Part shown: piece after piece, positions 1-64,000 of the stretch | Numbering within the stretch: the first letter of the stretch is position 1 | Layout: each line of letters starts with the position of its first letter | Source: Rhizobium subbaraonis | GTDB taxonomy: Bacteria; Pseudomonadota; Alphaproteobacteria; Rhizobiales; Rhizobiaceae | Direction: 5' to 3' | DNA: 64,000 bases | Assembly: GCF_900220975.1 (NCBI RefSeq) | Contig: NZ_OBQD01000007.1 | Span: 62,001-126,000, forward strand | Program-made: the position numbers and the translations under genes | Notes under the pieces: generated by a model | Databases searched by the model: none | What the model was told of the DNA's origin: nothing | The model's input: the letters and a program-made list of their open reading frames with translations, nothing else

Positions 1-77
1 CGAAGACCGGTGGGGACGACGACAAGAAGCCGGGTGGCTCGGTCGTCTCCCTCGACTCTTTCCGCAAGAAGAACTGA
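1..77 (+). CDS. sspB: C-terminal end of SspB (ClpXP adaptor), partial
   Basis: Only the last 24 codons are inside the window, read from base 3 and ending with TGA at 75-77. The visible peptide is a hydrophilic Asp/Lys/Gly linker followed by the terminal stretch VVSLDSFRKKN. Alphaproteobacterial SspB adaptors have this layout: a folded substrate-binding domain (outside the window), a flexible tail and a short C-terminal ClpX-binding module ending in Phe-Arg-Lys-Lys. SspB delivers ssrA-tagged proteins to ClpXP. The call rests on this tail and on the DUF4169 gene 14 bases downstream, so it is likely rather than certain. Confidence 0.62.
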   Translation, partial: KTGGDDDKKPGGSVVSLDSFRKKN

Positions 78-91
78 GGAAAGGCGGCGGC

Positions 92-277
92 ATGAGCGGC
101 GACGTCGTCAATCTCCGCCAGTTTCGCAAGCAGAAGGCCCGCTCCGAGAAGGAGCGGCAGGCCGAGCAGAACCGCATCTCCTTCGGCCGCACCAAGGCCG
201 AGAAGAACCTGACCCGCGCCCTGAACGAGAAGGCAGAAAAGACGCTCGACCAGGGCCATATCGACAAGCCGGAATGA
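92..277 (+). CDS. DUF4169 family small basic protein
   Basis: This 61-residue, highly charged protein starts at ATG 92 behind a GAGGAAAGG purine stretch, 14 bases after the sspB stop, so the two are probably co-transcribed. The N-terminus reads VVNLRQFRKQKAR and is followed by a helix-prone Lys/Glu/Arg-rich segment containing FGRTKAEK. This matches the DUF4169 family, whose function is not known. The N-terminal VVNLRQFRK resembles the C-terminal VVSLDSFRK of the preceding SspB. In SspB that region is where ClpX docking is expected, so a role connected with ClpXP is possible but is inference only. There is no signal peptide, so it is cytosolic. Confidence 0.85.
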   Translation: MSGDVVNLRQFRKQKARSEKERQAEQNRISFGRTKAEKNLTRALNEKAEKTLDQGHIDKPE

Positions 278-364
278 CCGGCGGCTTCCAGAAATTTCAT
301 ACACTTGCGGGATGACGATGATGCGGTACGCAAGCGACCTGAATCGGATTGCGAGCAAAAGCCG

Positions 365-595
365 TTGATCCGCAAGCACTCAGCCACCCTGCACGGCCAT
401 CGCACCAGCTTCTCGCTGGAGGAACCATTCTGGCAGGAACTGAAGACGATTGCCGCCGGTCGCGGTATTGCCCTTGCCACCCTGTTGACCGAGATCGACG
501 ACGCCCGCCCGCCCGAGAGCAACCTCTCCTCGGCCCTGCGCGTTCATGTCCTGGAAGCGCTGAAGACGCGTATTCGCCAAGGCGCAACCGAATAG
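365..595 (+). CDS. Ribbon-helix-helix domain protein
   Basis: The product is about 76 residues beginning IRKHSATLHGHRTSFSLEEPFW, a pattern typical of small rhizobial ribbon-helix-helix proteins in which the strand HRTSFSLE is followed by two helices. The reading frame is open back to a TTG at 305, but the 20 extra residues are acidic and unlike the family, so I prefer the TTG at 365 that places the conserved IRKHSATLHGHRTS at the start. Neither start has a strong Shine-Dalgarno sequence. RHH proteins usually dimerise and bind DNA, often as repressors. The target is not visible. It follows sspB and DUF4169 on the same strand. Confidence 0.75.
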   Translation: MIRKHSATLHGHRTSFSLEEPFWQELKTIAAGRGIALATLLTEIDDARPPESNLSSALRVHVLEALKTRIRQGATE

Positions 596-694
596 GCGCC
601 CTGCAACAGGATGTCGCGCGGGCGTGTCACCGCGCCAGCCCAGAGCGAGCCGCCCCGCCCTCCCGCCAATGTTCCCACGCAGGAGCCGGACGGT

Positions 695-3600
695 TCAGTT
701 CACACCGGGAAGCGCGTCGAAATTCAGGCTGTCGCCGCTGATCGGCGGCAGGGGTTCGCGGACAACCCCCTCGCTCGGATCGACGCGGAATCCCTCGCCG
801 GGCTGCGCCGGCCGCTGCTGCTCGGCCGCGCGGCGCTCGGCCTCGGCGCGGGCCGCCTGTTCCGCCCTCACCTGCTCGGCGCGCCTGCGCGCCTCCGCGC
901 GTTTGCGTTCTTCTTCGGCTGCGCGAAGCCTTGCCGCTTCCGCAATCGCAGCGCGCTCCTGCGCACGGGACCGGTAGAGAGCCGCCTCGCGGCGCAAGCG
1001 CTGCTTTTCGAGAGCGCTCGCCTGCAGGATTTCGACGCGCCGCCGCTCCCGCTCGAACCGCCGCAGCGACAGGTAATTGCCGAGCGGCTGGGCATCGAGG
1101 CGCATCCTGGGCTCTGCGATCGGTCCGTCGAAGAAGAGCGTCACCTCGGGCTCGCCCCCGGCCATGGCTTCCTCACCGGCACGCAGCCGCATTCCCACCT
1201 GCCCCGCAAGCGTCCGGTCGGCCAGATTGATTTCGACGCCGCCGCTGAAGGTCGCAGCGCCGTCCGTCCCCGTTACCGCATCGGCGCGAAGCTTGCCGGA
1301 GGCGATCGTGAAGGGAATGTTGACGGCGCCGAGCAGCGCGTCGCCGCCGAGCGTCTCGCCACGCGCAATCTCCTCGGAACGGCTTTCGGTGATATCTCCC
1401 TCCGTCACGTCCGCTGCAGCCAGGATCGCCCCGAAGCCGTCGCTCCGCAGACCGCGCAGTTTCAGTCCATTGAGACGCGCTTCCCCCGAACCGCTGGCGG
1501 CCGCGATCATCGCAGCCGCGCTCTCGCCGGAAGCGTCGAGCGCAAGGGTGATGTCGCCGCGGCCTTCGGCGACAGGACTGCCCGAGGCCGTCCAGACCAT
1601 CTGCGAAACATCAGCGCCCGAAAGCCTCAGGCGCGTTTCCAGGAGGCCGGTCGTACCGGCATTCGAAAGCTTGAAGCGGCCGCCGAGCTTTCCGCCCAGC
1701 CAGTCGCCGCCGACGTCGTCCAGCGCGATGTCTCCCCCGGTCCAGGCGAGCGTTCCGCCAAAATTCTCGACCGGCCCGTAAAAGCCCGTCCAGAAGCGGG
1801 CCGCCGTCAGTTGGACGTTCACATCGGCGTTTTCACGTGCGGGACTTGCCACGGGCTCCGCACTGAACCCTTCTCCGTCCACACTCTCGATCGGCCCGAG
1901 GATCCCCTCCGCAAGCCAGGCCAGATCCAGCGTATCGAAGGCAAGCGCGCCCGTCGCCTTCGGCGCGGACGCCGTCCGGTCGATGCGCAGTTCGCCCGAA
2001 ACGCCGTTGCGGTCGACCGTGCCGCCGATATCCGTAAGCTGGATGGCGTCCCCGCCAATCGCAGCTTTCGCCCTGAGCGCCACCGGAAGCCCGGCGCCGG
2101 TCTGCGGCAGCACGATATCATTCATCAGCAGATAGGGCTCGATATCGGCGGAGTCGGCCGAGATCGCGAGATCGCCTTGAAGGAACCGTTCCGCCGAAAG
2201 ATCCACCCTGCCATCGACAGCAATCGACGTGTCGCCGGCCGTAAAGACGAAGGAGACTTCACCGGGGCCGGTCTTCGACTGCGAGAACTTGACAGCAACC
2301 ACCCCGTCCGCCTCGCCGTCGAAGGGCAGAGGCTGCAGGCCAAGCTGTCCCGCAAGCACGACGGTGCGCGGATTGGCCAGCATCACCTCTCCCTCGATGT
2401 TGCCGCCGTTCAAAAAGTCACCGAAATTCTCAGCCGAGACGCGGGCATCCACGCGCCCGCCATTGGCCGTTCCGGCCACGATCATCCCCAGCGGGCCGCT
2501 CCGGTCACCCGGCAGTGCCAGCGTGACCTTGAGGTCGGCATCGTCGTAGTAGCCAGCGCCGGTGACAAGGCGGGCAAGCAGCGGATGCGGCGGGAGGTGC
2601 CGCGAAATCAGCTCCAGCACGGGCCGGATCTCCCCCGCCCGCACGGTCAGATCCAGTCCGGCCGATGGCGTGGCAAGCGTGCCGCCCATCTGCCCCCGGA
2701 CGGACACCGCAGCCCCCGCAAGCGAAGCGACGTCCAGCCGGCTGACATCGAGCTCGCCGTTCCTGAGCGACAGCTTGGCATCGACCCCTTGCGCCTCTTC
2801 TCCGAAGGCCGTGAAGCGGTCTGCCTTCAGGGCAACCGCGATCGAATGGCGCAAGAGGGTATCGGCGGAAGCTTCGCCGGCGAACAGCCCGGTCAGCGCG
2901 CGAAGCGTCTCGATCTCGACGCTGTTGCCACCCAGCTCCACCGACAGCGCCGGCGCCGCGTCGGCGCGCGATTCCCGCTCGATCCGCCCGGTCAGAGACG
3001 CCCCCCCGGCGGCGATCTCCAGCTTTTCGAAGCGTTGCAGCTCGTCGGTCAGCTCCACCTCGGCGGCAAAGCCGGCGCTGCGCAGGCGGCGAATTTCCGG
3101 GTCCACGGAGCCTGCCAGCCAGGCGGCGAGGCCGGAGGGCTGGTTCGAGGCAACGAGCAGGTCACCGCTGAAGCCGCGATGCCCCCTCAGCGTCAGCCGG
3201 CCCTTGGCATCGACGGTGGTGCGGCCGGGAAACTGCGCCGTGCCGCGCGCCACCTTCCAGCCCTCGCCATCCGGCTCGACATCCAACAGCACCTCGCGGA
3301 CGGTCGTGTCCCCGATAACGATCGCCGGCAACTTGAGGCTGGCGCGCCCCGGCACCTGCGGAATGGGAATATCGGCGAGGATGGAGAGAAGGTTGTTGAG
3401 ACGCTGGCGAGCGGAAATGTCGGCGTTGCGGCCGGTCTTGCCCTGCTCCCCGTTGCGCCCGATCCGGCTGACGTCGATCTGCTGGCCATCCGCGATCAGC
3501 AGGAATTCAGGGTGCCTGCCGGTGTCGAGCGTCGCCTCCCCTGTCACGATATAGGGATCGGAAGGATCGCCCGCCGACAGCTCGTACTTGGGCACCCGCA

Positions 3601-4408
3601 CGCGCTCGTTGGTCAGCTCGAAATCGCCGGTGATCCGGAGCGCATTCGGCTGCGGCTTCTCGTTCGCCGGCCGCTTCTGCGACAGCACGAAGGTGCCGCC
3701 ATATTGCGGCTTGAAGTCGGCGACCTTCAGATCGCCGTCGAGATCGGCGCTAAAGGCGATCTTGTCGGGAACGATCCGCGCCTTCACCTTCAACGTGCCG
3801 TGCTCGTCGAGTTGGCCGGTGGAGACCTGGAATGCACCGGGATTACCGTCGAGCGTTCCCCGCCCGTCGATGCGCCACGGACCGGTCAGCGACCGTGCAG
3901 ACATCTGTGCGTTGAGGTCGGCAAGTCGGCGCGTGCGCCCGGCCTGCTCGTCGACGAACTCGATTTCGCCGCCGGTAACCGAGACGTTCTCCAGAACCAC
4001 GGTCTTGGCCGGGATATCGGAGCGGCGGCCGCGCGCCCAGTCGAGCGTGCCGTCGGAAAGCAGCGTCAGGCGCACCTTCGGCCCGTCGATGCGCATGTCG
4101 AAAATCAGCGCCTCGCCGCTGAGAAACGGCGCCAGCTCCGCGTCCATGGAAAAGCGGTCGATGGTGACGATCGGCTCCGCCCCCTCCTCCTCGCCGACGC
4201 GCACGTCGTGCAGCGTGACGGAGGGAAAGGGAATGAGACGGGCATCGACAGTCCCGTGGACGACCACCTTGCGGCCGACGATCCGGCTTGCCTCGCGCTC
4301 GAAATCCTGGCGGAAACCGGTCCAGTCGATGAAATACGGGGCAAGCAGCGCCGCAAACAGCGCCAGTACCACCAGACCACCTACCGCCAACATCACCCGT
4401 GAGAGCAC
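695..4408 (-). CDS. AsmA family protein (large envelope protein)
   Basis: The predicted product is about 1,237 residues. It has one N-terminal membrane anchor (residues about 6-26) followed directly by the AsmA signature region YFIDWTGFRQDFEREASRIVGRK. A long series of beta-rich repeats follows, as expected for AsmA/TamB-like lipid-transfer bridges, ending with an AsmA-type C-terminal domain near residue 900-1080. AsmA proteins sit in the inner membrane with a periplasmic body and are implicated in phospholipid supply to the outer membrane. The last ~130 residues differ: an Arg/Glu/Ala-rich coiled coil and a Pro-rich tail. Starts are GTG 4408, GTG 4396 or ATG 4393. A continuous 1,263-codon frame on the opposite strand is a GC artefact. 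Confidence 0.88.
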   Translation of the reverse strand: MLSRVMLAVGGLVVLALFAALLAPYFIDWTGFRQDFEREASRIVGRKVVVHGTVDARLIPFPSVTLHDVRVGEEEGAEPIVTIDRFSMDAELAPFLSGEALIFDMRIDGPKVRLTLLSDGTLDWARGRRSDIPAKTVVLENVSVTGGEIEFVDEQAGRTRRLADLNAQMSARSLTGPWRIDGRGTLDGNPGAFQVSTGQLDEHGTLKVKARIVPDKIAFSADLDGDLKVADFKPQYGGTFVLSQKRPANEKPQPNALRITGDFELTNERVRVPKYELSAGDPSDPYIVTGEATLDTGRHPEFLLIADGQQIDVSRIGRNGEQGKTGRNADISARQRLNNLLSILADIPIPQVPGRASLKLPAIVIGDTTVREVLLDVEPDGEGWKVARGTAQFPGRTTVDAKGRLTLRGHRGFSGDLLVASNQPSGLAAWLAGSVDPEIRRLRSAGFAAEVELTDELQRFEKLEIAAGGASLTGRIERESRADAAPALSVELGGNSVEIETLRALTGLFAGEASADTLLRHSIAVALKADRFTAFGEEAQGVDAKLSLRNGELDVSRLDVASLAGAAVSVRGQMGGTLATPSAGLDLTVRAGEIRPVLELISRHLPPHPLLARLVTGAGYYDDADLKVTLALPGDRSGPLGMIVAGTANGGRVDARVSAENFGDFLNGGNIEGEVMLANPRTVVLAGQLGLQPLPFDGEADGVVAVKFSQSKTGPGEVSFVFTAGDTSIAVDGRVDLSAERFLQGDLAISADSADIEPYLLMNDIVLPQTGAGLPVALRAKAAIGGDAIQLTDIGGTVDRNGVSGELRIDRTASAPKATGALAFDTLDLAWLAEGILGPIESVDGEGFSAEPVASPARENADVNVQLTAARFWTGFYGPVENFGGTLAWTGGDIALDDVGGDWLGGKLGGRFKLSNAGTTGLLETRLRLSGADVSQMVWTASGSPVAEGRGDITLALDASGESAAAMIAAASGSGEARLNGLKLRGLRSDGFGAILAAADVTEGDITESRSEEIARGETLGGDALLGAVNIPFTIASGKLRADAVTGTDGAATFSGGVEINLADRTLAGQVGMRLRAGEEAMAGGEPEVTLFFDGPIAEPRMRLDAQPLGNYLSLRRFERERRRVEILQASALEKQRLRREAALYRSRAQERAAIAEAARLRAAEEERKRAEARRRAEQVRAEQAARAEAERRAAEQQRPAQPGEGFRVDPSEGVVREPLPPISGDSLNFDALPGVN

Positions 4409-4541
4409 GCCGCCAATCCCGACATCTACTTCAATCGTCTGCCGTCAGAATAAGGCCCAGCGCACGTCTTTCGCGCATTCGCGACGGTATTCCTGCCGGC
4501 AACATCTTCAATGACTATAAGCAGATGGCAGCCGCCATGTC

Positions 4542-5954
4542 TCACTCCGGGCGAAAAATCTTTCCGGGATTGAGGATGTTGTCCGGGTCCAGGGCCCGTT
4601 TCACCTGCCGCATCACGTCCACGGCTTCGCCCAGCTCCCGCGGTAGGAAGGACTGCTTGCCCTGCCCGATGCCGTGTTCGCCGGTGCAGGTGCCGTCCAT
4701 GGAAAGTGCGCGCGCGTTCAGCCGGGCCACGAACGCCTCCACCTTCTCGATCTCGGCGCTGTCCTTGTCGTCGAAGACGACGCTGACATGGAAATTGCCG
4801 TCGCCGGCATGGCCGACGATCGGTGCGAGCAAACCATGCTCCTCGATATCGGCCTCGGTCGCCGCGACGCAGTCGGCAAGGCGCGAGATCGGCACGCAGA
4901 CATCTGTCGCAAGCACGGCCGCTCCCGGCCGCAGCCCTTTAGCGGCCCAGTAGACGTCGTGGCGCGCCTTCCACAACCGCGCGCGCTCCTCCGCATCCGC
5001 GGTCCATTGAAAATCGCCGCCTTCGCATTCCGAGGCAACTTCGCCGAACTGGCGCGACTGCAGCGCCACGCTCTCCTGGCTGCCGTGGAACTCGACGAAA
5101 AGGGTCGGCTGCTCGGTGAGCGTGAGCCCGGAATAGGCGTTGCACGCCTTGATCTGCAGCGTATTCAGTAGCTCGATGCGGGCGACCGGAATGCCGAGCT
5201 GGATCGTCGCGATGACGGCGTTGCAGGCGTCCTTCAGCGTCGGGAACCCGCAGATGCCGCCGGCGATCACGTCCGGAATGCCCTGCAGGCGCAGCGTGAT
5301 CGAGGTGAGAACGCCGAGCGTGCCTTCCGAACCGACATAGAGCCGGGTCAGATCGTATCCGGCAGACGACTTGCGGGCGCGCCGCGCGGTGCGGATCTCC
5401 TCACCCTTTGCCGTCACGACGGTCACGGCCAGCACGTTGTCCTTCATCGTGCCGTAGCGCACCGCATTCGTGCCCGAGGCGCGCGTCGAGGTCATGCCGC
5501 CGATCGAGGCGTTCGCGCCGGGGTCGATCGGGAAGAAGAGCCCCGTATCGCGCAGATAGGCGTTCAGTTCCTCGCGTGTAATGCCGGGCTCGACGGTGCA
5601 GTCGAGGTCCTCCGCATTGACCTGGATGACCCGGTTCATACGGCTGAAATCGATGGAGATGCCGCCGAAAGGCGCATTGATCTGCCCCTCGAGCGAGGAG
5701 CCGGTGCCGAATGGGATGATCGGCACCCCGTGCTCGGCGCAGAGCCGCACCGCCGCCTTCACGTCATCGGCGTTCTCGGCAAACAGCACGCCGTCCGGCA
5801 GTTGCGCCGGTATATAGGTCATTGTGTGCGCGTGCTGGGCGCGGATTGCTTCGCCGGTTTGAAAACGCTCCGCGAAGATCTGCCTGAAGGCGGAGATGGC
5901 GGTCGCGATCGCCTCTTCGTTGCGTGCCCCTACCCTGATGTCCGAAAGCGCCAC
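4542..5954 (-). CDS. FAD-binding oxidoreductase, D-lactate dehydrogenase (cytochrome)-like
   Basis: The product is about 470 residues of the FAD_binding_4 / FAD-oxidase_C class. The PP-loop FAD site is seen in PFGTGSSLEGQINAP and DPGANASIGGMTSTRASGTNAVRYG. The C-terminal half has GHAGDGNFHV and TCTGEHGIGQGK, both typical of D-lactate, glycolate and related 2-hydroxyacid dehydrogenases. The frame is open to ATG 6068, but a GAGGGAGAG Shine-Dalgarno sits just ahead of GTG 5954, and family members begin at this ALSDIRVG segment, so I place the start there. The exact substrate cannot be read from sequence. D-lactate is the most common assignment. It lies downstream of no obvious partner and is divergent from the small + strand gene that follows. 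Confidence 0.85.
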   Translation of the reverse strand: MALSDIRVGARNEEAIATAISAFRQIFAERFQTGEAIRAQHAHTMTYIPAQLPDGVLFAENADDVKAAVRLCAEHGVPIIPFGTGSSLEGQINAPFGGISIDFSRMNRVIQVNAEDLDCTVEPGITREELNAYLRDTGLFFPIDPGANASIGGMTSTRASGTNAVRYGTMKDNVLAVTVVTAKGEEIRTARRARKSSAGYDLTRLYVGSEGTLGVLTSITLRLQGIPDVIAGGICGFPTLKDACNAVIATIQLGIPVARIELLNTLQIKACNAYSGLTLTEQPTLFVEFHGSQESVALQSRQFGEVASECEGGDFQWTADAEERARLWKARHDVYWAAKGLRPGAAVLATDVCVPISRLADCVAATEADIEEHGLLAPIVGHAGDGNFHVSVVFDDKDSAEIEKVEAFVARLNARALSMDGTCTGEHGIGQGKQSFLPRELGEAVDVMRQVKRALDPDNILNPGKIFRPE

Positions 5955-6127
5955 TATCGTCTCTCCCTCTGCGTCCGCGGACTTATCGGAAACCGCAGCA
6001 CGCCTGTCCAGAGCAAGTTTGCCATGCGCGCCGCCGTAACCCCCGCGGGCGCGCAGTCTGCAAACCATTTGTAATGTACAGTTTCATGGCGGATAATTGC
6101 AGTCACGGATGGAAAGGAGCGCAAGCC

Positions 6128-6355
6128 ATGAGCCAGCGCAGCATCTGGACGATCGTTGCAGTCGTTATCCTGTTGGCGATCCTCACCGTAGGCTATCGCA
6201 TAACCGGTGAGCGCCTGACATTGGCAACCGCGACGACGACACCACCTGTTTCGAGCGAGCAGACCGGATCGACCGGCGGTACAACGGCCCCATCGACGGG
6301 CACGGCAATCCAGCCGAAACCGGTCGACGGCGCACAGCCGGCGACGAGCAACTGA
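6128..6355 (+). CDS. Small single-pass membrane protein, unknown function
   Basis: The product is a 75-residue protein starting at ATG 6128, with AAGGAG eight to twelve bases upstream. An in-frame ATG at 6074 also exists but lacks a good ribosome site. Residues 5-22 (SIWTIVAVVILLAILTVG) form one hydrophobic helix. The rest is a low-complexity Thr/Ser/Pro/Gly tail, probably exposed to the periplasm. I do not recognise the family. The arrangement resembles many small rhizobial inner-membrane proteins without assigned function. Confidence 0.7.
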   Translation: MSQRSIWTIVAVVILLAILTVGYRITGERLTLATATTTPPVSSEQTGSTGGTTAPSTGTAIQPKPVDGAQPATSN

Positions 6356-6437
6356 CAGCGCGCCGTCGCACCGAGCCTCCACTCCGCCTCGACATCGCGC
6401 CGGCGAAAAGGTGACGGTCATTCGGAACGAACACCCG

Positions 6438-8061
6438 TCAAAACACCAGAAAGTCGGCCGCCGTCAGATCAAGCCCTGCACCGATATTGGCAAACCGCAC
6501 CGCCGCCACCTTGCCGGCGCCGTCGGCATCGTATGAAAGCGCGCCAGCCTTGTCGTCGTAGACGATGCGGTCGTGCGAATCCGTCGCCTTCGTACCGATG
6601 GCAAGGGCCGAAACCGTCAGTGCGCCCACCTTCAGTTTCGTGAAGGTATCCTGATCGAGGAGGATACGGTCTTCCGAAACGTCGAAGTCCCTGATGGTGT
6701 CGATATTGGCCTTGCCGAGCCGCGTATCGAACACAAACTGGTCAATGCCCGATCCGCCGAGCAGGACATCATTTCCCGCACCACCGCTCAGCCGGTCGTT
6801 GCCACCGCCGCCGCTCAGCCGGTCATTGCCGGCACCGCCCGAAAGCCTGTCGCTGCCAGCCTCCCCGAATAGCCGGTCATCGCCCGTGCCGCCGAGAAGC
6901 GTGTCACCGCCGGAGCATCCGTAGAGCCGGTCGTCGCCGCTACCGCCGCTCAGCCGATCGTTGCCGCGGCCGCCCAGCACTGTGTCACCGCCGCCGCGTC
7001 CGGAGATGCTGTCGCCGCCCGCCAGCCCGTCGATCCTGTCGGAGAGGTTCGACCCGCTCAGCGTATCCGCCTTGGCGGTCGGGCGGATATGGGCCGGACT
7101 GCCGTCATGGGTGCCGACGAGGCGATCGAGATCGCGCTCGGGCGCGGCGAACGGGATGAACCCGTCTTTCAACGCCAGCTTCTCGAACTGTGCGACGCGC
7201 TTGCTACCGTCGATATAGTCGACCGCAAACACCGGCTTGCCGTTGTCGAGGAAATCCCGCTTGAGGACCTCGATCGTCTCCTCGTCGGGATTGAGGGGAT
7301 TGTTCTCGTCGGCATCGCCGCCATGGTATACGTCCTCCACCGCGATGGCACCGATGGCGTCCAGATAGGCCTTCTTCCGCGCGGTGTCGGAACCGAGGTC
7401 GTTGATGATCCAGGCGCCGTTCTGCGGGATCACGAAGAAGTCTGGATTGGTCTCGCGTGCATGATCGGTCAGCGCGACGATGAAATCCACCATCCGCTGG
7501 GCGGCCTGCTTGACGTTCTTCGGATCGCCCGCCTCCCTGTCCCTGGCGGACATTTCCGCGCCCCAGAAATAGTAGCCATCGACGATATCGAGATAGGCGG
7601 CATCGAAGCCTGCCTTGACGATGGCGTCGAGATCCCCGGTCTTCTTGTCGTTGAAGATGATCTTTTGCCAGTCCTTGTCCCAGTAGCGAACCTTGCGCGA
7701 TTCAGGCCAATCGGGATTGAGCGGTCCGAGCCAGTCCGGCGCCTTGCCGGTGAGCTTGCCGGGCGCCTCGCCGCCGACCGTCCAGTTCTTGTGCCAGTAG
7801 TCGCGATAATCCGAAAGCCTCGCCGATGGAGATGTAGGAGACGACGACGGAACGCCCGCCCATACCGTCCTTCATGCGGGCAATCTCGTCGTGGAAAAAG
7901 CGGCCGCCATTGGTACCGTCCCGCGACGAATCGATCACCAGAAGATCATGCGTGGCCGATGCAAGCAGATCGGCGTTGGCGGGCTTGCCGTTGATCCCCT
8001 GCAGGGCATAGCCCCAGTTCTGCACGGCAACCCAGCCCGTCGAAGTCTTGAATTTCACCAT
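6438..8061 (-). pseudogene. Secreted GH114/TM1410-like glycosidase fused to RTX repeats, frameshifted
   Basis: Two minus-strand frames together make one protein of about 540 residues. The first (from ATG 8061) reads VAVQNWGYALQG...LLVIDSSRDG...VVVSYISIGEA, then runs out of frame. The second continues exactly where the family would, SDYRDYWHKNW...PDWLGPLNPDWPE...VRYWDKDWQKIIF...KAGFDAAYLDIVDGYYFWGAE. These are motifs of the TM1410/MJ1477 putative glycoside hydrolases related to GH114 endo-alpha-1,4-polygalactosaminidases. About ten glycine/aspartate nonapeptides and a C-terminal domain ending DFLVF follow, the usual layout of type I-secreted RTX proteins. There is no N-terminal signal peptide. 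The break is one extra base in the AAA at about 7814-7816 (plus strand), so it is either a real inactivation or a sequencing error. Confidence 0.85.
6738..7067 (-). repeat. RTX (hemolysin-type calcium-binding) nonapeptide repeats
   Basis: Roughly ten tandem copies of the pattern GGxGxDxLx are encoded here, for example GGAGNDRLSGGGGNDRLSGG. They form the calcium-binding beta-roll of the frameshifted glycosidase gene. The DNA is accordingly repetitive in 27-base units. One repeat carries an unusual Cys (YGCSGGD). Confidence 0.9.
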
Positions 8062-8252
8062 CCCGGTGCCCCTTGCTGAACGGCCCGAAGTGGCCGGTCT
8101 TCACTTGTGCGACCGTTGATGCGAGCAGCCAACCACAAGTCCGGGCGTCGTATTGGCAGCAGCAAGACGGTCGTCAAAGCCGTTGCATAGCGCCTTGATC
8201 CTAACGTGTGGTAGCGGGGCTCGATGAAATTTGCGCGAAAAGCGAACGAAAC

Positions 8253-8277
8253 GCGCCGCCGTTTTTATCGGCGGCGC
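8253..8277 (-). terminator. Hairpin downstream of the RND pump operon
   Basis: A perfect 8-bp stem GCGCCGCC/GGCGGCGC with a 9-base loop lies 42 bases past the stop of the RND permease gene. On the minus strand it is followed by the moderately U-rich GTTTCGTTCGCTTTTC, so it is a plausible Rho-independent terminator that separates the pump from the next minus-strand gene. Confidence 0.55.
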
Positions 8278-8318
8278 TTACAAAACTTCGTTCACGGATA
8301 CGGAATTGGAATGCCCGC

Positions 8319-11300
8319 TCACTCAGCCGCCTGCGCCGGTGGCGGCAGCAGGTTCCGGTCTTCCACTTCGACCGGCTTCAGCTTCATTCTGGCGGCGGCT
8401 TCCATTTCCCGCTGCAGCCTGTGCTCCTCGTCCGCATGCGGCTTGGTGAAGCGCGCGATGGTGAGATAGGCCACGGGCGTCAGGTAGAGGGTCACGACGG
8501 CAGCAAGGCCGAGCCCGCCGACGAGCACCCAGCCGAGCGAGATGCGCGCCTCGGCGCCCGCGCCGCTCGCCAGAACTAGCGGCAGCGCGCCGACCACGGT
8601 GGCGATCATGGTCATCATCACCGGACGCAGGCGGATGTTTGAGGCGTTCTCGATCGCGCTACGCACGTCCTGGCCGCGGTCGCGCAACTGATTGGCGAAC
8701 TCCACGATCAGGATACCGTTCTTGGCCATGATGCCGACGAGCAGCACCAGCCCGATCTGGCTGTAGATGTTCAGCGACGTCCCCGTCAGGATCATGGCGA
8801 AGACGGCGCATGCGAGTCCCAGCGGCACGGTCGTCATGATGATGACCGCGCTGACGAAGCTTTCGAACTGGGCCGCCAGAACGAGGAAGATGATAACGAT
8901 GGCAAACCCGAAGGTGATCATCAGCCCGTTGGCGTTTTCGCCAAGCGTCGCCGCCTCGGCCATGGGCAGCAGGCGCGAGCCTTCCGGCAACAGCGGCTCG
9001 GCCATCTGCTGCACCATTGTGAGCGCGTCGCCGAGCGCCAGACCATCCTTAAGCCCGGCCGACAGCGACACCGCACGAAGCTGCTGCTCGCGCGTAAGTT
9101 GCGGCGCCACCGCCTGTTCCTCGAGCGTGGCGATCGACGACATCGGCACGATCTTGCCGTCCTTCGTCTTCAGGAAGATGTTTTCAAGGTCGGTCGGGTC
9201 GTTGACGGGATTGGTGGTCGACGAGATGAGCACCGGATAGGCCTGCCCCTCGACATAGACGTCGACGACGCTGGAGCCGTCGATCACGGCCTTCAGCGCG
9301 GCGGAAAGCCCGTTGATGTCGATGCCGAGATCGGAGGCGCGTTCGCGGTCGATGGTCACCGATAGCTGCGCCTGGTTCGCCTCGTAGTTCAGCCGCACGT
9401 TCTCGAACCGGCCGCTGTCCTCGATCTTGCGCACCAGTTCGGCCGCCGCGTCACCAAGCTTCTGGTAGTTGTTGCCGATCAGGGCGACCTGCAGGCCGCT
9501 CCCCGCTCCGCGAATGCCGAGGCTGTTGGGCTGGATCGCAAAGGCGCGGACGGAAGGCACGTCGGCGGTTGCGGCATTGATATCGGTCACGATCTGCTGC
9601 TGCGTGCGCTCGCGCTCGTTCCACGGGGCAAGGGTCAGCACCATGAAGCCGCTATTGGCCGAACCGCCCTGACCGGAGACGGAGTACATGTTGACGATCT
9701 CGCCGCCGTCATAGAGCGGCCTCAGCTTCTCCTCGATCAGCCGCATCTGCTCCTGCGTGTATTCCAGCGACACGCCCTGCGGCGCGTTGATGCGCATCAT
9801 CACCAGCGAGCGGTCCTCATTCGGGGTCAATTCCGATTTCAGCGTCAGGAAGGCTCCCGCGCCGAAGGCGGTGAACATGAGGGCGACCACGTAAACGACG
9901 AGGGGAGCATTCAGGCAGGCCCGCAGCGTTCTGCGATAGAATCCGGACGCGAAAGTTCCGATGCGCCCGAGGATTCCACCGTGCCCGTGTTCGGCCTTTT
10001 CCTTCGTCAGCATACGCGAGGCGAGCATGGGGCAAAGGGTCAGCGCCACGAACCCGGAAAGGATGAGCGCGAATGCCAGCACGAAGCCGAATTCGCGGAA
10101 GAGCCGCCCCGTCTGTCCGGGAAGGAAGGACAACGGCACGAAGACCGCGCACAGCGTTGCCGTCGTCGCGATGACGGCGAAGAAGACCTCGAGCGTACCG
10201 AGCACCGCCGCCGCGCGCGGCCCCAGCCCCTCGGCCCGCCGCCGCACGATGTTCTCGAGCACGACGATCGCGTCGTCCACGACGAGGCCGGTCGCAAGCA
10301 CGATCGCAAGCAGGGTGAGGATATTGATCGAAAAGCCGGCGAGATAGATCGCCGCCAGCGTGCCGATGAGCGCGATCGGCATAGTGATCGTCGGGATAAG
10401 CGTGGCGCGCCAGTCAAGCAGGAAGAGATAGATCACCAGCGTGACGATGATCACGGCCACCGCCAGCGCGATCTCGACCTCGTGCAGCGCGCCCTGGATG
10501 AACACGGCGTCGTCGCTCGTCACGCGCAGTTCGGTGCCCTCGGGCAGAATGCCCTTGAGCTGCTCGACGGTCGCGCGGACGCCGTGCGAAATATCGAGCG
10601 TGTTGGATTGCGCCTGCCGGATGATACCAAGCCCGATGCCCGGCCGGCCGTTCGAACGCAATGCTGTGGTGCCGTCGTCCGGTCCGAGCGTGATCGTGGC
10701 GATGTCACCCAGCCGGACGCGGTTCTGCAGCAACAGGTTTTCGAAATCCTCGGGCGTCGCGAGATCCGCCGTCGCGCGCACCGTCAGGTCCTGGTTCACG
10801 CTGGTCAGTGAGCCGGCCGGCACGTCGAAGGAAGCGGTCTGCAGCGCCGTGCTGAGGTCGGCGATCGTCAGTCCGCGGCTTGCAAGCTTCGCCTGGTCGA
10901 TGTCGACGCGGAACACCTTCTCCTGTTCGCCGTAAACGTTCACGTCGGCGACGCCCTCGACCGCAGCCAGCCGGTCGGTGACCTCGTTCTCAGCCAGAAG
11001 CGTCAGGTCTTCCATCGACAGCCGGTCGGAAGTCAGCGCCAACCGCATGATCGGCTGGCTGTCCGCATCCGCCTTGACGACGCGCGGCTCCTCGGCGCCA
11101 TCGGGTATCTGGTTGGCCACGCGCCCAAGCGCGTCGCGAACGTCGTTCGCCGCCTGGCTGACATCGGTGGTATCGCTGAATTGAAGCGTCACGCGGCTTT
11201 GGCCGAACGAGGATGTCGCCGAGATGTCCTTGATGCCCTGCACCCGCGACACCGCCCCCTCGATCACGTCGGTCAGTTCGCGGTCCACCGTTTCGGGTGA

Positions 11301-11507
11301 AGCCCCCTCGAACTCGGTCGTGACGCTGATCACGGGCTGATCAACCGAGGGAAGCTCGCGGATTTCGACGCCGTTGAAGGCGGCAAGGCCGGCCACGACG
11401 ATCAGCGTGTTGACGACGAGCGCAAAGATCGGCCGGCGAACGAAAAGTGCGGTAAATCCGGTCTGCCCGGTTTGGCTGTGGTTATCCGCCCCGCCGTTGC
11501 CCATCAC
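8319..11507 (-). CDS. RND multidrug efflux permease (HAE1/AcrB family)
   Basis: This 1,062-residue inner-membrane protein has the AcrB layout: TM1 at residues ~25-45 (FALVVNTLIVVAGLAAF), a large periplasmic porter loop, six helices around 340-545, a second porter loop and a final helix group from ~870. TM4 carries GLVVDDAIVVLEN with the paired Asp residues that relay protons. It acts as the proton-driven pump of a tripartite efflux system. The start codon overlaps the stop of the adaptor gene by 4 bases, so the two are translationally coupled. No outer-membrane factor or transcriptional regulator gene is adjacent. Substrates cannot be deduced. Confidence 0.93.
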   Translation of the reverse strand: MMGNGGADNHSQTGQTGFTALFVRRPIFALVVNTLIVVAGLAAFNGVEIRELPSVDQPVISVTTEFEGASPETVDRELTDVIEGAVSRVQGIKDISATSSFGQSRVTLQFSDTTDVSQAANDVRDALGRVANQIPDGAEEPRVVKADADSQPIMRLALTSDRLSMEDLTLLAENEVTDRLAAVEGVADVNVYGEQEKVFRVDIDQAKLASRGLTIADLSTALQTASFDVPAGSLTSVNQDLTVRATADLATPEDFENLLLQNRVRLGDIATITLGPDDGTTALRSNGRPGIGLGIIRQAQSNTLDISHGVRATVEQLKGILPEGTELRVTSDDAVFIQGALHEVEIALAVAVIIVTLVIYLFLLDWRATLIPTITMPIALIGTLAAIYLAGFSINILTLLAIVLATGLVVDDAIVVLENIVRRRAEGLGPRAAAVLGTLEVFFAVIATTATLCAVFVPLSFLPGQTGRLFREFGFVLAFALILSGFVALTLCPMLASRMLTKEKAEHGHGGILGRIGTFASGFYRRTLRACLNAPLVVYVVALMFTAFGAGAFLTLKSELTPNEDRSLVMMRINAPQGVSLEYTQEQMRLIEEKLRPLYDGGEIVNMYSVSGQGGSANSGFMVLTLAPWNERERTQQQIVTDINAATADVPSVRAFAIQPNSLGIRGAGSGLQVALIGNNYQKLGDAAAELVRKIEDSGRFENVRLNYEANQAQLSVTIDRERASDLGIDINGLSAALKAVIDGSSVVDVYVEGQAYPVLISSTTNPVNDPTDLENIFLKTKDGKIVPMSSIATLEEQAVAPQLTREQQLRAVSLSAGLKDGLALGDALTMVQQMAEPLLPEGSRLLPMAEAATLGENANGLMITFGFAIVIIFLVLAAQFESFVSAVIIMTTVPLGLACAVFAMILTGTSLNIYSQIGLVLLVGIMAKNGILIVEFANQLRDRGQDVRSAIENASNIRLRPVMMTMIATVVGALPLVLASGAGAEARISLGWVLVGGLGLAAVVTLYLTPVAYLTIARFTKPHADEEHRLQREMEAAARMKLKPVEVEDRNLLPPPAQAAE

Positions 11508-12679
11508 GTGCCCTCCGCTACGGCGGGCTGGGTGGGTGCTGCAGTGGCCCCCATGACTTTGACATCGCTGCCGTCACGCAGGCGCTGCAGCCCCTCGGTA
11601 ACGACCATGTCGTTCTCGGCAAGCTCGGCATCGACGAGCACCTTGTCGGGATTGCGCTGGATGATGAGGACCGGAACCTTCTCCGCCTTTTCACCGACGA
11701 TGTGCCAGACATATGAGCCTTCGGCGCTCCACTGCAGCGCCAGCGGATCGACGCTCGGGTAGCGATCGCCCGCAAACTGCATCGATACCGAGAACGACAT
11801 GCCGGCGCGCAGGACGTCTTCCGGATTGTCGATTTTTGCACGGACGCGCAGCGTACGGCTCGCCTGGTCGATACGGTTGTCCACAGCCTCCACCGAACCG
11901 GTGAACACCTCGCCCGGCCGGGCAATTGCGGTCGCCGAAACCGGGCCGCCCACGCGGATCTTGTTGACGAAGCGCTCCGGCACCCAGAAATCGACCAGGA
12001 TTTCCGACCGGTCGTCCACCCGCGCGATTTCACTGGCGGTCGTGACATAGTCCCCGGGATTGACGGAGATGATGCCGACGACACCGTCATAGGGCGCATT
12101 GATGTCGCGGCGGCGGAGGTCGAGCTCGGCCTTCTGCAGCGCCAGTTCCGCCGCCTTCAGTTCGTCGCGGGCATCCTGGATTGCCACGTCCGTTACGGCC
12201 GCTGCCCGCTTCAGGTTTTCGTAGCGCTCTACCTTGTCGGCAGCACGGTCGCGCGTCAGCCGGGCCTGATCGGCTGCGATCCGCTGCTCGTCATTGTCCA
12301 GCCGCGCGATCACCTGCCCCGATGTCACCTTGTCACCCGACTTGACGAACACGTCCGTCAGGTTGCCCGTCGAGTACGGCGTCGCAACGACGCTGCGGAT
12401 CGCTTCGCCATCGCCGATCGCGTTCAGGCGGTCGTTCACCACCGCAAAAGCCACCGGCTTCGTCACAACCAGCATCGGGCCACCGAAACCGCCACTCTGC
12501 CTACGGGCGGCGCCGCCCTTCTCTGCCGTGCTGTCTGCGGGCGCAACCCAGGCAACCAGGCCAGCCGGAATTCCCGCTGCCTTCAACGTGTCGGCGGCCC
12601 CCGGGGCGAGACGGCCCCAGACGAGAACGCCAACGCCGACCACGGCAAGGCTGACCAGCAGTTGCTTCCAAATGCGCAT
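11504..12679 (-). CDS. RND efflux periplasmic adaptor (membrane fusion protein)
   Basis: The 391-residue product begins with an uncleaved N-terminal hydrophobic segment (residues ~5-22). It then has the split lipoyl/biotinyl-like hammerhead (VFVKSGDKVTSGQVIARLD and DINAPYDGVVGIISVNPGDYV) on either side of an alpha-helical hairpin (residues ~125-185). A beta-barrel domain and a C-terminal membrane-proximal domain follow. This is the adaptor that links the downstream RND permease to an outer-membrane channel. It is first in a two-gene operon with a 4-base overlap. The 268-base region upstream separates it from the divergent cyclase gene and presumably holds its promoter. Confidence 0.92.
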   Translation of the reverse strand: MRIWKQLLVSLAVVGVGVLVWGRLAPGAADTLKAAGIPAGLVAWVAPADSTAEKGGAARRQSGGFGGPMLVVTKPVAFAVVNDRLNAIGDGEAIRSVVATPYSTGNLTDVFVKSGDKVTSGQVIARLDNDEQRIAADQARLTRDRAADKVERYENLKRAAAVTDVAIQDARDELKAAELALQKAELDLRRRDINAPYDGVVGIISVNPGDYVTTASEIARVDDRSEILVDFWVPERFVNKIRVGGPVSATAIARPGEVFTGSVEAVDNRIDQASRTLRVRAKIDNPEDVLRAGMSFSVSMQFAGDRYPSVDPLALQWSAEGSYVWHIVGEKAEKVPVLIIQRNPDKVLVDAELAENDMVVTEGLQRLRDGSDVKVMGATAAPTQPAVAEGT

Positions 12680-12947
12680 TCAGGACTCCGGACATAACTT
12701 GGCTGTCCGCTTCCAGAGCGGTTCGCCGATCGGACCAAGTATCGTGTTTTGGCCCTGAACCGGCAATGAAAGAATACCAACATTACGTAATTGTAAGAAT
12801 TGCTGGAAAATCCGTTCTCCACCCTCCGCAATGGCTGGAATGCCGGCGTCTGGACCATGCGCCGGCTTGTTGCTAGCGTTCCTCCCGGCGGCCAGTATCC
12901 GCCTATTTATTAGACAGTTAAAATATATTTATGGAAGGGGAATTTGA

Positions 12948-13766
12948 ATGTGCAACGCATGCGTCATCGAATCGGTAAAGACCAACATGCTCTCGCGCCG
13001 CGGCCTCTTTCGCGCCGCCGCTGCGGGCGCGATAACGGCTGCAGCCGTCGGTACCGGCGCGCTCAGCCCGGCGATCGCCGCAGCGCCTGCGAGCGTAACC
13101 GACCTGACCCACGAGCTCTACGAGGAGTTCCCCACGTTTTTCGGCCCGCAGCAGTTCTTCCGCGAGCAGAAGTTCAATTTCAAGGAGCATACGTTCAACC
13201 TGTTCGAACTGCGCTACAGCGAGCACACCGGCACGCACATGGACGCGCCGCTGCACTTCTCGGCCGACGGGATGTCGGTCGCGGAAATCCCGGTCGAAAA
13301 CCTTGTGGTGCCTCTGGCCGTCATAGACATCAGGCAGAAGGCCGCAGACGATCCCGATGCGCAGCTCACGCCTGACGACCTCAAGGCATGGATTGCCGCG
13401 AATGGCGAAATTCCCGACAACGCCTGCATCGCCCTGAATTCCGGCTGGTCGGCCCATCTCGGCACAGACAAGTTCCGCAATGCGGATGCCGAGGGGAAGA
13501 TGCACTTCCCCGGTTTCCACGTCGAGGCAGTCCAGGCCCTGCTGGAAACCAAAGCGGCCGGAATCGCGGTCGACACACTATCGCTCGACTATGGCATTTC
13601 GCCGGACTTTGCCACCCACAACACCTGGCTGCCCGCAGGCCGTTGGGGCCTTGAAGCGGTGGCGAACCTGGACAGGCTGCCGGCGAAGGGCGCCACGCTC
13701 GTGGTCGGCGCGCCGAAGGTGCGCGGCGGCACGGGCGGCCCCGCCCGCGTCCTGGCACTGGTCTGA
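12948..13766 (+). CDS. Tat-exported cyclase family protein (kynurenine formamidase-like)
   Basis: The product is 272 residues. Its N-terminus has a Cys-x-x-Cys leader, then SRRGLFRAAAAGAITAAAVG, a twin-arginine signal peptide with a likely cut after AIAAA. The mature part has the metal-binding signature HTGTHMDAPLHF (residues ~96-107) that defines the cyclase/kynurenine formamidase fold, in which the His/Asp residues hold zinc or manganese and hydrolyse amides or lactones. The C-terminus has LPAGRWGLEAVANLDRLP. Start ATG 12948 follows GGAAGGGG. A carboxymuconolactone decarboxylase family gene lies 105 bases downstream on the same strand and may share its transcript. The substrate is unknown. 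Confidence 0.88.
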   Translation: MCNACVIESVKTNMLSRRGLFRAAAAGAITAAAVGTGALSPAIAAAPASVTDLTHELYEEFPTFFGPQQFFREQKFNFKEHTFNLFELRYSEHTGTHMDAPLHFSADGMSVAEIPVENLVVPLAVIDIRQKAADDPDAQLTPDDLKAWIAANGEIPDNACIALNSGWSAHLGTDKFRNADAEGKMHFPGFHVEAVQALLETKAAGIAVDTLSLDYGISPDFATHNTWLPAGRWGLEAVANLDRLPAKGATLVVGAPKVRGGTGGPARVLALV

Positions 13767-13814
13767 CGCAAGAAGGCGGACCGGCGGCGTCTCGCCGTCG
13801 CCGGCACCGCATCC

Positions 13815-13856
13815 GGCATAAGGCATAAAGCATAAGGCATAAGGCAGAAGGCAGAA
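13815..13856 (+). repeat. Six tandem heptamers (GGCATAA type)
   Basis: Six consecutive 7-base units are present: GGCATAA, GGCATAA, AGCATAA, GGCATAA, GGCAGAA, GGCAGAA. They end immediately before the ribosome binding region (GAGGAATAGGAG) of the gene that starts at 13872. The array lies in the 5' leader between the cyclase gene and that gene. Slipped-strand changes in copy number would alter leader length but not the reading frame. Confidence 0.85.
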
Positions 13857-13871
13857 GAGGAATAGGAGCCC

Positions 13872-14279
13872 ATGAGCACGATCAGACCGGCCGCCGATCT
13901 CGAGGCGGATCCCCGCGTAAAGGCGGTGTTCGACGACATCCGCGCGACGCGCAAGTCCGATTTCATCAACAATATGTGGCTCTACCTCGCCTTCGACCCG
14001 GCCCTGCTGGAAAGCACCTGGCAGGAGGTCAAGGCCGTCATGGCGACGCCTTCGACGCTCGACCCGCTGGTGAAGGAGATGCTCTATATCGCGGTCTCCG
14101 TCACCAATGGCTGCAGCTACTGCGTCCACTCGCACACGGCAGCGGCAAAGACCAAGGGAATGTCCCCGGCCCAACATGCGGAACTTCTCGCCATTATTTC
14201 GTTGGCCGGCAAGACCAACCAGCTCGCGACCGCTCTGCAGTTGCCGGTGGACGCCACCTTCGACGCCGACCGTAACTGA
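13872..14279 (+). CDS. Carboxymuconolactone decarboxylase family protein
   Basis: This 135-residue protein has the AhpD/CMD core with the redox-type motif CSYCVHSH (residues ~81-88), preceded by DPLVKEMLYIAVSVTNG. Family members are small helical, often trimeric or hexameric proteins that act as decarboxylases or as peroxidase/alkylhydroperoxidase partners. The CxxC-x-x-H pattern here favours the redox (AhpD-like) type over true gamma-carboxymuconolactone decarboxylases. Start ATG 13872 follows AATAGGAG. The gene sits behind the cyclase gene and is closed by a strong terminator. Confidence 0.9.
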   Translation: MSTIRPAADLEADPRVKAVFDDIRATRKSDFINNMWLYLAFDPALLESTWQEVKAVMATPSTLDPLVKEMLYIAVSVTNGCSYCVHSHTAAAKTKGMSPAQHAELLAIISLAGKTNQLATALQLPVDATFDADRN

Positions 14280-14303
14280 TCGGGGCATCACGCATGCCAT
14301 GCC

Positions 14304-14336
14304 CCGCCCGGAGCAAGCGCCTCGGGCGGCTTTTTT
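14304..14336 (+). terminator. Rho-independent terminator after the CMD-family gene
   Basis: A CCGCCCG/CGGGCGG stem with a 12-base loop is followed by C and six T residues, 24 bases past the stop of the carboxymuconolactone decarboxylase family gene. The orientation is plus. Confidence 0.85.
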
Positions 14337-14473
14337 GTTGCGCCTTTGCATCGGTGGCGGTCTCCCGCGCTCCCATGACGGAGATGTGATGGGCCCGCCG
14401 TATTGTCATGAAGCGGGGAGCGCCGCTAGGCATAGTTCACACGTGCAATTTCACCTGAAAGACACTTCCTGAA

Positions 14474-15172
14474 ATGTCCGCAGAATTCCTCCCGTCACGC
14501 AGAGCGTTCGTTCTCGCTGCCGCATCCGCCATGCTTGCTGGCTGCACCACCGCCGGCCCCGGCGGGCGAAACGCTCCCGTCCCCTTGGCGCCCCGGCGGC
14601 CGATCGTGCCGCCGACGGCTGCGGAGCTGGACGTCATGTACGGTCCGGTCGAGGACGGCGGCTACAAGATCCCGGCCATTCCCTATCAGCAGATCGATCC
14701 CAAATTTTATCGTCAGCGGGTCGCCGATCCGACGGGCGAACCCGCCGGCACGGTCGTCGTCGATACGCCGAACCGCTTCCTCTACGTCGTCGAGCCGGGC
14801 GGGACCGCCATGCGCTACGGCGTCGGCATCGGCCGCGACGGCTTTTCCTGGGAAGGCGAAGGCACGATCCACTGGCGCCAGCCCTGGCCGCGCTGGAAGC
14901 CGCCGAACGAGATGGTCGCGCGCCAGCCGGAGCTCGTTAAATACTCGATCGAGAACGGCGGCATGGCCCCCGGTCTCAAAAATCCGCTCGGCGCCCGCGC
15001 GCTCTATATCTTCCAGAACGGGCAGGACACGCTGTATCGCCTGCACGGCAACCCCGAATGGCGCTCGATCGGCAAGGCCGTTTCTTCCGGTTGCGTTCGC
15101 CTTATGAACCAGGACGTCATCGACCTCTACGATCGCGTGCCCTACCACGCGCGGATCGTCGTTCGCCAGTAG
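14474..15172 (+). CDS. L,D-transpeptidase (YkuD) lipoprotein
   Basis: The 232-residue product has a signal with a lipobox, LAAASAMLAGC, putting the lipidated Cys near residue 24 and the protein on a periplasmic membrane face. A twin-arginine-like SRRAF precedes it. The YkuD catalytic domain spans residues ~90-232 and ends with HGN...SSGCVRLMNQD, in which His and the Cys of SGCVR form the active site. L,D-transpeptidases make 3-3 cross-links or attach proteins to peptidoglycan, which are prominent in Rhizobiales. It has its own upstream region, and the next gene downstream (uvrD-type) is on the same strand. Confidence 0.92.
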   Translation: MSAEFLPSRRAFVLAAASAMLAGCTTAGPGGRNAPVPLAPRRPIVPPTAAELDVMYGPVEDGGYKIPAIPYQQIDPKFYRQRVADPTGEPAGTVVVDTPNRFLYVVEPGGTAMRYGVGIGRDGFSWEGEGTIHWRQPWPRWKPPNEMVARQPELVKYSIENGGMAPGLKNPLGARALYIFQNGQDTLYRLHGNPEWRSIGKAVSSGCVRLMNQDVIDLYDRVPYHARIVVRQ

Positions 15173-15318
15173 CGGCGTCAGAGGGCTAACGGGGAGAGCT
15201 CCAGCAAGGCTTCCCGCGGCCGGAAAGACGCGGGCGGCGCCTTTGCGAACCTGAAGCGGCAACAGGCGCGGAATAAAAGAAGAACGCGCAACTGGCCTTT
15301 CGTCCCCGAATCACTACA

Positions 15319-17937
15319 TTGAGCCGCATGATGAGCGGTTACGACGATATTCCCTTCTTCGACGACGACGATCCGGCGTTGCGGAAGCCTCCTGCCCCGA
15401 ACCACAAGACCGGCAGCCCGGCTGAGGGCGGCATCGCCGCTCGCGCCATGGCCGCCCGCGACCAGCACCGTGTGCCCGACTATCTCTCCGGCCTGAACCC
15501 CGAGCAGCGCGAAGCGGTCGAGACTCTTGACGGACCGGTGCTCGTGCTCGCCGGCGCTGGCACCGGCAAGACCCGGGTGCTGACGACCCGTATCGCCCAC
15601 ATCCTTGCCACCGGCCGCGCCTTCCCCTCGCAGATCCTCGCTGTTACCTTCACCAACAAGGCCGCGCGCGAAATGAAGGAGCGCATCGGGCTGCTGGTCG
15701 GCGGCGCCGTCGAGGGCATGCCCTGGCTCGGCACCTTCCACTCGATTGGCGTCAAGTTGCTGCGCCGCCATGCCGAACTTGCGGGACTGCGGTCGGATTT
15801 CACCATCCTCGATACCGACGACGTGGTCCGCCTGATCAAGCAGATCATCCAGGCCGAAGGGCTTGACGACAAGCGCTGGCCGGCCAAGCAGTTCGCCGGC
15901 ATGATCGACGGCTGGAAGAACAAGGGGCTGGACCCCGCGCAGATTCCCGAGGGCGACGCTCGTGCCTTTGCCAACGGCAAGGGCCGCGAACTGTACACGG
16001 CCTACCAGAACCGCCTGAAGACGTTGAACGCCTGCGACTTCGGCGACCTGCTCTTGCATCCGATCCGCATCCTGCGCAGCCACCCCGACATCCTGCGCGA
16101 ATATCACCAGAAGTTCCGCTACATCCTCGTCGACGAGTACCAGGACACCAACACCGCCCAGTACATGTGGCTCAGGCTCCTGGCACAACGCTCCCCCAGC
16201 TCCCGCGCGGGCACTGCCGATGGAGAACAAGTCAGCGGTAGCTGGCCGGGCGACGTTTCGCCCGCGTCCGCCCAGGCCGGCGCCGGCAGGCGCGATGCAG
16301 CCGTGAGCGCAAGCCAGAAGCCGCAGATCAACATCTGCTGCGTCGGCGACGACGACCAGTCGATCTATGGCTGGCGCGGGGCGGAAGTGGACAACATCCT
16401 GCGGTTCGAGAAGGATTTTCCCGGCGCCAAGGTCATCAAGCTGGAGCGGAACTACCGCTCCACCGCCCACATCCTCGGCGCCGCCGGCCACCTCATCGCC
16501 CACAACGAGGACCGGCTGGGCAAGACGCTGTTCACCGACCGGCACGATCCCGAAGACGGCAAGGTCATCGTCCATGCCGCATGGGATAGCGAGGAAGAGG
16601 CGCGTGCGATCGGCGAAGCAATTGAAAGCCTCCAGCGGCCCGACCGCGACGGGAAACGCCACAATCTCAACGATATGGCGATCCTGGTGCGCGCCTCCTT
16701 CCAGATGCGCGAGTTCGAAGACCGCTTCGTCACGCTCGGCCTAAACTATCGCGTCATCGGCGGCCCGCGCTTCTACGAGCGGCTGGAGATCCGCGATGCC
16801 ATGGCCTATTTCCGCCTGGTCTGCCAGCCGGCCGACGACCTCGCCTTCGAGCGCATCGTCAACACGCCAAAGCGCGGCCTCGGCGACACCACCATTCGCA
16901 ACCTGCATGACTATGCCCGTGCCCGCGACATACCCATGCTGGCGGCCGCCGGCGACATCATCGAGACGGATGAACTGAAGCCGAAGGCCCGCAAGGCGCT
17001 GTTCGACGTCGTGGCCGACTTCAAGCGCTGGTCGGCGCTGCTGGAAAACACGCCGCACACCGAGCTCGCCGAGAAGATCCTCGACGAGAGCGGCTACACC
17101 GCGATGTGGCAGAACGACAAGTCCGCCGAAGCCCCGGGACGCCTGGACAACCTGAAGGAACTGATCCGGTCGATGGAGCAGTTCGAAAGCCTGCGCGGCT
17201 TCCTCGAGCACGTCTCGCTGGTGATGGATGCGGAGCAGAACGAGGACCTCGACGCCGTATCGATCATGACGCTGCATTCGGCCAAGGGGCTGGAGTTCGA
17301 GACCGTGTTCCTGCCCGGCTGGGAGGAAGGGCTGTTCCCGCATCAGCGCGCGCTGGACGAGGGCGGGCGCTCGGGGCTGGAGGAAGAGCGGCGGCTCGCC
17401 TATGTCGGGATCACCCGCGCCAAGCGCAATTGCCACATCTGGTTCGTCTCCAACCGCCGCATTCATGGCCTGTGGCAGTCGACCATACCCTCTCGCTTTC
17501 TCGACGAACTGCCGGAAGCCCATGTCGAAGTCGCCGAGACCGAGCAGTCCTACGGCGGCTATGGCGGGCGGGGCGGCTACGGGCAGTCGCGCTTCGACAA
17601 GCAGGAACCGTTCCAAAACGCCTACTCCACGCCCGGCTGGCGCCGCGCGCAGGCGAACAAAACCGACGCCACCCGCGACAACTGGGGCAACCGCTCCGGC
17701 CATGCGATCGAACGCATCGGCTATGGCGAGAGCGGCCCGCGCGCACGTACGATAGAGGGCGAGCTCGTCGCCAAGTCCACCACCACGGAGCCTTCGCGCT
17801 TCTCGGTCGGCGATCGGGTCTTCCACCTGAAATTCGGCAACGGCAACATCTCGGCGATCGAGGGCAACAAGCTGACCATCGACTTCGACCGCGCCGGACA
17901 GAAGCGCGTGCTGGACGGCTTCGTCCAGCCGGTGTGA
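15319..17937 (+). CDS. uvrD: UvrD/PcrA-type ATP-dependent DNA helicase
   Basis: The product is 872 residues with all superfamily 1A motifs: Walker A AGAGTGKT (~residue 78), VDEYQDTNTAQ (motif II, ~270), GDDDQSIYGWRG (III), ERNYRST (IV), TLHSAKGLEFETVFLPG (V) and EERRLAYVGITRAK (VI). A C-terminal Tudor-like KOW segment (VGDRVFHLKFGNGNI) ends it. These are 3'-5' helicases of nucleotide excision and mismatch repair and replication restart. Two things are odd. An insertion of about 42 Ser/Ala/Gly-rich residues (292-333) lies between motifs II and III, and a Gly/Tyr-rich patch (YGGYGGRGGYG) precedes the C-terminal domain. ATG 15319 is chosen. ATG 15331 is also possible. Confidence 0.93.
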   Translation: MSRMMSGYDDIPFFDDDDPALRKPPAPNHKTGSPAEGGIAARAMAARDQHRVPDYLSGLNPEQREAVETLDGPVLVLAGAGTGKTRVLTTRIAHILATGRAFPSQILAVTFTNKAAREMKERIGLLVGGAVEGMPWLGTFHSIGVKLLRRHAELAGLRSDFTILDTDDVVRLIKQIIQAEGLDDKRWPAKQFAGMIDGWKNKGLDPAQIPEGDARAFANGKGRELYTAYQNRLKTLNACDFGDLLLHPIRILRSHPDILREYHQKFRYILVDEYQDTNTAQYMWLRLLAQRSPSSRAGTADGEQVSGSWPGDVSPASAQAGAGRRDAAVSASQKPQINICCVGDDDQSIYGWRGAEVDNILRFEKDFPGAKVIKLERNYRSTAHILGAAGHLIAHNEDRLGKTLFTDRHDPEDGKVIVHAAWDSEEEARAIGEAIESLQRPDRDGKRHNLNDMAILVRASFQMREFEDRFVTLGLNYRVIGGPRFYERLEIRDAMAYFRLVCQPADDLAFERIVNTPKRGLGDTTIRNLHDYARARDIPMLAAAGDIIETDELKPKARKALFDVVADFKRWSALLENTPHTELAEKILDESGYTAMWQNDKSAEAPGRLDNLKELIRSMEQFESLRGFLEHVSLVMDAEQNEDLDAVSIMTLHSAKGLEFETVFLPGWEEGLFPHQRALDEGGRSGLEEERRLAYVGITRAKRNCHIWFVSNRRIHGLWQSTIPSRFLDELPEAHVEVAETEQSYGGYGGRGGYGQSRFDKQEPFQNAYSTPGWRRAQANKTDATRDNWGNRSGHAIERIGYGESGPRARTIEGELVAKSTTTEPSRFSVGDRVFHLKFGNGNISAIEGNKLTIDFDRAGQKRVLDGFVQPV

Positions 17938-18157
17938 TTTCCCCGCTCTCGCCGGCATCCGCGCCGATCGCAAGATCGCTGCATTTGCCAACAGAAGCGT
18001 GTGCAGGGCGGGCGATCCCGCCCTCCCCGGCGATCGCCGAAAGAACCAACAGTCTCCTATCGTGATTGGACATCCGCCGCCAATGGGTTCACGCTATTTG
18101 CGTGGGGCTGCATGAGCATCGGGGGCGGAACAACCATCCTCTACATGGGAGTCCAAG

Positions 18158-18592
18158 ATGAAGCATCAAACAGTCGAACAACTGCGGCTTGTTGCGGAAG
18201 TCGAGTCCTTTCCAGCTCAGACCATGACGCGCACGGAGCGTCTGGAACGCTGGGCGGAACTCCTGGAGAAGAATCCGCACTGGCATCTGTCGACCTTGCG
18301 TCAGACGGAACATCAGTCGCCGAGCGTTCGCGCCAACATGCGCGGCGACGGCTCACCGATTTCGGTGGCATTCGCCGATCCGGTGCTGCGGTCGGCCGGG
18401 CTGGCTGATGATACATATGGCGAGGCTCGCCGGTTCTTCGAGCTGTCGGACGACGAATTGCACGAGGTCATCTGCTACTGCCACTACGGTTCGGCTGTCA
18501 GTGCCGGCACCGCCGCGGCTCAGATTCGTGCCGTTCTCGCGCCGAAGCCTCCCGGCTTCTTCGCGATATTGCGCAGGTTGTTCATGGCATAG
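18158..18592 (+). CDS. Conserved hypothetical protein
   Basis: This 144-residue soluble protein has no signal peptide or membrane segment. Recognisable stretches are MTRTERLERWAELLE, a centre with SPISVAFADPVLR, and TYGEARRFFELSDDELHEVICYCHYG, followed by a hydrophobic-basic end (FFAILRRLF). I have the impression that similar proteins occur in rhizobia and bradyrhizobia, but I know no function. It lies between uvrD (+) and a convergent DUF2778 gene, with its own 220-base upstream region. Confidence 0.75.
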   Translation: MKHQTVEQLRLVAEVESFPAQTMTRTERLERWAELLEKNPHWHLSTLRQTEHQSPSVRANMRGDGSPISVAFADPVLRSAGLADDTYGEARRFFELSDDELHEVICYCHYGSAVSAGTAAAQIRAVLAPKPPGFFAILRRLFMA

Positions 18593-18816
18593 CGCAAGCC
18601 TTGGGAACGGGACTGTTTCGAAGGCGGGAGCCTGCGTCGATCAGAGATGTGGCAGCGTGGCGCTCATCGGGAGCAACATATGCGCCCAATGATCACCTGT
18701 GCCTGATCGTGACCGCACGCGGCACGGGGCCGACTGATCGACCTCGTGTGCGGCGACGGGTTCCGTAGCCGGACAGCAACGCGCGCGATCGCGGGTTGCT
18801 GTTGGTCTGTCGGCTG

Positions 18817-20004
18817 TCAGCCTTTTCCGCCAAACAGTGACGCGAGCCGTGTTTTTCCGGAGGACATGCTCGGGACCACTACCAGCGTGTCGATCTCCCC
18901 GCGCTTGAAGGCGGCGAGGAAGCGCGGATAGTTCTTGAAGGCAACGCAGCCGTGCGAGTTGCCGTTGCGGCCGAGCAGGTAGGAATGGGTCAAAAGCCCG
19001 GTGCGGCCGTGCGGATGCACGCCATTGACAGGGGTCATGCGCAGGGCTTCGACGCCGTGGAAGAGCTTCTCGCGCATGGTCAGCTTGAAAGTCCCCGGCG
19101 GCGTGGAGCCGCGCATCTTCATGTGAACGTACTTGGGATTGTCACGCATTTTGCCGATACCCGAATGCGCCTCAAGCCGCTCGCCGTTCGGCAGGTGCAC
19201 GACGCCAGCCGAAATATCGTAGTAGGCGGTGCGGCCGCGAGAACGGTTGCGCGAGCCGAACAGGCCGGGCTTGGTCTCGCGCATCTCGTCGTCGCTGTCG
19301 ACCTGGGCGGGGCTCGCATAGGCCAGCTCGCGGGCAACAGGCTTTGTACGCTGGTTCTGGGGCTTCTCCACGATCTTCGCAAGTGCCTTCGGACGCGCCT
19401 CCGGCAGCGGGATCGTATCGGGAAGAGCCGCCACCGCATCGCGCGCCTCTTCCGCCATCACCAGGCTGAAAGGCTTGCCGGATACGGAGGCGCGGGTCAC
19501 GCCGGGATCGACCAGTGCGGAGACCAGCGTCGCCTGGACGGTTGCGTTTGCCTCGGCGATAGCTCCGGCCTTGGTCCGCGATGCGGCCGCGACGGCATAG
19601 GCCTTCGCCGTCTTCGCCGTCTCGCGCTCCATGCGGGCGACCGCTTGCGCCTGGCGCCTGTCGTAATGGTCCTTGATCACCGCCACCGTCAGCCCTGCGG
19701 GCCACAGCTGGTCGGCCGGCGTCTTCGACAGGCGGGCGAATTTTCGGACGCGAATGTTGCGCTCGACCGGCTGCGCCCGCGCCACGCTCGGCAGATCGAG
19801 CGAAGCCTGCAGACGCCCCTGCTTGCCCGCCGCTGCCGGCGTCATCGTCTGCACAGTCGCCAGCGCTGCGACGATCCAGGCTCCGGCCGCGACCGAGAGG
19901 CAGGCGCCAATCGCGGCAAGAGCCATGCCGCGCGGTTTTCTGATGAAGGACAGCCAGCCGAAGCTGGGCGAATTTCCACTGCACGCGACAACGACTGACG
20001 CCAT
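18817..20004 (-). CDS. DUF2778 (Tlde1-type L,D-transpeptidase-like) membrane-anchored protein
   Basis: The product is 395 residues. One N-terminal hydrophobic segment (about residues 27-48, MALAAIGACLSVAAGAWIVA) anchors it. A long Ala/Lys-rich, probably extended region follows to ~residue 260. The C-terminal domain has HSGIGKMRDNPKYVHMKMRG, TPPGTFKLTMREKLFHGVEALRM and finally GRNGNSHGCVAFKNY. The SHGCVAF motif is the His/Cys active-site region of the DUF2778 fold, known as Tlde1 in type VI effectors with L,D-carboxypeptidase and exchange activity. In rhizobia such proteins are usually chromosomal housekeeping proteins. No type VI genes are near. A cell-wall role is the best guess. Confidence 0.85.
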   Translation of the reverse strand: MASVVVACSGNSPSFGWLSFIRKPRGMALAAIGACLSVAAGAWIVAALATVQTMTPAAAGKQGRLQASLDLPSVARAQPVERNIRVRKFARLSKTPADQLWPAGLTVAVIKDHYDRRQAQAVARMERETAKTAKAYAVAAASRTKAGAIAEANATVQATLVSALVDPGVTRASVSGKPFSLVMAEEARDAVAALPDTIPLPEARPKALAKIVEKPQNQRTKPVARELAYASPAQVDSDDEMRETKPGLFGSRNRSRGRTAYYDISAGVVHLPNGERLEAHSGIGKMRDNPKYVHMKMRGSTPPGTFKLTMREKLFHGVEALRMTPVNGVHPHGRTGLLTHSYLLGRNGNSHGCVAFKNYPRFLAAFKRGEIDTLVVVPSMSSGKTRLASLFGGKG

Positions 20005-20438
20005 AGTACTCGCTACCCACGGTACGCGTTACTCGATCCGGCGCCAATCGTACGGATTGCCGTCGGGACCGACACCAAGGCGTCCAAGCGCCGATTTTTC
20101 CGGGCGCCCCGTGCCATGCGTGCTGGTCGAAACAATGACCAAATTGATGTCAAACTATGGTAAGCAATTGGTTTACGCCGCTTGCCAAGACGCGCACCAG
20201 CGCTCGCCAGGCACGAGTATGACGGCGAATCACCAAACGATTTCAAAGGGGTCAGCTGGCCCAGATCGGCGCAGATTTTTTTTGGCAAGACCGCTATCGG
20301 CGACGCTTAACGCGGAAAGCTTTTTTGCTTGCGCATTCCCTTTTGTCGATTTTTTTCAGGACGAACGGCCAGCTTTATCGCCGCGGCACCGCGCGACGAC
20401 AAACGCAAAAGCAACCCTGGCGCGCCGCCGGATGGGCT
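20005..20438. other. Intergenic region, no gene recognised
   Basis: This 434-base stretch lies between the start of the DUF2778 gene and the end of the DUF1059 gene. The frames in it show no family pattern, start site or sensible composition. It is AT-richer than the surroundings in the middle (20150-20350), where GTAA...TTAC half-sites flank GCAATTGGT around 20160-20177, and it could hold the DUF2778 promoter. I see no RNA structure. Confidence 0.4.
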
Positions 20439-20642
20439 TCAGGCGACTTTCAGCGGCGGCATGCCGTCATGAATGGCGTGCCGGATTTCCGCCCGGAATG
20501 CGGGTGTATCATCATGGCCATGCACGGTGACGGCGTGAAGGACGGCCGCATCGACCAACTCCTCTTCGGTGTCGGCGGATATGGCGATCGTGCACTTCAT
20601 TTCGCTCGGAAACTCCCGGCAGTCTATGTATTTGCGACCCAT
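20439..20642 (-). CDS. DUF1059 small protein
   Basis: This 67-residue protein starts at ATG 20642 with an excellent GGAGGAAG ribosome site. The frame stays open further upstream without family character. It begins MGRKYIDCREFPSEMKCTIAIS and continues TEEELVDAAVLHAVTVHGHDDT, matching DUF1059, a family of small cytosolic proteins. The conserved features are an early Cys (residue 8), a second Cys (residue 17) and the HAVTVHGH histidines, consistent with metal binding. Function is unknown. Confidence 0.87.
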   Translation of the reverse strand: MGRKYIDCREFPSEMKCTIAISADTEEELVDAAVLHAVTVHGHDDTPAFRAEIRHAIHDGMPPLKVA

Positions 20643-20738
20643 GGCTTCCTCCCGATTGCGCCCCGGCGCACGCCGGGCGGAAGAGAATACGCCCCGGCTG
20701 TGACCTCGACAAATCACAAAGGGTACGCCGCCCTGGGT

Positions 20739-22160
20739 TCAGACAAGCGCCGGCATGCGCTGCAGCCAGTCCGTGCGGGCCTCGTATGCCGCTGCCAGTT
20801 GCAGAACGGCTGCGTCGGCACGCGGACGGCCGATGATCTGGATCCCTGCAGGCAGCCCGGCTGTCCCGAACCCGGCCGGCATGGCCGCGACCGGCAGCCC
20901 CGCCATCGTCGGCCCGATGACCACCTCCATCCAGCGGTGGTAGGTATCCATCGATCGTCCCGCGATTTCCTTCGGCCAGTCGAGGTCGACGTCAAAGGGA
21001 AAGACCTGCGCGGACGGCAGAACGAGGAAGTCGTTCGTCTTGAAGAGGTCGAGAACATGGCGATACCACTCGCTGCGGATCGCGGAAGCGGCAAGGACGT
21101 CGGTGGCGGACATCGCCTGTCCGTTCTCGACCTCCCAGCGCATCTCGGGCTTCATCTGCGCCCGCTTGTCCCCATCGGCGTAGTCTGCGGCCTGTCCGCC
21201 CGCGACGAGGAAGTGGCGATAGGTGCGCCACCCCCACCACAGGCGTTCCATGTCGAAGCGGACAGGCACGTCGCTGACCGAAGCGCCGAGCGAGGAAAAG
21301 ACGGTCAGCGCGTCGCGGCAGAGTTCCAGAACGCCCGGCTCGAATGGCAGATGGCCGCCATAATCGCCAAGCCAGCCAATCCGGACGCCGGACCAGTCCT
21401 TCCGCGCTTCGAGCAGCAACGCCTCATCCGGGAGGGAAAGCGGATCGCGCGCATCGTATCCGGCCTGGATCGAAAGCAGCGCCGCCACGTCGGCAACGCA
21501 GCGTCCCATCGGCCCGTTGACCGCATGCTGGCCGAGATAGAGCTCGCTCCCCAGCGACGGCACCCGGCCGAAACTCGGACGAAAGCCGACGACATTGTTG
21601 AAGGCGGCCGGGTTGCGCAGCGAACCCATCATGTCGCTACCATCGGCAACGGCAACCATCCGCGCCGCAAGAGCGGCCCCTGCCCCTCCCGAAGAGCCGC
21701 CAGCACTTCGGCTGAGGTCGTAGGGGTTCCGCGTCGCGCCGAAAACGCCGTTATAGGTGTGCGATCCGAGCCCAATCTCGGGGGCATTTGTCTTGCCGAT
21801 GAAGATTGCGCCTGCGGCGCGTATCCGCTCCACGTGGATGTCGTCGAAGTCAGGCACGTAGTCGTTGTAGCTGCGTGATCCGTAGGTGCAGCGCAGGCCC
21901 TTCGCCTCGGACAGGTCCTTCACGGCAAAGGGAATCCCATGCAGCCAGCCGCAGGTGTGTCCCTCAGACAGCGCCCGGTCCGCCGCATCCGCTTCAGAAA
22001 GAAGCGGCGCCGTATCGCGAAGACTGACGATCGCGTTCACCTTCGGGTTCAGCGCCGCGATCCGGGCGAGATAGGCTTCCATCACCGCCCGGCAACTGAC
22101 GTGGCGGGAATGGATCGCACGCGAAAGCGCCGTTGCGGAAAGGCTCGTGATTTCATCCAT
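20739..22160 (-). CDS. Amidase (amidase signature family)
   Basis: The 473-residue product has the amidase-signature core. The catalytic Lys lies in FAVKDLSEAKG (~residue 80). The cis-Ser is in the Gly/Ser stretch SAGGSSGGAGAALAARMV (~155-172). The nucleophilic Ser follows in DGSDMMGSLRNPAAF (the common form is G-T-D-x-G-G-S-I-R), so this is a slightly divergent triad. The family hydrolyses amides such as indoleacetamide, nicotinamide analogues or Glu-tRNA amide donors. Sequence alone does not tell which. It starts at ATG 22160 and lies 96 bases downstream of nothing else on its strand, divergent from cutC. Confidence 0.9.
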   Translation of the reverse strand: MDEITSLSATALSRAIHSRHVSCRAVMEAYLARIAALNPKVNAIVSLRDTAPLLSEADAADRALSEGHTCGWLHGIPFAVKDLSEAKGLRCTYGSRSYNDYVPDFDDIHVERIRAAGAIFIGKTNAPEIGLGSHTYNGVFGATRNPYDLSRSAGGSSGGAGAALAARMVAVADGSDMMGSLRNPAAFNNVVGFRPSFGRVPSLGSELYLGQHAVNGPMGRCVADVAALLSIQAGYDARDPLSLPDEALLLEARKDWSGVRIGWLGDYGGHLPFEPGVLELCRDALTVFSSLGASVSDVPVRFDMERLWWGWRTYRHFLVAGGQAADYADGDKRAQMKPEMRWEVENGQAMSATDVLAASAIRSEWYRHVLDLFKTNDFLVLPSAQVFPFDVDLDWPKEIAGRSMDTYHRWMEVVIGPTMAGLPVAAMPAGFGTAGLPAGIQIIGRPRADAAVLQLAAAYEARTDWLQRMPALV

Positions 22161-22466
22161 TCGGCGCTGCTCCCCTGCTGGCCCCTGCCGGCCAAGGCAG
22201 GACGGCGAGGCAAGCTAGCGCATGCGGCAAGAGTTAGAAATCACTGCACAAAAGAAAAAATCGAGGACGGACGGACGGGCTCGCCGTGCTGCAGGCCGAG
22301 TGCGCCGAAACGCACCGTATCTGCGGCTCACATCGGCTAATCACAATGTCGCAGGGTCAGCTTCGCTCAGCCTGCCGTACCATTTGCCGACGCCAAGCGG
22401 CGCGATGCTTGCCGGCCCGGGCGCAGCGCCCTAACGTGCCGAGGGAATCACCGGGAAGGGCTTTTC
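22161..22466. other. Divergent intergenic region between amidase and cutC
   Basis: About 306 bases hold the two divergent promoters. I see no gene, no clear operator palindrome and no terminator. An A-rich patch lies at 22235-22262 (CAAAAGAAAAAA). Confidence 0.4.
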
Positions 22467-23216
22467 ATGACGGCACCGCTTATCGAACTCTGCGTAGAAG
22501 GCATCGACGGCTTTCTGGCCGCGCAGGAGGCCGGCGCCGATCGCGTCGAGCTTTGCGCCAGCCTCATGGAGGGCGGCCTGACGCCGAGCCTTGCCACCAT
22601 TCGCGCCGCCGTGAAGGCGGCCCGCATCCCCGTCCATGTCATCATCCGCCCCCGCGGCGGCGACTTCCTCTACTCCGAGGCGGAATTCGACACGATGCGC
22701 GCCGACATCGAAGCCCTGCGTTCCGAAGGCGTGGCCGGCGTCGTCATCGGCTGCCTGACGCCGGATGGCCGCATCGACGAGATGAGGACCAAGGCGCTCG
22801 TCGCCGCCGCCCGCCCCATGTCGGTCACCTGCCACCGCGCCTTCGACATGACCGAGGATGCCGGCGAGGCGCTCGAAGCGCTCATCCGCTGCGGCGTCGA
22901 CCGGGTGTTGACCTCCGGCCAGCGCGATACCGCACTGGAGGGGATCGCGATCCTGCGCCAGTCGGTGGACCAGGCTGGCGACCGCATCGTCGTCATGGGC
23001 TGCGGGGCACTCGACGCGAACAATATTGCGGCCGTCCGTGACGCGACAAGGTTGAAGGAGCTGCATTTCGCCGCCCTCAAAACCGTGCAGAGCGGCATGG
23101 CGTTCAGAAATCTGCATGTTGGGATGGGCGGCACCGAGAAAGACCGCGAGTATGAACTGACCCTGACCGATCCCGAAGCCGTCCGCGCAACGATCGCAGC
23201 CGCGAAGAGCACCTAG
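22467..23216 (+). CDS. cutC: CutC family protein
   Basis: The 249-residue product matches CutC along its whole length: LIELCVEGIDGFLAAQEAGADRVELC at the start, HVIIRPRGGDFLYSEAEFDTM, FHRAFD-type CHRAFDMTEDAGEAL, and DRVLTSGQ. CutC is a TIM-barrel protein historically tied to copper homeostasis. The E. coli phenotype was later attributed to other causes, so its true role is uncertain. It is cytosolic. Start ATG 22467 follows GGGAAGGG. The gene is upstream of creA on the same strand, with a 120-base gap. Confidence 0.93.
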   Translation: MTAPLIELCVEGIDGFLAAQEAGADRVELCASLMEGGLTPSLATIRAAVKAARIPVHVIIRPRGGDFLYSEAEFDTMRADIEALRSEGVAGVVIGCLTPDGRIDEMRTKALVAAARPMSVTCHRAFDMTEDAGEALEALIRCGVDRVLTSGQRDTALEGIAILRQSVDQAGDRIVVMGCGALDANNIAAVRDATRLKELHFAALKTVQSGMAFRNLHVGMGGTEKDREYELTLTDPEAVRATIAAAKST

Positions 23217-23336
23217 TCAAGCAGCACCGTGGCCGCAGCAATCAGACGGCGCGTCAATTGGCGCGGATTGCAAACCGGCTCGCCGATCCTACCTGAGGAA
23301 AAGAAATCAGGCTGAAGTTCAACCGGAGACTTGCCC

Positions 23337-23828
23337 ATGACCGCCTCCCGCCTTCGCATCGCCCTCGCAGCGGGCCTTGCCCTTCTCGCCACGTCCGCTG
23401 CAGCCGATACGGTCGGCGAGGTCGGGGTAGACTGGATGGGCAATGACATCCTGGTCGATGCGGTGAGCGATCCGAAGGTGGCCGGTGTCACCTGCCACAT
23501 CACCTATTTCGACCGCGGCGTCCTTGACCGGCTGAAGAACGGCAACTGGTTCGAGGATCCTTCCAACAACGCCATCGCCTGCCGCCAGACAGGCCCGGTC
23601 ACGATCGGCGACATCGACCTGTCGAAAGGCGGCGAGGAAGTCTTCAAATCCAGCCTGTCGCTGGTCTGGAAGAAACTTGTGGTGACGCGCATCTACGACC
23701 GCAAGAACGACACCCTGATCTATCTCGCCCACTCCCGCGAGTTGACCGAGGGGTCGGCGAAGATGTCGATTTCCACGGTGCCGCTGTTTCAAAGCAACGT
23801 CACCTGGACAGACGGAAAGCCGCAATAG
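23337..23828 (+). CDS. creA: CreA family exported protein
   Basis: The 163-residue product starts at ATG 23337, behind GGAG. A TTG six bases earlier is less likely. Residues 1-23 form a signal peptide cut near SAAADTVG. The mature part matches the CreA family: VGVDWMGNDILVDAVSDPKVAGVTCHITYFDRG, then NTP-type regions QTGPV and WKKLVVTRIYDRKNDTLIYLAHSREL. CreA proteins are periplasmic and of unknown function despite being named after the E. coli cre locus. No creBCD genes are nearby. A weak hairpin (TTGCGGCC/GGCCGCAA, 23848-23875) follows the stop but lacks a T-run. Confidence 0.9.
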   Translation: MTASRLRIALAAGLALLATSAAADTVGEVGVDWMGNDILVDAVSDPKVAGVTCHITYFDRGVLDRLKNGNWFEDPSNNAIACRQTGPVTIGDIDLSKGGEEVFKSSLSLVWKKLVVTRIYDRKNDTLIYLAHSRELTEGSAKMSISTVPLFQSNVTWTDGKPQ

Positions 23829-23912
23829 GCGGCCCACGCCGGACCCATTGCGGCCACCCTCCCGAAAGGCCGCAAGCTCCGCTTGACGACGCCGGCTATA
23901 GGACGATGCCCG

Positions 23913-24401
23913 TTACATGACGATGAAGGTCACGCTGCCGTCGCCGTTCTGCTGAACCGACAGGATGTGCTCGACCTTGACCTGCTGCGCTTCAAGCGCG
24001 GCGACCAGGTCCGGGTTGGAGCGAATGTCCGACTGCAGCTTCTGCACGTCGTCGGCCTTGTCGTCGCTCATCATCCGGTATTGCTGGCGCGTGTCCTCGT
24101 CGGCAATTTCGTCCACGCGCTGCACGGCGATCTTGGTCACGTCAACGACCTGAAAATCACCCATGCCCGATACGCCGGGTGAAATGGAGCCCGTGCTCAT
24201 CATGTCGGTAGACTGGCGATCGGATGGCTGAGCAGGGGCAGGCGCCGCCGGCTGCATCGTGTCTGGCGAAACCTGGGCCATTTCCACCGGACGCGGGGTC
24301 GGCACCGGCACTTTCCTGCCGTCGATAAGGGTTGCCGAATAGGCGGGAACGGCGATGGCACTGGCAAGCAGAATGGACGAAAGAGCTGTAAACGGTTTCA
24401 T
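23913..24401 (-). CDS. Exported hypothetical protein
   Basis: The 162-residue product has start ATG 24401 with a GGGAG ribosome site. It has a clear Sec signal peptide (MKPFTALSSILLASAIAVPAYSA, cut after about residue 22). A Pro/Ser/Ala-rich low-complexity segment comes next. The C-terminal half is acidic and helical (GDFQVVDVTKIAVQRVDEIADEDTRQQY...) and ends GDGSVTFIVM. I do not recognise a family. It is probably periplasmic. It lies downstream of pncA on the same strand but 81 bases away. Confidence 0.7.
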   Translation of the reverse strand: MKPFTALSSILLASAIAVPAYSATLIDGRKVPVPTPRPVEMAQVSPDTMQPAAPAPAQPSDRQSTDMMSTGSISPGVSGMGDFQVVDVTKIAVQRVDEIADEDTRQQYRMMSDDKADDVQKLQSDIRSNPDLVAALEAQQVKVEHILSVQQNGDGSVTFIVM

Positions 24402-24482
24402 CTTTTTCTCCCTTCGGGCGCTGTTGTCGCGCACATTCGAAGGGGAAATGCCGGTGCTTGCGGATTGTTCCGCCCGCCCGGT

Positions 24483-25121
24483 TCAACCGCCCCGCGCTTC
24501 CGCCAGGATCTGCGACGCGCGGACGGTCGCGACACCCGCCGCCGCCATGGCCTTTTCCGCCACAGCGATCGTGGCCGGATCGATACCGCGGCTCAGGTCC
24601 TCGACGAAGCGAACCCGCACGCCCGGCAGCATGTCCACCGCGTCGATCGCCGAGGCCTGGACGCAGTAGTCGGTCGCAAGCCCGCCGATATCGAGCTCGG
24701 TGACGCCCCGCTCCTTCAGATAGTCGGCAAGCCCGGTATGGGCGGAACGGTCGTTGTCGCGAAAGGCCGAATAGCTGTCGACAAGCCGATCCATGCCCTT
24801 CTTCTGGATATAGTCGATCTTGCTGAGATCGAGTTCGGGATGCAGTGCGGCGTCGTCCGTGTGCTCGACGCAATGGTCGGGCCAAAGCACCTGCGGCTGC
24901 CCCTTCAGCTCTCCCATCTCGAAGGGCTGCTTGCCGGGATGGCTGGAGGCGAAACTGCCGTGGCCGACAGGGTGCCAGTCCTGCGAGGCGACCACCAGAT
25001 CATAGCCGCCTTCGTCCATCAGCCGGTTGGCGATCGGGATCACCTCGTCTCCTCCAGGCACGGCGAGATTGCCGCCGGGGCAGAATCCGGTCTGTAGATC
25101 GATGAGCAGCAGGCACTTCAT
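24483..25121 (-). CDS. pncA: Nicotinamidase/pyrazinamidase
   Basis: The 212-residue product is an isochorismatase-fold amidase that converts nicotinamide to nicotinic acid in NAD salvage. The catalytic Asp is in LLIDLQTGFCPGG (residue ~8), the metal site is in DWHPVGHGSFAS, and the nucleophilic Cys is in GLATDYCVQASAID (residue ~140). KKGMDRLVDSYSAF supplies the catalytic Lys. Start ATG 25121 is preceded by GGGAG. The open frame extends 12 codons further without support. Confidence 0.95.
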   Translation of the reverse strand: MKCLLLIDLQTGFCPGGNLAVPGGDEVIPIANRLMDEGGYDLVVASQDWHPVGHGSFASSHPGKQPFEMGELKGQPQVLWPDHCVEHTDDAALHPELDLSKIDYIQKKGMDRLVDSYSAFRDNDRSAHTGLADYLKERGVTELDIGGLATDYCVQASAIDAVDMLPGVRVRFVEDLSRGIDPATIAVAEKAMAAAGVATVRASQILAEARGG

Positions 25122-25234
25122 GATGGTACTCCCGTCCGACGGGAGAGGTCCCGACACGGCGAGAATGGAACATTCCGCCGCCCGAAATCAAGAACTTGAT
25201 GAACCGAAGCTACGAACACATTGACCAGAAACGC

Positions 25235-25259
25235 AAAACCCCGGCGGGTCGGCCGGGGC
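25235..25259 (-). terminator. Rho-independent terminator after cheW
   Basis: A CCCCGGC/GCCGGGG stem with a 6-base loop is followed on the minus strand by TTTTGCGTTT, about 30 bases beyond the cheW stop codon. Confidence 0.8.
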
Positions 25260-25287
25260 TGCGAACCACGCCGGAAATCGAAGTCGC

Positions 25288-25752
25288 TCAGGCGGCCTGT
25301 GCCAGTTCGTCGGCGATGACGGTGTCGAGATTGAGGAAGCAGACCATGGTCTTTTCCAGAGCGACGATGCCACGGCAGAACGCGCGCTGCGCTTCCGGAA
25401 TGATCTCCGGTGCGGGCTGCAGGTCTTCGCTTTTGATGGTCATCATGTCCGAGACCTGTTCCACCAGCAGCCCGACGAGCTTGCCGGCAATGTCTGTGAC
25501 GATGATGGCAGAGCGCTCCGACGGCTCGGTCTGCTTCATGCCGAGACGGCAGGCCATGTCGATCACGGGGATGACGGCGCCGCGCAGGTTGATCAGCCCG
25601 AGGACGTAGGGCGGCGTGTGCGGCATCGGCGTCACCGGCGCCCAGCCGCGGATTTCGCGGATTGCCATGATGTCGATGCAGAATTCCTGGTCTCCGAGAT
25701 GAAACGAGACGATTTCGAGATAGGCACCGGATTGCTTGATGGCATTCGTCAT
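25288..25752 (-). CDS. cheW: Chemotaxis coupling protein CheW
   Basis: This 154-residue protein consists of a single CheW-like SH3-type domain: EIVSFHLGDQEFCIDIMAIREIRGW, PPYVLGLINLRGAVIPVIDM, and VGLLVEQVSDMMTIKSEDLQP. It links chemoreceptors to the CheA kinase at receptor arrays. No other chemotaxis gene is in the window, so this is a stand-alone copy away from a che operon. It starts at ATG 25752 and is closed by a terminator. Confidence 0.95.
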   Translation of the reverse strand: MTNAIKQSGAYLEIVSFHLGDQEFCIDIMAIREIRGWAPVTPMPHTPPYVLGLINLRGAVIPVIDMACRLGMKQTEPSERSAIIVTDIAGKLVGLLVEQVSDMMTIKSEDLQPAPEIIPEAQRAFCRGIVALEKTMVCFLNLDTVIADELAQAA

Positions 25753-26002
25753 GGTTCAGCTTCTTCCCAGACTTCGGAGGCAGGATCGCAAATGCGCGAG
25801 GCTCGACAGCCACGGGACCTCATGCCCGAGGGGCCGCGACGGCCCATACGCGTCCGGAGATTCGCAAGGATAGATTAAGGAAGCGCTAAAAATGGACCGC
25901 CAACTCTCCGTTCCGGCACACCCGAACCGCTGGAAATCATCGGCCGAGCGCCGTAATCAGGCCACCATTCCGCCCGGCCGGATGTTGCGCTAGGATGCCG
26001 GC

Positions 26003-26161
26003 ATGACACGGAACCGCCTGTCCCTCCGATCCACACTGGCCGTGGCCCTTGCGGCGACGCTTGCCACGGCGATCCTCGCCATCGCCTTTGCCGGCTGGAT
26101 CGGGCACGGTTCGTCGATCCTGCTTTCCATGGCCGAGAGCGGCCTTGCCTGGTGTTTCTGA
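26003..26161 (+). CDS. Small hydrophobic protein, 52 residues, C-terminal Cys
   Basis: A short gene runs from ATG 26003 to TGA 26159-26161. The protein opens with a basic MTRNRLSLRS, then one hydrophobic segment (LAVALAATLATAILAIAFAG), then GWIGHGSSILLSM and AESGLAWCF at the end. Small rhizobial proteins with the same final pattern (ILLSMAESGLAWCF-like, ending Cys-Phe) are familiar to me, which supports a real gene. The upstream GGATG offers a modest ribosome site. It is probably membrane-embedded. Function is unknown. Confidence 0.68.
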   Translation: MTRNRLSLRSTLAVALAATLATAILAIAFAGWIGHGSSILLSMAESGLAWCF

Positions 26162-26300
26162 ACTCGCGCTGACAATCACTTTCTCGCGATAATCGCCATG
26201 CGGCGATCGGCACATTTGCGCCTCCTACGGCAAGGCACTAAAGACAGCGATGGAGCCGCCCGCAGCCGCGGATCGGCCGTCACTGATGTCGGATCGTTCC

Positions 26301-26900
26301 ATGAAAACCATACGCATTGCACTTTGGATCGCTATCGTCCTCCTCGCCGGCCTGCTCGGCTGGTTGACGCTGGAACTGAACCGGGCGGACGAAAAGCTCA
26401 CCGAGGGACCGTTCGGCGTTCCCTTCACGCTTGTTGCGCAGGATGGAAGCCCGATCGACGAGAAGGCGTTCACCGGCAAGCCGACCGCGCTGTTCTTCGG
26501 CTTCACGCATTGCCCCGAAGTGTGCCCGACAACGCTTTTCGAGCTCGACGGATGGCTTTCGAAGACCGATCCCGACGGCACGAAGATGCAGGCCTACTTC
26601 ATCACCGTGGATCCGGAACGCGACACCCCTGAAATCGTCCAGAACTATGTATCCAACGTTTCCAAGCGGATAACCGGCATCTCCGGCCCCGCAGACAAGG
26701 TGATGGACATGGTCAAGGGCTTCCGCGTCTATGCGCGGAAGGTGCCGGTCGACGAGAAACAGCCAGACGGCGAATACACCATGGATCACACCGCCTCCGT
26801 CTTCCTCCTCGATCGCGACGGCCGTTTCCGGGGCACGATCGCCTATGGCGAGAACCCGGATGTTGCCGTACAAAAGCTGGAGAACCTCATCAAGGGATAG
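26301..26900 (+). CDS. SCO1/SenC family copper chaperone-type protein
   Basis: The 199-residue product starts at ATG 26301. ATG 26286 or 26250 are longer options with less typical N-termini. Residues 3-24 form a membrane anchor. The thioredoxin-like domain carries the copper-binding FTHCPEVCPTT (CxxxC, ~residue 75) and a distal His in YTMDHTASVFLLD, which together complete the Sco copper site. SCO proteins load or reduce the CuA centre of cytochrome c oxidase on the periplasmic side. It is 12 bases upstream of the FAD monooxygenase gene, so the two may be co-transcribed. Confidence 0.93.
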   Translation: MKTIRIALWIAIVLLAGLLGWLTLELNRADEKLTEGPFGVPFTLVAQDGSPIDEKAFTGKPTALFFGFTHCPEVCPTTLFELDGWLSKTDPDGTKMQAYFITVDPERDTPEIVQNYVSNVSKRITGISGPADKVMDMVKGFRVYARKVPVDEKQPDGEYTMDHTASVFLLDRDGRFRGTIAYGENPDVAVQKLENLIKG

Positions 26901-26912
26901 GAATCTCCGATC

Positions 26913-28040
26913 ATGGTTTCACGCGCCGACACTTCGATTCTCATCGCCGGCGCGGGACCTGTGGGCCTTGCGCTTGCGCTCGAACTGGCGCGCCGCGGCC
27001 TGAAGCCGCGCATCGTCAGCGAAAACGACGGCCCTGTGGCGGGAGAAGAGAGCCGCGCGCTCGGCATCAATGCCCGCACGCTGAGGCTGCTGGCCCCTTC
27101 GGGCGTGACCGCCGATATCCAGGCCCAGGCGCTGCAGATCGAGGGCCTGCGTCTTTCCTCCCTCGGCAACCCGCTTCTGACGGTCAGGACGAACCGGTAT
27201 CGCGGCGAATATCCGGCGCTCAGCATCCTGCCGCAGGGGGTGACGGAACGCCTTTTGCTGGCACGGCTCAAGGCGCTCGGTATCGCGCCCGAATGGCGCA
27301 CCGCAGTCATTTCCGTCAACGGTGGCACCCGCGCGCCGGAGGTTACGGTGCATCGCGACGACGACAGCGGCGAAACAGTCAAGCCGTCGATCCTCATAGG
27401 CGCGGATGGCGCGCATTCGCTCGTTCGCCGGTCCTGCGGGCTCTCCTTTCCGGGAAACGCCCTGGAGAACGAATTCTTTCTCGCCGACTACGCCTATGAT
27501 GCGCCCGTCGACGCCAGCCATGCGCGCGTCGACTTCACCAATCCTGGCGTGCTTGCCTGCATCCCGATCCGCACCAACCTCCTGCGCTACATCTCGACGC
27601 ATGCCGATTTCGAAGAGCGCATCGCCCATCCTGCGGCGCCCGCGGCCCAGACCTGGCGTTCGCAGTTCAAGATCAGTTTCCGCCATGTCCCGGAGATGGC
27701 GAAGGGACGCGTCTATCTGGCTGGTGACGCCGCGCACATCCATTCGCCGATCGGCGCTCGTGGCATGAACCTCGGCATCGAGGATGCCTGCTGGCTCGCC
27801 TGGCTGATTGCCGAGGGGCGGGAGGAGGAATATTCGCGGCTTCGCCTCCCCGCCGTACGCCGCGTGCTGCGCCAGACGCGAATGCTGACGGCGATCGTCA
27901 CCATGGACCGGCCTTCGTCGCTGACGTTGCGCAACCGCCTGCTGCCGCTTCTTTCCCACCTGCCCTTTGCCGAAGACGCGTTGCTTAAGGGCATCGCCGG
28001 GATGGACACGCCGCATCCGCCCTGGCTCGCCGCAGCCTGA
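26913..28040 (+). CDS. FAD-dependent aromatic-ring-hydroxylase-type monooxygenase
   Basis: The 375-residue product has the group A flavoprotein monooxygenase pattern. A GxGxxG dinucleotide fold, ILIAGAGPVGLALALELARRG, is at residues 8-28, the DG motif ILIGADGAHSLVRRS is near 155, and GDAAHIHSPIGARGMNLGIEDACWLAW is near 270. These enzymes hydroxylate aromatic or related substrates with NAD(P)H and oxygen. It is shorter than PheA/TfdB-type enzymes and lacks their C-terminal thioredoxin-like domain. It sits 12 bases after the SCO gene. The substrate is unknown. Confidence 0.88.
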   Translation: MVSRADTSILIAGAGPVGLALALELARRGLKPRIVSENDGPVAGEESRALGINARTLRLLAPSGVTADIQAQALQIEGLRLSSLGNPLLTVRTNRYRGEYPALSILPQGVTERLLLARLKALGIAPEWRTAVISVNGGTRAPEVTVHRDDDSGETVKPSILIGADGAHSLVRRSCGLSFPGNALENEFFLADYAYDAPVDASHARVDFTNPGVLACIPIRTNLLRYISTHADFEERIAHPAAPAAQTWRSQFKISFRHVPEMAKGRVYLAGDAAHIHSPIGARGMNLGIEDACWLAWLIAEGREEEYSRLRLPAVRRVLRQTRMLTAIVTMDRPSSLTLRNRLLPLLSHLPFAEDALLKGIAGMDTPHPPWLAAA

Positions 28041-28167
28041 ATTCTTTGCGCCTTGCTGCGGGACATGCTACGTCGCCGCGCACCATGGCGCTGCCGGATG
28101 CTCCGCATGTCGCAGCCCCCCATCTTTCAGGCGCCGGGCCAGCCCCGCCAATCAGGAACAGCCGACC

Positions 28168-29061
28168 GTGAGCGAAATCCGCCTCTTCATTTCCACGACA
28201 GAGAAGAACGCCGACGCAATTCTCTCCCTGATGACCGATGCCTTTGAGGACGAGGGATACGCGATCGCGACCATGGAGATCGACGAGAAGCGCGACATCT
28301 GGGAAGCCTCGCTCTACCTGATGATGGACGAGGAAGAGGAGATGCGGGAGCGTTTCGCGAACCTCCTCAAGCCGGCATTCCCCGAGGCGGAGATCCAGCG
28401 TGAGGTCATTCCCGACGTCGACTGGATCGCCAAATCGCTGGAAGGCCTGCAGCCGGTGCGCGCCGGACGTTTCATCGTCCACGGTTCGCATGACCGCGGA
28501 AAGGCGCGGGCGGGCGAGATCGCAATCGAGATCGATGCCGGCCAGGCCTTCGGCACGGGCCACCACGGCACCACCGCCGGCTGCCTGGAGGTCATAGAAA
28601 GCGTCACGCGCGCGAGAAAGATCCGCTCCGCCCTAGACCTCGGCACCGGCAGCGGCGTGCTGGCGATCGCGGTCCGCAAGCTGGCGGCCATTCCGGTGCT
28701 GGCAACCGACATCGACCCGATCGCCACAAGGGTGGCGCGCGAGAACGTCCGCAAGAATGGCATTGCGACCGGGTTGACGCTCGAGACGGCTCCCGGCTTC
28801 CACCACACCGCCTTCCGCCGCCACGGCCCGTTCGACCTCATCATCGCCAACATCCTCGCCCGCCCGCTGATGCGCATGGCGCCGCAACTCGTGGCAAACC
28901 TGGCACCGGGCGGCCAGGTGGTGCTCTCCGGCATCCTCGCAAACCAGCGCTGGAAGGTGATAGCCGCCTACAACGGCGCGGGCCTGCGCCATGTCCGTAC
29001 GATCTGGCGCAATGGCTGGGTGACCATCCATCTCGACAGGCCGGATTTCGACAGGCCGTAA
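28168..29061 (+). CDS. prmA: Ribosomal protein L11 methyltransferase
   Basis: The 297-residue product starts at GTG 28168. The longer open frame overlaps the preceding gene and is not credible. The N-terminal substrate-recognition domain (SEIRLFISTTEKNADAILSLMTDAFEDEG) is followed by FGTGHHGTTAGCLEVIE and the SAM-binding motif ALDLGTGSGVLAIAVRKL, then ATDIDPIATRVARENV and DLIIANILARPLM (the NPPY-equivalent). PrmA trimethylates L11 of the large ribosomal subunit in the cytosol. It follows the monooxygenase gene by 127 bases. Confidence 0.95.
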   Translation: MSEIRLFISTTEKNADAILSLMTDAFEDEGYAIATMEIDEKRDIWEASLYLMMDEEEEMRERFANLLKPAFPEAEIQREVIPDVDWIAKSLEGLQPVRAGRFIVHGSHDRGKARAGEIAIEIDAGQAFGTGHHGTTAGCLEVIESVTRARKIRSALDLGTGSGVLAIAVRKLAAIPVLATDIDPIATRVARENVRKNGIATGLTLETAPGFHHTAFRRHGPFDLIIANILARPLMRMAPQLVANLAPGGQVVLSGILANQRWKVIAAYNGAGLRHVRTIWRNGWVTIHLDRPDFDRP

Positions 29062-29078
29062 CGACCGGGAAAAGAAAA

Positions 29079-29112
29079 GCCTCCCGACCGCGCAGGGTTG
29101 CGGTCGGGAGGC
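29079..29112 (-). terminator. Second of two tandem minus-strand terminators
   Basis: A perfect 13-bp stem (left arm GCCTCCCGACCGC) with an 8-base loop is followed on the minus strand by TTTTCTTTT. On the plus strand it is followed only by TTAAAAAG, so it works best for minus-strand transcripts. It may still stop prmA transcription partly. Confidence 0.8.
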
Positions 29113-29114
29113 TT

Positions 29115-29262
29115 AAAAAGAAAAGGCGGTGCCAGAGACACCGCCTATTGGCCGGTTTCCCGACCTGTCCGCGAGCTAGGAGGAGGAGTGCTCAAGCGGA
29201 CTCTACGTATTCCGAACGCCTACCCGGAGGAGGGAGGAGGAGTGACCGGACAAGCGCCTGAT
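29115..29262 (-). ncRNA. Candidate alpha-r14-type anti-Shine-Dalgarno sRNA
   Basis: Read on the minus strand, this 423-base gene-free interval contains two hairpins whose loops expose pyrimidine-rich anti-SD motifs. Hairpin A (29221-29252) has a 7-bp stem with wobbles and a loop holding CCTCCTCCC. Hairpin B (29167-29201) has the stem GTCCGC/GCGGAC plus an inner GAGC/GCTC and a loop holding CTCCTCCTCCT. A GC-rich terminator hairpin (29124-29146) with TTTTCTTTTT follows, then a second terminator. The alpha-r14 sRNA family of Rhizobiales (which includes Sinorhizobium NfeR1) is about 115-125 nt with a conserved CCUCCUCCC and the same layout. The 3' end at about 29116 is well supported. The 5' end is an estimate. 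Confidence 0.72.
29124..29146 (-). terminator. Terminator of the candidate sRNA
   Basis: An 8-bp stem AGGCGGTG/CACCGCCT with a 7-base loop is followed on the minus strand by TTTTCTTTTT, a strong Rho-independent terminator that sets the 3' end of the candidate sRNA. Confidence 0.85.
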
Positions 29263-29484
29263 CGGAACACCTAGCAAGATCGCCTCACGGCGAAACTTTC
29301 GATTACTTTCGTTTCGAGCGCGTTTCGCGTTCGCTTCGATGCGCGCTTTATAGCTCAGCCGGAAATTTATCACAGCGTTTTTTAAGCATGGGAGCCATGC
29401 ACCTGGCGCATAATGAAACTTTGAGCCTCACGTTACGAGAGGATCTCACATCTCACGGCAAACATCACCGGTTCGCTCCCGGCG

Positions 29485-30549
29485 TCAGGAAGGGCGCGGG
29501 CTTGGCAAAGGCACGTCCGACGCATTGTCGTTGGCCCAGGTACTGATCGCATGGACCTGGCCGGGGATCTGGTCCTGCAAATAGGTTTCGTGCCCCGGCA
29601 GGCCCATCGGATAAAGCGCGTCTCGACTGGCCTCATAGGCCGCACTCTGGTCGGTGCAGAGGCGAATGCGCATGTCCTGCGGCGCGACATCGGTCCGGTT
29701 TTGCAGATTGTCGACCAATCCCGCATCGGAAGAAGGGAGGCGGCCGTCAAAGGCTTGCGTCAGATATTGCGCAGACCGTTCGTTTCGCTCGCGCTCCGTG
29801 GTCGCCCCCAGAACGACCACCATCACGCGCCTGCCATTTCGTGTGGCCAGCCCAACGATGTTGCGCCCTGATGCGCACAGGAAGCCCGTCTTCATTCCGA
29901 TAGTGCCACTGAAGCGGGTCAGCAGCAGGTTGTTGGACTTGATCTCCTTGCCGTCGATCGTGACCGCCGAGGCCATGAAGAACCGCCGGTGTTCCGGGAA
30001 CGCCCGGTCCACTTCCATGCCAAGAATCGCAAGATCGCGCGCGGTCGTATAGTTGTTCCTGTCGAACAGGCCGTTCGGGTTGGAAAAATGGGTGCCAGTC
30101 AGCCCCAGGCGAGCCGATGCCTCGTTCATCCGCCGGACGAAAGAGGCTTCGTCGGAAGCCACGGCTTCTGCAAGGGCGACAGCGACGTCATTCGCCGATG
30201 CGGCGATCATGGCGAAAAGCGCGTCTTCCAGCGTCATCGTCCGCCCGAAGGTCAGGCCGGATTCCAGAAACGCCTGCTTGATCGCGTTACGCGTCATCAT
30301 GACGGGTGTCGTCAGCGTCACCTCGCCGGATCGAAGCGCTTCAAAGACGACGAGCGCCGTCATCAGCTTGGTCGTCGAGGCCGGATACCAGGGCACCCCG
30401 GCGTCCTCCTGATAAAGCACCTGATGATTGTCGGCATCCACGACAAGAACCGGCGTGGCGTTTGCCGCTGCCGATGTGACCCATGTGAAAAGGGATGCGA
30501 TGAACACCAGTCTTTTCCATGGTCGTCCGGCCATTTTGTTCGTGGTCAT
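29485..30549 (-). CDS. D-alanyl-D-alanine carboxypeptidase (PBP5/DacF-like, peptidase S11)
   Basis: The 354-residue product starts at ATG 30549. The open frame extends upstream without support. It has a signal peptide (RLVFIASLFTWVTSAAANA). The serine penicillin-binding motifs are clear: SxxK in WYPASTTKLMTA, SxN in AASANDVAVAL, and KTG in IGMKTGFLCASGRN. This enzyme trims the terminal D-Ala of peptidoglycan pentapeptides in the periplasm and limits cross-linking. The C-terminal part after KTG is shorter than PBP5 and ends in a Pro-rich tail, so membrane attachment by an amphipathic helix is not obvious. The next gene upstream is divergent aminopeptidase P. Confidence 0.93.
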   Translation of the reverse strand: MTTNKMAGRPWKRLVFIASLFTWVTSAAANATPVLVVDADNHQVLYQEDAGVPWYPASTTKLMTALVVFEALRSGEVTLTTPVMMTRNAIKQAFLESGLTFGRTMTLEDALFAMIAASANDVAVALAEAVASDEASFVRRMNEASARLGLTGTHFSNPNGLFDRNNYTTARDLAILGMEVDRAFPEHRRFFMASAVTIDGKEIKSNNLLLTRFSGTIGMKTGFLCASGRNIVGLATRNGRRVMVVVLGATTERERNERSAQYLTQAFDGRLPSSDAGLVDNLQNRTDVAPQDMRIRLCTDQSAAYEASRDALYPMGLPGHETYLQDQIPGQVHAISTWANDNASDVPLPSPRPS

Positions 30550-30772
30550 GTGCCAGTCTCCAGAGGGAAGGACGCCCAAATGACACGATGCGCCGCCAAA
30601 GCACAAGCACTTGCTGCCGCGGCGATCGTGCGCAGGCGGCCGCAATGGTCACGAAGCGCACGGCCAATAGGACGCCGTCGCTTATTCGCAGCCTTCTCGG
30701 TGGACGCAATTCCCCTTCGCCGGCAGTTGCACTAGAGTCCGCTCCGAATCCAGTCTCATTCGGAAACCAGCC

Positions 30773-32611
30773 ATGTTCCAGAGTTTCGACGTCACCTCCA
30801 CCCCGCAGTTCGGCCGCGAGCGCGCCGATGCGTTGCGCGCCACTTTCGACGACCTCGGCATCGACGGCTTCCTGGTGCCGCGCGCCGACGAGTTTCAGGG
30901 CGAATACGTGCCGAAGAGCGCGGAACGGCTGGCGTGGCTGACCGGTTTCACCGGTTCTGCCGGCATTGCGCTGGTGATGCGCGGCGACGCGATCGTCTTT
31001 GTCGACGGGCGCTATGTCACCCAGCTGGCCGAACAGGTCGACGGCAGCGTCTTCAAGGGTGGAGACCTCGTCGGCGAGCCGCCGCATCTGTGGATCCCGA
31101 AGAACGCGCCGAAGGGCTTCCGGCTGGGAATTGACCCGTGGCTGCATACCGCCGCCGAGGTGCGCAGGCTCGAAAAGGCGCTCGAAAGCCTCGGCGGCCA
31201 GCTCGTCCTGCTGACGGCCAATCCGCTGGACCGGATCTGGAACGGCCGCCCAGCAGAACCGCTCGGCCGCGTCCGCATCCAGCCGCTCGAATTCGCCGGC
31301 AAGCTTGCCAAGGACAAGCTCGCTGACATGGCGGCGAAGGTCTCCGAGGGTGGAGCGGACGTGCTTGCCGTCACCGACCCCTCGACGATCGCCTGGCTCT
31401 TCAACATTCGCGGCAGCGACGTGCCGCACACCCCTCACCCGCTTGCACGCGCCATCCTTGATTCGAACGGCAAGGCCGAACTTTTCATCGACAAGCGCAA
31501 GACCGGGATCGAGGAAGAAGCCTATCTCACGCAAATGGCCGACCTGCTCGCCCCGTCCGCCTTCGCCGGCCGCATGGAAGGGCTCGCGCGCCAGGGCAAG
31601 CGCATCATGCTTGATCCCGATCAGGGACCGTTTGCGCTGGGCGAGGCGATCCGCTCTGCGGGCGGCACCGTCATCGAGGCGGCCGATCCCGCCCGCCTGC
31701 CGCGCGCCTGCAAGAACGAGGTCGAGCTCGCCGGCTCCGCCAAAGCGCATCTGCAGGACGGCGCAGCCATGGCCGAATTCCTGGCCTGGCTCGATTCGAC
31801 CACGCCCGGAACCCTGTCTGAGATCGAGGTCACGAAGAAGCTCGAAGCCTGCCGGGCAAATGTCGGTGAACGGATGCAGAATCCGTTGAAGGACATCTCC
31901 TTCGACACAATCGCCGGTGCGGGCGCCCACGCCGCGATCATGCACTACCGCGTGACGACGGATTCGGACGCGAAGCTGGAAGACGGGACGCTGTTCCTGA
32001 TCGATTCCGGTGCGCAGTACATCAACGGCACAACCGACATCACCCGCACCGTCGCGATCGGCAGCGTGCCCGACGAGCAGAAGCGCTTCTTCACGCTCGT
32101 GCTGAAGGGCATGATCGCCATCAGCACTGCCCGTTTCCCGAAGGGCACGCGCGGCTGCGATCTTGATCCGCTTGCCCGCATCGCGCTTTGGAAGGCAGGC
32201 GGCGACTATGCGCACGGCACGGGCCACGGCGTCGGCTCCTATCTGTCCGTGCACGAAGGGCCGCAACGGATTGCGCGCCTGTCGACGCAGGAGCTGCTCC
32301 CCGGCATGATCCTTTCGAACGAGCCCGGCTACTATCGCCCCGGCAGTTTCGGCATCCGCATCGAGAACCTGATCCATGTCCTTCCCGCCGCGCCGATCGA
32401 AGGCGGCGACGCCGACATGCTGGGTTTCGAGACGCTGACCTTCTGCCCGATCGACAAGCGCCTCGTCGTCACGGAACTCCTGACGCGCGAGGAACTGCAC
32501 TGGCTCGACACCTATCATGCGCTGACGCGCGAAGCGCTGCTGCCCCTGATCGATGACGCTGGCGTGCGTGACTGGCTGGTGTCCGCAACCTCGCCCTTCA
32601 GCCACGGCTAG
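30773..32611 (+). CDS. pepP: Aminopeptidase P family metallopeptidase (Xaa-Pro aminopeptidase)
   Basis: The 612-residue product is about the length of the three-domain eukaryotic-type aminopeptidase P. Two creatinase-like N-terminal domains (starting FGRERADALRATFDDLGIDGFLVPR) precede the M24 catalytic domain. Metal ligands appear in order: LIDSGAQYINGTTDITRT (two Asp), AHGTGHGVGSYLSVHEGPQRI (His), NEPGYYRPGSFGIRIEN (Glu) and the final Glu. It removes N-terminal residues ahead of proline in the cytosol. A C-terminal M24_C-like region (LTFCPIDKRLVVTELLTREELHWLD) completes it. Start ATG 30773 is used. Confidence 0.93.
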   Translation: MFQSFDVTSTPQFGRERADALRATFDDLGIDGFLVPRADEFQGEYVPKSAERLAWLTGFTGSAGIALVMRGDAIVFVDGRYVTQLAEQVDGSVFKGGDLVGEPPHLWIPKNAPKGFRLGIDPWLHTAAEVRRLEKALESLGGQLVLLTANPLDRIWNGRPAEPLGRVRIQPLEFAGKLAKDKLADMAAKVSEGGADVLAVTDPSTIAWLFNIRGSDVPHTPHPLARAILDSNGKAELFIDKRKTGIEEEAYLTQMADLLAPSAFAGRMEGLARQGKRIMLDPDQGPFALGEAIRSAGGTVIEAADPARLPRACKNEVELAGSAKAHLQDGAAMAEFLAWLDSTTPGTLSEIEVTKKLEACRANVGERMQNPLKDISFDTIAGAGAHAAIMHYRVTTDSDAKLEDGTLFLIDSGAQYINGTTDITRTVAIGSVPDEQKRFFTLVLKGMIAISTARFPKGTRGCDLDPLARIALWKAGGDYAHGTGHGVGSYLSVHEGPQRIARLSTQELLPGMILSNEPGYYRPGSFGIRIENLIHVLPAAPIEGGDADMLGFETLTFCPIDKRLVVTELLTREELHWLDTYHALTREALLPLIDDAGVRDWLVSATSPFSHG

Positions 32612-32673
32612 TTCGCCGTCCGAGGTGAATTTCGAAAACATGGGTCGCGACAAACCGATGCCGCGGCCCGATT

Positions 32674-32988
32674 TCAGGCGGTGAGTACGTAGCGCATGAC
32701 CATGACGGCGCACCATCCAACGGCGAGCATCGGCAGGCTGGACAGCCGCAGGCTGGCGATCAGCGCCGCCGCCATTGCCACCTGAACGTCAGGGCCGCCG
32801 GTAAAAAAGGCGGGAGCGACGAGCGTGGTCAGGACCGCCGCCGGCACCGCGTTCAATGCGGCCTCCAGGCGCGGCGGGATCGATTTCATCCGCATGACGA
32901 GGATATAGCCGCCGATGCGCGTCAGGAAGGTCGCGACGGCGCCGGCGAGGATGACGGCGACCATGTCGGCATGGAAGAACGCGTCCAT
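32674..32988 (-). CDS. azlD: AzlD-type branched-chain amino acid exporter small subunit
   Basis: The 104-residue, four-helix membrane protein starts at ATG 32988 after AGGAGGT. Its hallmarks are GAVATFLTRIGGYILVMR and an Ala-rich second half (LNAVPAAVLTTLVAPAFFTGG). AzlD pairs with AzlC, and together they form the LIV-E type export system for leucine/isoleucine/valine and analogues. The start is one base past the azlC stop, so the two form an operon. Confidence 0.9.
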   Translation of the reverse strand: MDAFFHADMVAVILAGAVATFLTRIGGYILVMRMKSIPPRLEAALNAVPAAVLTTLVAPAFFTGGPDVQVAMAAALIASLRLSSLPMLAVGWCAVMVMRYVLTA

Positions 32989-32989
32989 A

Positions 32990-33703
32990 TCAGACCTCCT
33001 GGCCGGCTTCGTGCAGCTTCGGGTTCCGCTTCCCCGGCAGCATTGCCGCCAGCAGCATTCCGGCGATGGCACCGATGCTGACATGCCAGGGCGAGCCGAC
33101 GGTATGGTAGGCGATCACCGATACCGCGCCGCTGATCGCAACGACGGGCAGAAAGTTCGCACGCTTGCGGAAGCCGAGCACGAGGGCCATGAAGTAGATC
33201 GGCAGGAGCACGTCGATACCGATCAGCTTGGGGTCACCGATCAGCTTCCCGAAGACGGCCCCCAGCACCGTCATCGCCTGCCAGGGCACATAGATCACCA
33301 GGCCAAAGCCGAGATACCAGGAAAAGCTCACCTTTCCCCTTGCCTCGCCACGCCTGACCGTCTCCGCAAATTGCGGATCCGTCAGCAGGAAGAACGCCAC
33401 GAACTTTTCGCCGGCCGAGAAATGCCGCACAAACGGCGCCATCGCCGCCGAATAGAGGATGTGCCGGAAATTCACCGCGAAAATCGAAAGCACGATGACC
33501 CAGGCGGCGATCTTCTGGCCGAACAACTCGATACCGACGAGCTGGCTGGCGCCCGCAAAAATCGTCATGCTCATCAGAAGCGCCTCGGCGATCGTCTGGC
33601 CGTTGGCGACGGCGACTGCCCCGAAAAGGGCACCGAAAGGCGCGGCGGAAATGCACACCGGCGTCCCCTGGCGAACGCCCTCGAAGAATTCACGTTTGTT
33701 CAC
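32990..33703 (-). CDS. azlC: AzlC-type branched-chain amino acid exporter large subunit
   Basis: The 237-residue membrane protein starts at GTG 33703 with GGAG upstream. A longer frame to 33796 has no support. Family features: FFEGVRQGTPVCISAAPFGALFGAVA, FAGASQLVGIELFG and NFRHILYSAAMAPF. It has about six helices and forms the exporter with AzlD encoded immediately downstream. Promoter sequences would be in the 230 bases shared with the convergent end of panB. Confidence 0.92.
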   Translation of the reverse strand: MNKREFFEGVRQGTPVCISAAPFGALFGAVAVANGQTIAEALLMSMTIFAGASQLVGIELFGQKIAAWVIVLSIFAVNFRHILYSAAMAPFVRHFSAGEKFVAFFLLTDPQFAETVRRGEARGKVSFSWYLGFGLVIYVPWQAMTVLGAVFGKLIGDPKLIGIDVLLPIYFMALVLGFRKRANFLPVVAISGAVSVIAYHTVGSPWHVSIGAIAGMLLAAMLPGKRNPKLHEAGQEV

Positions 33704-33894
33704 GAATGTCCGTCTCCTGCATGCAGAAGCTCCGCACGAAGACATGCCTGGCGAAAGCGGGAACCGGTCTCGGAGAAGACATGGCGAAAGCAGCAAGCAG
33801 CGTGTCGGGGGCGGAGCTTCCGATCTGCACAGGCTTAGTCGGACACAACACTCAGCGCAATTGAATAAGGCTGATGTATCGATCGCTTTTGCTG

Positions 33895-33933
33895 AACGTT
33901 GATCCGGCGTCGTGCCGACGTCGGATCAACGTT
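33895..33933. terminator. Long hairpin after panB
   Basis: An 18-bp near-perfect stem (AACGTTGATCCGGCGTCG and its complement, one G/A mismatch) with a 3-base loop sits 3 bases beyond the panB stop. The T-run (TTTTCT) is on the plus strand. On the minus strand, which panB uses, the stem is followed only by CAGCAAAAG. It may stop panCB transcription by structure alone or act as an RNA-stability element. Confidence 0.5.
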
Positions 33934-33936
33934 TTC

Positions 33937-34767
33937 TCACGCCGGCTTGGTCTTTACCTGGAAGGTGTGTTCCTGGCCGGGAAAAGTGCGTGCCTTGACC
34001 TCTTCGGCATAGGCCTCGACGGCAGCGCTGATCTGCGGCGCAAGGTCGGCGAAGCGCTTGACGAAGCGCGGCTTGAAATCCGTGAAGATGCCGAGCGCGT
34101 CGTCCACCACCAGGACCTGACCGTCGCAGGCCGGCGAAGCGCCGATGCCGATGGTGGGTACGCTCAGCGCGCCCGTAATTTCGCGGGCCACCGGCTCGAC
34201 CGTTCCCTCGATCACAATTGCGAAGGCGCCTGCATCGGCGATCGCCTTGGCATCGCGGCGGATCTTCTCCGCCTCCTTGTCGCTGCGGCCGAGCGAGCGG
34301 TAACCGCCCGTGGTATTGATCAGCTGCGGCATGAGGCCGACATGGCCGAGCACCGGAATGCCGCGCTGGATGAGAAAATCGACCGTCTCGGCCATTTCCG
34401 CCCCGCCTTCGAGCTTGACCGCGCTGCATCCCGTTTCCTTGAGGACGCGCGCGGCGCTATGGAAGGCCTGTTCCTTCGATTCCTGATAGGAGCCGAACGG
34501 CAGGTCGACGACCACGCAGGCTCTTTCAGAACCGCGCATGACCGCCTGTCCGTGCGCGATCATCATTTCCAGAGTGACGCTGACGGTGGAATCCAGGCCG
34601 TAGACCACCATGCCGAGCGAATCGCCGACGAGCATGAAATCCACGTGCGGATCCAGCAGCTTGGCGATCGGCGTCGTATAGGCCGTCAGGCTGACGATCG
34701 GACGCTCACCCTTCAGGCCCCTGATATCGGCCGGAGCGAGACGCCGCTTCGCTACATGTACGCTCAT
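33937..34767 (-). CDS. panB: 3-Methyl-2-oxobutanoate hydroxymethyltransferase (ketopantoate hydroxymethyltransferase)
   Basis: The 276-residue TIM-barrel enzyme makes ketopantoate from alpha-ketoisovalerate and methylene-tetrahydrofolate, the first step of pantothenate synthesis. Signatures: [32 protein letters not shown] (Mg-binding Asp), VVDLPFGSY, and [17 protein letters not shown] with GHVGLMPQ. It starts at ATG 34767, two bases after the panC stop (TGAccATG), so panC and panB form a tightly coupled operon transcribed panC then panB. Confidence 0.96.
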
Positions 34768-34769
34768 GG

Positions 34770-35645
34770 TCAGGCTACCTTTGCTATTGTCTGCTTTTTG
34801 GGTGCGATAACGCGGTTATCGAGCAACTTGGTGCTCCCTATGCGCACGAAAAGCAATAAGAGCACCGGCCGATCGCCGATATCTGCGATTTCCGCCAGCG
34901 TGTCGGGATGGCGAAGCGCCACGACTTCCGGCTCGGCGAGCGGCTCGGCGGCGATAAAACCGCGAACGGCAGCTTCGACCCTGGCAGGATCCGTTTCGCC
35001 TTCGGCGATGATCCGCGCCGCCTCGTCCAGAGCGCGCGGCACGATGACTGCGGCAGCACGTTGCGCGGTATCGAGATAGACATTGCGCGAAGAACAGGCG
35101 AGCCCGTCGGCCTCGCGCACGGTGGAAACACCCACGACCTCGACCGGCTGCGCCAGATCCTCGACCATGCGGCGGATGATCGTGAGCTGCTGGTAGTCCT
35201 TCTCGCCAAAATAGGCGCGATCCGGCCCGACGATATTGAAGAGTTTGCTCACGACCGTGCAGACGCCGGAAAAATGCCCCGGCCGCACCGAACCTTCGAG
35301 CTGCGATCCCAGCGTCGGCACGTCGACGACCGTTTCCATTGGGCGCGGATACATGTCTTCAACGCCTGGAGCGAACAGGAAATCGACACCGGCGTCCTCC
35401 AGCATTCTCTGGTCGCGCGGCAGGTCGCGCGGATAGCGTGACAGATCCTCGCTGGCACCGAACTGCAAGGGATTGACGAAGATCGAGGCGACGACCACCT
35501 CGTTGGCTTCGCGCGCACGGCGCACCAGCTCCATGTGACCGACGTGCAGGTATCCCATCGTCGGCACCAGCCCGATTGCCTTGCCGCTCGCGCGCAACGG
35601 CGCAAGGGCCGCGCGTAGCCCCGCGATTGTCGTAAAGGTCTGCAT
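34770..35645 (-). CDS. panC: Pantoate-beta-alanine ligase (pantothenate synthetase)
   Basis: The 291-residue cytosolic ligase joins pantoate and beta-alanine using ATP. The start at ATG 35645 is supported by GGAGGAT. Motifs: the nucleotide-binding [19 protein letters not shown] (HxGH), [29 protein letters not shown] and the pantoate-site [10 protein letters not shown]. Downstream it is coupled to panB. Upstream is a 388-base region shared with a divergent DEAD-box helicase gene. Confidence 0.96.
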
Positions 35646-36033
35646 AGGACGGATCCTCCAATCCCTTGCCGCACCCGCCGTCCGAACAGACGTGACAGAT
35701 GCGGCGGCACTCTTCATCTTCGGCGCATCCGCTGCAACGCCGTCTCCGGCATTTGCGGCAGCACCTCCACACCCCCTCCCAAGGATGCGGCTGCCCGCTG
35801 CAGTCTTGCATGGCGGGGCAGCGGCGCTTTCTATCTTGTGCAGCGCAAAAACACAATCGCCAACCCGGCGCCGGACCATTCTCAGGCGCAGAGATCCCCT
35901 ATGCGATATTGTGCCTGTACTTTTTCCCTTCTTACCAGTAGGAACGCACCAAACCGGCGCCGGCGGAGATGCTGGCGCATACCAGTGCCCGTCCCGTCGC
36001 GCGGCCAAGCTCAAGACATCCGAAAGACATCCG
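35646..36033. other. Divergent intergenic region between panC and the DEAD-box gene
   Basis: These 388 bases hold the divergent promoters of panCB (minus) and the helicase (plus). No protein frame is convincing. The plus strand has GCGATATTGTGCCTGTACTTTT near 35901, a possible promoter element. I see no riboswitch-like fold or terminator. Confidence 0.4.
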
Positions 36034-38037
36034 ATGACCGAATACGAAGGCCTCGCTCCGGCTATGGCAAGCGCGTTGGCAAAACGCGGCTACACCACGC
36101 TGACGCCGGTGCAGAAGGCCGTCTCCGACGCGGCCCTGGAGGGAGCGGACCTGCTCGTCTCCGCCCAGACCGGCTCCGGCAAGACCGTGGCATTCGGCCT
36201 CGCCTTCGCGCCGACGCTGCTCGGCGGCGAGGACCGGTTCGGCCGCGCCGGCGCGCCGCTTGCGCTCGCCATCGCGCCCACGCGCGAACTCGCCCTGCAG
36301 GTGAAGCGCGAGCTGGAATGGCTTTACGGGGAGACCGGTGCCGTCATCGCATCCTGCGTCGGCGGCATGGATATCCGCAACGAGCGGCGGGCCCTGGAAC
36401 GCGGCGCCCAGATCGTCGTCGGCACGCCCGGACGGCTGCGCGACCACATCGATCGCGGCGCCCTCGACCTTTCGCAACTGAAGGCAGTGGTGCTCGACGA
36501 GGCGGACGAGATGCTCGACCTCGGCTTCCGCGAGGATCTCGAGTTCATTCTCGATGCAGCCCCCGAAGACCGCCGCACGCTGATGTTTTCGGCAACCGTC
36601 CCGCGCGCGATCGAGGAACTCGCCCGCAGCTACCAGCGCGACGCCGTTCGCGTGACGACTGCGGCCGAGCGCGGCCAGCATGGCGACATCGCCTATCGCG
36701 CGCTCGCCGTCACCCCGCACGATCGCGAGAACGCGATCGTCAACGTGCTGCGTTTCTACGATGCGCCGACGGCGATCGTCTTCTGCTCCACGCGCGCTGC
36801 CGTCAATCACCTGACGGCCCGGCTGAACAACCGCGGCTTTGCGGTCGTCGCCCTTTCCGGCGAACTGTCGCAGAACGAGCGCATGCATGCGCTGCAGGCG
36901 ATGCGCGACGGGCGCGCCCGCGTCTGCATCGCCACCGACGTCGCCGCCCGCGGCATCGACCTGCCCAATCTGGAACTGGTCATCCACGCCGACCTCCCCA
37001 CGAACCCGGACACGCTGCTTCACCGGAGCGGCCGCACCGGACGCGCCGGCCGCAAGGGCGTCAGCGCTCTGATCGTTCCCCTCCCCGCAATGCGCCGCGC
37101 CGAGCGGCTGCTGCAGACGGGCAAGATCAAGGCCGAATGGGCTCAGGCCCCGTCCGCCGAGGAAATCCTGCGCCGCGACGACGAAAGGCTGCTTGCCGAC
37201 CCGATCCTCACCGAACCCGTCGCCGAGGACGAGGAGGCCTTCGTCGAGACGCTGCTTTCGGCCTTCGAGCCCCGGCAGTTGGCCGCGGCCTTCACCCGCC
37301 TCTATCGTGGCGGTCGTTCCGCCCCGGAAGAGCTGCGGGAGGTGGACCTGACGCAGCGCCGCCCCGCACGCGAACGCCCGCAGGGCGAGGCCGGCGAACG
37401 CACCGAACGTGCGCCACGTGCGGCTTTCGGCCCGGGCAAGTGGTTCTCGCTGTCGGTCGGCCGCAAGCAGAATGCCGAGCCGCGCTGGCTCATTCCCATG
37501 CTCTGCCGCGCCGCAAACATCACCCGTGACGAGATCGGCGCGATCCGCATGCAGCCCGAGGAGACCTATGTCGAGCTTGCCGAGCACATCGCCGACGAGT
37601 TCCTGGGAAGGATCGGCCCGAAGCACCTCATAGAAAAGGGCATTCGCGTGAAGGCGCTGGATGGAGTGCCGGACATGCCGGCGCGCTCGCGTGCCATGCC
37701 GGCAGGCGACAGGCCCAGCCGTGCCTTCGGCAAGAACCGCGATTCCGATGGCGACCGCGAAACCGGCAAGCCGCGTCGCGCCGACAAGCCGCGCTCCGAC
37801 GATCGCGATTTCGAGGCAAAGCCGCCCCGCAAGAAGTGGGACGCGGCCCCCTCTGCCGAGAAGCGGGCGCACAACGCTCCCTTCCGCGACGAGCGCCCGG
37901 CCAAGGCCGGCGACGGCAACAAGGGCGGCAAGGGCAAGCCCTACAAGGACAAGTTCCACAACGACAAAGGGACGGGCAGCCAGCATGGCGCAGGCCATTC
38001 GCCGGCAAAGAAGAAGCCGCGCAAGTCCGGCGGCTGA
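36034..38037 (+). CDS. DEAD-box RNA helicase with DbpA-like RNA-binding domain and basic tail
   Basis: The 667-residue protein begins at ATG 36034, just after a CCGAAAGACATCCG leader. RecA-like domain 1 has [14 protein letters not shown] (motif I), [10 protein letters not shown] (Ia), [13 protein letters not shown] (DEAD, II) and FSATV (III). Domain 2 has [13 protein letters not shown] (IV), [19 protein letters not shown] (V) and [13 protein letters not shown] (VI). A DbpA-type domain follows near residue 480-560 ([30 protein letters not shown]). The last ~130 residues are Lys/Arg/Asp/Gly-rich, disordered and probably RNA-binding. It likely acts in rRNA processing or ribosome assembly. Confidence 0.93.
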
Positions 38038-38245
38038 TCGCCGCCCGCCGTCCCCTGCCCCGAACATGCCCTCAGCATGCCCCGGGCATTTGCGCACTGG
38101 CCGCCCAAATGCCCGGAATTTCCCGCTTACCGCGCCATTTCGGCGGGATTTCGCTTCACCCGCGAGCGGAACGATCCTATTGTCGCAGCAAGGCGACAGG
38201 ATTGCCGAATCAGGATGGGTGCGTGGGCATCTGTTGGCGGGCTGA

Positions 38246-38986
38246 ATGGCAGACGTGGAACGAAATCCGGGCGAAAACAGCGTTGCATCAGGCGCCATGG
38301 AGCGCCTGACGGAGGAGTTCTGGGATCGCTACCGGCGTTTGTACGACGCGATCGCCGACGACAACCTGCCAACGGTGCGCCGCCTCGACCGGGAATTGAC
38401 CTCCGCCCTCTCCGCGCTCATCGATCACCAGACGCTGGATGCCGCCGAGCAGCAGGCGCAGTTCACCGCCCTGCTGAAGCTCCTGCGCGAGCAGGCCGAC
38501 GACGCCTCCAGCGTGCGCAACAATGCGGACCTGATAGAACTGCTGCTCAGGCGCTACATCACCGTTCGCACCCGCCCCGTCGACCAGAAGGGCCTGCCCG
38601 CCTTGTCGGCACCCGTCAGGAACGGCGTTCTCGATGTCGGCCAGCTCGACACCCTGGCCGAGCGCGTCGCCGTCGTCACGACCGACTATCGCTACCTCTA
38701 TGCCAATGCCAGCGATGCGGAGCGGCTGAAGCGAAAGCCGCACGAACTCGTCGGCCGCCACGTCCGCGAGATCGTCGGCGTCGAGAGCTTCAACGGCCGT
38801 ATCAAGCGCAATCTGGACCGGTGTTTCGCCGGCGAGGTCGTGGAAGACACCAATGCCCGGGAAACCGATGGCAAGATCATCGTGATCCGCCGCAGGCTGA
38901 CGCCCTGTTACGCCGACGAAAAGACGCTGATCGGTGCACTGGTCGTGATCCACGAAGGCCCAGACCGCCGCCGCCGCGACAACTGA
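38246..38986 (+). CDS. PAS-domain protein with no output domain
   Basis: The 246-residue cytosolic protein has a helical N-terminal half (ERLTEEFWDRYRRLYDAIADDN..., residues 15-100). A PAS fold occupies the C-terminal half (VGQLDTLAERVAVVTTDYRYLYANASDAERL...ELVGRHVREIVG...LDRCFAGEVVED...VIRRRLTPCYADEKTLIGALVVIHEG). No kinase, GGDEF or DNA-binding domain is attached. It may therefore sense or scaffold for another protein. Start ATG 38246 is the only reasonable choice. It is convergent with ligA. Confidence 0.8.
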   Translation: MADVERNPGENSVASGAMERLTEEFWDRYRRLYDAIADDNLPTVRRLDRELTSALSALIDHQTLDAAEQQAQFTALLKLLREQADDASSVRNNADLIELLLRRYITVRTRPVDQKGLPALSAPVRNGVLDVGQLDTLAERVAVVTTDYRYLYANASDAERLKRKPHELVGRHVREIVGVESFNGRIKRNLDRCFAGEVVEDTNARETDGKIIVIRRRLTPCYADEKTLIGALVVIHEGPDRRRRDN

Positions 38987-39116
38987 CGCCCCGATCATCG
39001 GCGCCGCCAAGCTGATCGCTCACAGCGCCGCAGGACACCGGCAGGTGACGGCCGCCGTCGATCGTCTCCTGCAGCGTGCGGCAGGGGAGACGACAGCCTG
39101 TATCGAGGCCCACGCC

Positions 39117-41273
<2,157 letters not shown>

Positions 41274-41466
41274 TCACTCCGCGATTCCGCGTGATGTTTT
41301 AGAGGAACTGGCATGAAAGGAAAGATCGCATCCGCCCTGTACACACCGGGTCCGAGCGCAACACCGGCAGCAACCAGCAAGAACGCCCGAGACGGGGCAC
41401 CAGCTTCGCGCGAACTCCGCATCATAGATCAGGTGGCACCATCTTTATGCGTCCGGAGACAAGGAC

Positions 41467-42192
41467 ATGACCTCGATTTCGTCGATCGGTGCGGGCAGCC
41501 TCCTCTATCGGCGCAGCGCCCCCGCTCTAGAGCCGGAAGACACAGCACTCCAGGAGGCGCGCGAGGCCCTGTCGACCCTTAAGCGCACGTCCCAGCAGAC
41601 GCAACAGGACCGCGAGGCCGCCGCCGAGGAAAAGCTCGAGCGGATCAAGGAAGAACTGCGCATGCTGATCCAGTTCGGTTTTCCGCCGGAGGTGATCGCA
41701 CGGCGCCTGGCGCAACTCGGCAAGGAGCTCGGTGCGGCCATTCGCCAGTACGCAGACGGGGCCGCCACGCAGGCTGGCGCTCAGGTCGCAGCAGCAGGGA
41801 CGGTCGCGGATACGGTCGCGACCGACGGAGCATCACAATCAGCAACCGTGGAAACGGACGGAGCGTACGCGCAAGCGCGCGGGGAAGCCAGCGCAGACGA
41901 TCGTGAGGACGACCGACCGCCGTTCGGATATGGCGAGACCACCGATCTTGCGCGAGATCGGACACCGGCCGGAGGGTCCGACCGCAACATTGCCGACGAG
42001 TTCAAGAGCCTCGCCGCCCGGATCAAGGCAATGATGCGCGAGGCCGAAGAGGACATGGAGCAACATAACAAGACGACGGCAGGTTTTCAGGACGGATCGG
42101 CAGGTATCGACGCCGCGCTTTCGCTGCTTGACGGTGCGACTGGGAACGCCGCAGGCTCAACCCTGTCTGCGTCCATGGCTCTGACGCTTTAA
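41467..42192 (+). CDS. Hypothetical protein with coiled-coil segments
   Basis: The 241-residue protein begins MTSISSIGAGSLLYRRSAP. It has two helical, charged segments (residues ~26-95, AREALSTLKRTSQQTQQDREAAAEEKLERIKEELRML..., and ~175-205, DEFKSLAARIKAMMREAEEDMEQ) separated by a low-complexity Ala/Thr/Asp linker. There is no signal peptide or membrane segment. I do not recognise a family. It is the only plus-strand gene between ligA and recN. Start ATG 41467. Confidence 0.7.
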   Translation: MTSISSIGAGSLLYRRSAPALEPEDTALQEAREALSTLKRTSQQTQQDREAAAEEKLERIKEELRMLIQFGFPPEVIARRLAQLGKELGAAIRQYADGAATQAGAQVAAAGTVADTVATDGASQSATVETDGAYAQARGEASADDREDDRPPFGYGETTDLARDRTPAGGSDRNIADEFKSLAARIKAMMREAEEDMEQHNKTTAGFQDGSAGIDAALSLLDGATGNAAGSTLSASMALTL

Positions 42193-42248
42193 CGGCAGAC
42201 AACTTCGAGCTTGGCTCAGCCCGGCAAGCGCGCCGCGACAGAAACGCC

Positions 42249-43919
42249 TCACACGCCGCCGGACAGCAATCTGGCCGCCGCTGCCCTCGCCTCTTCCGTC
42301 ACCGATGCCCCGGCCAGCATGCGGGCGATTTCCTCGGTGCGGGCGTCCTCGTCCATGCGGGCTACGCGGGTCGCAATCGTCTCGCTCCCGTCGACCGGCC
42401 CCTTCGAGATGAGCAGATGCGTCGCCGCACGCGCGGCCACCTGAGGCGCGTGCGTGACCGAGAGAACCTGAACCGTGGAAGACAGGCGCTTCAGCCTCTG
42501 GCCGATGGCGTCCGCCACAGCACCGCCCACGCCGGTATCGATTTCGTCGAAGACCAGCGTCGGTGCGGAACCGCGATCGGCGAGCGCCACCTTCAGCGCC
42601 AGCAGGAAGCGCGAAAGCTCGCCTCCGGATGCGACCTTCATGATCGGGCCGGGACGCGTGCCGGGATTGGTCTGGACGTGGAATTCGACGGTGTCGATCC
42701 CCTCTTCCGCCCCGCTCTCGGGATCGGTCGTGATCGTGACCATGAAGCGGGCGCGCTCGAGCTTCAGCGCCGGCAGCTCCGCCATGACGGCGGCGGCCAG
42801 CGCCTCGCCGGTGTGATGACGGCGCTCCGAAAGCGCGCGCGCTGCGGCATCATAAGCCGCACGCATGTCCTTCATGCCCTGTTCGAGATGGACGAGCTTT
42901 TCCTCGCCTGCATCGAGATCGGCCAGATCGCCGATCATCCGCGCTGCTAGTGCCGGCAGCCCGGAGACCGGCACGGAATACTTGCGCGAGGCCGCGCGCA
43001 GCGCAAACAGCCGCTCTTCCGTCCGTTCCAGCAGCTTCGGATCGAATTCGGTCTTGCGCAGCGCGGCCTCGACCGCCATCTGCGCGTCGGAAAGCTGGTC
43101 GACGGCGCGGCCGAGCAGCTCGACCGTCTCTTCGAGCAGCCCCGGCGCTTCCTGGGCCTTGCGCTCCAGCCGCCGCACCATCGAGGCGATCACCGGCACG
43201 GGCGAAGCATTGCCGTTGAGGAAGTCGCTCGCCTCGCTGATGTCGCCGGCGATCCGCTCGGCCTTCATCATGCGCGTCCGCTCCTCGGCCAGAACCTCTT
43301 CCTCGCCGTCCTGCGGCGAGAGCTTTTCCAGTTCTTCCACCGACGAGCGCAGATAGTCCGCCTCGCGCGCCGCAGCCGCCACCTTTTCCCGGTGCCGGCG
43401 AAGCGCACGCTCGGCTTCGCGCCAGCGCTGATAGAGGACCGCGACCTCACCTGCCGCCTCGCCGAGGCCGCCGAAGGCGTCCAGCAGCAGCCGGTGGGCA
43501 TCGGTATCGATCAGCGCACGGTCGTCGTGCTGGCCGTGAATTTCCACCAGCCTCTGGCCCGCCTGGCGCATCAGCTGCACCGAAACCGGCTGGTCGTTGA
43601 CATAGGCCTTGGTGCGTCCATCGGCGGACTGCACGCGGCGGAAGATCAGATCGCCATCGTCATCGATGCCGTTGTCGCGCAGCAAGGCGCGCGCGGCATG
43701 CTCCTGCGGCACATCGAACACCGCCGTCACCTGCCCCTTGTCGAGCCCGTGGCGAACGAGCGAGCCGTCGCCGCGCCCGCCGAGCGCCAGCGAAAGGCTG
43801 TCGAGAAGAATGGATTTTCCAGCACCGGTCTCGCCGGTCAGCACGGACAGGCCGGCGTCGAAGCCAAGGTCAAGCCGTTCGATCAGGACGATATCGCGGA
43901 TCGAAAGCTGTGCCAGCAT
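42249..43919 (-). CDS. recN: DNA repair protein RecN
   Basis: The 556-residue SMC-like ATPase has Walker A GETGAGKSILLDSLSLALGG (~residue 31), a long central coiled coil (residues ~155-360) and the C-terminal ABC signature and Walker B ASGGELSRFLLALKVALADRGSAPTLVFDEIDTGVGG. RecN acts on double-strand breaks with RecA in the cytosol. It lies 21 bases downstream of bamD on the same strand, an arrangement conserved in rhizobia. Confidence 0.95.
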   Translation of the reverse strand: MLAQLSIRDIVLIERLDLGFDAGLSVLTGETGAGKSILLDSLSLALGGRGDGSLVRHGLDKGQVTAVFDVPQEHAARALLRDNGIDDDGDLIFRRVQSADGRTKAYVNDQPVSVQLMRQAGQRLVEIHGQHDDRALIDTDAHRLLLDAFGGLGEAAGEVAVLYQRWREAERALRRHREKVAAAAREADYLRSSVEELEKLSPQDGEEEVLAEERTRMMKAERIAGDISEASDFLNGNASPVPVIASMVRRLERKAQEAPGLLEETVELLGRAVDQLSDAQMAVEAALRKTEFDPKLLERTEERLFALRAASRKYSVPVSGLPALAARMIGDLADLDAGEEKLVHLEQGMKDMRAAYDAAARALSERRHHTGEALAAAVMAELPALKLERARFMVTITTDPESGAEEGIDTVEFHVQTNPGTRPGPIMKVASGGELSRFLLALKVALADRGSAPTLVFDEIDTGVGGAVADAIGQRLKRLSSTVQVLSVTHAPQVAARAATHLLISKGPVDGSETIATRVARMDEDARTEEIARMLAGASVTEEARAAAARLLSGGV

Positions 43920-43940
43920 CCGGTGTCGTATCTCTTTAGC

Positions 43941-44804
43941 TCAGGCGCCAATCAACTGCTTGCCGGCGCGCGAAATCCAGGAACCCGCATTCTCCCGCGG
44001 CTCCAGTCCCTTGGACTGCAGAAGCTTGTAGGAGTCGGCATACCACTGGCTGTCCGGATAGTTGTGACCAAGGACAGCGGCGGCGGTTTGCGCTTCGGTG
44101 GAAATACCCATCGCATAATAGGCTTCGACCAGACGTGCCAGCGCTTCTTCGATCTGGTTGGTGGACGGATACTGCTCGACGACGGTCCGGAAGCGGGTAA
44201 TGGCCGCCAGATATTCCTTGCGCTCGAGATAGTAGCGCCCGACCTGCATCTCCTTGCCGGCCAGCTGGTCGCGCGCGAAACGGATCTTCGTCTGCGCGTC
44301 CTCGACATACTCAGAATCCGGATACTTGTTGACGACGTTCTGCATCGCCTCGATCGTCTTCGTCGCGGCGCGCTGGTCCTGCGTCACGCTCGGGATCTGC
44401 TTTGCATAGGCGAGGCCGACAATGTACTGGGCGTAGGCGGCGTCTTCCGATTCGGGATAGAGGTTCAGATAACGCGTTCCGGCGGTAATCGCCTCCTCGG
44501 TCGCGCCCTGCCGATAGTTGACGAAGGCGTTCATCACCAGAGCCTTGCGCGCATACTCGGAGAACGGATGCTGCCGGTCGATCGCCGCGAACTTGCGCGA
44601 AGCCTCGGTCACCTTGCCGGCATTGAGGTTGGCAAGGCCCTGATTATAGAGCACTTCCGGCGACTCGGTCTCTGCTGTCAGCTTGGTGATGTCGATATCG
44701 GGATCGCTTTGGCATGCTGTCAGCACCAGCGGCGCCGTCGACAGGAGAGCGACGCAGATAATCCGCGTCCAACGCTTAGCATCGACAATCCCTGCAAATT
44801 TCAT
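43941..44804 (-). CDS. bamD: Outer membrane assembly lipoprotein BamD
   Basis: The 287-residue protein has a signal peptide with lipobox PLVLTAC (Cys ~31), then TPR-like helical repeats: [46 protein letters not shown] and further repeats to ~residue 245. BamD (ComL) is the essential accessory subunit of the BAM complex that inserts beta-barrel proteins into the outer membrane. It is followed by recN after 21 bases and preceded by lpxC after 167 bases, which hold a short hairpin (ACGGCGC, 44825-44847). Confidence 0.95.
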
Positions 44805-44971
44805 CTGACAATCCCAATATCAGCACGGCGCCCTGTTCGAGCGCCGTTCAATTACCGCGTTCTAGCCCCAAACTTGCGGAGACCGCAACGCCATGCAGGC
44901 GCATTAACGCAATTTTATGGCAAAGATTGTGTGAAACCATCGCGATGCGGGGATATCCCCCGCTTCCCGAC

Positions 44972-45925
44972 TCAGGCCGACCAGGGGGCGAATTCCGGTG
45001 CGTTGACCGCGATGAGTTCACGCTTGCCTGCACGTGCGCGGGGAGCGGAAGCCTCGACCACCTCGTATGCCGTGCGATCGTTCAAAAGCGCCTTCAGCGC
45101 CATCGCGTTCATCTTGTGCCCGCCGCGATAGGAGCGGTAGCAGCCGATGAACTGCGCACCGGCCAGCGCCAGGTCTCCGACGGCGTCCAGCGTCTTGTGA
45201 CGGGCGAACTCGTCGCCATAACGCAGCCCCTCGACGTTGATGACCGTGTTGTCATCGGAAATGACCACGGAGTTTTCGAGCGACGAGCCGAGTGCGTAAC
45301 CGGCGGCCCACAGACGCTCGACGTCGCGCATGAACCCGAAGGTGCGGGCGCGGGAAAGCTCGGTCCGGAACGTGGCAGGCGTCAGTTCGCCCTTCCAGGC
45401 CTGGCGGCCGATCAGCGGGCAGTCGAAATCGATCTCGACCTCGAAGCGCGTGCCGTCATGCGGGGAGAACTCGGCCCACGACGAACCCGATTCGACGCGC
45501 ACCGGCTTGATGACGCGGATGTAGCGGCGCTTGACGGCAAGCGGGCGCAGACCAACCTGGTCGATCGCTTCGATGAAGGGCGCCGAGCTGCCGTCCATGA
45601 TCGGCATTTCCGCGCCGCTGACCTCGATGAGGACGTTGTCGAGCGACAGCGCATAAAGCGCAGCCATCACATGCTCGATCGTCGCGATCGACTTCTCGGG
45701 TGAGAAGCCGAGCACGGTGCAAAGATCGGTATTGCCCACCTGCGAGGAAACCGCGCGGTATTCGTTCACGTTGCCGTTGTCGTGCACGCGCTGGAATACG
45801 ATGCCGGTGTCGGCCTCGGACGGATGAAACGTGATCGAGACGGTAGCGCCCGAATGGACGCCGGTTCCCGAAATCGTGACCGGGCTAGAGATCGTCGTCT
45901 GAAAACCCAGCAAGCTGATGGACAT
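44972..45925 (-). CDS. lpxC: UDP-3-O-acyl-N-acetylglucosamine deacetylase
   Basis: The 317-residue zinc amidase carries out the committed step of lipid A synthesis. Zinc ligands and neighbours: IEHVMAALYALSLDN (His), HKTLDAVGDLALAG (His and Asp) and GGHKMNAMALKALL (catalytic His). It starts FQTTISSPVTISGTGVHSGA. It sits 314 bases downstream of ftsZ, behind the ftsZ terminator, so it has its own promoter in the region 45926-46186. Confidence 0.96.
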   Translation of the reverse strand: MSISLLGFQTTISSPVTISGTGVHSGATVSITFHPSEADTGIVFQRVHDNGNVNEYRAVSSQVGNTDLCTVLGFSPEKSIATIEHVMAALYALSLDNVLIEVSGAEMPIMDGSSAPFIEAIDQVGLRPLAVKRRYIRVIKPVRVESGSSWAEFSPHDGTRFEVEIDFDCPLIGRQAWKGELTPATFRTELSRARTFGFMRDVERLWAAGYALGSSLENSVVISDDNTVINVEGLRYGDEFARHKTLDAVGDLALAGAQFIGCYRSYRGGHKMNAMALKALLNDRTAYEVVEASAPRARAGKRELIAVNAPEFAPWSA

Positions 45926-46239
45926 TCTAATTCGCCTTATCTTTAGACCGGCGCTGCACGCCGGCCGTCACTTATAACTTCGCGCGCCTCTCAACCGCCG
46001 ACATCCGGCAACGGGGGCTGCACTACCGAAACCTTGGCAGGGCCTGGAAAACCGCCCATGAATCAATGCCATGGCCTCGTTTCTGGCCGGAATGTAGTTG
46101 CGCGCCCCGTCCGATACAAATCACTGTTTCTTTCGCTTTGTTACGCCCCACAGAAACCAAATAACAATCTGAAATTGCTGATAAAAATTCGGGCCCGGAT
46201 CATCGATCCGGGCCCGAATATGACATCATGTTACACCCG
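45926..46239. other. ftsZ-lpxC intergenic region
   Basis: These 314 bases carry the ftsZ terminator (46187-46219) and then, reading on the minus strand, the promoter and leader of lpxC. A hairpin (CCGGCG/GCCGG at about 45949-45966) lies in the leader. One GAATC site is at about 46058. No gene is seen. Confidence 0.5.
46187..46219 (-). terminator. ftsZ terminator
   Basis: A perfect 15-bp stem (ATTCGGGCCCGGATC and its complement) with a 3-base loop lies 20 bases past the ftsZ stop and is followed on the minus strand by TTTTATC. It is the strongest terminator in the division region. Confidence 0.9.
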
Positions 46240-47997
46240 TCAGTTCGACTGGCGGCGCAGGAAGGCGGGGATCTCCAGCTGGTCGTCCTCGCTCAGCGCG
46301 CGCGGCTGCGAATTGACGCGGCCGTGGTCGTCGAGCTGTCCGCGGCGCGGTGCGTAGACGCTCGCCTCCGGCGACAGCGTGCGGCGTTGGGGTGCCGGCG
46401 CTGCCGGCTCGACAGCGGCGTGATGCTCTTCCTCGTCACGGCGCGAGAGCGAGTTGGTGATGCGCTTCAGAAGCCCCATCGGACCACGCTCTTCCGGCTG
46501 CGCCTGCACCGGCGGCTGAACGCGGCGTTCCATCTCTGCCTGGACGACCGGGGGGAAGTCCTCGATCTTGGGCATACGCGTCGCTACCGGCTCTTCGCGG
46601 ATGATCGGAGCGGCCGGCTCGGCGCGCTGGGCGACGGGCGCAGGCTGCTGATACTGCGGCTGCTGATACTGAGCCTGCGGTGCCGGTGCCGGACGGGCGG
46701 CAACCGGGGCTTCCGCTGCCGGAGCGGCAGCAAAGAGGCGGCTCTGCGGGCGGAACTCTTCGTGCTGGACCGGAGCGGGCTTTGCTTCCGGCAGGGAGAG
46801 CTCGCGCTCCAGGCCGAGTTCAGCGGCTCGGATCGTCTCGGCGATCGGATCGACCGCCTTGACCGGCTGCGGAGCGACAGGTTGCGGCGCTGCCGGCTGC
46901 GTCATGACCGGAGCTGGCGCCGGAGCGACCGGCTGGGAGACCTGCGGCTGCGGCGGAACGGCAGCCGACGGACGGACCAGCGGCTTGTTCACCGGACGAA
47001 AGTCGGCAGACTTGCCGGCAACCTCAGCGGCGGCGCGGTCGATGCCGGTGGCAACGACGGAGACGCGGATCAGGCCTTCCAGTTCCTCGTCGAAGGTGGC
47101 GCCGAGGATGATGTTGGCGTCCGGATCGACTTCCTCGCGGATGCGGGTCGCAGCCTCGTCCACTTCGAACAGCGTGAGGTCGCGGCCGCCGGTGATAGAG
47201 ATCAGCAGGCCCTGTGCGCCCTTCATCGAGGTTTCGTCGAGCAGCGGGTTGGCAATGGCGGCTTCGGCTGCTGCCATCGCGCGGCCTTCGCCGGAAGCCT
47301 CGCCGGTGCCCATCATCGCACGGCCCATTTCGCGCATCACCGAGCGGACGTCGGCGAAGTCGAGGTTGATCAGGCCTTCCTTGACCATCAGGTCGGTGAT
47401 GCAGGCGACGCCCGAATAGAGCACCTGGTCGGCCATGGCAAACGCGTCGGCAAAGGTGGTCTTGTCGTTGGCGATCCGGAAGAGGTTCTGGTTCGGGATC
47501 ACGATCAGCGTATCCACCGACTTCTGCAGTTCCTGGATACCCTGCTCGGCAAGTCGCATGCGGCGGCCGCCTTCGAAGTGGAACGGCTTGGTGACGACGC
47601 CGACGGTCAGGATGCCCTTGTTGCGGGCCGCCTGCGCGACGATCGGAGCTGCACCCGTGCCCGTACCGCCACCCATGCCGGCGGTGACGAAGCACATGTG
47701 CGTGCCATGCAGGTGATCAATGATCTCGTCAATGCACTCCTCGGCGGCCGCGCGGCCGACTTCGGGCTGCGAGCCGGCGCCGAGACCCTCGGTCACCTGG
47801 GCGCCCATCTGGATGATGCGTTCGGCCTTGGTCATCGTCAGCGCCTGGGCATCCGTGTTGGCGACGACGAAGTCGACGCCCTGGAGGCCGGCCGTGATCA
47901 TGTTGTTGACAGCGTTGCCGCCGCCGCCGCCGACACCGAACACGGTGATGCGGGGCTTCAGCTCAGTGATGTCCGGCTTCTGCAGCTTGATCGTCAT
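46240..47997 (-). CDS. ftsZ: Cell division protein FtsZ (long rhizobial form)
   Basis: The 585-residue protein starts at ATG 47997 (an upstream frame to 48036 is open but [22 protein letters not shown] is the family start). The tubulin-like GTPase domain has [26 protein letters not shown] (the tubulin signature GGGTGTG) and [12 protein letters not shown] binding drives Z-ring assembly. After residue ~320 comes a ~250-residue disordered linker rich in Pro, Ala and Gln ([19 protein letters not shown]), then the conserved C-terminal peptide [13 protein letters not shown] that binds FtsA. Downstream of ftsA with a 95-base gap. Confidence 0.97.
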
Positions 47998-48092
47998 TGC
48001 ATTTGTTCCTTTGTCTGTTCCGGCCCGCGTCGCCACACGGCCAAATTGTCCAATTTCGTATCCGCCTTACGCTTCACCCGGCGGCAAACCCG

Positions 48093-49424
48093 TCAGAAAC
48101 TTTCCTTCAGCCACTGCCCCATGCGGGCGATCCGGCCGTTTCCTCCTGCAAGCGACGCAAGCATGCCGCCCTGCGTCGAATGCGCTTCCAACTCCGCCAC
48201 CTGCGGATAGATCATCAGGCCGACCGCCGTGGAAAACGCCGCACCCTTGGCCGCGGCAGGCAGGCCCGAAACGCCGAGCGGCCGCCCGACGCGAACGTTG
48301 CGCGCGAGGATCCGGCGCGCGGCTTCCGGCAGTCCCGTGAGCTGGCTGGCACCACCCGTCAGCACGATTCTCTTTCCGACGATTGGCGAGAAGCCGGAGC
48401 GCTGGATCCTGTCGCGGATCAGCTCCAGCGTTTCCTCGATGCGGGCGCAGACGATGCGCGAAAGCAGCGCGCGCGGCACGTGGGTCGGCTGGTCGCGATC
48501 GTCCTCGCCGATCGGCGGGACGGCTACGATGTCGCTTTCGTCGGATGCGTTCGGCAGCGCCGAACCGTGCACGACCTTCAGCCGCTCGGCATCCTCGATC
48601 CGGGTGGAGAGGCCGCGGGCGATGTCAGTCGTGACATGGTGGCCGCCGAGCGCGACGGCGTCGGCATGCACGAGCTTGCCCTCGGCGAAAACCGAGATCG
48701 CCGTCGTGCCGCCGCCCATGTCGATGCAGGCGCAGCCAAGTTCCACTTCGTCGTCGACGAGTGCCGAGAGGCCGCTCGCATACGGGGTTGCCACCATGCC
48801 CTCGACCGAGAGGTGCGCACGGTTAACGCAAAGCTCCAAGTTCTTCAGCGCCGTCCGCTCGGCCGTCAGCACATGCATGTCCACGCCGAGGACGTCGCCG
48901 TACATCGACAGCGGGTCGCGGATGCCGCGCTCGCCATCGAGCGAGTAACCTGTCGGAAGCGAATGCAGGATGGCCCGGTCCTGGCGGATCGAGCGCTGGC
49001 CGGCGGCGGCCAGCACCTTGCGCAGGTCGGCCGCTTCGACTTCCTGGCCGCCGAGGTCGATCGTGCCGGTGTAGATGTCGCTCTGCAGCCGCCCGGCTGA
49101 AACGTTGACGATCAGGCTATCGATCGTCAGCCCCGCCATGCGCTCTGCGGCATCCACCGCCAGCCGCACGACGCTTTCTGCCGCATCGAGGTCGGCGATC
49201 ACGCCGTTCTTGACGCCGCGGGAGCGATGATGGCCGATGCCGATGATCTCGATCGAGTGCGTGCGGCCCGGAAGGATTTCGCTTTCCGGACGCGGCGTCA
49301 GCTTGCCGATCATGCAGACGACCTTGGTCGAGCCGATATCGAGCACCGAAACGACATGAGACCGCTTCGAATTGAGCGGCTTAAGGCGAGGCAGACCGAA
49401 ATGGGAGGAGCCGAAGATACTCAT
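48093..49424 (-). CDS. ftsA: Cell division protein FtsA
   Basis: The 443-residue actin-like protein tethers FtsZ to the inner membrane and recruits the divisome. Motifs: VSVLDIGSTKVVCMIGKL (phosphate 1), the SHS2/1C domain, CACIDMGGGTTAISVF (phosphate 2) and VLTGGASQLTGLPEAA (adenosine). The final segment, GNGRIARMGQWLKESF, is the amphipathic membrane-targeting helix. The N-terminal ~25 residues before the core are typical of rhizobial FtsA. Its start overlaps ftsQ by 4 bases. Confidence 0.97.
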   Translation of the reverse strand: MSIFGSSHFGLPRLKPLNSKRSHVVSVLDIGSTKVVCMIGKLTPRPESEILPGRTHSIEIIGIGHHRSRGVKNGVIADLDAAESVVRLAVDAAERMAGLTIDSLIVNVSAGRLQSDIYTGTIDLGGQEVEAADLRKVLAAAGQRSIRQDRAILHSLPTGYSLDGERGIRDPLSMYGDVLGVDMHVLTAERTALKNLELCVNRAHLSVEGMVATPYASGLSALVDDEVELGCACIDMGGGTTAISVFAEGKLVHADAVALGGHHVTTDIARGLSTRIEDAERLKVVHGSALPNASDESDIVAVPPIGEDDRDQPTHVPRALLSRIVCARIEETLELIRDRIQRSGFSPIVGKRIVLTGGASQLTGLPEAARRILARNVRVGRPLGVSGLPAAAKGAAFSTAVGLMIYPQVAELEAHSTQGGMLASLAGGNGRIARMGQWLKESF

Positions 49425-50353
49425 GAGCGATCGGTTACCTTCTTGAGTTCCTTAGTGCGCTGATCGAGGACGACCTTGCGGCGCTCCAGCGCCCCCTCGG
49501 TCAGGCGGATCGTCGTGCGGTCTTCGAGCCTCAGGTCGACGGCTGCGATATCGCGCTCGAGGACCCCCTGCTCCGCCTGCAGCCGGAAGAGCTGCTCCAT
49601 CGCACGCGGCACGTTCATTTCCGGCAGCATGACGATCACGCCGTTGTCCAGACGCAGGTCCCAGCGGCGGCCGGCAACCCGGACATAGGCCCGAACGCGC
49701 GCCTTGATCTCCGGCCAGTTGTCGAACTGCTTGTCGAAATCGGCGGCGGCAGCCTCCGCGTCCCGGCCAACGAACAGCGGCAATGCCGAGAACTTGTTGT
49801 CGCGCAGCGGTGCGATGACGCTGCCGTTCTTTTCGATCAGCGACAGGTCGTTGCCGTGCTGCCAGATCGCAAACGCGGTGCGCTCCTTCAGCGTGATCTC
49901 GATGGTGCCGGGATAGACCTTGCGAACCGAGACATGCTCGACCCAGGGCAGCTTTGCGAGCTTCTGCCGCGCCTCCTCGATATCGAGGGCGACGAGCGAG
50001 GTCGTGCCATCGAGGCCGAGTTGCTCGAGGATATCGATCTCGGAGGTCTCGCGGGCACCGGAAACCTTCACGTCGTCGATGGCAAAGCCGGCAGCCGTCG
50101 TGGTCGACTGGGCGAAATCCTGCGTGTGGCCGCCGAGCGACATGCCGTAGAAGCCGGTCGCGGCCAGGAACGAGACGGCGGCAACCGTGCCGGCGTGGCG
50201 CGGTATCGGAACCCGGCCGACAGCAAGACTGACGGCAAAACGCACGATGCGACGCAGCGGGCGCGGCAGTACCCGACCGGATTCGGCCTCCACCAGACCT
50301 GCAGCGTCCGGCTGACGTACCCTGCTTCTTTTCTTGCCGGTCAACGCAAACAA
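49421..50353 (-). CDS. ftsQ: Cell division protein FtsQ
   Basis: The 310-residue bitopic membrane protein has a basic cytosolic N-terminus, one helix (about residues 57-76, [20 protein letters not shown]) and a periplasmic POTRA domain ([69 protein letters not shown] shown in part). The start is TTG 50353 with GGAGG seven bases upstream. The longer frame to 50470 overlaps ddl more deeply and lacks a site. It overlaps the ddl stop by 13 bases. FtsQ recruits FtsB/FtsL to the septum. Confidence 0.93.
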
Positions 50354-51264
50354 GACGCGTCCTCCACCATACAACTCAAGAATTCGCCAAAGGAATGACC
50401 GGCATGATCGGCCATCTCGGGCACCAGGGACGTCGGAGTCATGCCGGGCTGCGTATTGATTTCCAGCCACACGATCTCGCCATTTTCGGAGAAGCGGTCA
50501 TCATATCGAAAGTCCGATCTGCTGACGCCGCGGCACCCGATCGCTTGATGCGCCTTGAGTGCGAGTGTTTGTATTTTTTGGTAAATATTTGGTGAAATTT
50601 GCGCAGGAAGAACGTGGCGAGAGCCGCCTTTAACGTATTTTGCATCATAATCGTAAAAACCGTGCCCCTGCGGCACCACTTCCGTCACCCCGAGAGCAAC
50701 ATCGCCCATGACGCCGCAGGTGAGTTCGCGGCCGTAGACGTAGCGCTCGACCATGACCTGGTCACCATAGCGCCACTCGTCGGAAGTGATCACCTGCGGG
50801 GGATGCGGCTGATCCTCCTTCACGATCACCACGCCGAAGCTGGACCCCTCGCGGACCGGCTTGACGACATAGGGCGGCTTCATCGGATGGCTCGACGTGA
50901 TGTCGAAGCGGTTCATGAGCCGCGCTTCGGCAACGGGTATCCCCGCGGCCTTGGCGACGATCTTCGCCTGGGCCTTGTCCATGGCAAGCGCCGAGGCGAG
51001 AACGCCGGAATGGGTATAGGGGATCTGCAGATATTCCAGGAGGCCCTGGATCTTTCCGTCTTCGCCGAACGGGCCGTGGAGTGCGTTGAACGCGACGTCC
51101 GGCTTCAGATCCGACAGCACGGCGGCGACATCGTAGCCGACGTCGACGCGGGTCACACGGTATCCATGAGCTTCGAGCGCATCCGCGCAGGCATTGCCCG
51201 ACGAAAGGCTGACAGGCCTTTCTGAGGAAAACCCACCCATCAGCACAGCGACATGCTTGCTCAT
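50341..51264 (-). CDS. ddl: D-alanine-D-alanine ligase
   Basis: The 307-residue ATP-grasp enzyme makes the D-Ala-D-Ala dipeptide for peptidoglycan precursors. Motifs: [64 protein letters not shown] and the metal-binding [19 protein letters not shown]. It leads a coupled ddl-ftsQ-ftsA series (13-base and 4-base overlaps). The upstream region carries a cluster of cell-cycle sites. Confidence 0.96.
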
Positions 51265-51275
51265 CTAGACCCCCG

Positions 51276-51470
51276 GACTCTCGCACACTTTGGCTGGAGT
51301 CGCTTGCGCGGGCCTGATGCCAACCTGCGCAGCGACTCGAATTGCCGCTCTGGTGTCACTACAACGACATTATGGTTAATGAACCGTTTACTTTCGTTAA
51401 CCGGACGACGCGAACGGGTTAACGCGGGCGTGCCGAATCAAGACGTTCAACCGATTCCTGCCTTGGAATC
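51276..51470 (-). promoter_or_regulatory. Candidate cell-cycle promoter of ddl-ftsQAZ (GANTC cluster, CtrA-like sites)
   Basis: Six GANTC sites lie at 51276, 51297, 51334, 51435, 51453 and 51466, in under 200 bases, where fewer than one would be expected by chance. Three TTAA half-sites lie at 51376, 51397 and 51419, and TTAA-N7-TTTA at 51376-51390 is one base off the CtrA consensus TTAA-N7-TTAA. GANTC is the methylation target of CcrM, read by GcrA in alphaproteobacteria. I infer that ddl-ftsQAZ expression is tied to the cell cycle. Confidence 0.6.
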
Positions 51471-51514
51471 AGAGAGTTGGCCGCAATGCAAGCTTTGCGT
51501 ACGAGCTATGAAAC

Positions 51515-51552
51515 GACACACCCCGCTCCGGCAGGGCCGAAGCGGGGTGTCG
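51515..51552. terminator. Hairpin between aqpZ and ddl upstream region
   Basis: A stem ACACCCCGCT/AGCGGGGTGT with a 13-base loop lies about 65 bases past the aqpZ stop. No long T-run follows in either direction (GTCGTTTC on the minus strand), so it is a weak terminator for aqpZ that may also shield the ddl promoter from read-through. Confidence 0.6.
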
Positions 51553-51616
51553 CACTCCTTCGCAGATGCAGGCTGCCCCGAACCTGTTTCGAGGCAGCTC
51601 CGGGGCCGGCTGGTAC

Positions 51617-52303
51617 TCAATCGTCCTCGCCGACCGCCTTCCATGCAAGCGCGCCCAGCGCCCCGCCGACGATCGGCGCGAGCCAGAACAGCCAGAGCTG
51701 CGCGATCGCCCAGTCGCCCACGATCAGCGCCACGCCGGTGGAGCGCGCCGGATTGACGGAGGTGTTGGTCACCGGAATGGAGACCAGATGGATGAGCGTC
51801 AGCGCCAGTCCGATGGCGATCGGCGCGAAACCGACCGGGACACGGCCATGCGTCGCGCCGAGGATGATGAAGATGAACATGAACGTCATCACCACCTCGA
51901 TCAGGAAAGCCGAAGTGACGGAATAGCCGCCCGGCGAATGCGCGCCATAGCCGTTGGATGCAAAGCCGCCGAGTTCGAAGCCGGGCTTGCCGGTGGCGAT
52001 GAAGTAGAGCACCAGCGCGGCCACGATCGCGCCCGCCACCTGTGCGATGATGTATTGCACCAGACTGGAGGCTGGAAACTTGCCGGCAACCGCCAGGCCG
52101 ACCGAAACGGCAGGATTGAAATGGCCGCCCGATATGCCGCCGACGGCATAGGCCATCGTTAGCACCGTCAGACCGAAAGCGAGAGACACGCCCAGCAGGC
52201 CTATCCCGACATCAGGGAACGCAGCGGCAAGGACGGCGCTGCCGCAACCACCAAAAACAAGCCAGAAAGTACCAAGAAATTCAGCCGAAAGCCTCTTGAG
52301 CAT
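51617..52303 (-). CDS. aqpZ: Aquaporin Z
   Basis: The 228-residue, six-helix membrane channel starts at ATG 52303. Both pore NPA motifs are intact ([17 protein letters not shown] and [18 protein letters not shown]). The constriction region and MIP signature match water-selective AqpZ. It passes water across the inner membrane. It is one of three genes that separate murB from ddl. No operon partner is visible. The gene upstream on the same strand, GGDEF, is 200 bases away. Confidence 0.95.
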
Positions 52304-52503
52304 ATAGATTCCCCCGCTGCGGCAGCCCCGCACGTCGAAGGGGCGGACCGCTGTTGAAGCTATGCAAACGCCCTTCCTGAAATGTACCCCGGTCCGGCCT
52401 CTGCATTTCGCGAAAACCGCACGTTAGCAATCACGCGGAAATCGATTCCGGTCAAGGTTGCCAGCAAGAGAGTTCAGGTCGCGGATCGCGGCGATCGGAC
52501 GCT

Positions 52504-53364
52504 TTAGCCGTGGATGCCCATCGCATTGCGGATCGTTTCCGCAATCGGATCGGTGTTGAAGCGGATCACCCGGCCCACATTCGCGATTTCGCGCTCATGG
52601 ACGATGCGGTCGCGACCTGCGACCTTGGCGAGATAAAGTGCCCGATCGGCATGGGAAAAGACCTCATCGAAGCTTCGTCCGGGCAGCCAGTCGGCAATGC
52701 CGGCGGATATCGTCACGGAAACGGAGCCTTCCCCCACGGCAATCGGCCTGTCGCGGACCGCCTGACGCAGCGCCTCGACGAAACGCATCGTTTCCTCGGA
52801 CGACAGCCCGCAGACGAGCACCGCGAACTCCTCGCCGCCAATGCGCGAAACGATATGCCCGCCACCGGACCGACCTTCGAGCTGGGCGGCAATCGCAACG
52901 ATGACATCGTCGCCGGCGGCATGCCCCAGGCTGTCGTTGATCGACTTGAAGCGATCGACGTCGAGAATGACAAGGGCGACGGGAGAAACAGCGGTCTCGC
53001 ATGCCTTGAGAAACGCGCGGCGGTTGAGGAGGCCCGACAGCGAGTCCGTCTTGCTCAGCCGCTCGAACTCGGCATGCGAAACCGACAGCTCGTAGACTGC
53101 AAGCCCGACGACATAGTAGGCGATGAAGGCCACCGTCAGCGCAACGAACGGCGTCAGCACCGTCGCGATGACGAGAGCGTCGAAAAGATCGTAGGGCAGA
53201 AGTCCGGCCGCATAGAGAAACAGATGCGCCGACACGTTCAAGCCGTAGGCCAGAACGGTGATGCGCAACGCCATCGCGGCAGAACGGCGCACGACCTGCG
53301 CGCGCGAGGAAAACTCCCCGAGCGACAGCTGCCGGTTCACCCACGATTTCACCCGTTCGCTCAT
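52504..53364 (-). CDS. Membrane GGDEF protein (diguanylate cyclase)
   Basis: The 286-residue protein has two hydrophobic segments at residues ~33-52 and ~62-90 and then a GGDEF domain (residues ~108-275): SKTDSLSGLLNRRAF, VILDVDRFKSINDSLGHAAGDDV and the active site SRIGGEEFAVLV. GGEEF is catalytically competent for c-di-GMP synthesis. The RxxD product-inhibition site normally five residues before GGEEF is missing (HIVSR here), so feedback inhibition may be weak. It is divergent from the MFS gene. Confidence 0.93.
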   Translation of the reverse strand: MSERVKSWVNRQLSLGEFSSRAQVVRRSAAMALRITVLAYGLNVSAHLFLYAAGLLPYDLFDALVIATVLTPFVALTVAFIAYYVVGLAVYELSVSHAEFERLSKTDSLSGLLNRRAFLKACETAVSPVALVILDVDRFKSINDSLGHAAGDDVIVAIAAQLEGRSGGGHIVSRIGGEEFAVLVCGLSSEETMRFVEALRQAVRDRPIAVGEGSVSVTISAGIADWLPGRSFDEVFSHADRALYLAKVAGRDRIVHEREIANVGRVIRFNTDPIAETIRNAMGIHG

Positions 53365-53431
53365 CTCAGCCTCCAGAGGGCGGGCGCATGCTAGTTGCCT
53401 GTCGTTAACAATTCGGACGGTTTAGCGTGTG

Positions 53432-53469
53432 GATTCTCGCACGCATAGATCGAATCCCATGCCGGATTC
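53432..53469. promoter_or_regulatory. Three GANTC sites between GGDEF gene and MFS gene
   Basis: GATTC at 53432, GAATC at 53452 and GATTC at 53465 lie in 38 bases of the 265-base divergent region. A TTAAC lies at 53405. This resembles CcrM/GcrA-regulated promoters and could serve either gene. Confidence 0.45.
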
Positions 53470-53629
53470 GGCTGAAAATGTCGCGATCGATTGCCGAAAG
53501 TCGTAAAAATTATCTTAGCGTTCGCGCTTGCGCACTTTTGTTGTTTCGCAATTCGGCCACATGCCTTAAAGCACGCCGGAACGCCCGTCCCAAGAGGGCG
53601 TCGCAACATTCAAGATAAGGCAAAGTACA

Positions 53630-54934
53630 ATGAGTGACACTTCATCGACGGTGTCACCGGCCGCTACGCATACGACTACCTCCGCCATCAATTCCCCGGC
53701 GCGTGTCCTTTTTGCAAGCTTGGTCGGTACGACCATCGAATTCTTCGATTTCTACGTATACGCCACCGCCGCCGTGCTGGTCTTCCCGACGCTGTTCTTC
53801 CCGAACAGCGACCCGACCACGGCGCTGCTCGCCTCCTTCGCGACCTTCTCGATTGCCTTCTTCGCCCGTCCGCTCGGTGCAATCGTGTTCGGCCACTATG
53901 GCGACCGCATCGGCCGAAAGACGACGCTCGTGGCAGCGCTTTTGACCATGGGCATTTCCACCGTCGTCATCGGCCTGCTGCCGTCCTATGAAACCATCGG
54001 CGTGCTCGCACCGCTGCTTCTGGCGCTGTGCCGGTTCGGCCAGGGCTTCGGCCTGGGCGGCGAATGGGGCGGCGCGGTACTTCTTGCCACCGAAAACGCC
54101 CCTCCGGGCAAGCGTAGCTGGTATGGCATGTTCCCGCAGCTCGGCGCCCCCGTCGGCCTGTTCCTGTCTTCCGGCGTCTTCTGGGTCCTGCTTCATTTCA
54201 TGTCGCAGGAATCGCTGCTTGCCTGGGGATGGCGCGTGCCGTTCATCGCCTCGATAGCACTCATCGCCGTCGGCCTCTGGGTTCGCCTGTCGATCACGGA
54301 GACCCCGGCGTTCCAGAAGGCCATAGAGAAGAAGGAACGCGTGGAAGTTCCCGTCGTGGAACTCTTCCGCAACCACAAGCGCAGCCTGGTTCTCGGCACC
54401 TTCGTGGCGCTCGCGACCTTCGTGCTGTTCTACATCGGCTCGGCCTATCTGCTGTCCTACAACGTCAAGGTGCTGCAGATCCCGTTCGTCGAGGCGCTGG
54501 AAATTCAGCTTCTCGGTTCTGTGCTTTTCGGCATCTTCATCCCGATCGCCGGCAAGCTCGCCGAGAAGTTCGGCCGCCGCGAGATCCTGATCGCGACCAC
54601 CGTCCTGATCGGCATCTTCTCGTTCTTCCTGCCGGGCCTGATGACGAGCGGCGAAAGCGGCATCTTCGTCTTCGTGATCCTGGCGATGGCGCTGATGGGC
54701 ATGACCTATGGCCTCATCGGCACGGCACTGGCGGCCCCCTTCCCCACGAAGGTGCGCTACACGGGATCGTCGATCACGTTCAACTTCGCCGGCATTTTCG
54801 GCGCATCGCTTGCGCCCTACATCGCGACCTATCTGCAGGCCAACTACGGCATGACCTATGTCGGCTACTACCTCGGCATCGCCGCGGTGGTCACGCTCAT
54901 CTGCATCCTGCTGTCGGGTAAGGAAGAGGTCTGA
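53630..54934 (+). CDS. MFS transporter, metabolite:H+ symporter (MHS) type
   Basis: The 434-residue, 12-helix transporter has the MFS signature between helices 2 and 3 (FFARPLGAIVFGHYGDRIGRKTTLVAALLTMGISTVVIG). FDFYVYATAAVLVFP and RFGQGFGLGGEWGGAVLLATENAP are hallmarks of the MHS subfamily (proline/betaine, shikimate, citrate and similar substrates). It imports a small organic acid or betaine with protons. Substrate unknown. ATG 53630 follows AAGG. It is the only plus-strand gene between ligA's hypothetical neighbour and the window's end. Confidence 0.93.
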   Translation: MSDTSSTVSPAATHTTTSAINSPARVLFASLVGTTIEFFDFYVYATAAVLVFPTLFFPNSDPTTALLASFATFSIAFFARPLGAIVFGHYGDRIGRKTTLVAALLTMGISTVVIGLLPSYETIGVLAPLLLALCRFGQGFGLGGEWGGAVLLATENAPPGKRSWYGMFPQLGAPVGLFLSSGVFWVLLHFMSQESLLAWGWRVPFIASIALIAVGLWVRLSITETPAFQKAIEKKERVEVPVVELFRNHKRSLVLGTFVALATFVLFYIGSAYLLSYNVKVLQIPFVEALEIQLLGSVLFGIFIPIAGKLAEKFGRREILIATTVLIGIFSFFLPGLMTSGESGIFVFVILAMALMGMTYGLIGTALAAPFPTKVRYTGSSITFNFAGIFGASLAPYIATYLQANYGMTYVGYYLGIAAVVTLICILLSGKEEV

Positions 54935-54958
54935 TCCTCTCCGCCATTTGAAACGAGA

Positions 54959-54990
54959 AACGCCGCGGCACCACCGCGGCGTTTTCTTTT
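54959..54990 (+). terminator. Terminator of the MFS gene
   Basis: A 10-bp stem AACGCCGCGG/CCGCGGCGTT with a 5-base loop is followed by TTTTCTTTT, 25 bases past the MFS stop and just ahead of the end of convergent murB. Confidence 0.9.
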
Positions 54991-55010
54991 GCGATTGCGT
55001 CAGAGAGAAC

Positions 55011-55985
55011 TCAGGCCGTGGCGCGGCCGAGGAATTCCTTGATCTCGTAGCCGGGCATGAAATTGCCGACGCGCTTGATTTCCCATTGCAGCATGACACC
55101 GGAGTGCTCGAGCACGCGGCTGCGAACCGTCTCGCCGAGATATTCCAGCTCGTAGCCCGTCGCCTGCCCTGTGTTGATCATGAAGTTGCAGTGCATGGGC
55201 GACATCTGCGCCCCGCCGATCATCAGCCCGCGGCAGCCGGCCTCGTCGATCAGCTTCCAGGCCGAATGCTCTTCCGGGTTCTTGAACGTGGAGCCGCCGG
55301 TCTTCTCGCGGATCGGCTGCACCGTTTCGCGGTGCTGGCGCACGGCGTCCATCTTTTCGCGAATCTCGCCCCTGTCGCCGGCATGCCCCTGGAAAACGGC
55401 GTGCGTGAAGATCAGCCCGTCCGGCGCCTTCGAGTGGCGGTAGCTATAGCCCATGTCGGCATTCGAAAGCACATAGGTATTGCCCTTGCGATCGACCGCA
55501 TGCACCTCGGCGACAAGGTCCTTCGTCTCGCCGCCGTTCGCGCCCGCATTCATGCGCAGCGCGCCGCCGATCGAGCCGGGGATGCCGTAATAGAACTCGA
55601 AGCCGGCGATGCTGTTGTCGAGCGCCATCGCGGCGATGTTCTTGTCCGGGCAGATCGCGCCGGCCTTGATCCTGTTGTCGCCCACCAGTTCGAGATCGCC
55701 GAACCCCTTGGCCGACAGGCGCACGACCACGCCGCGGATCCCCCCGTCACGCACGAGCAGGTTCGAGCCGACGCCGACGACCATGACCGGAACCTCATCC
55801 GGCACGAGCTTCAGGAAGGTCACGAGGTCATCCGTGTCGTGCGGCTGGAACATCAGTTCAGCCAGCCCGCCGGCACGGAACCAGGTGACGCGGTCCATCG
55901 GCGCGTCCGGCGTCAGTCTGCCGCGCACTTCCTTGATGCCGTCGCCCAGAGACGCCAGCAATTTCCCGCCATCCACCTGCTTCAT
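55011..55985 (-). CDS. murB: UDP-N-acetylenolpyruvoylglucosamine reductase
   Basis: The 324-residue FAD enzyme reduces the enolpyruvyl group to make UDP-MurNAc. Start ATG 55985 overlaps the murC stop by 4 bases. Motifs: [28 protein letters not shown] (FAD site), [22 protein letters not shown] and [25 protein letters not shown], the latter with the catalytic Ser. It is type I by its Arg/Tyr pattern. It ends the murE-murB run. The next gene on this strand, aqpZ, follows after the interruption. Confidence 0.96.
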
Positions 55986-57397
55986 GCCGTCTTTCCTGAA
56001 ATGCCGTCCAATTCCTGCGGCAGCGCCGCCGCCCAATAGGTGATGCTGCCCGCCCCCAAGAGAACCACAAAGTCGCCCGGATTAGCAATGGCGCCAATGG
56101 TGGAGGCGAGCTTCTCCGGCCCTTCCAGGAAGCGCGCATCGCGATGACCGCCCGACTTGATCCGCGAAACCAGCGTTTCGGCGGTGATCCCCTCGATCGG
56201 TTCCTCTCCCGCGGCGTAGATCGGTGCGATCAAAATCGTGTCAGCGTCGTTGAAGCAGCCGGCGAATTCCTCGAACAGGCTGTGTACGCGCGTGTAGCGA
56301 TGCGGCTGATGCACGGCGATGATTCGCCCCTGGCATGCCTCGCGTGCGGCACGAAGCACCGCCTTGATCTCGACGGGATGGTGGCCGTAGTCGTCGTAGA
56401 CGCTTACCCCATTCCAGGTGCCTGTCAGCGTGAAGCGTCGCTTCACCCCGCCGAAGGAGGCGAGCCCGCGGGCAATGTCCTCGGGCGACATGCCGAGCCG
56501 CTGCGCCACGGCGATCGCAGCCGTCGCGTTCGACACGTTGTGGCGGCCGGGCATCGGCAGGCGCAGCCCCTTCAGCTCGATCACCTGGCCGGTGCGGCGC
56601 CTGCGGATCTCCACGTCGAAGACGGAGGTCGCGCCATCCATGCGGACATTGCCGAAGCGGACGTCGGCCTGCGGGTTCTCACCGTAGGTGATGACTTTCC
56701 GGTCCTCGATACGGCTGACCATGGTCTGGACTTCCGGATGGTCGAGGCACATCACCCCGAAACCATAGAAGGGAACGTTCTCGACGAACTGGCGGAAGGC
56801 GGCGCGAACCGCGTCGAAATTGCCGTAGTGGTCCAGGTGCTCGGGATCGATGTTCGTCACGACTGCGACGTCGGCGGGAAGCTTGAGGAAGGTTCCGTCG
56901 GACTCGTCCGCCTCCACCACCATCCATTCACCCTCGCCCATGCGGGCGTTGGTGCCGTAGGCGTTGATGATGCCGCCGTTGATTACGGTCGGGTCCAGGC
57001 CGCCGGCCTCGAGCAGGGCTGCGACCATGGATGTGGTCGTCGTCTTGCCGTGGGTGCCGCCGATGGCGATCGCGTTCCGGAATCGCATCAGTTCCGCCAG
57101 CATCTCCGCGCGGCGCACGACCGGCAGAAGCTTCTCGCGGGCAGCGATCAGTTCGGGATTGTTCTTCTTGATCGCAGTCGAGACGACGACGACCTCGGCA
57201 TCGCCGACGTTCTCCGCCTTGTGGCCGACGAAGACCTCGATGCCCTTGTCGCGCAGCCGCTGCACGTTCGCGCTGTCGGACTGGTCGGAGCCCTGGACGC
57301 GGTGGCCGAGATTGTGCAGCACCTCGGCGATGCCGCTCATGCCGATTCCGCCGATTCCGATGAAATGAACGAGCCCTATGCTCTTCGGCATCTTCAT
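55982..57397 (-). CDS. murC: UDP-N-acetylmuramate-L-alanine ligase
   Basis: The 471-residue Mur ligase adds L-Ala to UDP-MurNAc. An open frame runs further upstream but ATG 57397 is the family start ([27 protein letters not shown]). ATP site [23 protein letters not shown], central-domain [12 protein letters not shown], and [16 protein letters not shown] in the C-terminal domain. It overlaps murB by 4 bases and murG by 4 bases, so it is coupled on both sides. Confidence 0.97.
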
Positions 57398-58518
57398 GGC
57401 CGTTCTCCCTTGAATTCTTCGATCGTCTTGCCGCTCGCAATAGCCTCTACCATCCCCGCGAGCAAGCGCGCGGCATCCGGCTTTCCTGCCTTTCGGGCGC
57501 TGGACGCCATCTCCGCCAGCCGCTCCGGGTTCTTCATCGCCTCTGCGATGATGGTCGACAGTTTCTCCGGGGAAAGCTCGGATTGCGCAATCACCTTTGC
57601 GCCGCCGGTGGCGGCAAGGGCTGCAGCATTCGCTGCCTGATCGTGATCCAGCGCATAGGGGTAGGGCACGAGAATGGCAGGCCGGCCGATCACGGAGATT
57701 TCCGAGACCGTCGAGGCTCCCGAGCGGCAGATCACGAGATGCGCCCTGGCAAGACGGTCGGCCATGTCGGTGAAGAACGGCGAAACGTCGGCGGCGATCC
57801 CGAGCTTGCCGTAGATCGCTTCCACCCCTTCCCTGTCTTCCGGACGCGCCTGCTGGGTCAGGCGCAGGCGGGCGCGTTTGCCTTCGTGCAGGCGGCAGAT
57901 CGCCTGTGGAACGGCATTGGAGAAGAATTGCGCCCCCTGGCTGCCGCCGAAAACGACGAGCCGGAACTCGCCGCCTGCCTCGGGGGCCGCATAAGGCACC
58001 GTTGCGGCGGCGATCACGGCAGGCCGCACCGGATTTCCGGTCACCACCGTCTTTGCTGCATAGGGACCCTGGCCGTCCGCCAGGAAGCCGCCGGCGATCG
58101 CCCGCACGCGCGGGGCAAGCGCCTTGTTGGCCCGGCCCATCACCGCGTTCTGCTCGTGGATCATCGAAGGGATCCCCATGCCGGTGGCGGCAAGGAGCGG
58201 CGGCAGCGTCGGATAGCCGCCGAAGCCGACGACCGCACTCGGGCGAAGCCGCGACATCAGGCGCCTGGCGGCGCGCAGCCCCTTCCACAGCGTCCACAGC
58301 GACGAGGCCAGCTTGACCGGATTCTTCGAACCGATCGTTGCCGATGGCACGACATGGATCTCGTCGGCCGGGAATTTTCCGGCGAAGCGCTCCGCGCGGC
58401 TGTCGGTCACGAGATGCACCGACCAGCCGCTCGCCTTGAGCTCGTGCGCAAGGGCTTCGGCCGGAAACAGATGGCCGCCGGTACCCCCGGCGGCGAGAAG
58501 GATGATGCCTTTTGCCAT
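57394..58518 (-). CDS. murG: Undecaprenyl-PP-MurNAc-pentapeptide GlcNAc transferase
   Basis: The 374-residue peripheral membrane glycosyltransferase (GT28) adds GlcNAc to lipid I to form lipid II. The N-terminal Gly-rich [21 protein letters not shown] and [14 protein letters not shown] loops and [14 protein letters not shown] mark the acceptor domain. [11 protein letters not shown] and [24 protein letters not shown] mark the UDP-GlcNAc site. It overlaps murC by 4 bases. ftsW ends 4 bases upstream of its start. Confidence 0.97.
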
Positions 58519-58522
58519 TCCG

Positions 58523-59677
58523 TTACTCCGCAGGCGCGACCATGCCCGAACGGAACAGGCTGCGCTCGGTGGCGCGCTTTTCCGGCCGGTGTCGGGTCAG
58601 TGCCAGGATAAAGCCGGCCGTGACGCAGATCGCCGTCATCGACGAACCGCCGTAGGAAATCAGCGGCAGCGTCATGCCCTTCGCCGGCAGCAGTTCGAGG
58701 TTCACGCCGACATTGATCATCGACTGGGTACCGATCAGGAGTACCAGCCCGGCGACGGCGAAACGGGTGAAGTCGTTGCGCTCCTTGAAGGCGTGGTTCA
58801 ACCCGCGCAGGACGACGAATGCGAACACCGCCACGATGATCATGCAGAAGATGATGCCGAACTCCTCGGCGGCAACCGAGAAGATGAAGTCGGTGTGGCT
58901 GTCCGGGATGATGCGCTTTACCACGCCCTCGCCCGGCCCCTTGCCGAACCAGTCACCGCGAATGATCGCCTCGCGCGCGGTATCGACCTGAAACGTATCG
59001 CCCTCGCCGGTGAGGAAGCGGTCCACACGGCCGGCCACGTGGTCGAACATGTAGTAGGCGACGGCAAAACCGCCGAGCGCCACGCTGCCGAGCAGGATGA
59101 TCCAGATCCAGGGCATGCCGGCCATGAAGAACATGCCGCCCCAGACGGCGGTGACGAGGATCGTCTGGCCGAGGTCGGGCTGAGCGACCAGAAGTGCCGC
59201 CACGATGCCGTAGAGCATGATGGCGAAAAGGTTGCCGGGGATTTCCGGCTGCCTAGCATGTTCGGAGAAGAGCCAGGCGCAGATGACGACGAAGGCGGGC
59301 TTCATGAACTCGGAAGGCTGGATCGACAGGCTGCCGATCGAGAGCCAGCGCCGCGCGCCCTTGACCTCGACGCCGAAGAAAAGCGCCAGCACCATGGCGG
59401 CCAGCGAAACGATCAGCAGGATTGCCGCCGTCCGCCTCACCTGGCGCGGGGAAAGGAACGAGATCGCCACCATCGTCGCGATCGCCGGAACCAGAAACAA
59501 GGCATGTCGCTTGACGAAGTGGAAGCTGTCGAGGTTCAGGCGCTCGGCCACCGCGGGGCTTGCCGCAAACGACAGCATGAAGCCGATCCCCATCAGGAGG
59601 ATGAAGGCGGCGAGAAAGAACCTGTCTATTGTCCAGAACCAGTCGGCTACCGGACCACGCTCGGCACGACTAACCAT
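58523..59677 (-). CDS. ftsW: Lipid II polymerase FtsW (SEDS family)
   Basis: The 384-residue, ~10-helix membrane protein is the septal glycosyltransferase that works with FtsI. SEDS features: [40 protein letters not shown] (containing the conserved Pro-Ser-Glu), [11 protein letters not shown] (the catalytic Asp), [16 protein letters not shown] and [10 protein letters not shown] near the end. It lies 11 bases after murD. Start ATG 59677. Confidence 0.97.
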
Positions 59678-59688
59678 GGCACATCCCC

Positions 59689-61092
59689 CTAACCGTTGGT
59701 CTCTATCAGCATGGTCACGCCCGGAAGCGCTGCTACATGGCCGACGAAGTCATCACCTCTGACTTCGAAATTCTTGTACTGATCGAAGCTTGCGCAAGCC
59801 GGGGAGAGCAGAACGGCGAGCGGACCGGCCCCGTCCTTCTCCGCATCCGCTGCGGCATGCGCCACGGCCCGCTCCAGCGTGCCAGAAATTTCGTAAGGTA
59901 CGCTCTCGCCGAGGGTGGCGGCGAACGCCGCGGCGGCCTCGCCGATCAGATAGGCCTTGGCGATCTTCGGGAAGAAGCCGGTCAGGCTGGCGATCCCGCC
60001 CTCCTTCGGCAGTCCGCCCGCGATCCAGTAGATCCGATCATAGCTCGAAAGCGCAGGCGCGGCCGCCTCCGCATTGGTCGCCTTGCTGTCGTTGACGAAG
60101 ACGACATGATCCTTGCGGCCGACCGGCTGCATGCGATGCTTGAGGCCGGGAAAGGACGACAGGCCCGCGCGGATATGCTCTTCGCTGACGCCGACCGCCA
60201 GGCACGCCGCAATCGCGGCTGCCGCGTTCTGTGCGTTGTGCCCACCACGCAAGGTCTGGATCGGCGACAGATCGATCAGTTCGCGCGTGCCGCCGCCGTG
60301 CGCAAGGCGAATATGCGTTCCCTCGGCATAAAGCCCGTCCGCGACGGGCTGGCGGCGCGAAATGCGCACGACCTTCGTGCCGGCCCGTTCGACCCGATCG
60401 GCGATCAAGGTCGTGAAGCTGTCGTCGACGGCAACGATCGCGGTGTCGCTGCCGGCGACCAGCCGTTCCTTGACGTCCGCATAGTGCTGCATCGTCCCGT
60501 GCCGGTCGAGGTGGTCAGGCGTCAGGTTCAGCAGGATGCCCGCCGTCGGATCGATCGTCGGGGCGAGATCGATCTGGTAGGAGGAGCACTCGACCACGTA
60601 GAAACGGCCTGCCTTCGGCGGATCGAGCGTCAGAACGGCGGTACCGATGTTGCCGCCGAGCTGCGTATCCCGGCCGCTCGCCTTGAGGATATGCGCGATC
60701 AGCGCCGTCGTGGTCGACTTGCCGTTGGTGCCGGTAATCGCGATGAAGGGGCAATCGGGCGCATGCGCACGCCGCTCGCGCACGAACAGCTCGACGTCAC
60801 CAATGATCTCGACGCCGGCCGCTCGCGCCAGATCGACGCTCCAGTGCGGCTTGGGATGGGTCAGCGGCACGCCCGGCGACAGAACGAAGGCCGCAACGCC
60901 GCTCCAGTCGAGCTTGCGAAGATCGCCCGTGGCGATGCCCGCCGACGCAGCCTTGGCAACGCTGTCGGGATTGTCGTCCCAGGCGAAGACCTTCGCACCG
61001 CCCGCCACGAGCGCCTGCGCCGTCGCAAGGCCCGAACCTCCGAGGCCGAAGAGCGCGACGTTTCTGTCCTTGAGCGTCGTGACCGGGATCAT
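59689..61092 (-). CDS. murD: UDP-N-acetylmuramoyl-L-alanine-D-glutamate ligase
   Basis: The 467-residue Mur ligase adds D-Glu. Motifs: [17 protein letters not shown] at the N-terminal Rossmann-like domain, [18 protein letters not shown] (ATP), [35 protein letters not shown] and [16 protein letters not shown]. Start ATG 61092 is 4 bases after the mraY stop. Confidence 0.97.
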
Positions 61093-61096
61093 CGGA

Positions 61097-62197
61097 TCAC
61101 CGCAGTTTCAGGGTCGAGAGACCGACGAGCGCCAGGATGACCGCGATGATCCAGAAGCGGATCACCACCTGGCTCTCCGTCCAGCCCTTCTTCTCGAAGT
61201 GATGGTGGATCGGCGCCATCAGGAAGACGCGCTTGCCGGTGAGCTTGAACGAACCGACCTGGATGATCACCGACAGCGTTTCCATCACGAACAGGCCGCC
61301 GATGATGGCCATGACGATCTCGTGCTTGGTGGCGACGGCAACGGTGCCGATCAGGCCGCCGAGCGCCAGCGAACCGGTATCGCCCATGAAGATTGCGGCC
61401 GGCGGCGCATTGAACCAGAGGAAGCCGAGGCCGGCACCGATCACCGCGCCGAGGATGACGGCCAGCTCGCCGGTGCCGGGGATGAAATGGATCTGCAGGT
61501 AGTTTGCAAAGACGGCATTGCCGGCGAGATAGGCGATCACCCCGAAGGATGCGGCCGAAATCATGACCGGCACCGTCGCCAGCCCGTCGAGGCCATCCGT
61601 CAGGTTCACGGCATTACCGGCCGCCACGATGACGAAACCGCCGAAGAAGACGAAGAACAGCCCGAGATTGAGCAGAAGGTCCTTGGCGAACGGAAATGCC
61701 ACGGACGAGCCGAGCGTCGAACCGTCAGGGCCGGCGGCGATGGCCGCCCGCATCATGAAGTAGGTCGCAATGCCGGCGATGATGAACTCCAGCCCGAGCC
61801 GCGCCTTGCCGGAAAAGCCCTTGTCGGTTTGCTTCGTCACTTTCAGGTAGTCGTCGTAGAAGCCGATGGCGCCGAAGCCGAGGGTCACCAGCAGCGTCGC
61901 CACGACGTAGATGTTCGAAAGATCCGCCCACAGAAGCGAGCTGCCGACGATACCGGCGAGAATCATGATCCCGCCCATGGTGGGCGTGCCGGCCTTCTTG
62001 AAATGCGTCTGCGGCCCGTCCGCCCGGATCGGCTGGCCCTTGCCCTGGCGCACGCGCAGGGATGCGATGATGGCCGGCCCGAACAGGAAGACGATGGCCG
62101 CGGAAGTAAACAGCGCTGCGCCCGTGCGGAACGTGATGTAGCGAAAGAGGTTGAAGATCTGGATTTCTTTCGCCAGTTCGACAAGCCAAAGCAGCAT
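61097..62197 (-). CDS. mraY: Phospho-MurNAc-pentapeptide translocase
   Basis: The 366-residue, ten-helix enzyme transfers phospho-MurNAc-pentapeptide to undecaprenyl phosphate, making lipid I. The start ATG 62197 ([24 protein letters not shown]) is chosen over a longer frame to 62353. Motifs: [46 protein letters not shown] and the histidine motif [14 protein letters not shown]. Upstream lies a 207-base gap to murF with no feature I can identify. Confidence 0.97.
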
Positions 62198-62404
62198 TCT
62201 GGAATTATCCCCAAAGGTTCTACAGGGGCGCAGCCGGACGAATACCGCCCATCGCAACGTCCCCGCACAAGTGTCGAAATTGGAAGCGCAGGAGCGACGT
62301 GCCCTGCCTATCCCCTCGCGCAGGCAACGGGGTCGTAAGCCGTCCGCCGCCATGCGCCAATACTATTCGTCAGAACGCCGCGCACCCGGAGGTCACGCGG
62401 CGCA

Positions 62405-63838
62405 TCATTCTGTGCGCTCCGTGTCGGAGAATGCCTCGTACTTGTCAAGCAACGCCGAGACGATCCGGCTGAAACCGGTCGATTTCGACGATTTGACCAC
62501 AAGGACGTCACCGGGACGCACTGCTCCAAGAACAAATTCGATCATCGCATCCGCGTTTCCGCGGTATTCCACCCGTGCGCTGTCGCCGATTGCCGCATTG
62601 AGTGCTGCCATTTCCGGCCCGCCGATCCAGATGTCCTCGATACCGGCTTCGGCCAGAGGCTCCGCCAGCTGCGCATGCACGTCGGACGAGAACTCGCCCA
62701 TCTCCAGCATGTCGCCGAGGACGGCGATGCGCCGCCCGTCTTGCCCGGGGACCGCGTCGCGCAGAAGCGAGATCGCTGCCCGCATGGAGGCCGGATTGGC
62801 GTTGTAGCTGTCGTCGATGAGCGTGAAGTAGCTGTTGCCGATCGACAGCCGGTAGCGTCGTCCCCGACCCTTCTCCGGCTGCATCGTCGCAAGCGCATGC
62901 ATAACCTTTTCGATGTCGGCGCCGACGAGATGGGCCGCGCCCAGGACAGACACGGCATTCTCGGCGATGTGACGGCCGGGAGCGCCCATGGGGATCTCCA
63001 GCGTCTGTCCGCCGATGGACGCCCAAAGCACGTTGTGCTGCGCGCCGGCCACGAACTCGATCAGGCGGAATTCCGCCTGCGGGTCCGCGCCGAACGTGTG
63101 GACATGGTCGACACCGGCTGCCTTCGCCGCTTTCTCCAGAATGGGGAACTGGGGATTGTCGAGGTTGAGCAACGCATGCCCACCCGGCGCAAGCCCTTCG
63201 AAAATCTCCGCTTTCGCCAGCGCGATCTCGTCTATGCCGGCAAAATTGCCGAGATGGGCGGCGGCAATCGTCGTGATGATGGCCACGTGCGGCCGCACCA
63301 TCTTCACCAGGGGCCGGATCTCGTCGGCGTGGTTCATGCCGATTTCGAAGACGCCATAGGCCGTGTTTTCCGGCATGCGCGCCAGCGTCAGCGGCACGCC
63401 CCAGTGGTTATTGAACGAGGCGACGGAAGCATGCACGCTGCCGCACGCCGAAAGCGCGTGCCGCAGCATTTCCTTCGTCGTCGTCTTGCCGACCGAACCG
63501 GTAACGGCGATCACCTTGGCGCCGCTACGGTCGCGCGCGGCACAGCCGAGGTCAATCAGCGCCTGCAGCACGTCGTTCACCACGAGCATCGGCGCCGTCA
63601 GCCGGCCGAGCGCGGGCAGCTTGCCCTCGCTCACGACGAGCAGAGCAGCCCCGTTGGCGTGGGCAAGGCTTGCGAAATCATGCCCGTCCACCCGGTCGCC
63701 CCTGATGGCGAAGAAGGCCTCGCCCGGGCTGATCGAGCGGCTATCGATGGAAATGCCGGTGATGCCGGCCGGAAGGTTGCCGATCGGGCGGCCATGGGTT
63801 GCCGCCACGAGATCCGGAAGTGTCCACAAAAGGGTCAA
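62405..63838 (-). CDS. murF: UDP-N-acetylmuramoyl-tripeptide-D-Ala-D-Ala ligase
   Basis: The 477-residue Mur ligase adds the D-Ala-D-Ala made by Ddl. The start is TTG 63838, sharing the TTGA with the murE stop. Motifs: [33 protein letters not shown] (ATP), [32 protein letters not shown] and [10 protein letters not shown]. The unusual start and total overlap point to translational coupling with murE. Confidence 0.95.
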
Positions 63839-64000
63839 CGGTCGAGTTCCTCCAGGGCTTTGCGGAGTTCCGCGTGATCGGAGAACGGCAGCGTCACGCC
63901 GCCGATCGTTTGCCCCTCTTCATGCCCCTTGCCGGCGACGATCAGCGTATCGCCCGCCGACAGAATCGAAACCGCGGACCGGATCGCGGTCGCACGGTCG
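63835..64000 (-). CDS. murE: UDP-N-acetylmuramoyl-tripeptide ligase MurE, C-terminal end (partial)
   Basis: Only the last 54 codons are inside the window. They read [23 protein letters not shown]...[16 protein letters not shown] before the stop at 63835-63837. GKGHE and the D-H-A/x-E segment are the MurE C-terminal signature. MurE adds the third residue (meso-diaminopimelate in Gram-negatives) to UDP-MurNAc-dipeptide. The stop overlaps murF's start. Confidence 0.93.

Follow-up and report, generated by a model that had tools for sequence, protein, structure and literature searches.

What is encoded in the 423 bases that separate a gene ending at 29061 from an ORF that ends at 29485? The two flanking genes, which we take, following the initial annotation, to be prmA and a D,D-carboxypeptidase gene, lie in a window (the whole stretch of 64,000 nucleotides analysed) in which protein-coding content leaves this interval empty of an obvious product. 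The interval between the convergent genes was given correctly by the initial annotation, which placed in it an sRNA of the αr14 family whose two hairpin loops would pair with Shine-Dalgarno (SD) sequences. Covariation, a promoter pattern of its own and conservation at a single locus give good support to a trans-acting anti-SD sRNA gene as the candidate product (Table 1).

Table 1. Features of the sRNA locus and its neighbours, in window coordinates.
Feature	Position	Strand	Remarks
prmA (ribosomal protein L11 methyltransferase)	28186..29061	plus	start approximate; convergent neighbour
Second, lineage-specific terminator, between sRNA and prmA	29077..29114	minus	
Intrinsic terminator (29124-29146) and U-rich tail	29115..29146	minus	
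Hairpin 3 (H3)	29150..29165	minus	GGUCGG-GAAA-CCGGCC; anti-SD absent; 6 of 6 pairs with change on both sides
Hairpin 2 (H2)	29167..29201	minus	loop ACUCCUCCUCCUA, anti-SD; stem sequence nearly invariant
Hairpin 1 (H1; outer and inner stems)	29203..29274	minus	loop UCACUCCUCCUCCCUCCU, anti-SD
Predicted 5' leader	29278..29341	minus	matches leader of small-protein gene in L054
-10 element CTATAA	29348..29353	minus	transcription start predicted near 29341
LsrB-type (LysR) box TATGC-N7-GCATGGCTCCCATG	29387..29412	minus	T-N11-A from 29410 to 29398
D,D-carboxypeptidase gene	29485..30645	minus	ORF from first possible start; upstream, same strand as sRNA

The minus strand of 29115-29277 contains three hairpins and a terminator. 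Both hairpins with CCUCC-type loops that had been proposed are present, and none of 200 shuffles is as stable as the fold of 29115-29262 (-60.8 kcal/mol, z -3.68). The sRNA nevertheless extends beyond its earlier description: the hairpin placed at 29221-29252 is real but is merely the inner part of H1 (29203-29274, 72 nt), whose outer stem, CTAGGTGTTCCGA with TTCGGAATACGTAG, had been overlooked, as had the third hairpin at 29150-29165. H1 carries CUCCUCCUCCCUCCUCC and H2 carries CUCCUCCUCCU, and the loop motifs have mean unpaired probabilities of 0.88 and 0.998, respectively; the loop-1 motif is thus exposed as claimed, except that its last two C are paired. The exact sequence CCUCCUCCC occurs only in loop 1, as loop 2 reads CUCCUCCUCCU and neither the H3 loop nor the terminator loops contain it. 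Both copies of CTCCTCCTCC in the 64-kb window are at the sRNA locus (0.15 copies expected), and two copies were reached in none of 100 shuffles. Across the genome (6.58 Mb searched), ACTCCTCCTCC has 16 copies versus 8 for the reversed control, and 10 of the 16 are pairs inside the sRNA locus and four αr14 copies. Two terminators were recovered where the initial annotation had put them, at 29124-29146 and, with slightly wider limits than the proposed 29079-29112, at 29077-29114. Among 30 aligned rows, the sequence of the second is limited to the window's own locus (L044), L045 and L052, which places it outside the conserved RNA.

Evidence for selection on the structure comes from related loci. 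Plain MAFFT alignment misaligned H1 in distant rows, so that RNAalifold lost this hairpin on alignment A1 (from which the near-copies L051 and L062 were excluded); arm permutation, a subset of 12 of the 30 loci (alignment A2) and an alignment fitted to a covariance model were therefore used instead. H1 arms pair with their own partners at -30.4 kcal/mol on average versus -20.3 when partners are permuted between loci, and none of 10000 permutations was as low (30 sequences). In the model-fitted alignment of 85 distinct rows, which by its construction leans towards structure, double changes occur at 38 of 50 pairs, with a covariation score of 0.468 versus 0.182 for shuffled data (0 of 500 shuffles) and at most 0.092 for slid pairs. 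The plain alignment of 12 rows has changes on both sides at 16 of 50 pairs (0 of 500 shuffles); one of the five measures in this test, further pair types, was matched by 12 of 500 shuffles. All 24 H1 pairs covary, each having both partners changed in at least one sequence of the 85 rows, and covariance support for the hairpins in related genomes, on which the initial annotation had staked its reading beforehand, was thus obtained. The RNA structure is under selection, with stems rewritten and pairing kept.

H2 is an exception, with 7 of 10 pairs invariant in the 85 distinct rows and 8 of 10 in the 28 rows found by BLASTN. Its invariance is partly a product of how rows were chosen, because a pattern scan fixed that stem for many of the 85. 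The distant orthologs L261 and L262 do not share the fixed stem, and pairing of the loop with SD sequences does not account for its near-invariance. Across many genera the stem at 29167-29201 is nearly fixed, unlike H1, perhaps reflecting a protein or RNA contact.

The rewriting of H1 also bears on a rival proposal in which the locus serves prmA chiefly by terminating transcription or forming the end of its mRNA, and in which the C-rich loops regulate nothing. Such a role would suit a position between convergent genes and the strong terminators at the RNA's end, but the loops are kept while the H1 stem is rewritten, the promoter pattern described below points into the RNA, and the T-run of the listed terminators is on the minus strand. 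We regard this proposal as extremely improbable.

Of 297 family genomes, 41 gave a BLASTN match to the RNA. A covariance model (R1), built from 12 of the 30 loci fetched after that search, matched 88 of 394 GTDB-family genomes at ≥45 bits, with one such copy each (hand count of the table), and 109 of 394 at E 0.01 or better. Because the other 306 of 394 gave no R1 match at ≥45 bits and nothing convincing appeared outside the family, the RNA is far from universal. The top score outside the family, among 297 genomes drawn from the order, was 40.4 bits in G629, a candidate rejected because prmA is absent from the 4 kb fetched and likeness to the model is confined to the terminator part. G423, also outside the family, was rejected for absence of prmA, as were three weak matches within the family (L265, L266 and L269), none of which has prmA in the stretch fetched. 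The L265 match (positions 1808-1920, genome G081; 59.9 bits) is an αr14 copy and lies shortly before a tRNA gene.

A scan of named genomes with the hairpin-2 pattern returned at least 118 stretches in at least 80 loci; the genera among the matches listed are Rhizobium, Sinorhizobium/Ensifer, Shinella, Agrobacterium, Neorhizobium, Pararhizobium and others. Four loci from unrelated organisms were taken as chance and dropped, which left 76 rhizobial loci among the matches listed, 72 of them also matched by R1. When these 76 were searched together with 20 earlier loci, 92 of 96 matched R1 at 1e-7 (among the matches listed), and L133, L169, L195 and L197 had no match at that level. Promoter and synteny counts cover 90 of the 92 loci. 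In the two others, L165 and L208, the mechanical rule mentioned below finds no CDS; the box is visible in L165, and L208 is cut off. The RNA is also present in genome G005 (contig C8) and in Rhizobium rhizolycopersici DBTS2, and its ortholog in Sinorhizobium meliloti 4H41 occupies L192:3726-3891 on the minus strand.

The neighbours of the RNA are conserved as well. Convergent prmA lies downstream in 84 of 90 loci; among the six where it is missing, L159, L183 and L194 end soon after the RNA, and L070, L147 and L166 lack it despite a readable flank. Upstream and divergent in 82 of 90 loci is pepP, presumably aminopeptidase P from a reading of the protein, and the remaining eight have either a short upstream flank or an intervening carboxypeptidase gene, as at the window's own locus. 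Among 30 loci, a carboxypeptidase gene stands between pepP and the RNA only there and in L045. The carboxypeptidase gene lies about 200 nt upstream of the RNA on the same strand, which invites the explanation that the RNA is a processed 3' UTR of the carboxypeptidase mRNA and has no promoter of its own. This origin was rejected as highly improbable, given that only 2 of 30 loci have the gene next to the RNA, and that a box and -10 element, which 85 of 90 loci carry, stand between gene and RNA in the window.

The pattern found in those 85 loci is a box, TATGC-N7-GCATGGC(A/T)CCCATG with variants, before a CTATA(A/T)-like sequence. Box and -10 element are 33 bases apart in 67 loci and 34 in 18, within an allowed range of 30-39; both elements were chosen by similarity, which makes the count a selected one but leaves the sharp spacing unaffected. 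Of the 85 boxes, 83 contain TGC-N7-GCA, 81 TGC[AG]-N6-GCAT and 47 TGCA. No box was found in 5 of 90 loci, including L199, which is cut off. A scan of the window with a sigma-70 consensus of the E. coli type returned no promoter, and no good -35 hexamer was seen before the sRNA.

At the sequence level, the promoter layout, an LsrB-type box followed by CTATAA, is the same as that published for NfeR1, where LsrB acts as an activator from a TGCA-N6-GCAT site (-72 to -60) that it binds ahead of a CTTAGAC-N17-CTATAT promoter (PMC10746234). The window box reads TGCG-N6-GCAT, as against the TGCA-N6-GCAT of NfeR1, and fits the proposed VtlR box, GCAT-N3-TG-N3-T (PMC7486931), only with a mismatch. VtlR, the ortholog of LsrB, activates three genes in Agrobacterium tumefaciens, namely abcR1, atu1667 for a small protein and vrsA for an sRNA (PMC7486931), and in Brucella melitensis it activates abcR2 and three DUF1127 genes (PMC12595884). 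Given the box pattern and these targets, as described in the available text of the sources, LsrB control of the window RNA is a good inference. A relaxed promoter pattern has four sites in the window's own genome (none for the reversed control): at the sRNA locus, ∼140 bases ahead of the first αr14 copy, in front of a DUF1127 gene and on contig C52. The DUF1127 gene lies after the αr14 cluster and encodes a 47-residue protein (Pfam 62.2 bits), and the relaxed pattern is absent before the other αr14 copies of the genome.

Between the same promoter and the RNA, 43 of 89 loci carry a CDS of 46-57 residues with a ribosome site (L199, the ninetieth, is cut off). For 29 of these 43 the stop codon falls within the 5' arm of H1; for the others it comes just before H1. 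The distance from box to RNA is 255-272 bases with the CDS (39 of 43, the loci that have a box) and 84-153 bases without it (46 of 46). CDS presence was labelled by hand; a mechanical rule recovers all 43 plus five more ORFs, which run across the promoter, show no likeness to the small protein by eye and were counted as absent. Searches with the small proteins tested gave no DUF1127 hit in Pfam and nothing relevant in NCBIfam. Alignment of their profile by hhalign to four DUF1127 proteins of this genome gives a probability of 88.3 (E 2.9e-6, 26 columns).

The CDS is missing in the window. In comparison with L054, which has it, the box, the -10 element, the leader and the last bases before H1 are kept and the coding body is gone; the two leaders align with a local score of 52, versus at most 29 in 2000 shuffles. 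CDS presence changes at least six times on a tree built from PrmA of 80 loci (5-6 in bootstraps, 26.9 with shuffled labels), and well-supported branches force only two of these changes. The 10 of 90 loci outside this tree are L070, L159, L183, L194, L166, L147, L190 and L137 (no usable PrmA), L201 (a duplicate) and L199 (cut off). As distant genera have a CDS of the same kind, the simplest reading of these patterns is that it was lost repeatedly while the RNA stayed in place; the root of the tree is not fixed, which makes gains formally possible too.

The small protein might instead be the functional product wherever it is kept, with the RNA only protecting its mRNA and the window copy a decaying leftover. 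The CDS that follows the shared promoter in 43 of 89 loci and the hhalign probability of 88 to DUF1127 proteins of this genome would agree with this. However, the 46 loci without the CDS, which include whole clades of Ensifer/Sinorhizobium and Shinella, all retain the box and an RNA that matches the model, and this reading is very unlikely.

Membership in αr14, as claimed initially, and the view that the RNA has just the layout of that family did not hold. In the available text of the sources, αr14 RNAs have three hairpins with CCUCCUCCC in each loop (PMC10746234, PMC7143759). The window RNA departs from this in having two anti-SD loops together with a hairpin loop and a terminator loop free of the motif, and the highly variable stems expected of αr14 are found in H1 and H3 and not in H2. 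The Rfam model for αr14 (RF02344) gives 30.6 bits on the window RNA and 20.5 in a genome-wide search, below the gathering cut-off of 58.8, and membership was rejected on this score; at gathering score, αr14 was not matched in the 64-kb window. Nor was there an Rfam match for the RNA up to E 0.5 in seven named loci that carry it. Four true αr14 copies elsewhere in the genome score 99.7-122.1 bits with RF02344, and R1 gives three of them 20.1-27.8 bits (the fourth is not listed). Orthologs at the prmA locus from two other genera approach αr14, at 59.0 bits (L262) and 52.8 bits (L261) with RF02344, so that kinship is likely although membership fails. Both have three CCUCCUCCC loops, including that of the terminator, and a similar box, and bridge the window RNA and αr14; in L071, CCUCCUCCC is also found in the terminator loop.

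An ordinary αr14/NfeR1 copy, that is, a paralog of the genome's four αr14 genes with the same layout, would account for the shared anti-SD loops, for the promoter pattern held in common with one αr14 copy and for the scores of L262 and L261. It is an unlikely identity for the window RNA, whose own RF02344 scores fall short, whose terminator loop lacks the anti-SD motif and which has an extra H3, a long two-part H1 and a nearly fixed H2 stem; the low R1 scores of three of the four αr14 copies also argue against it. In sequence, the window RNA looks like a divergent branch of the αr14 kind, and most likely it shares ancestry with αr14 and works like it.

The computed features, namely structure, covariation, promoter pattern, conservation of the locus and absence of a coding body between the conserved leader and the RNA, point to a probable stand-alone anti-SD sRNA gene that would be activated by LsrB/VtlR, act in trans and form a divergent branch of the αr14/cuckoo RNAs derived from an mRNA 3' end. 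Transcription of the minus strand would begin at the predicted start near 29341 and end at the terminator (29115-29146), from a housekeeping-type promoter that is probably activated by the LysR regulator LsrB/VtlR. The C-U-rich loops of H1 and H2, predicted to be held out and complementary to SD sequences (GGAGG), would most likely pair in trans with the ribosome binding sites of several mRNAs. Pairing would block translation and hasten mRNA decay, as for NfeR1 and AbcR. The RNA itself probably descends from the 3' end of an mRNA, behind a small DUF1127-like protein gene that has probably since been lost in the window's lineage.

Blocking of SD sites in trans is the likeliest mechanism, judged by the anatomy of the RNA and by analogy with NfeR1, whose anti-SD loops are reported to silence ntrB and two transporter mRNAs (PMC10746234). 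Nutrient uptake is a possible target class, carried over from NfeR1/AbcR. A more far-reaching account is held tentatively, at a little under an even chance: the RNA would represent a distinct rhizobial sRNA family, unmatched in Rfam, that originated as the 3' end of a small DUF1127-like mRNA and was freed several times independently by deletion of the coding part, the LsrB-type promoter falling directly onto the RNA. It would then be a second output of the redox regulator LsrB, parallel to NfeR1, and the fixed H2 would have a role beyond SD pairing.

The locus adds an anti-SD RNA, Rfam-unmatched in the seven named loci tested, to the repertoire of well-studied symbionts such as Sinorhizobium meliloti and Rhizobium leguminosarum. 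Its promoter pattern ties it to a regulator that published work connects with oxidative stress and symbiosis (PMC8844928, PMC11975290). Moreover, the series of loci illustrates a possible route from an mRNA tail to a regulatory RNA gene in its own right, with promoter and leader the same, the coding body missing and the RNA kept.

No sRNA beside prmA was found in the literature searched, mostly papers outside subscription; the RNA may stand under a number in transcriptome tables for S. meliloti or R. leguminosarum. SmrC9/sra32 is likewise a conserved single-copy rhizobial sRNA but has SMc01933 and proS as its flanks and another mapped 5' end (PMC2245857, PMC2573895), and it was rejected as the same gene on account of its flanks. 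AbcR1/AbcR2 (αr15) resemble the window RNA in their CU-rich anti-SD motifs (PMC7143759) and in activation of AbcR1 by LsrB, and differ in being encoded beside lsrB and binding Hfq (PMC8844928). No Rfam match to an AbcR-type family was obtained for the window RNA.

RNAs of the cuckoo family have two to four hairpins. Those described in the available text of PMC3927594 have three and four adjacent hairpins with CCUCCUCCC in every loop, compared with two anti-SD hairpins and one exact motif in the window RNA. In Rhodobacter sphaeroides, ccaF1 (DUF1127) is co-transcribed with CcsR RNAs, an association labelled CIN1 (PMC10253847). A DUF1127 gene followed by a CcsR-like sRNA is not found at the window locus, and this arrangement fits its presumed ancestral state. 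In the window's own genome (G000), three tandem αr14 copies are followed by two DUF1127 genes in a CIN1-like cluster (C47:58777-60342; L016, L251 and L252), with a box-type promoter in front of the first αr14 copy and another in front of the first DUF1127 gene. On contig C50 (L014), a hairpin-like stretch with CCUCCUCCC in its loop directly precedes an αr14 copy, as in the four-hairpin cuckoo RNAs, and at C39:79763 (L286) one strong hairpin, whose loop contains CACUCCUCCUCCCAG, lies just before a small ORF.

CcsR1 (RF02791) was not among the Rfam matches up to E 10 on 28950-29500, and 289 genomes of the class gave no CcsR1 match over the cut-off and weaker ones in 9 genomes. Deep orthology with a Rhodobacter-type CcsR at the prmA locus was rejected after inspection of G699 and of C39, neither of which is beside prmA; G699 has a CcsR1-like four-copy cluster (matches below the cut-off) that differs from the window RNA in this position. 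Cuckoo RNAs (CcsR1-4) of Rhodobacter share with relatives of the window locus the placement of anti-SD hairpins behind a small DUF1127-like gene, and they differ from the window itself, which has no CcsR1 match and no protein gene.

The nearest comparison is with αr14/NfeR1. The window RNA differs in scoring below the αr14 threshold, in having two anti-SD loops rather than three, an additional H3 and a nearly fixed H2 stem, and in occurring as a single copy at the prmA locus. It agrees in its anti-SD loops and its terminator, and an LsrB-type box with CTATA(A/T) stands at nearly equal spacing before one αr14 copy of the same genome.
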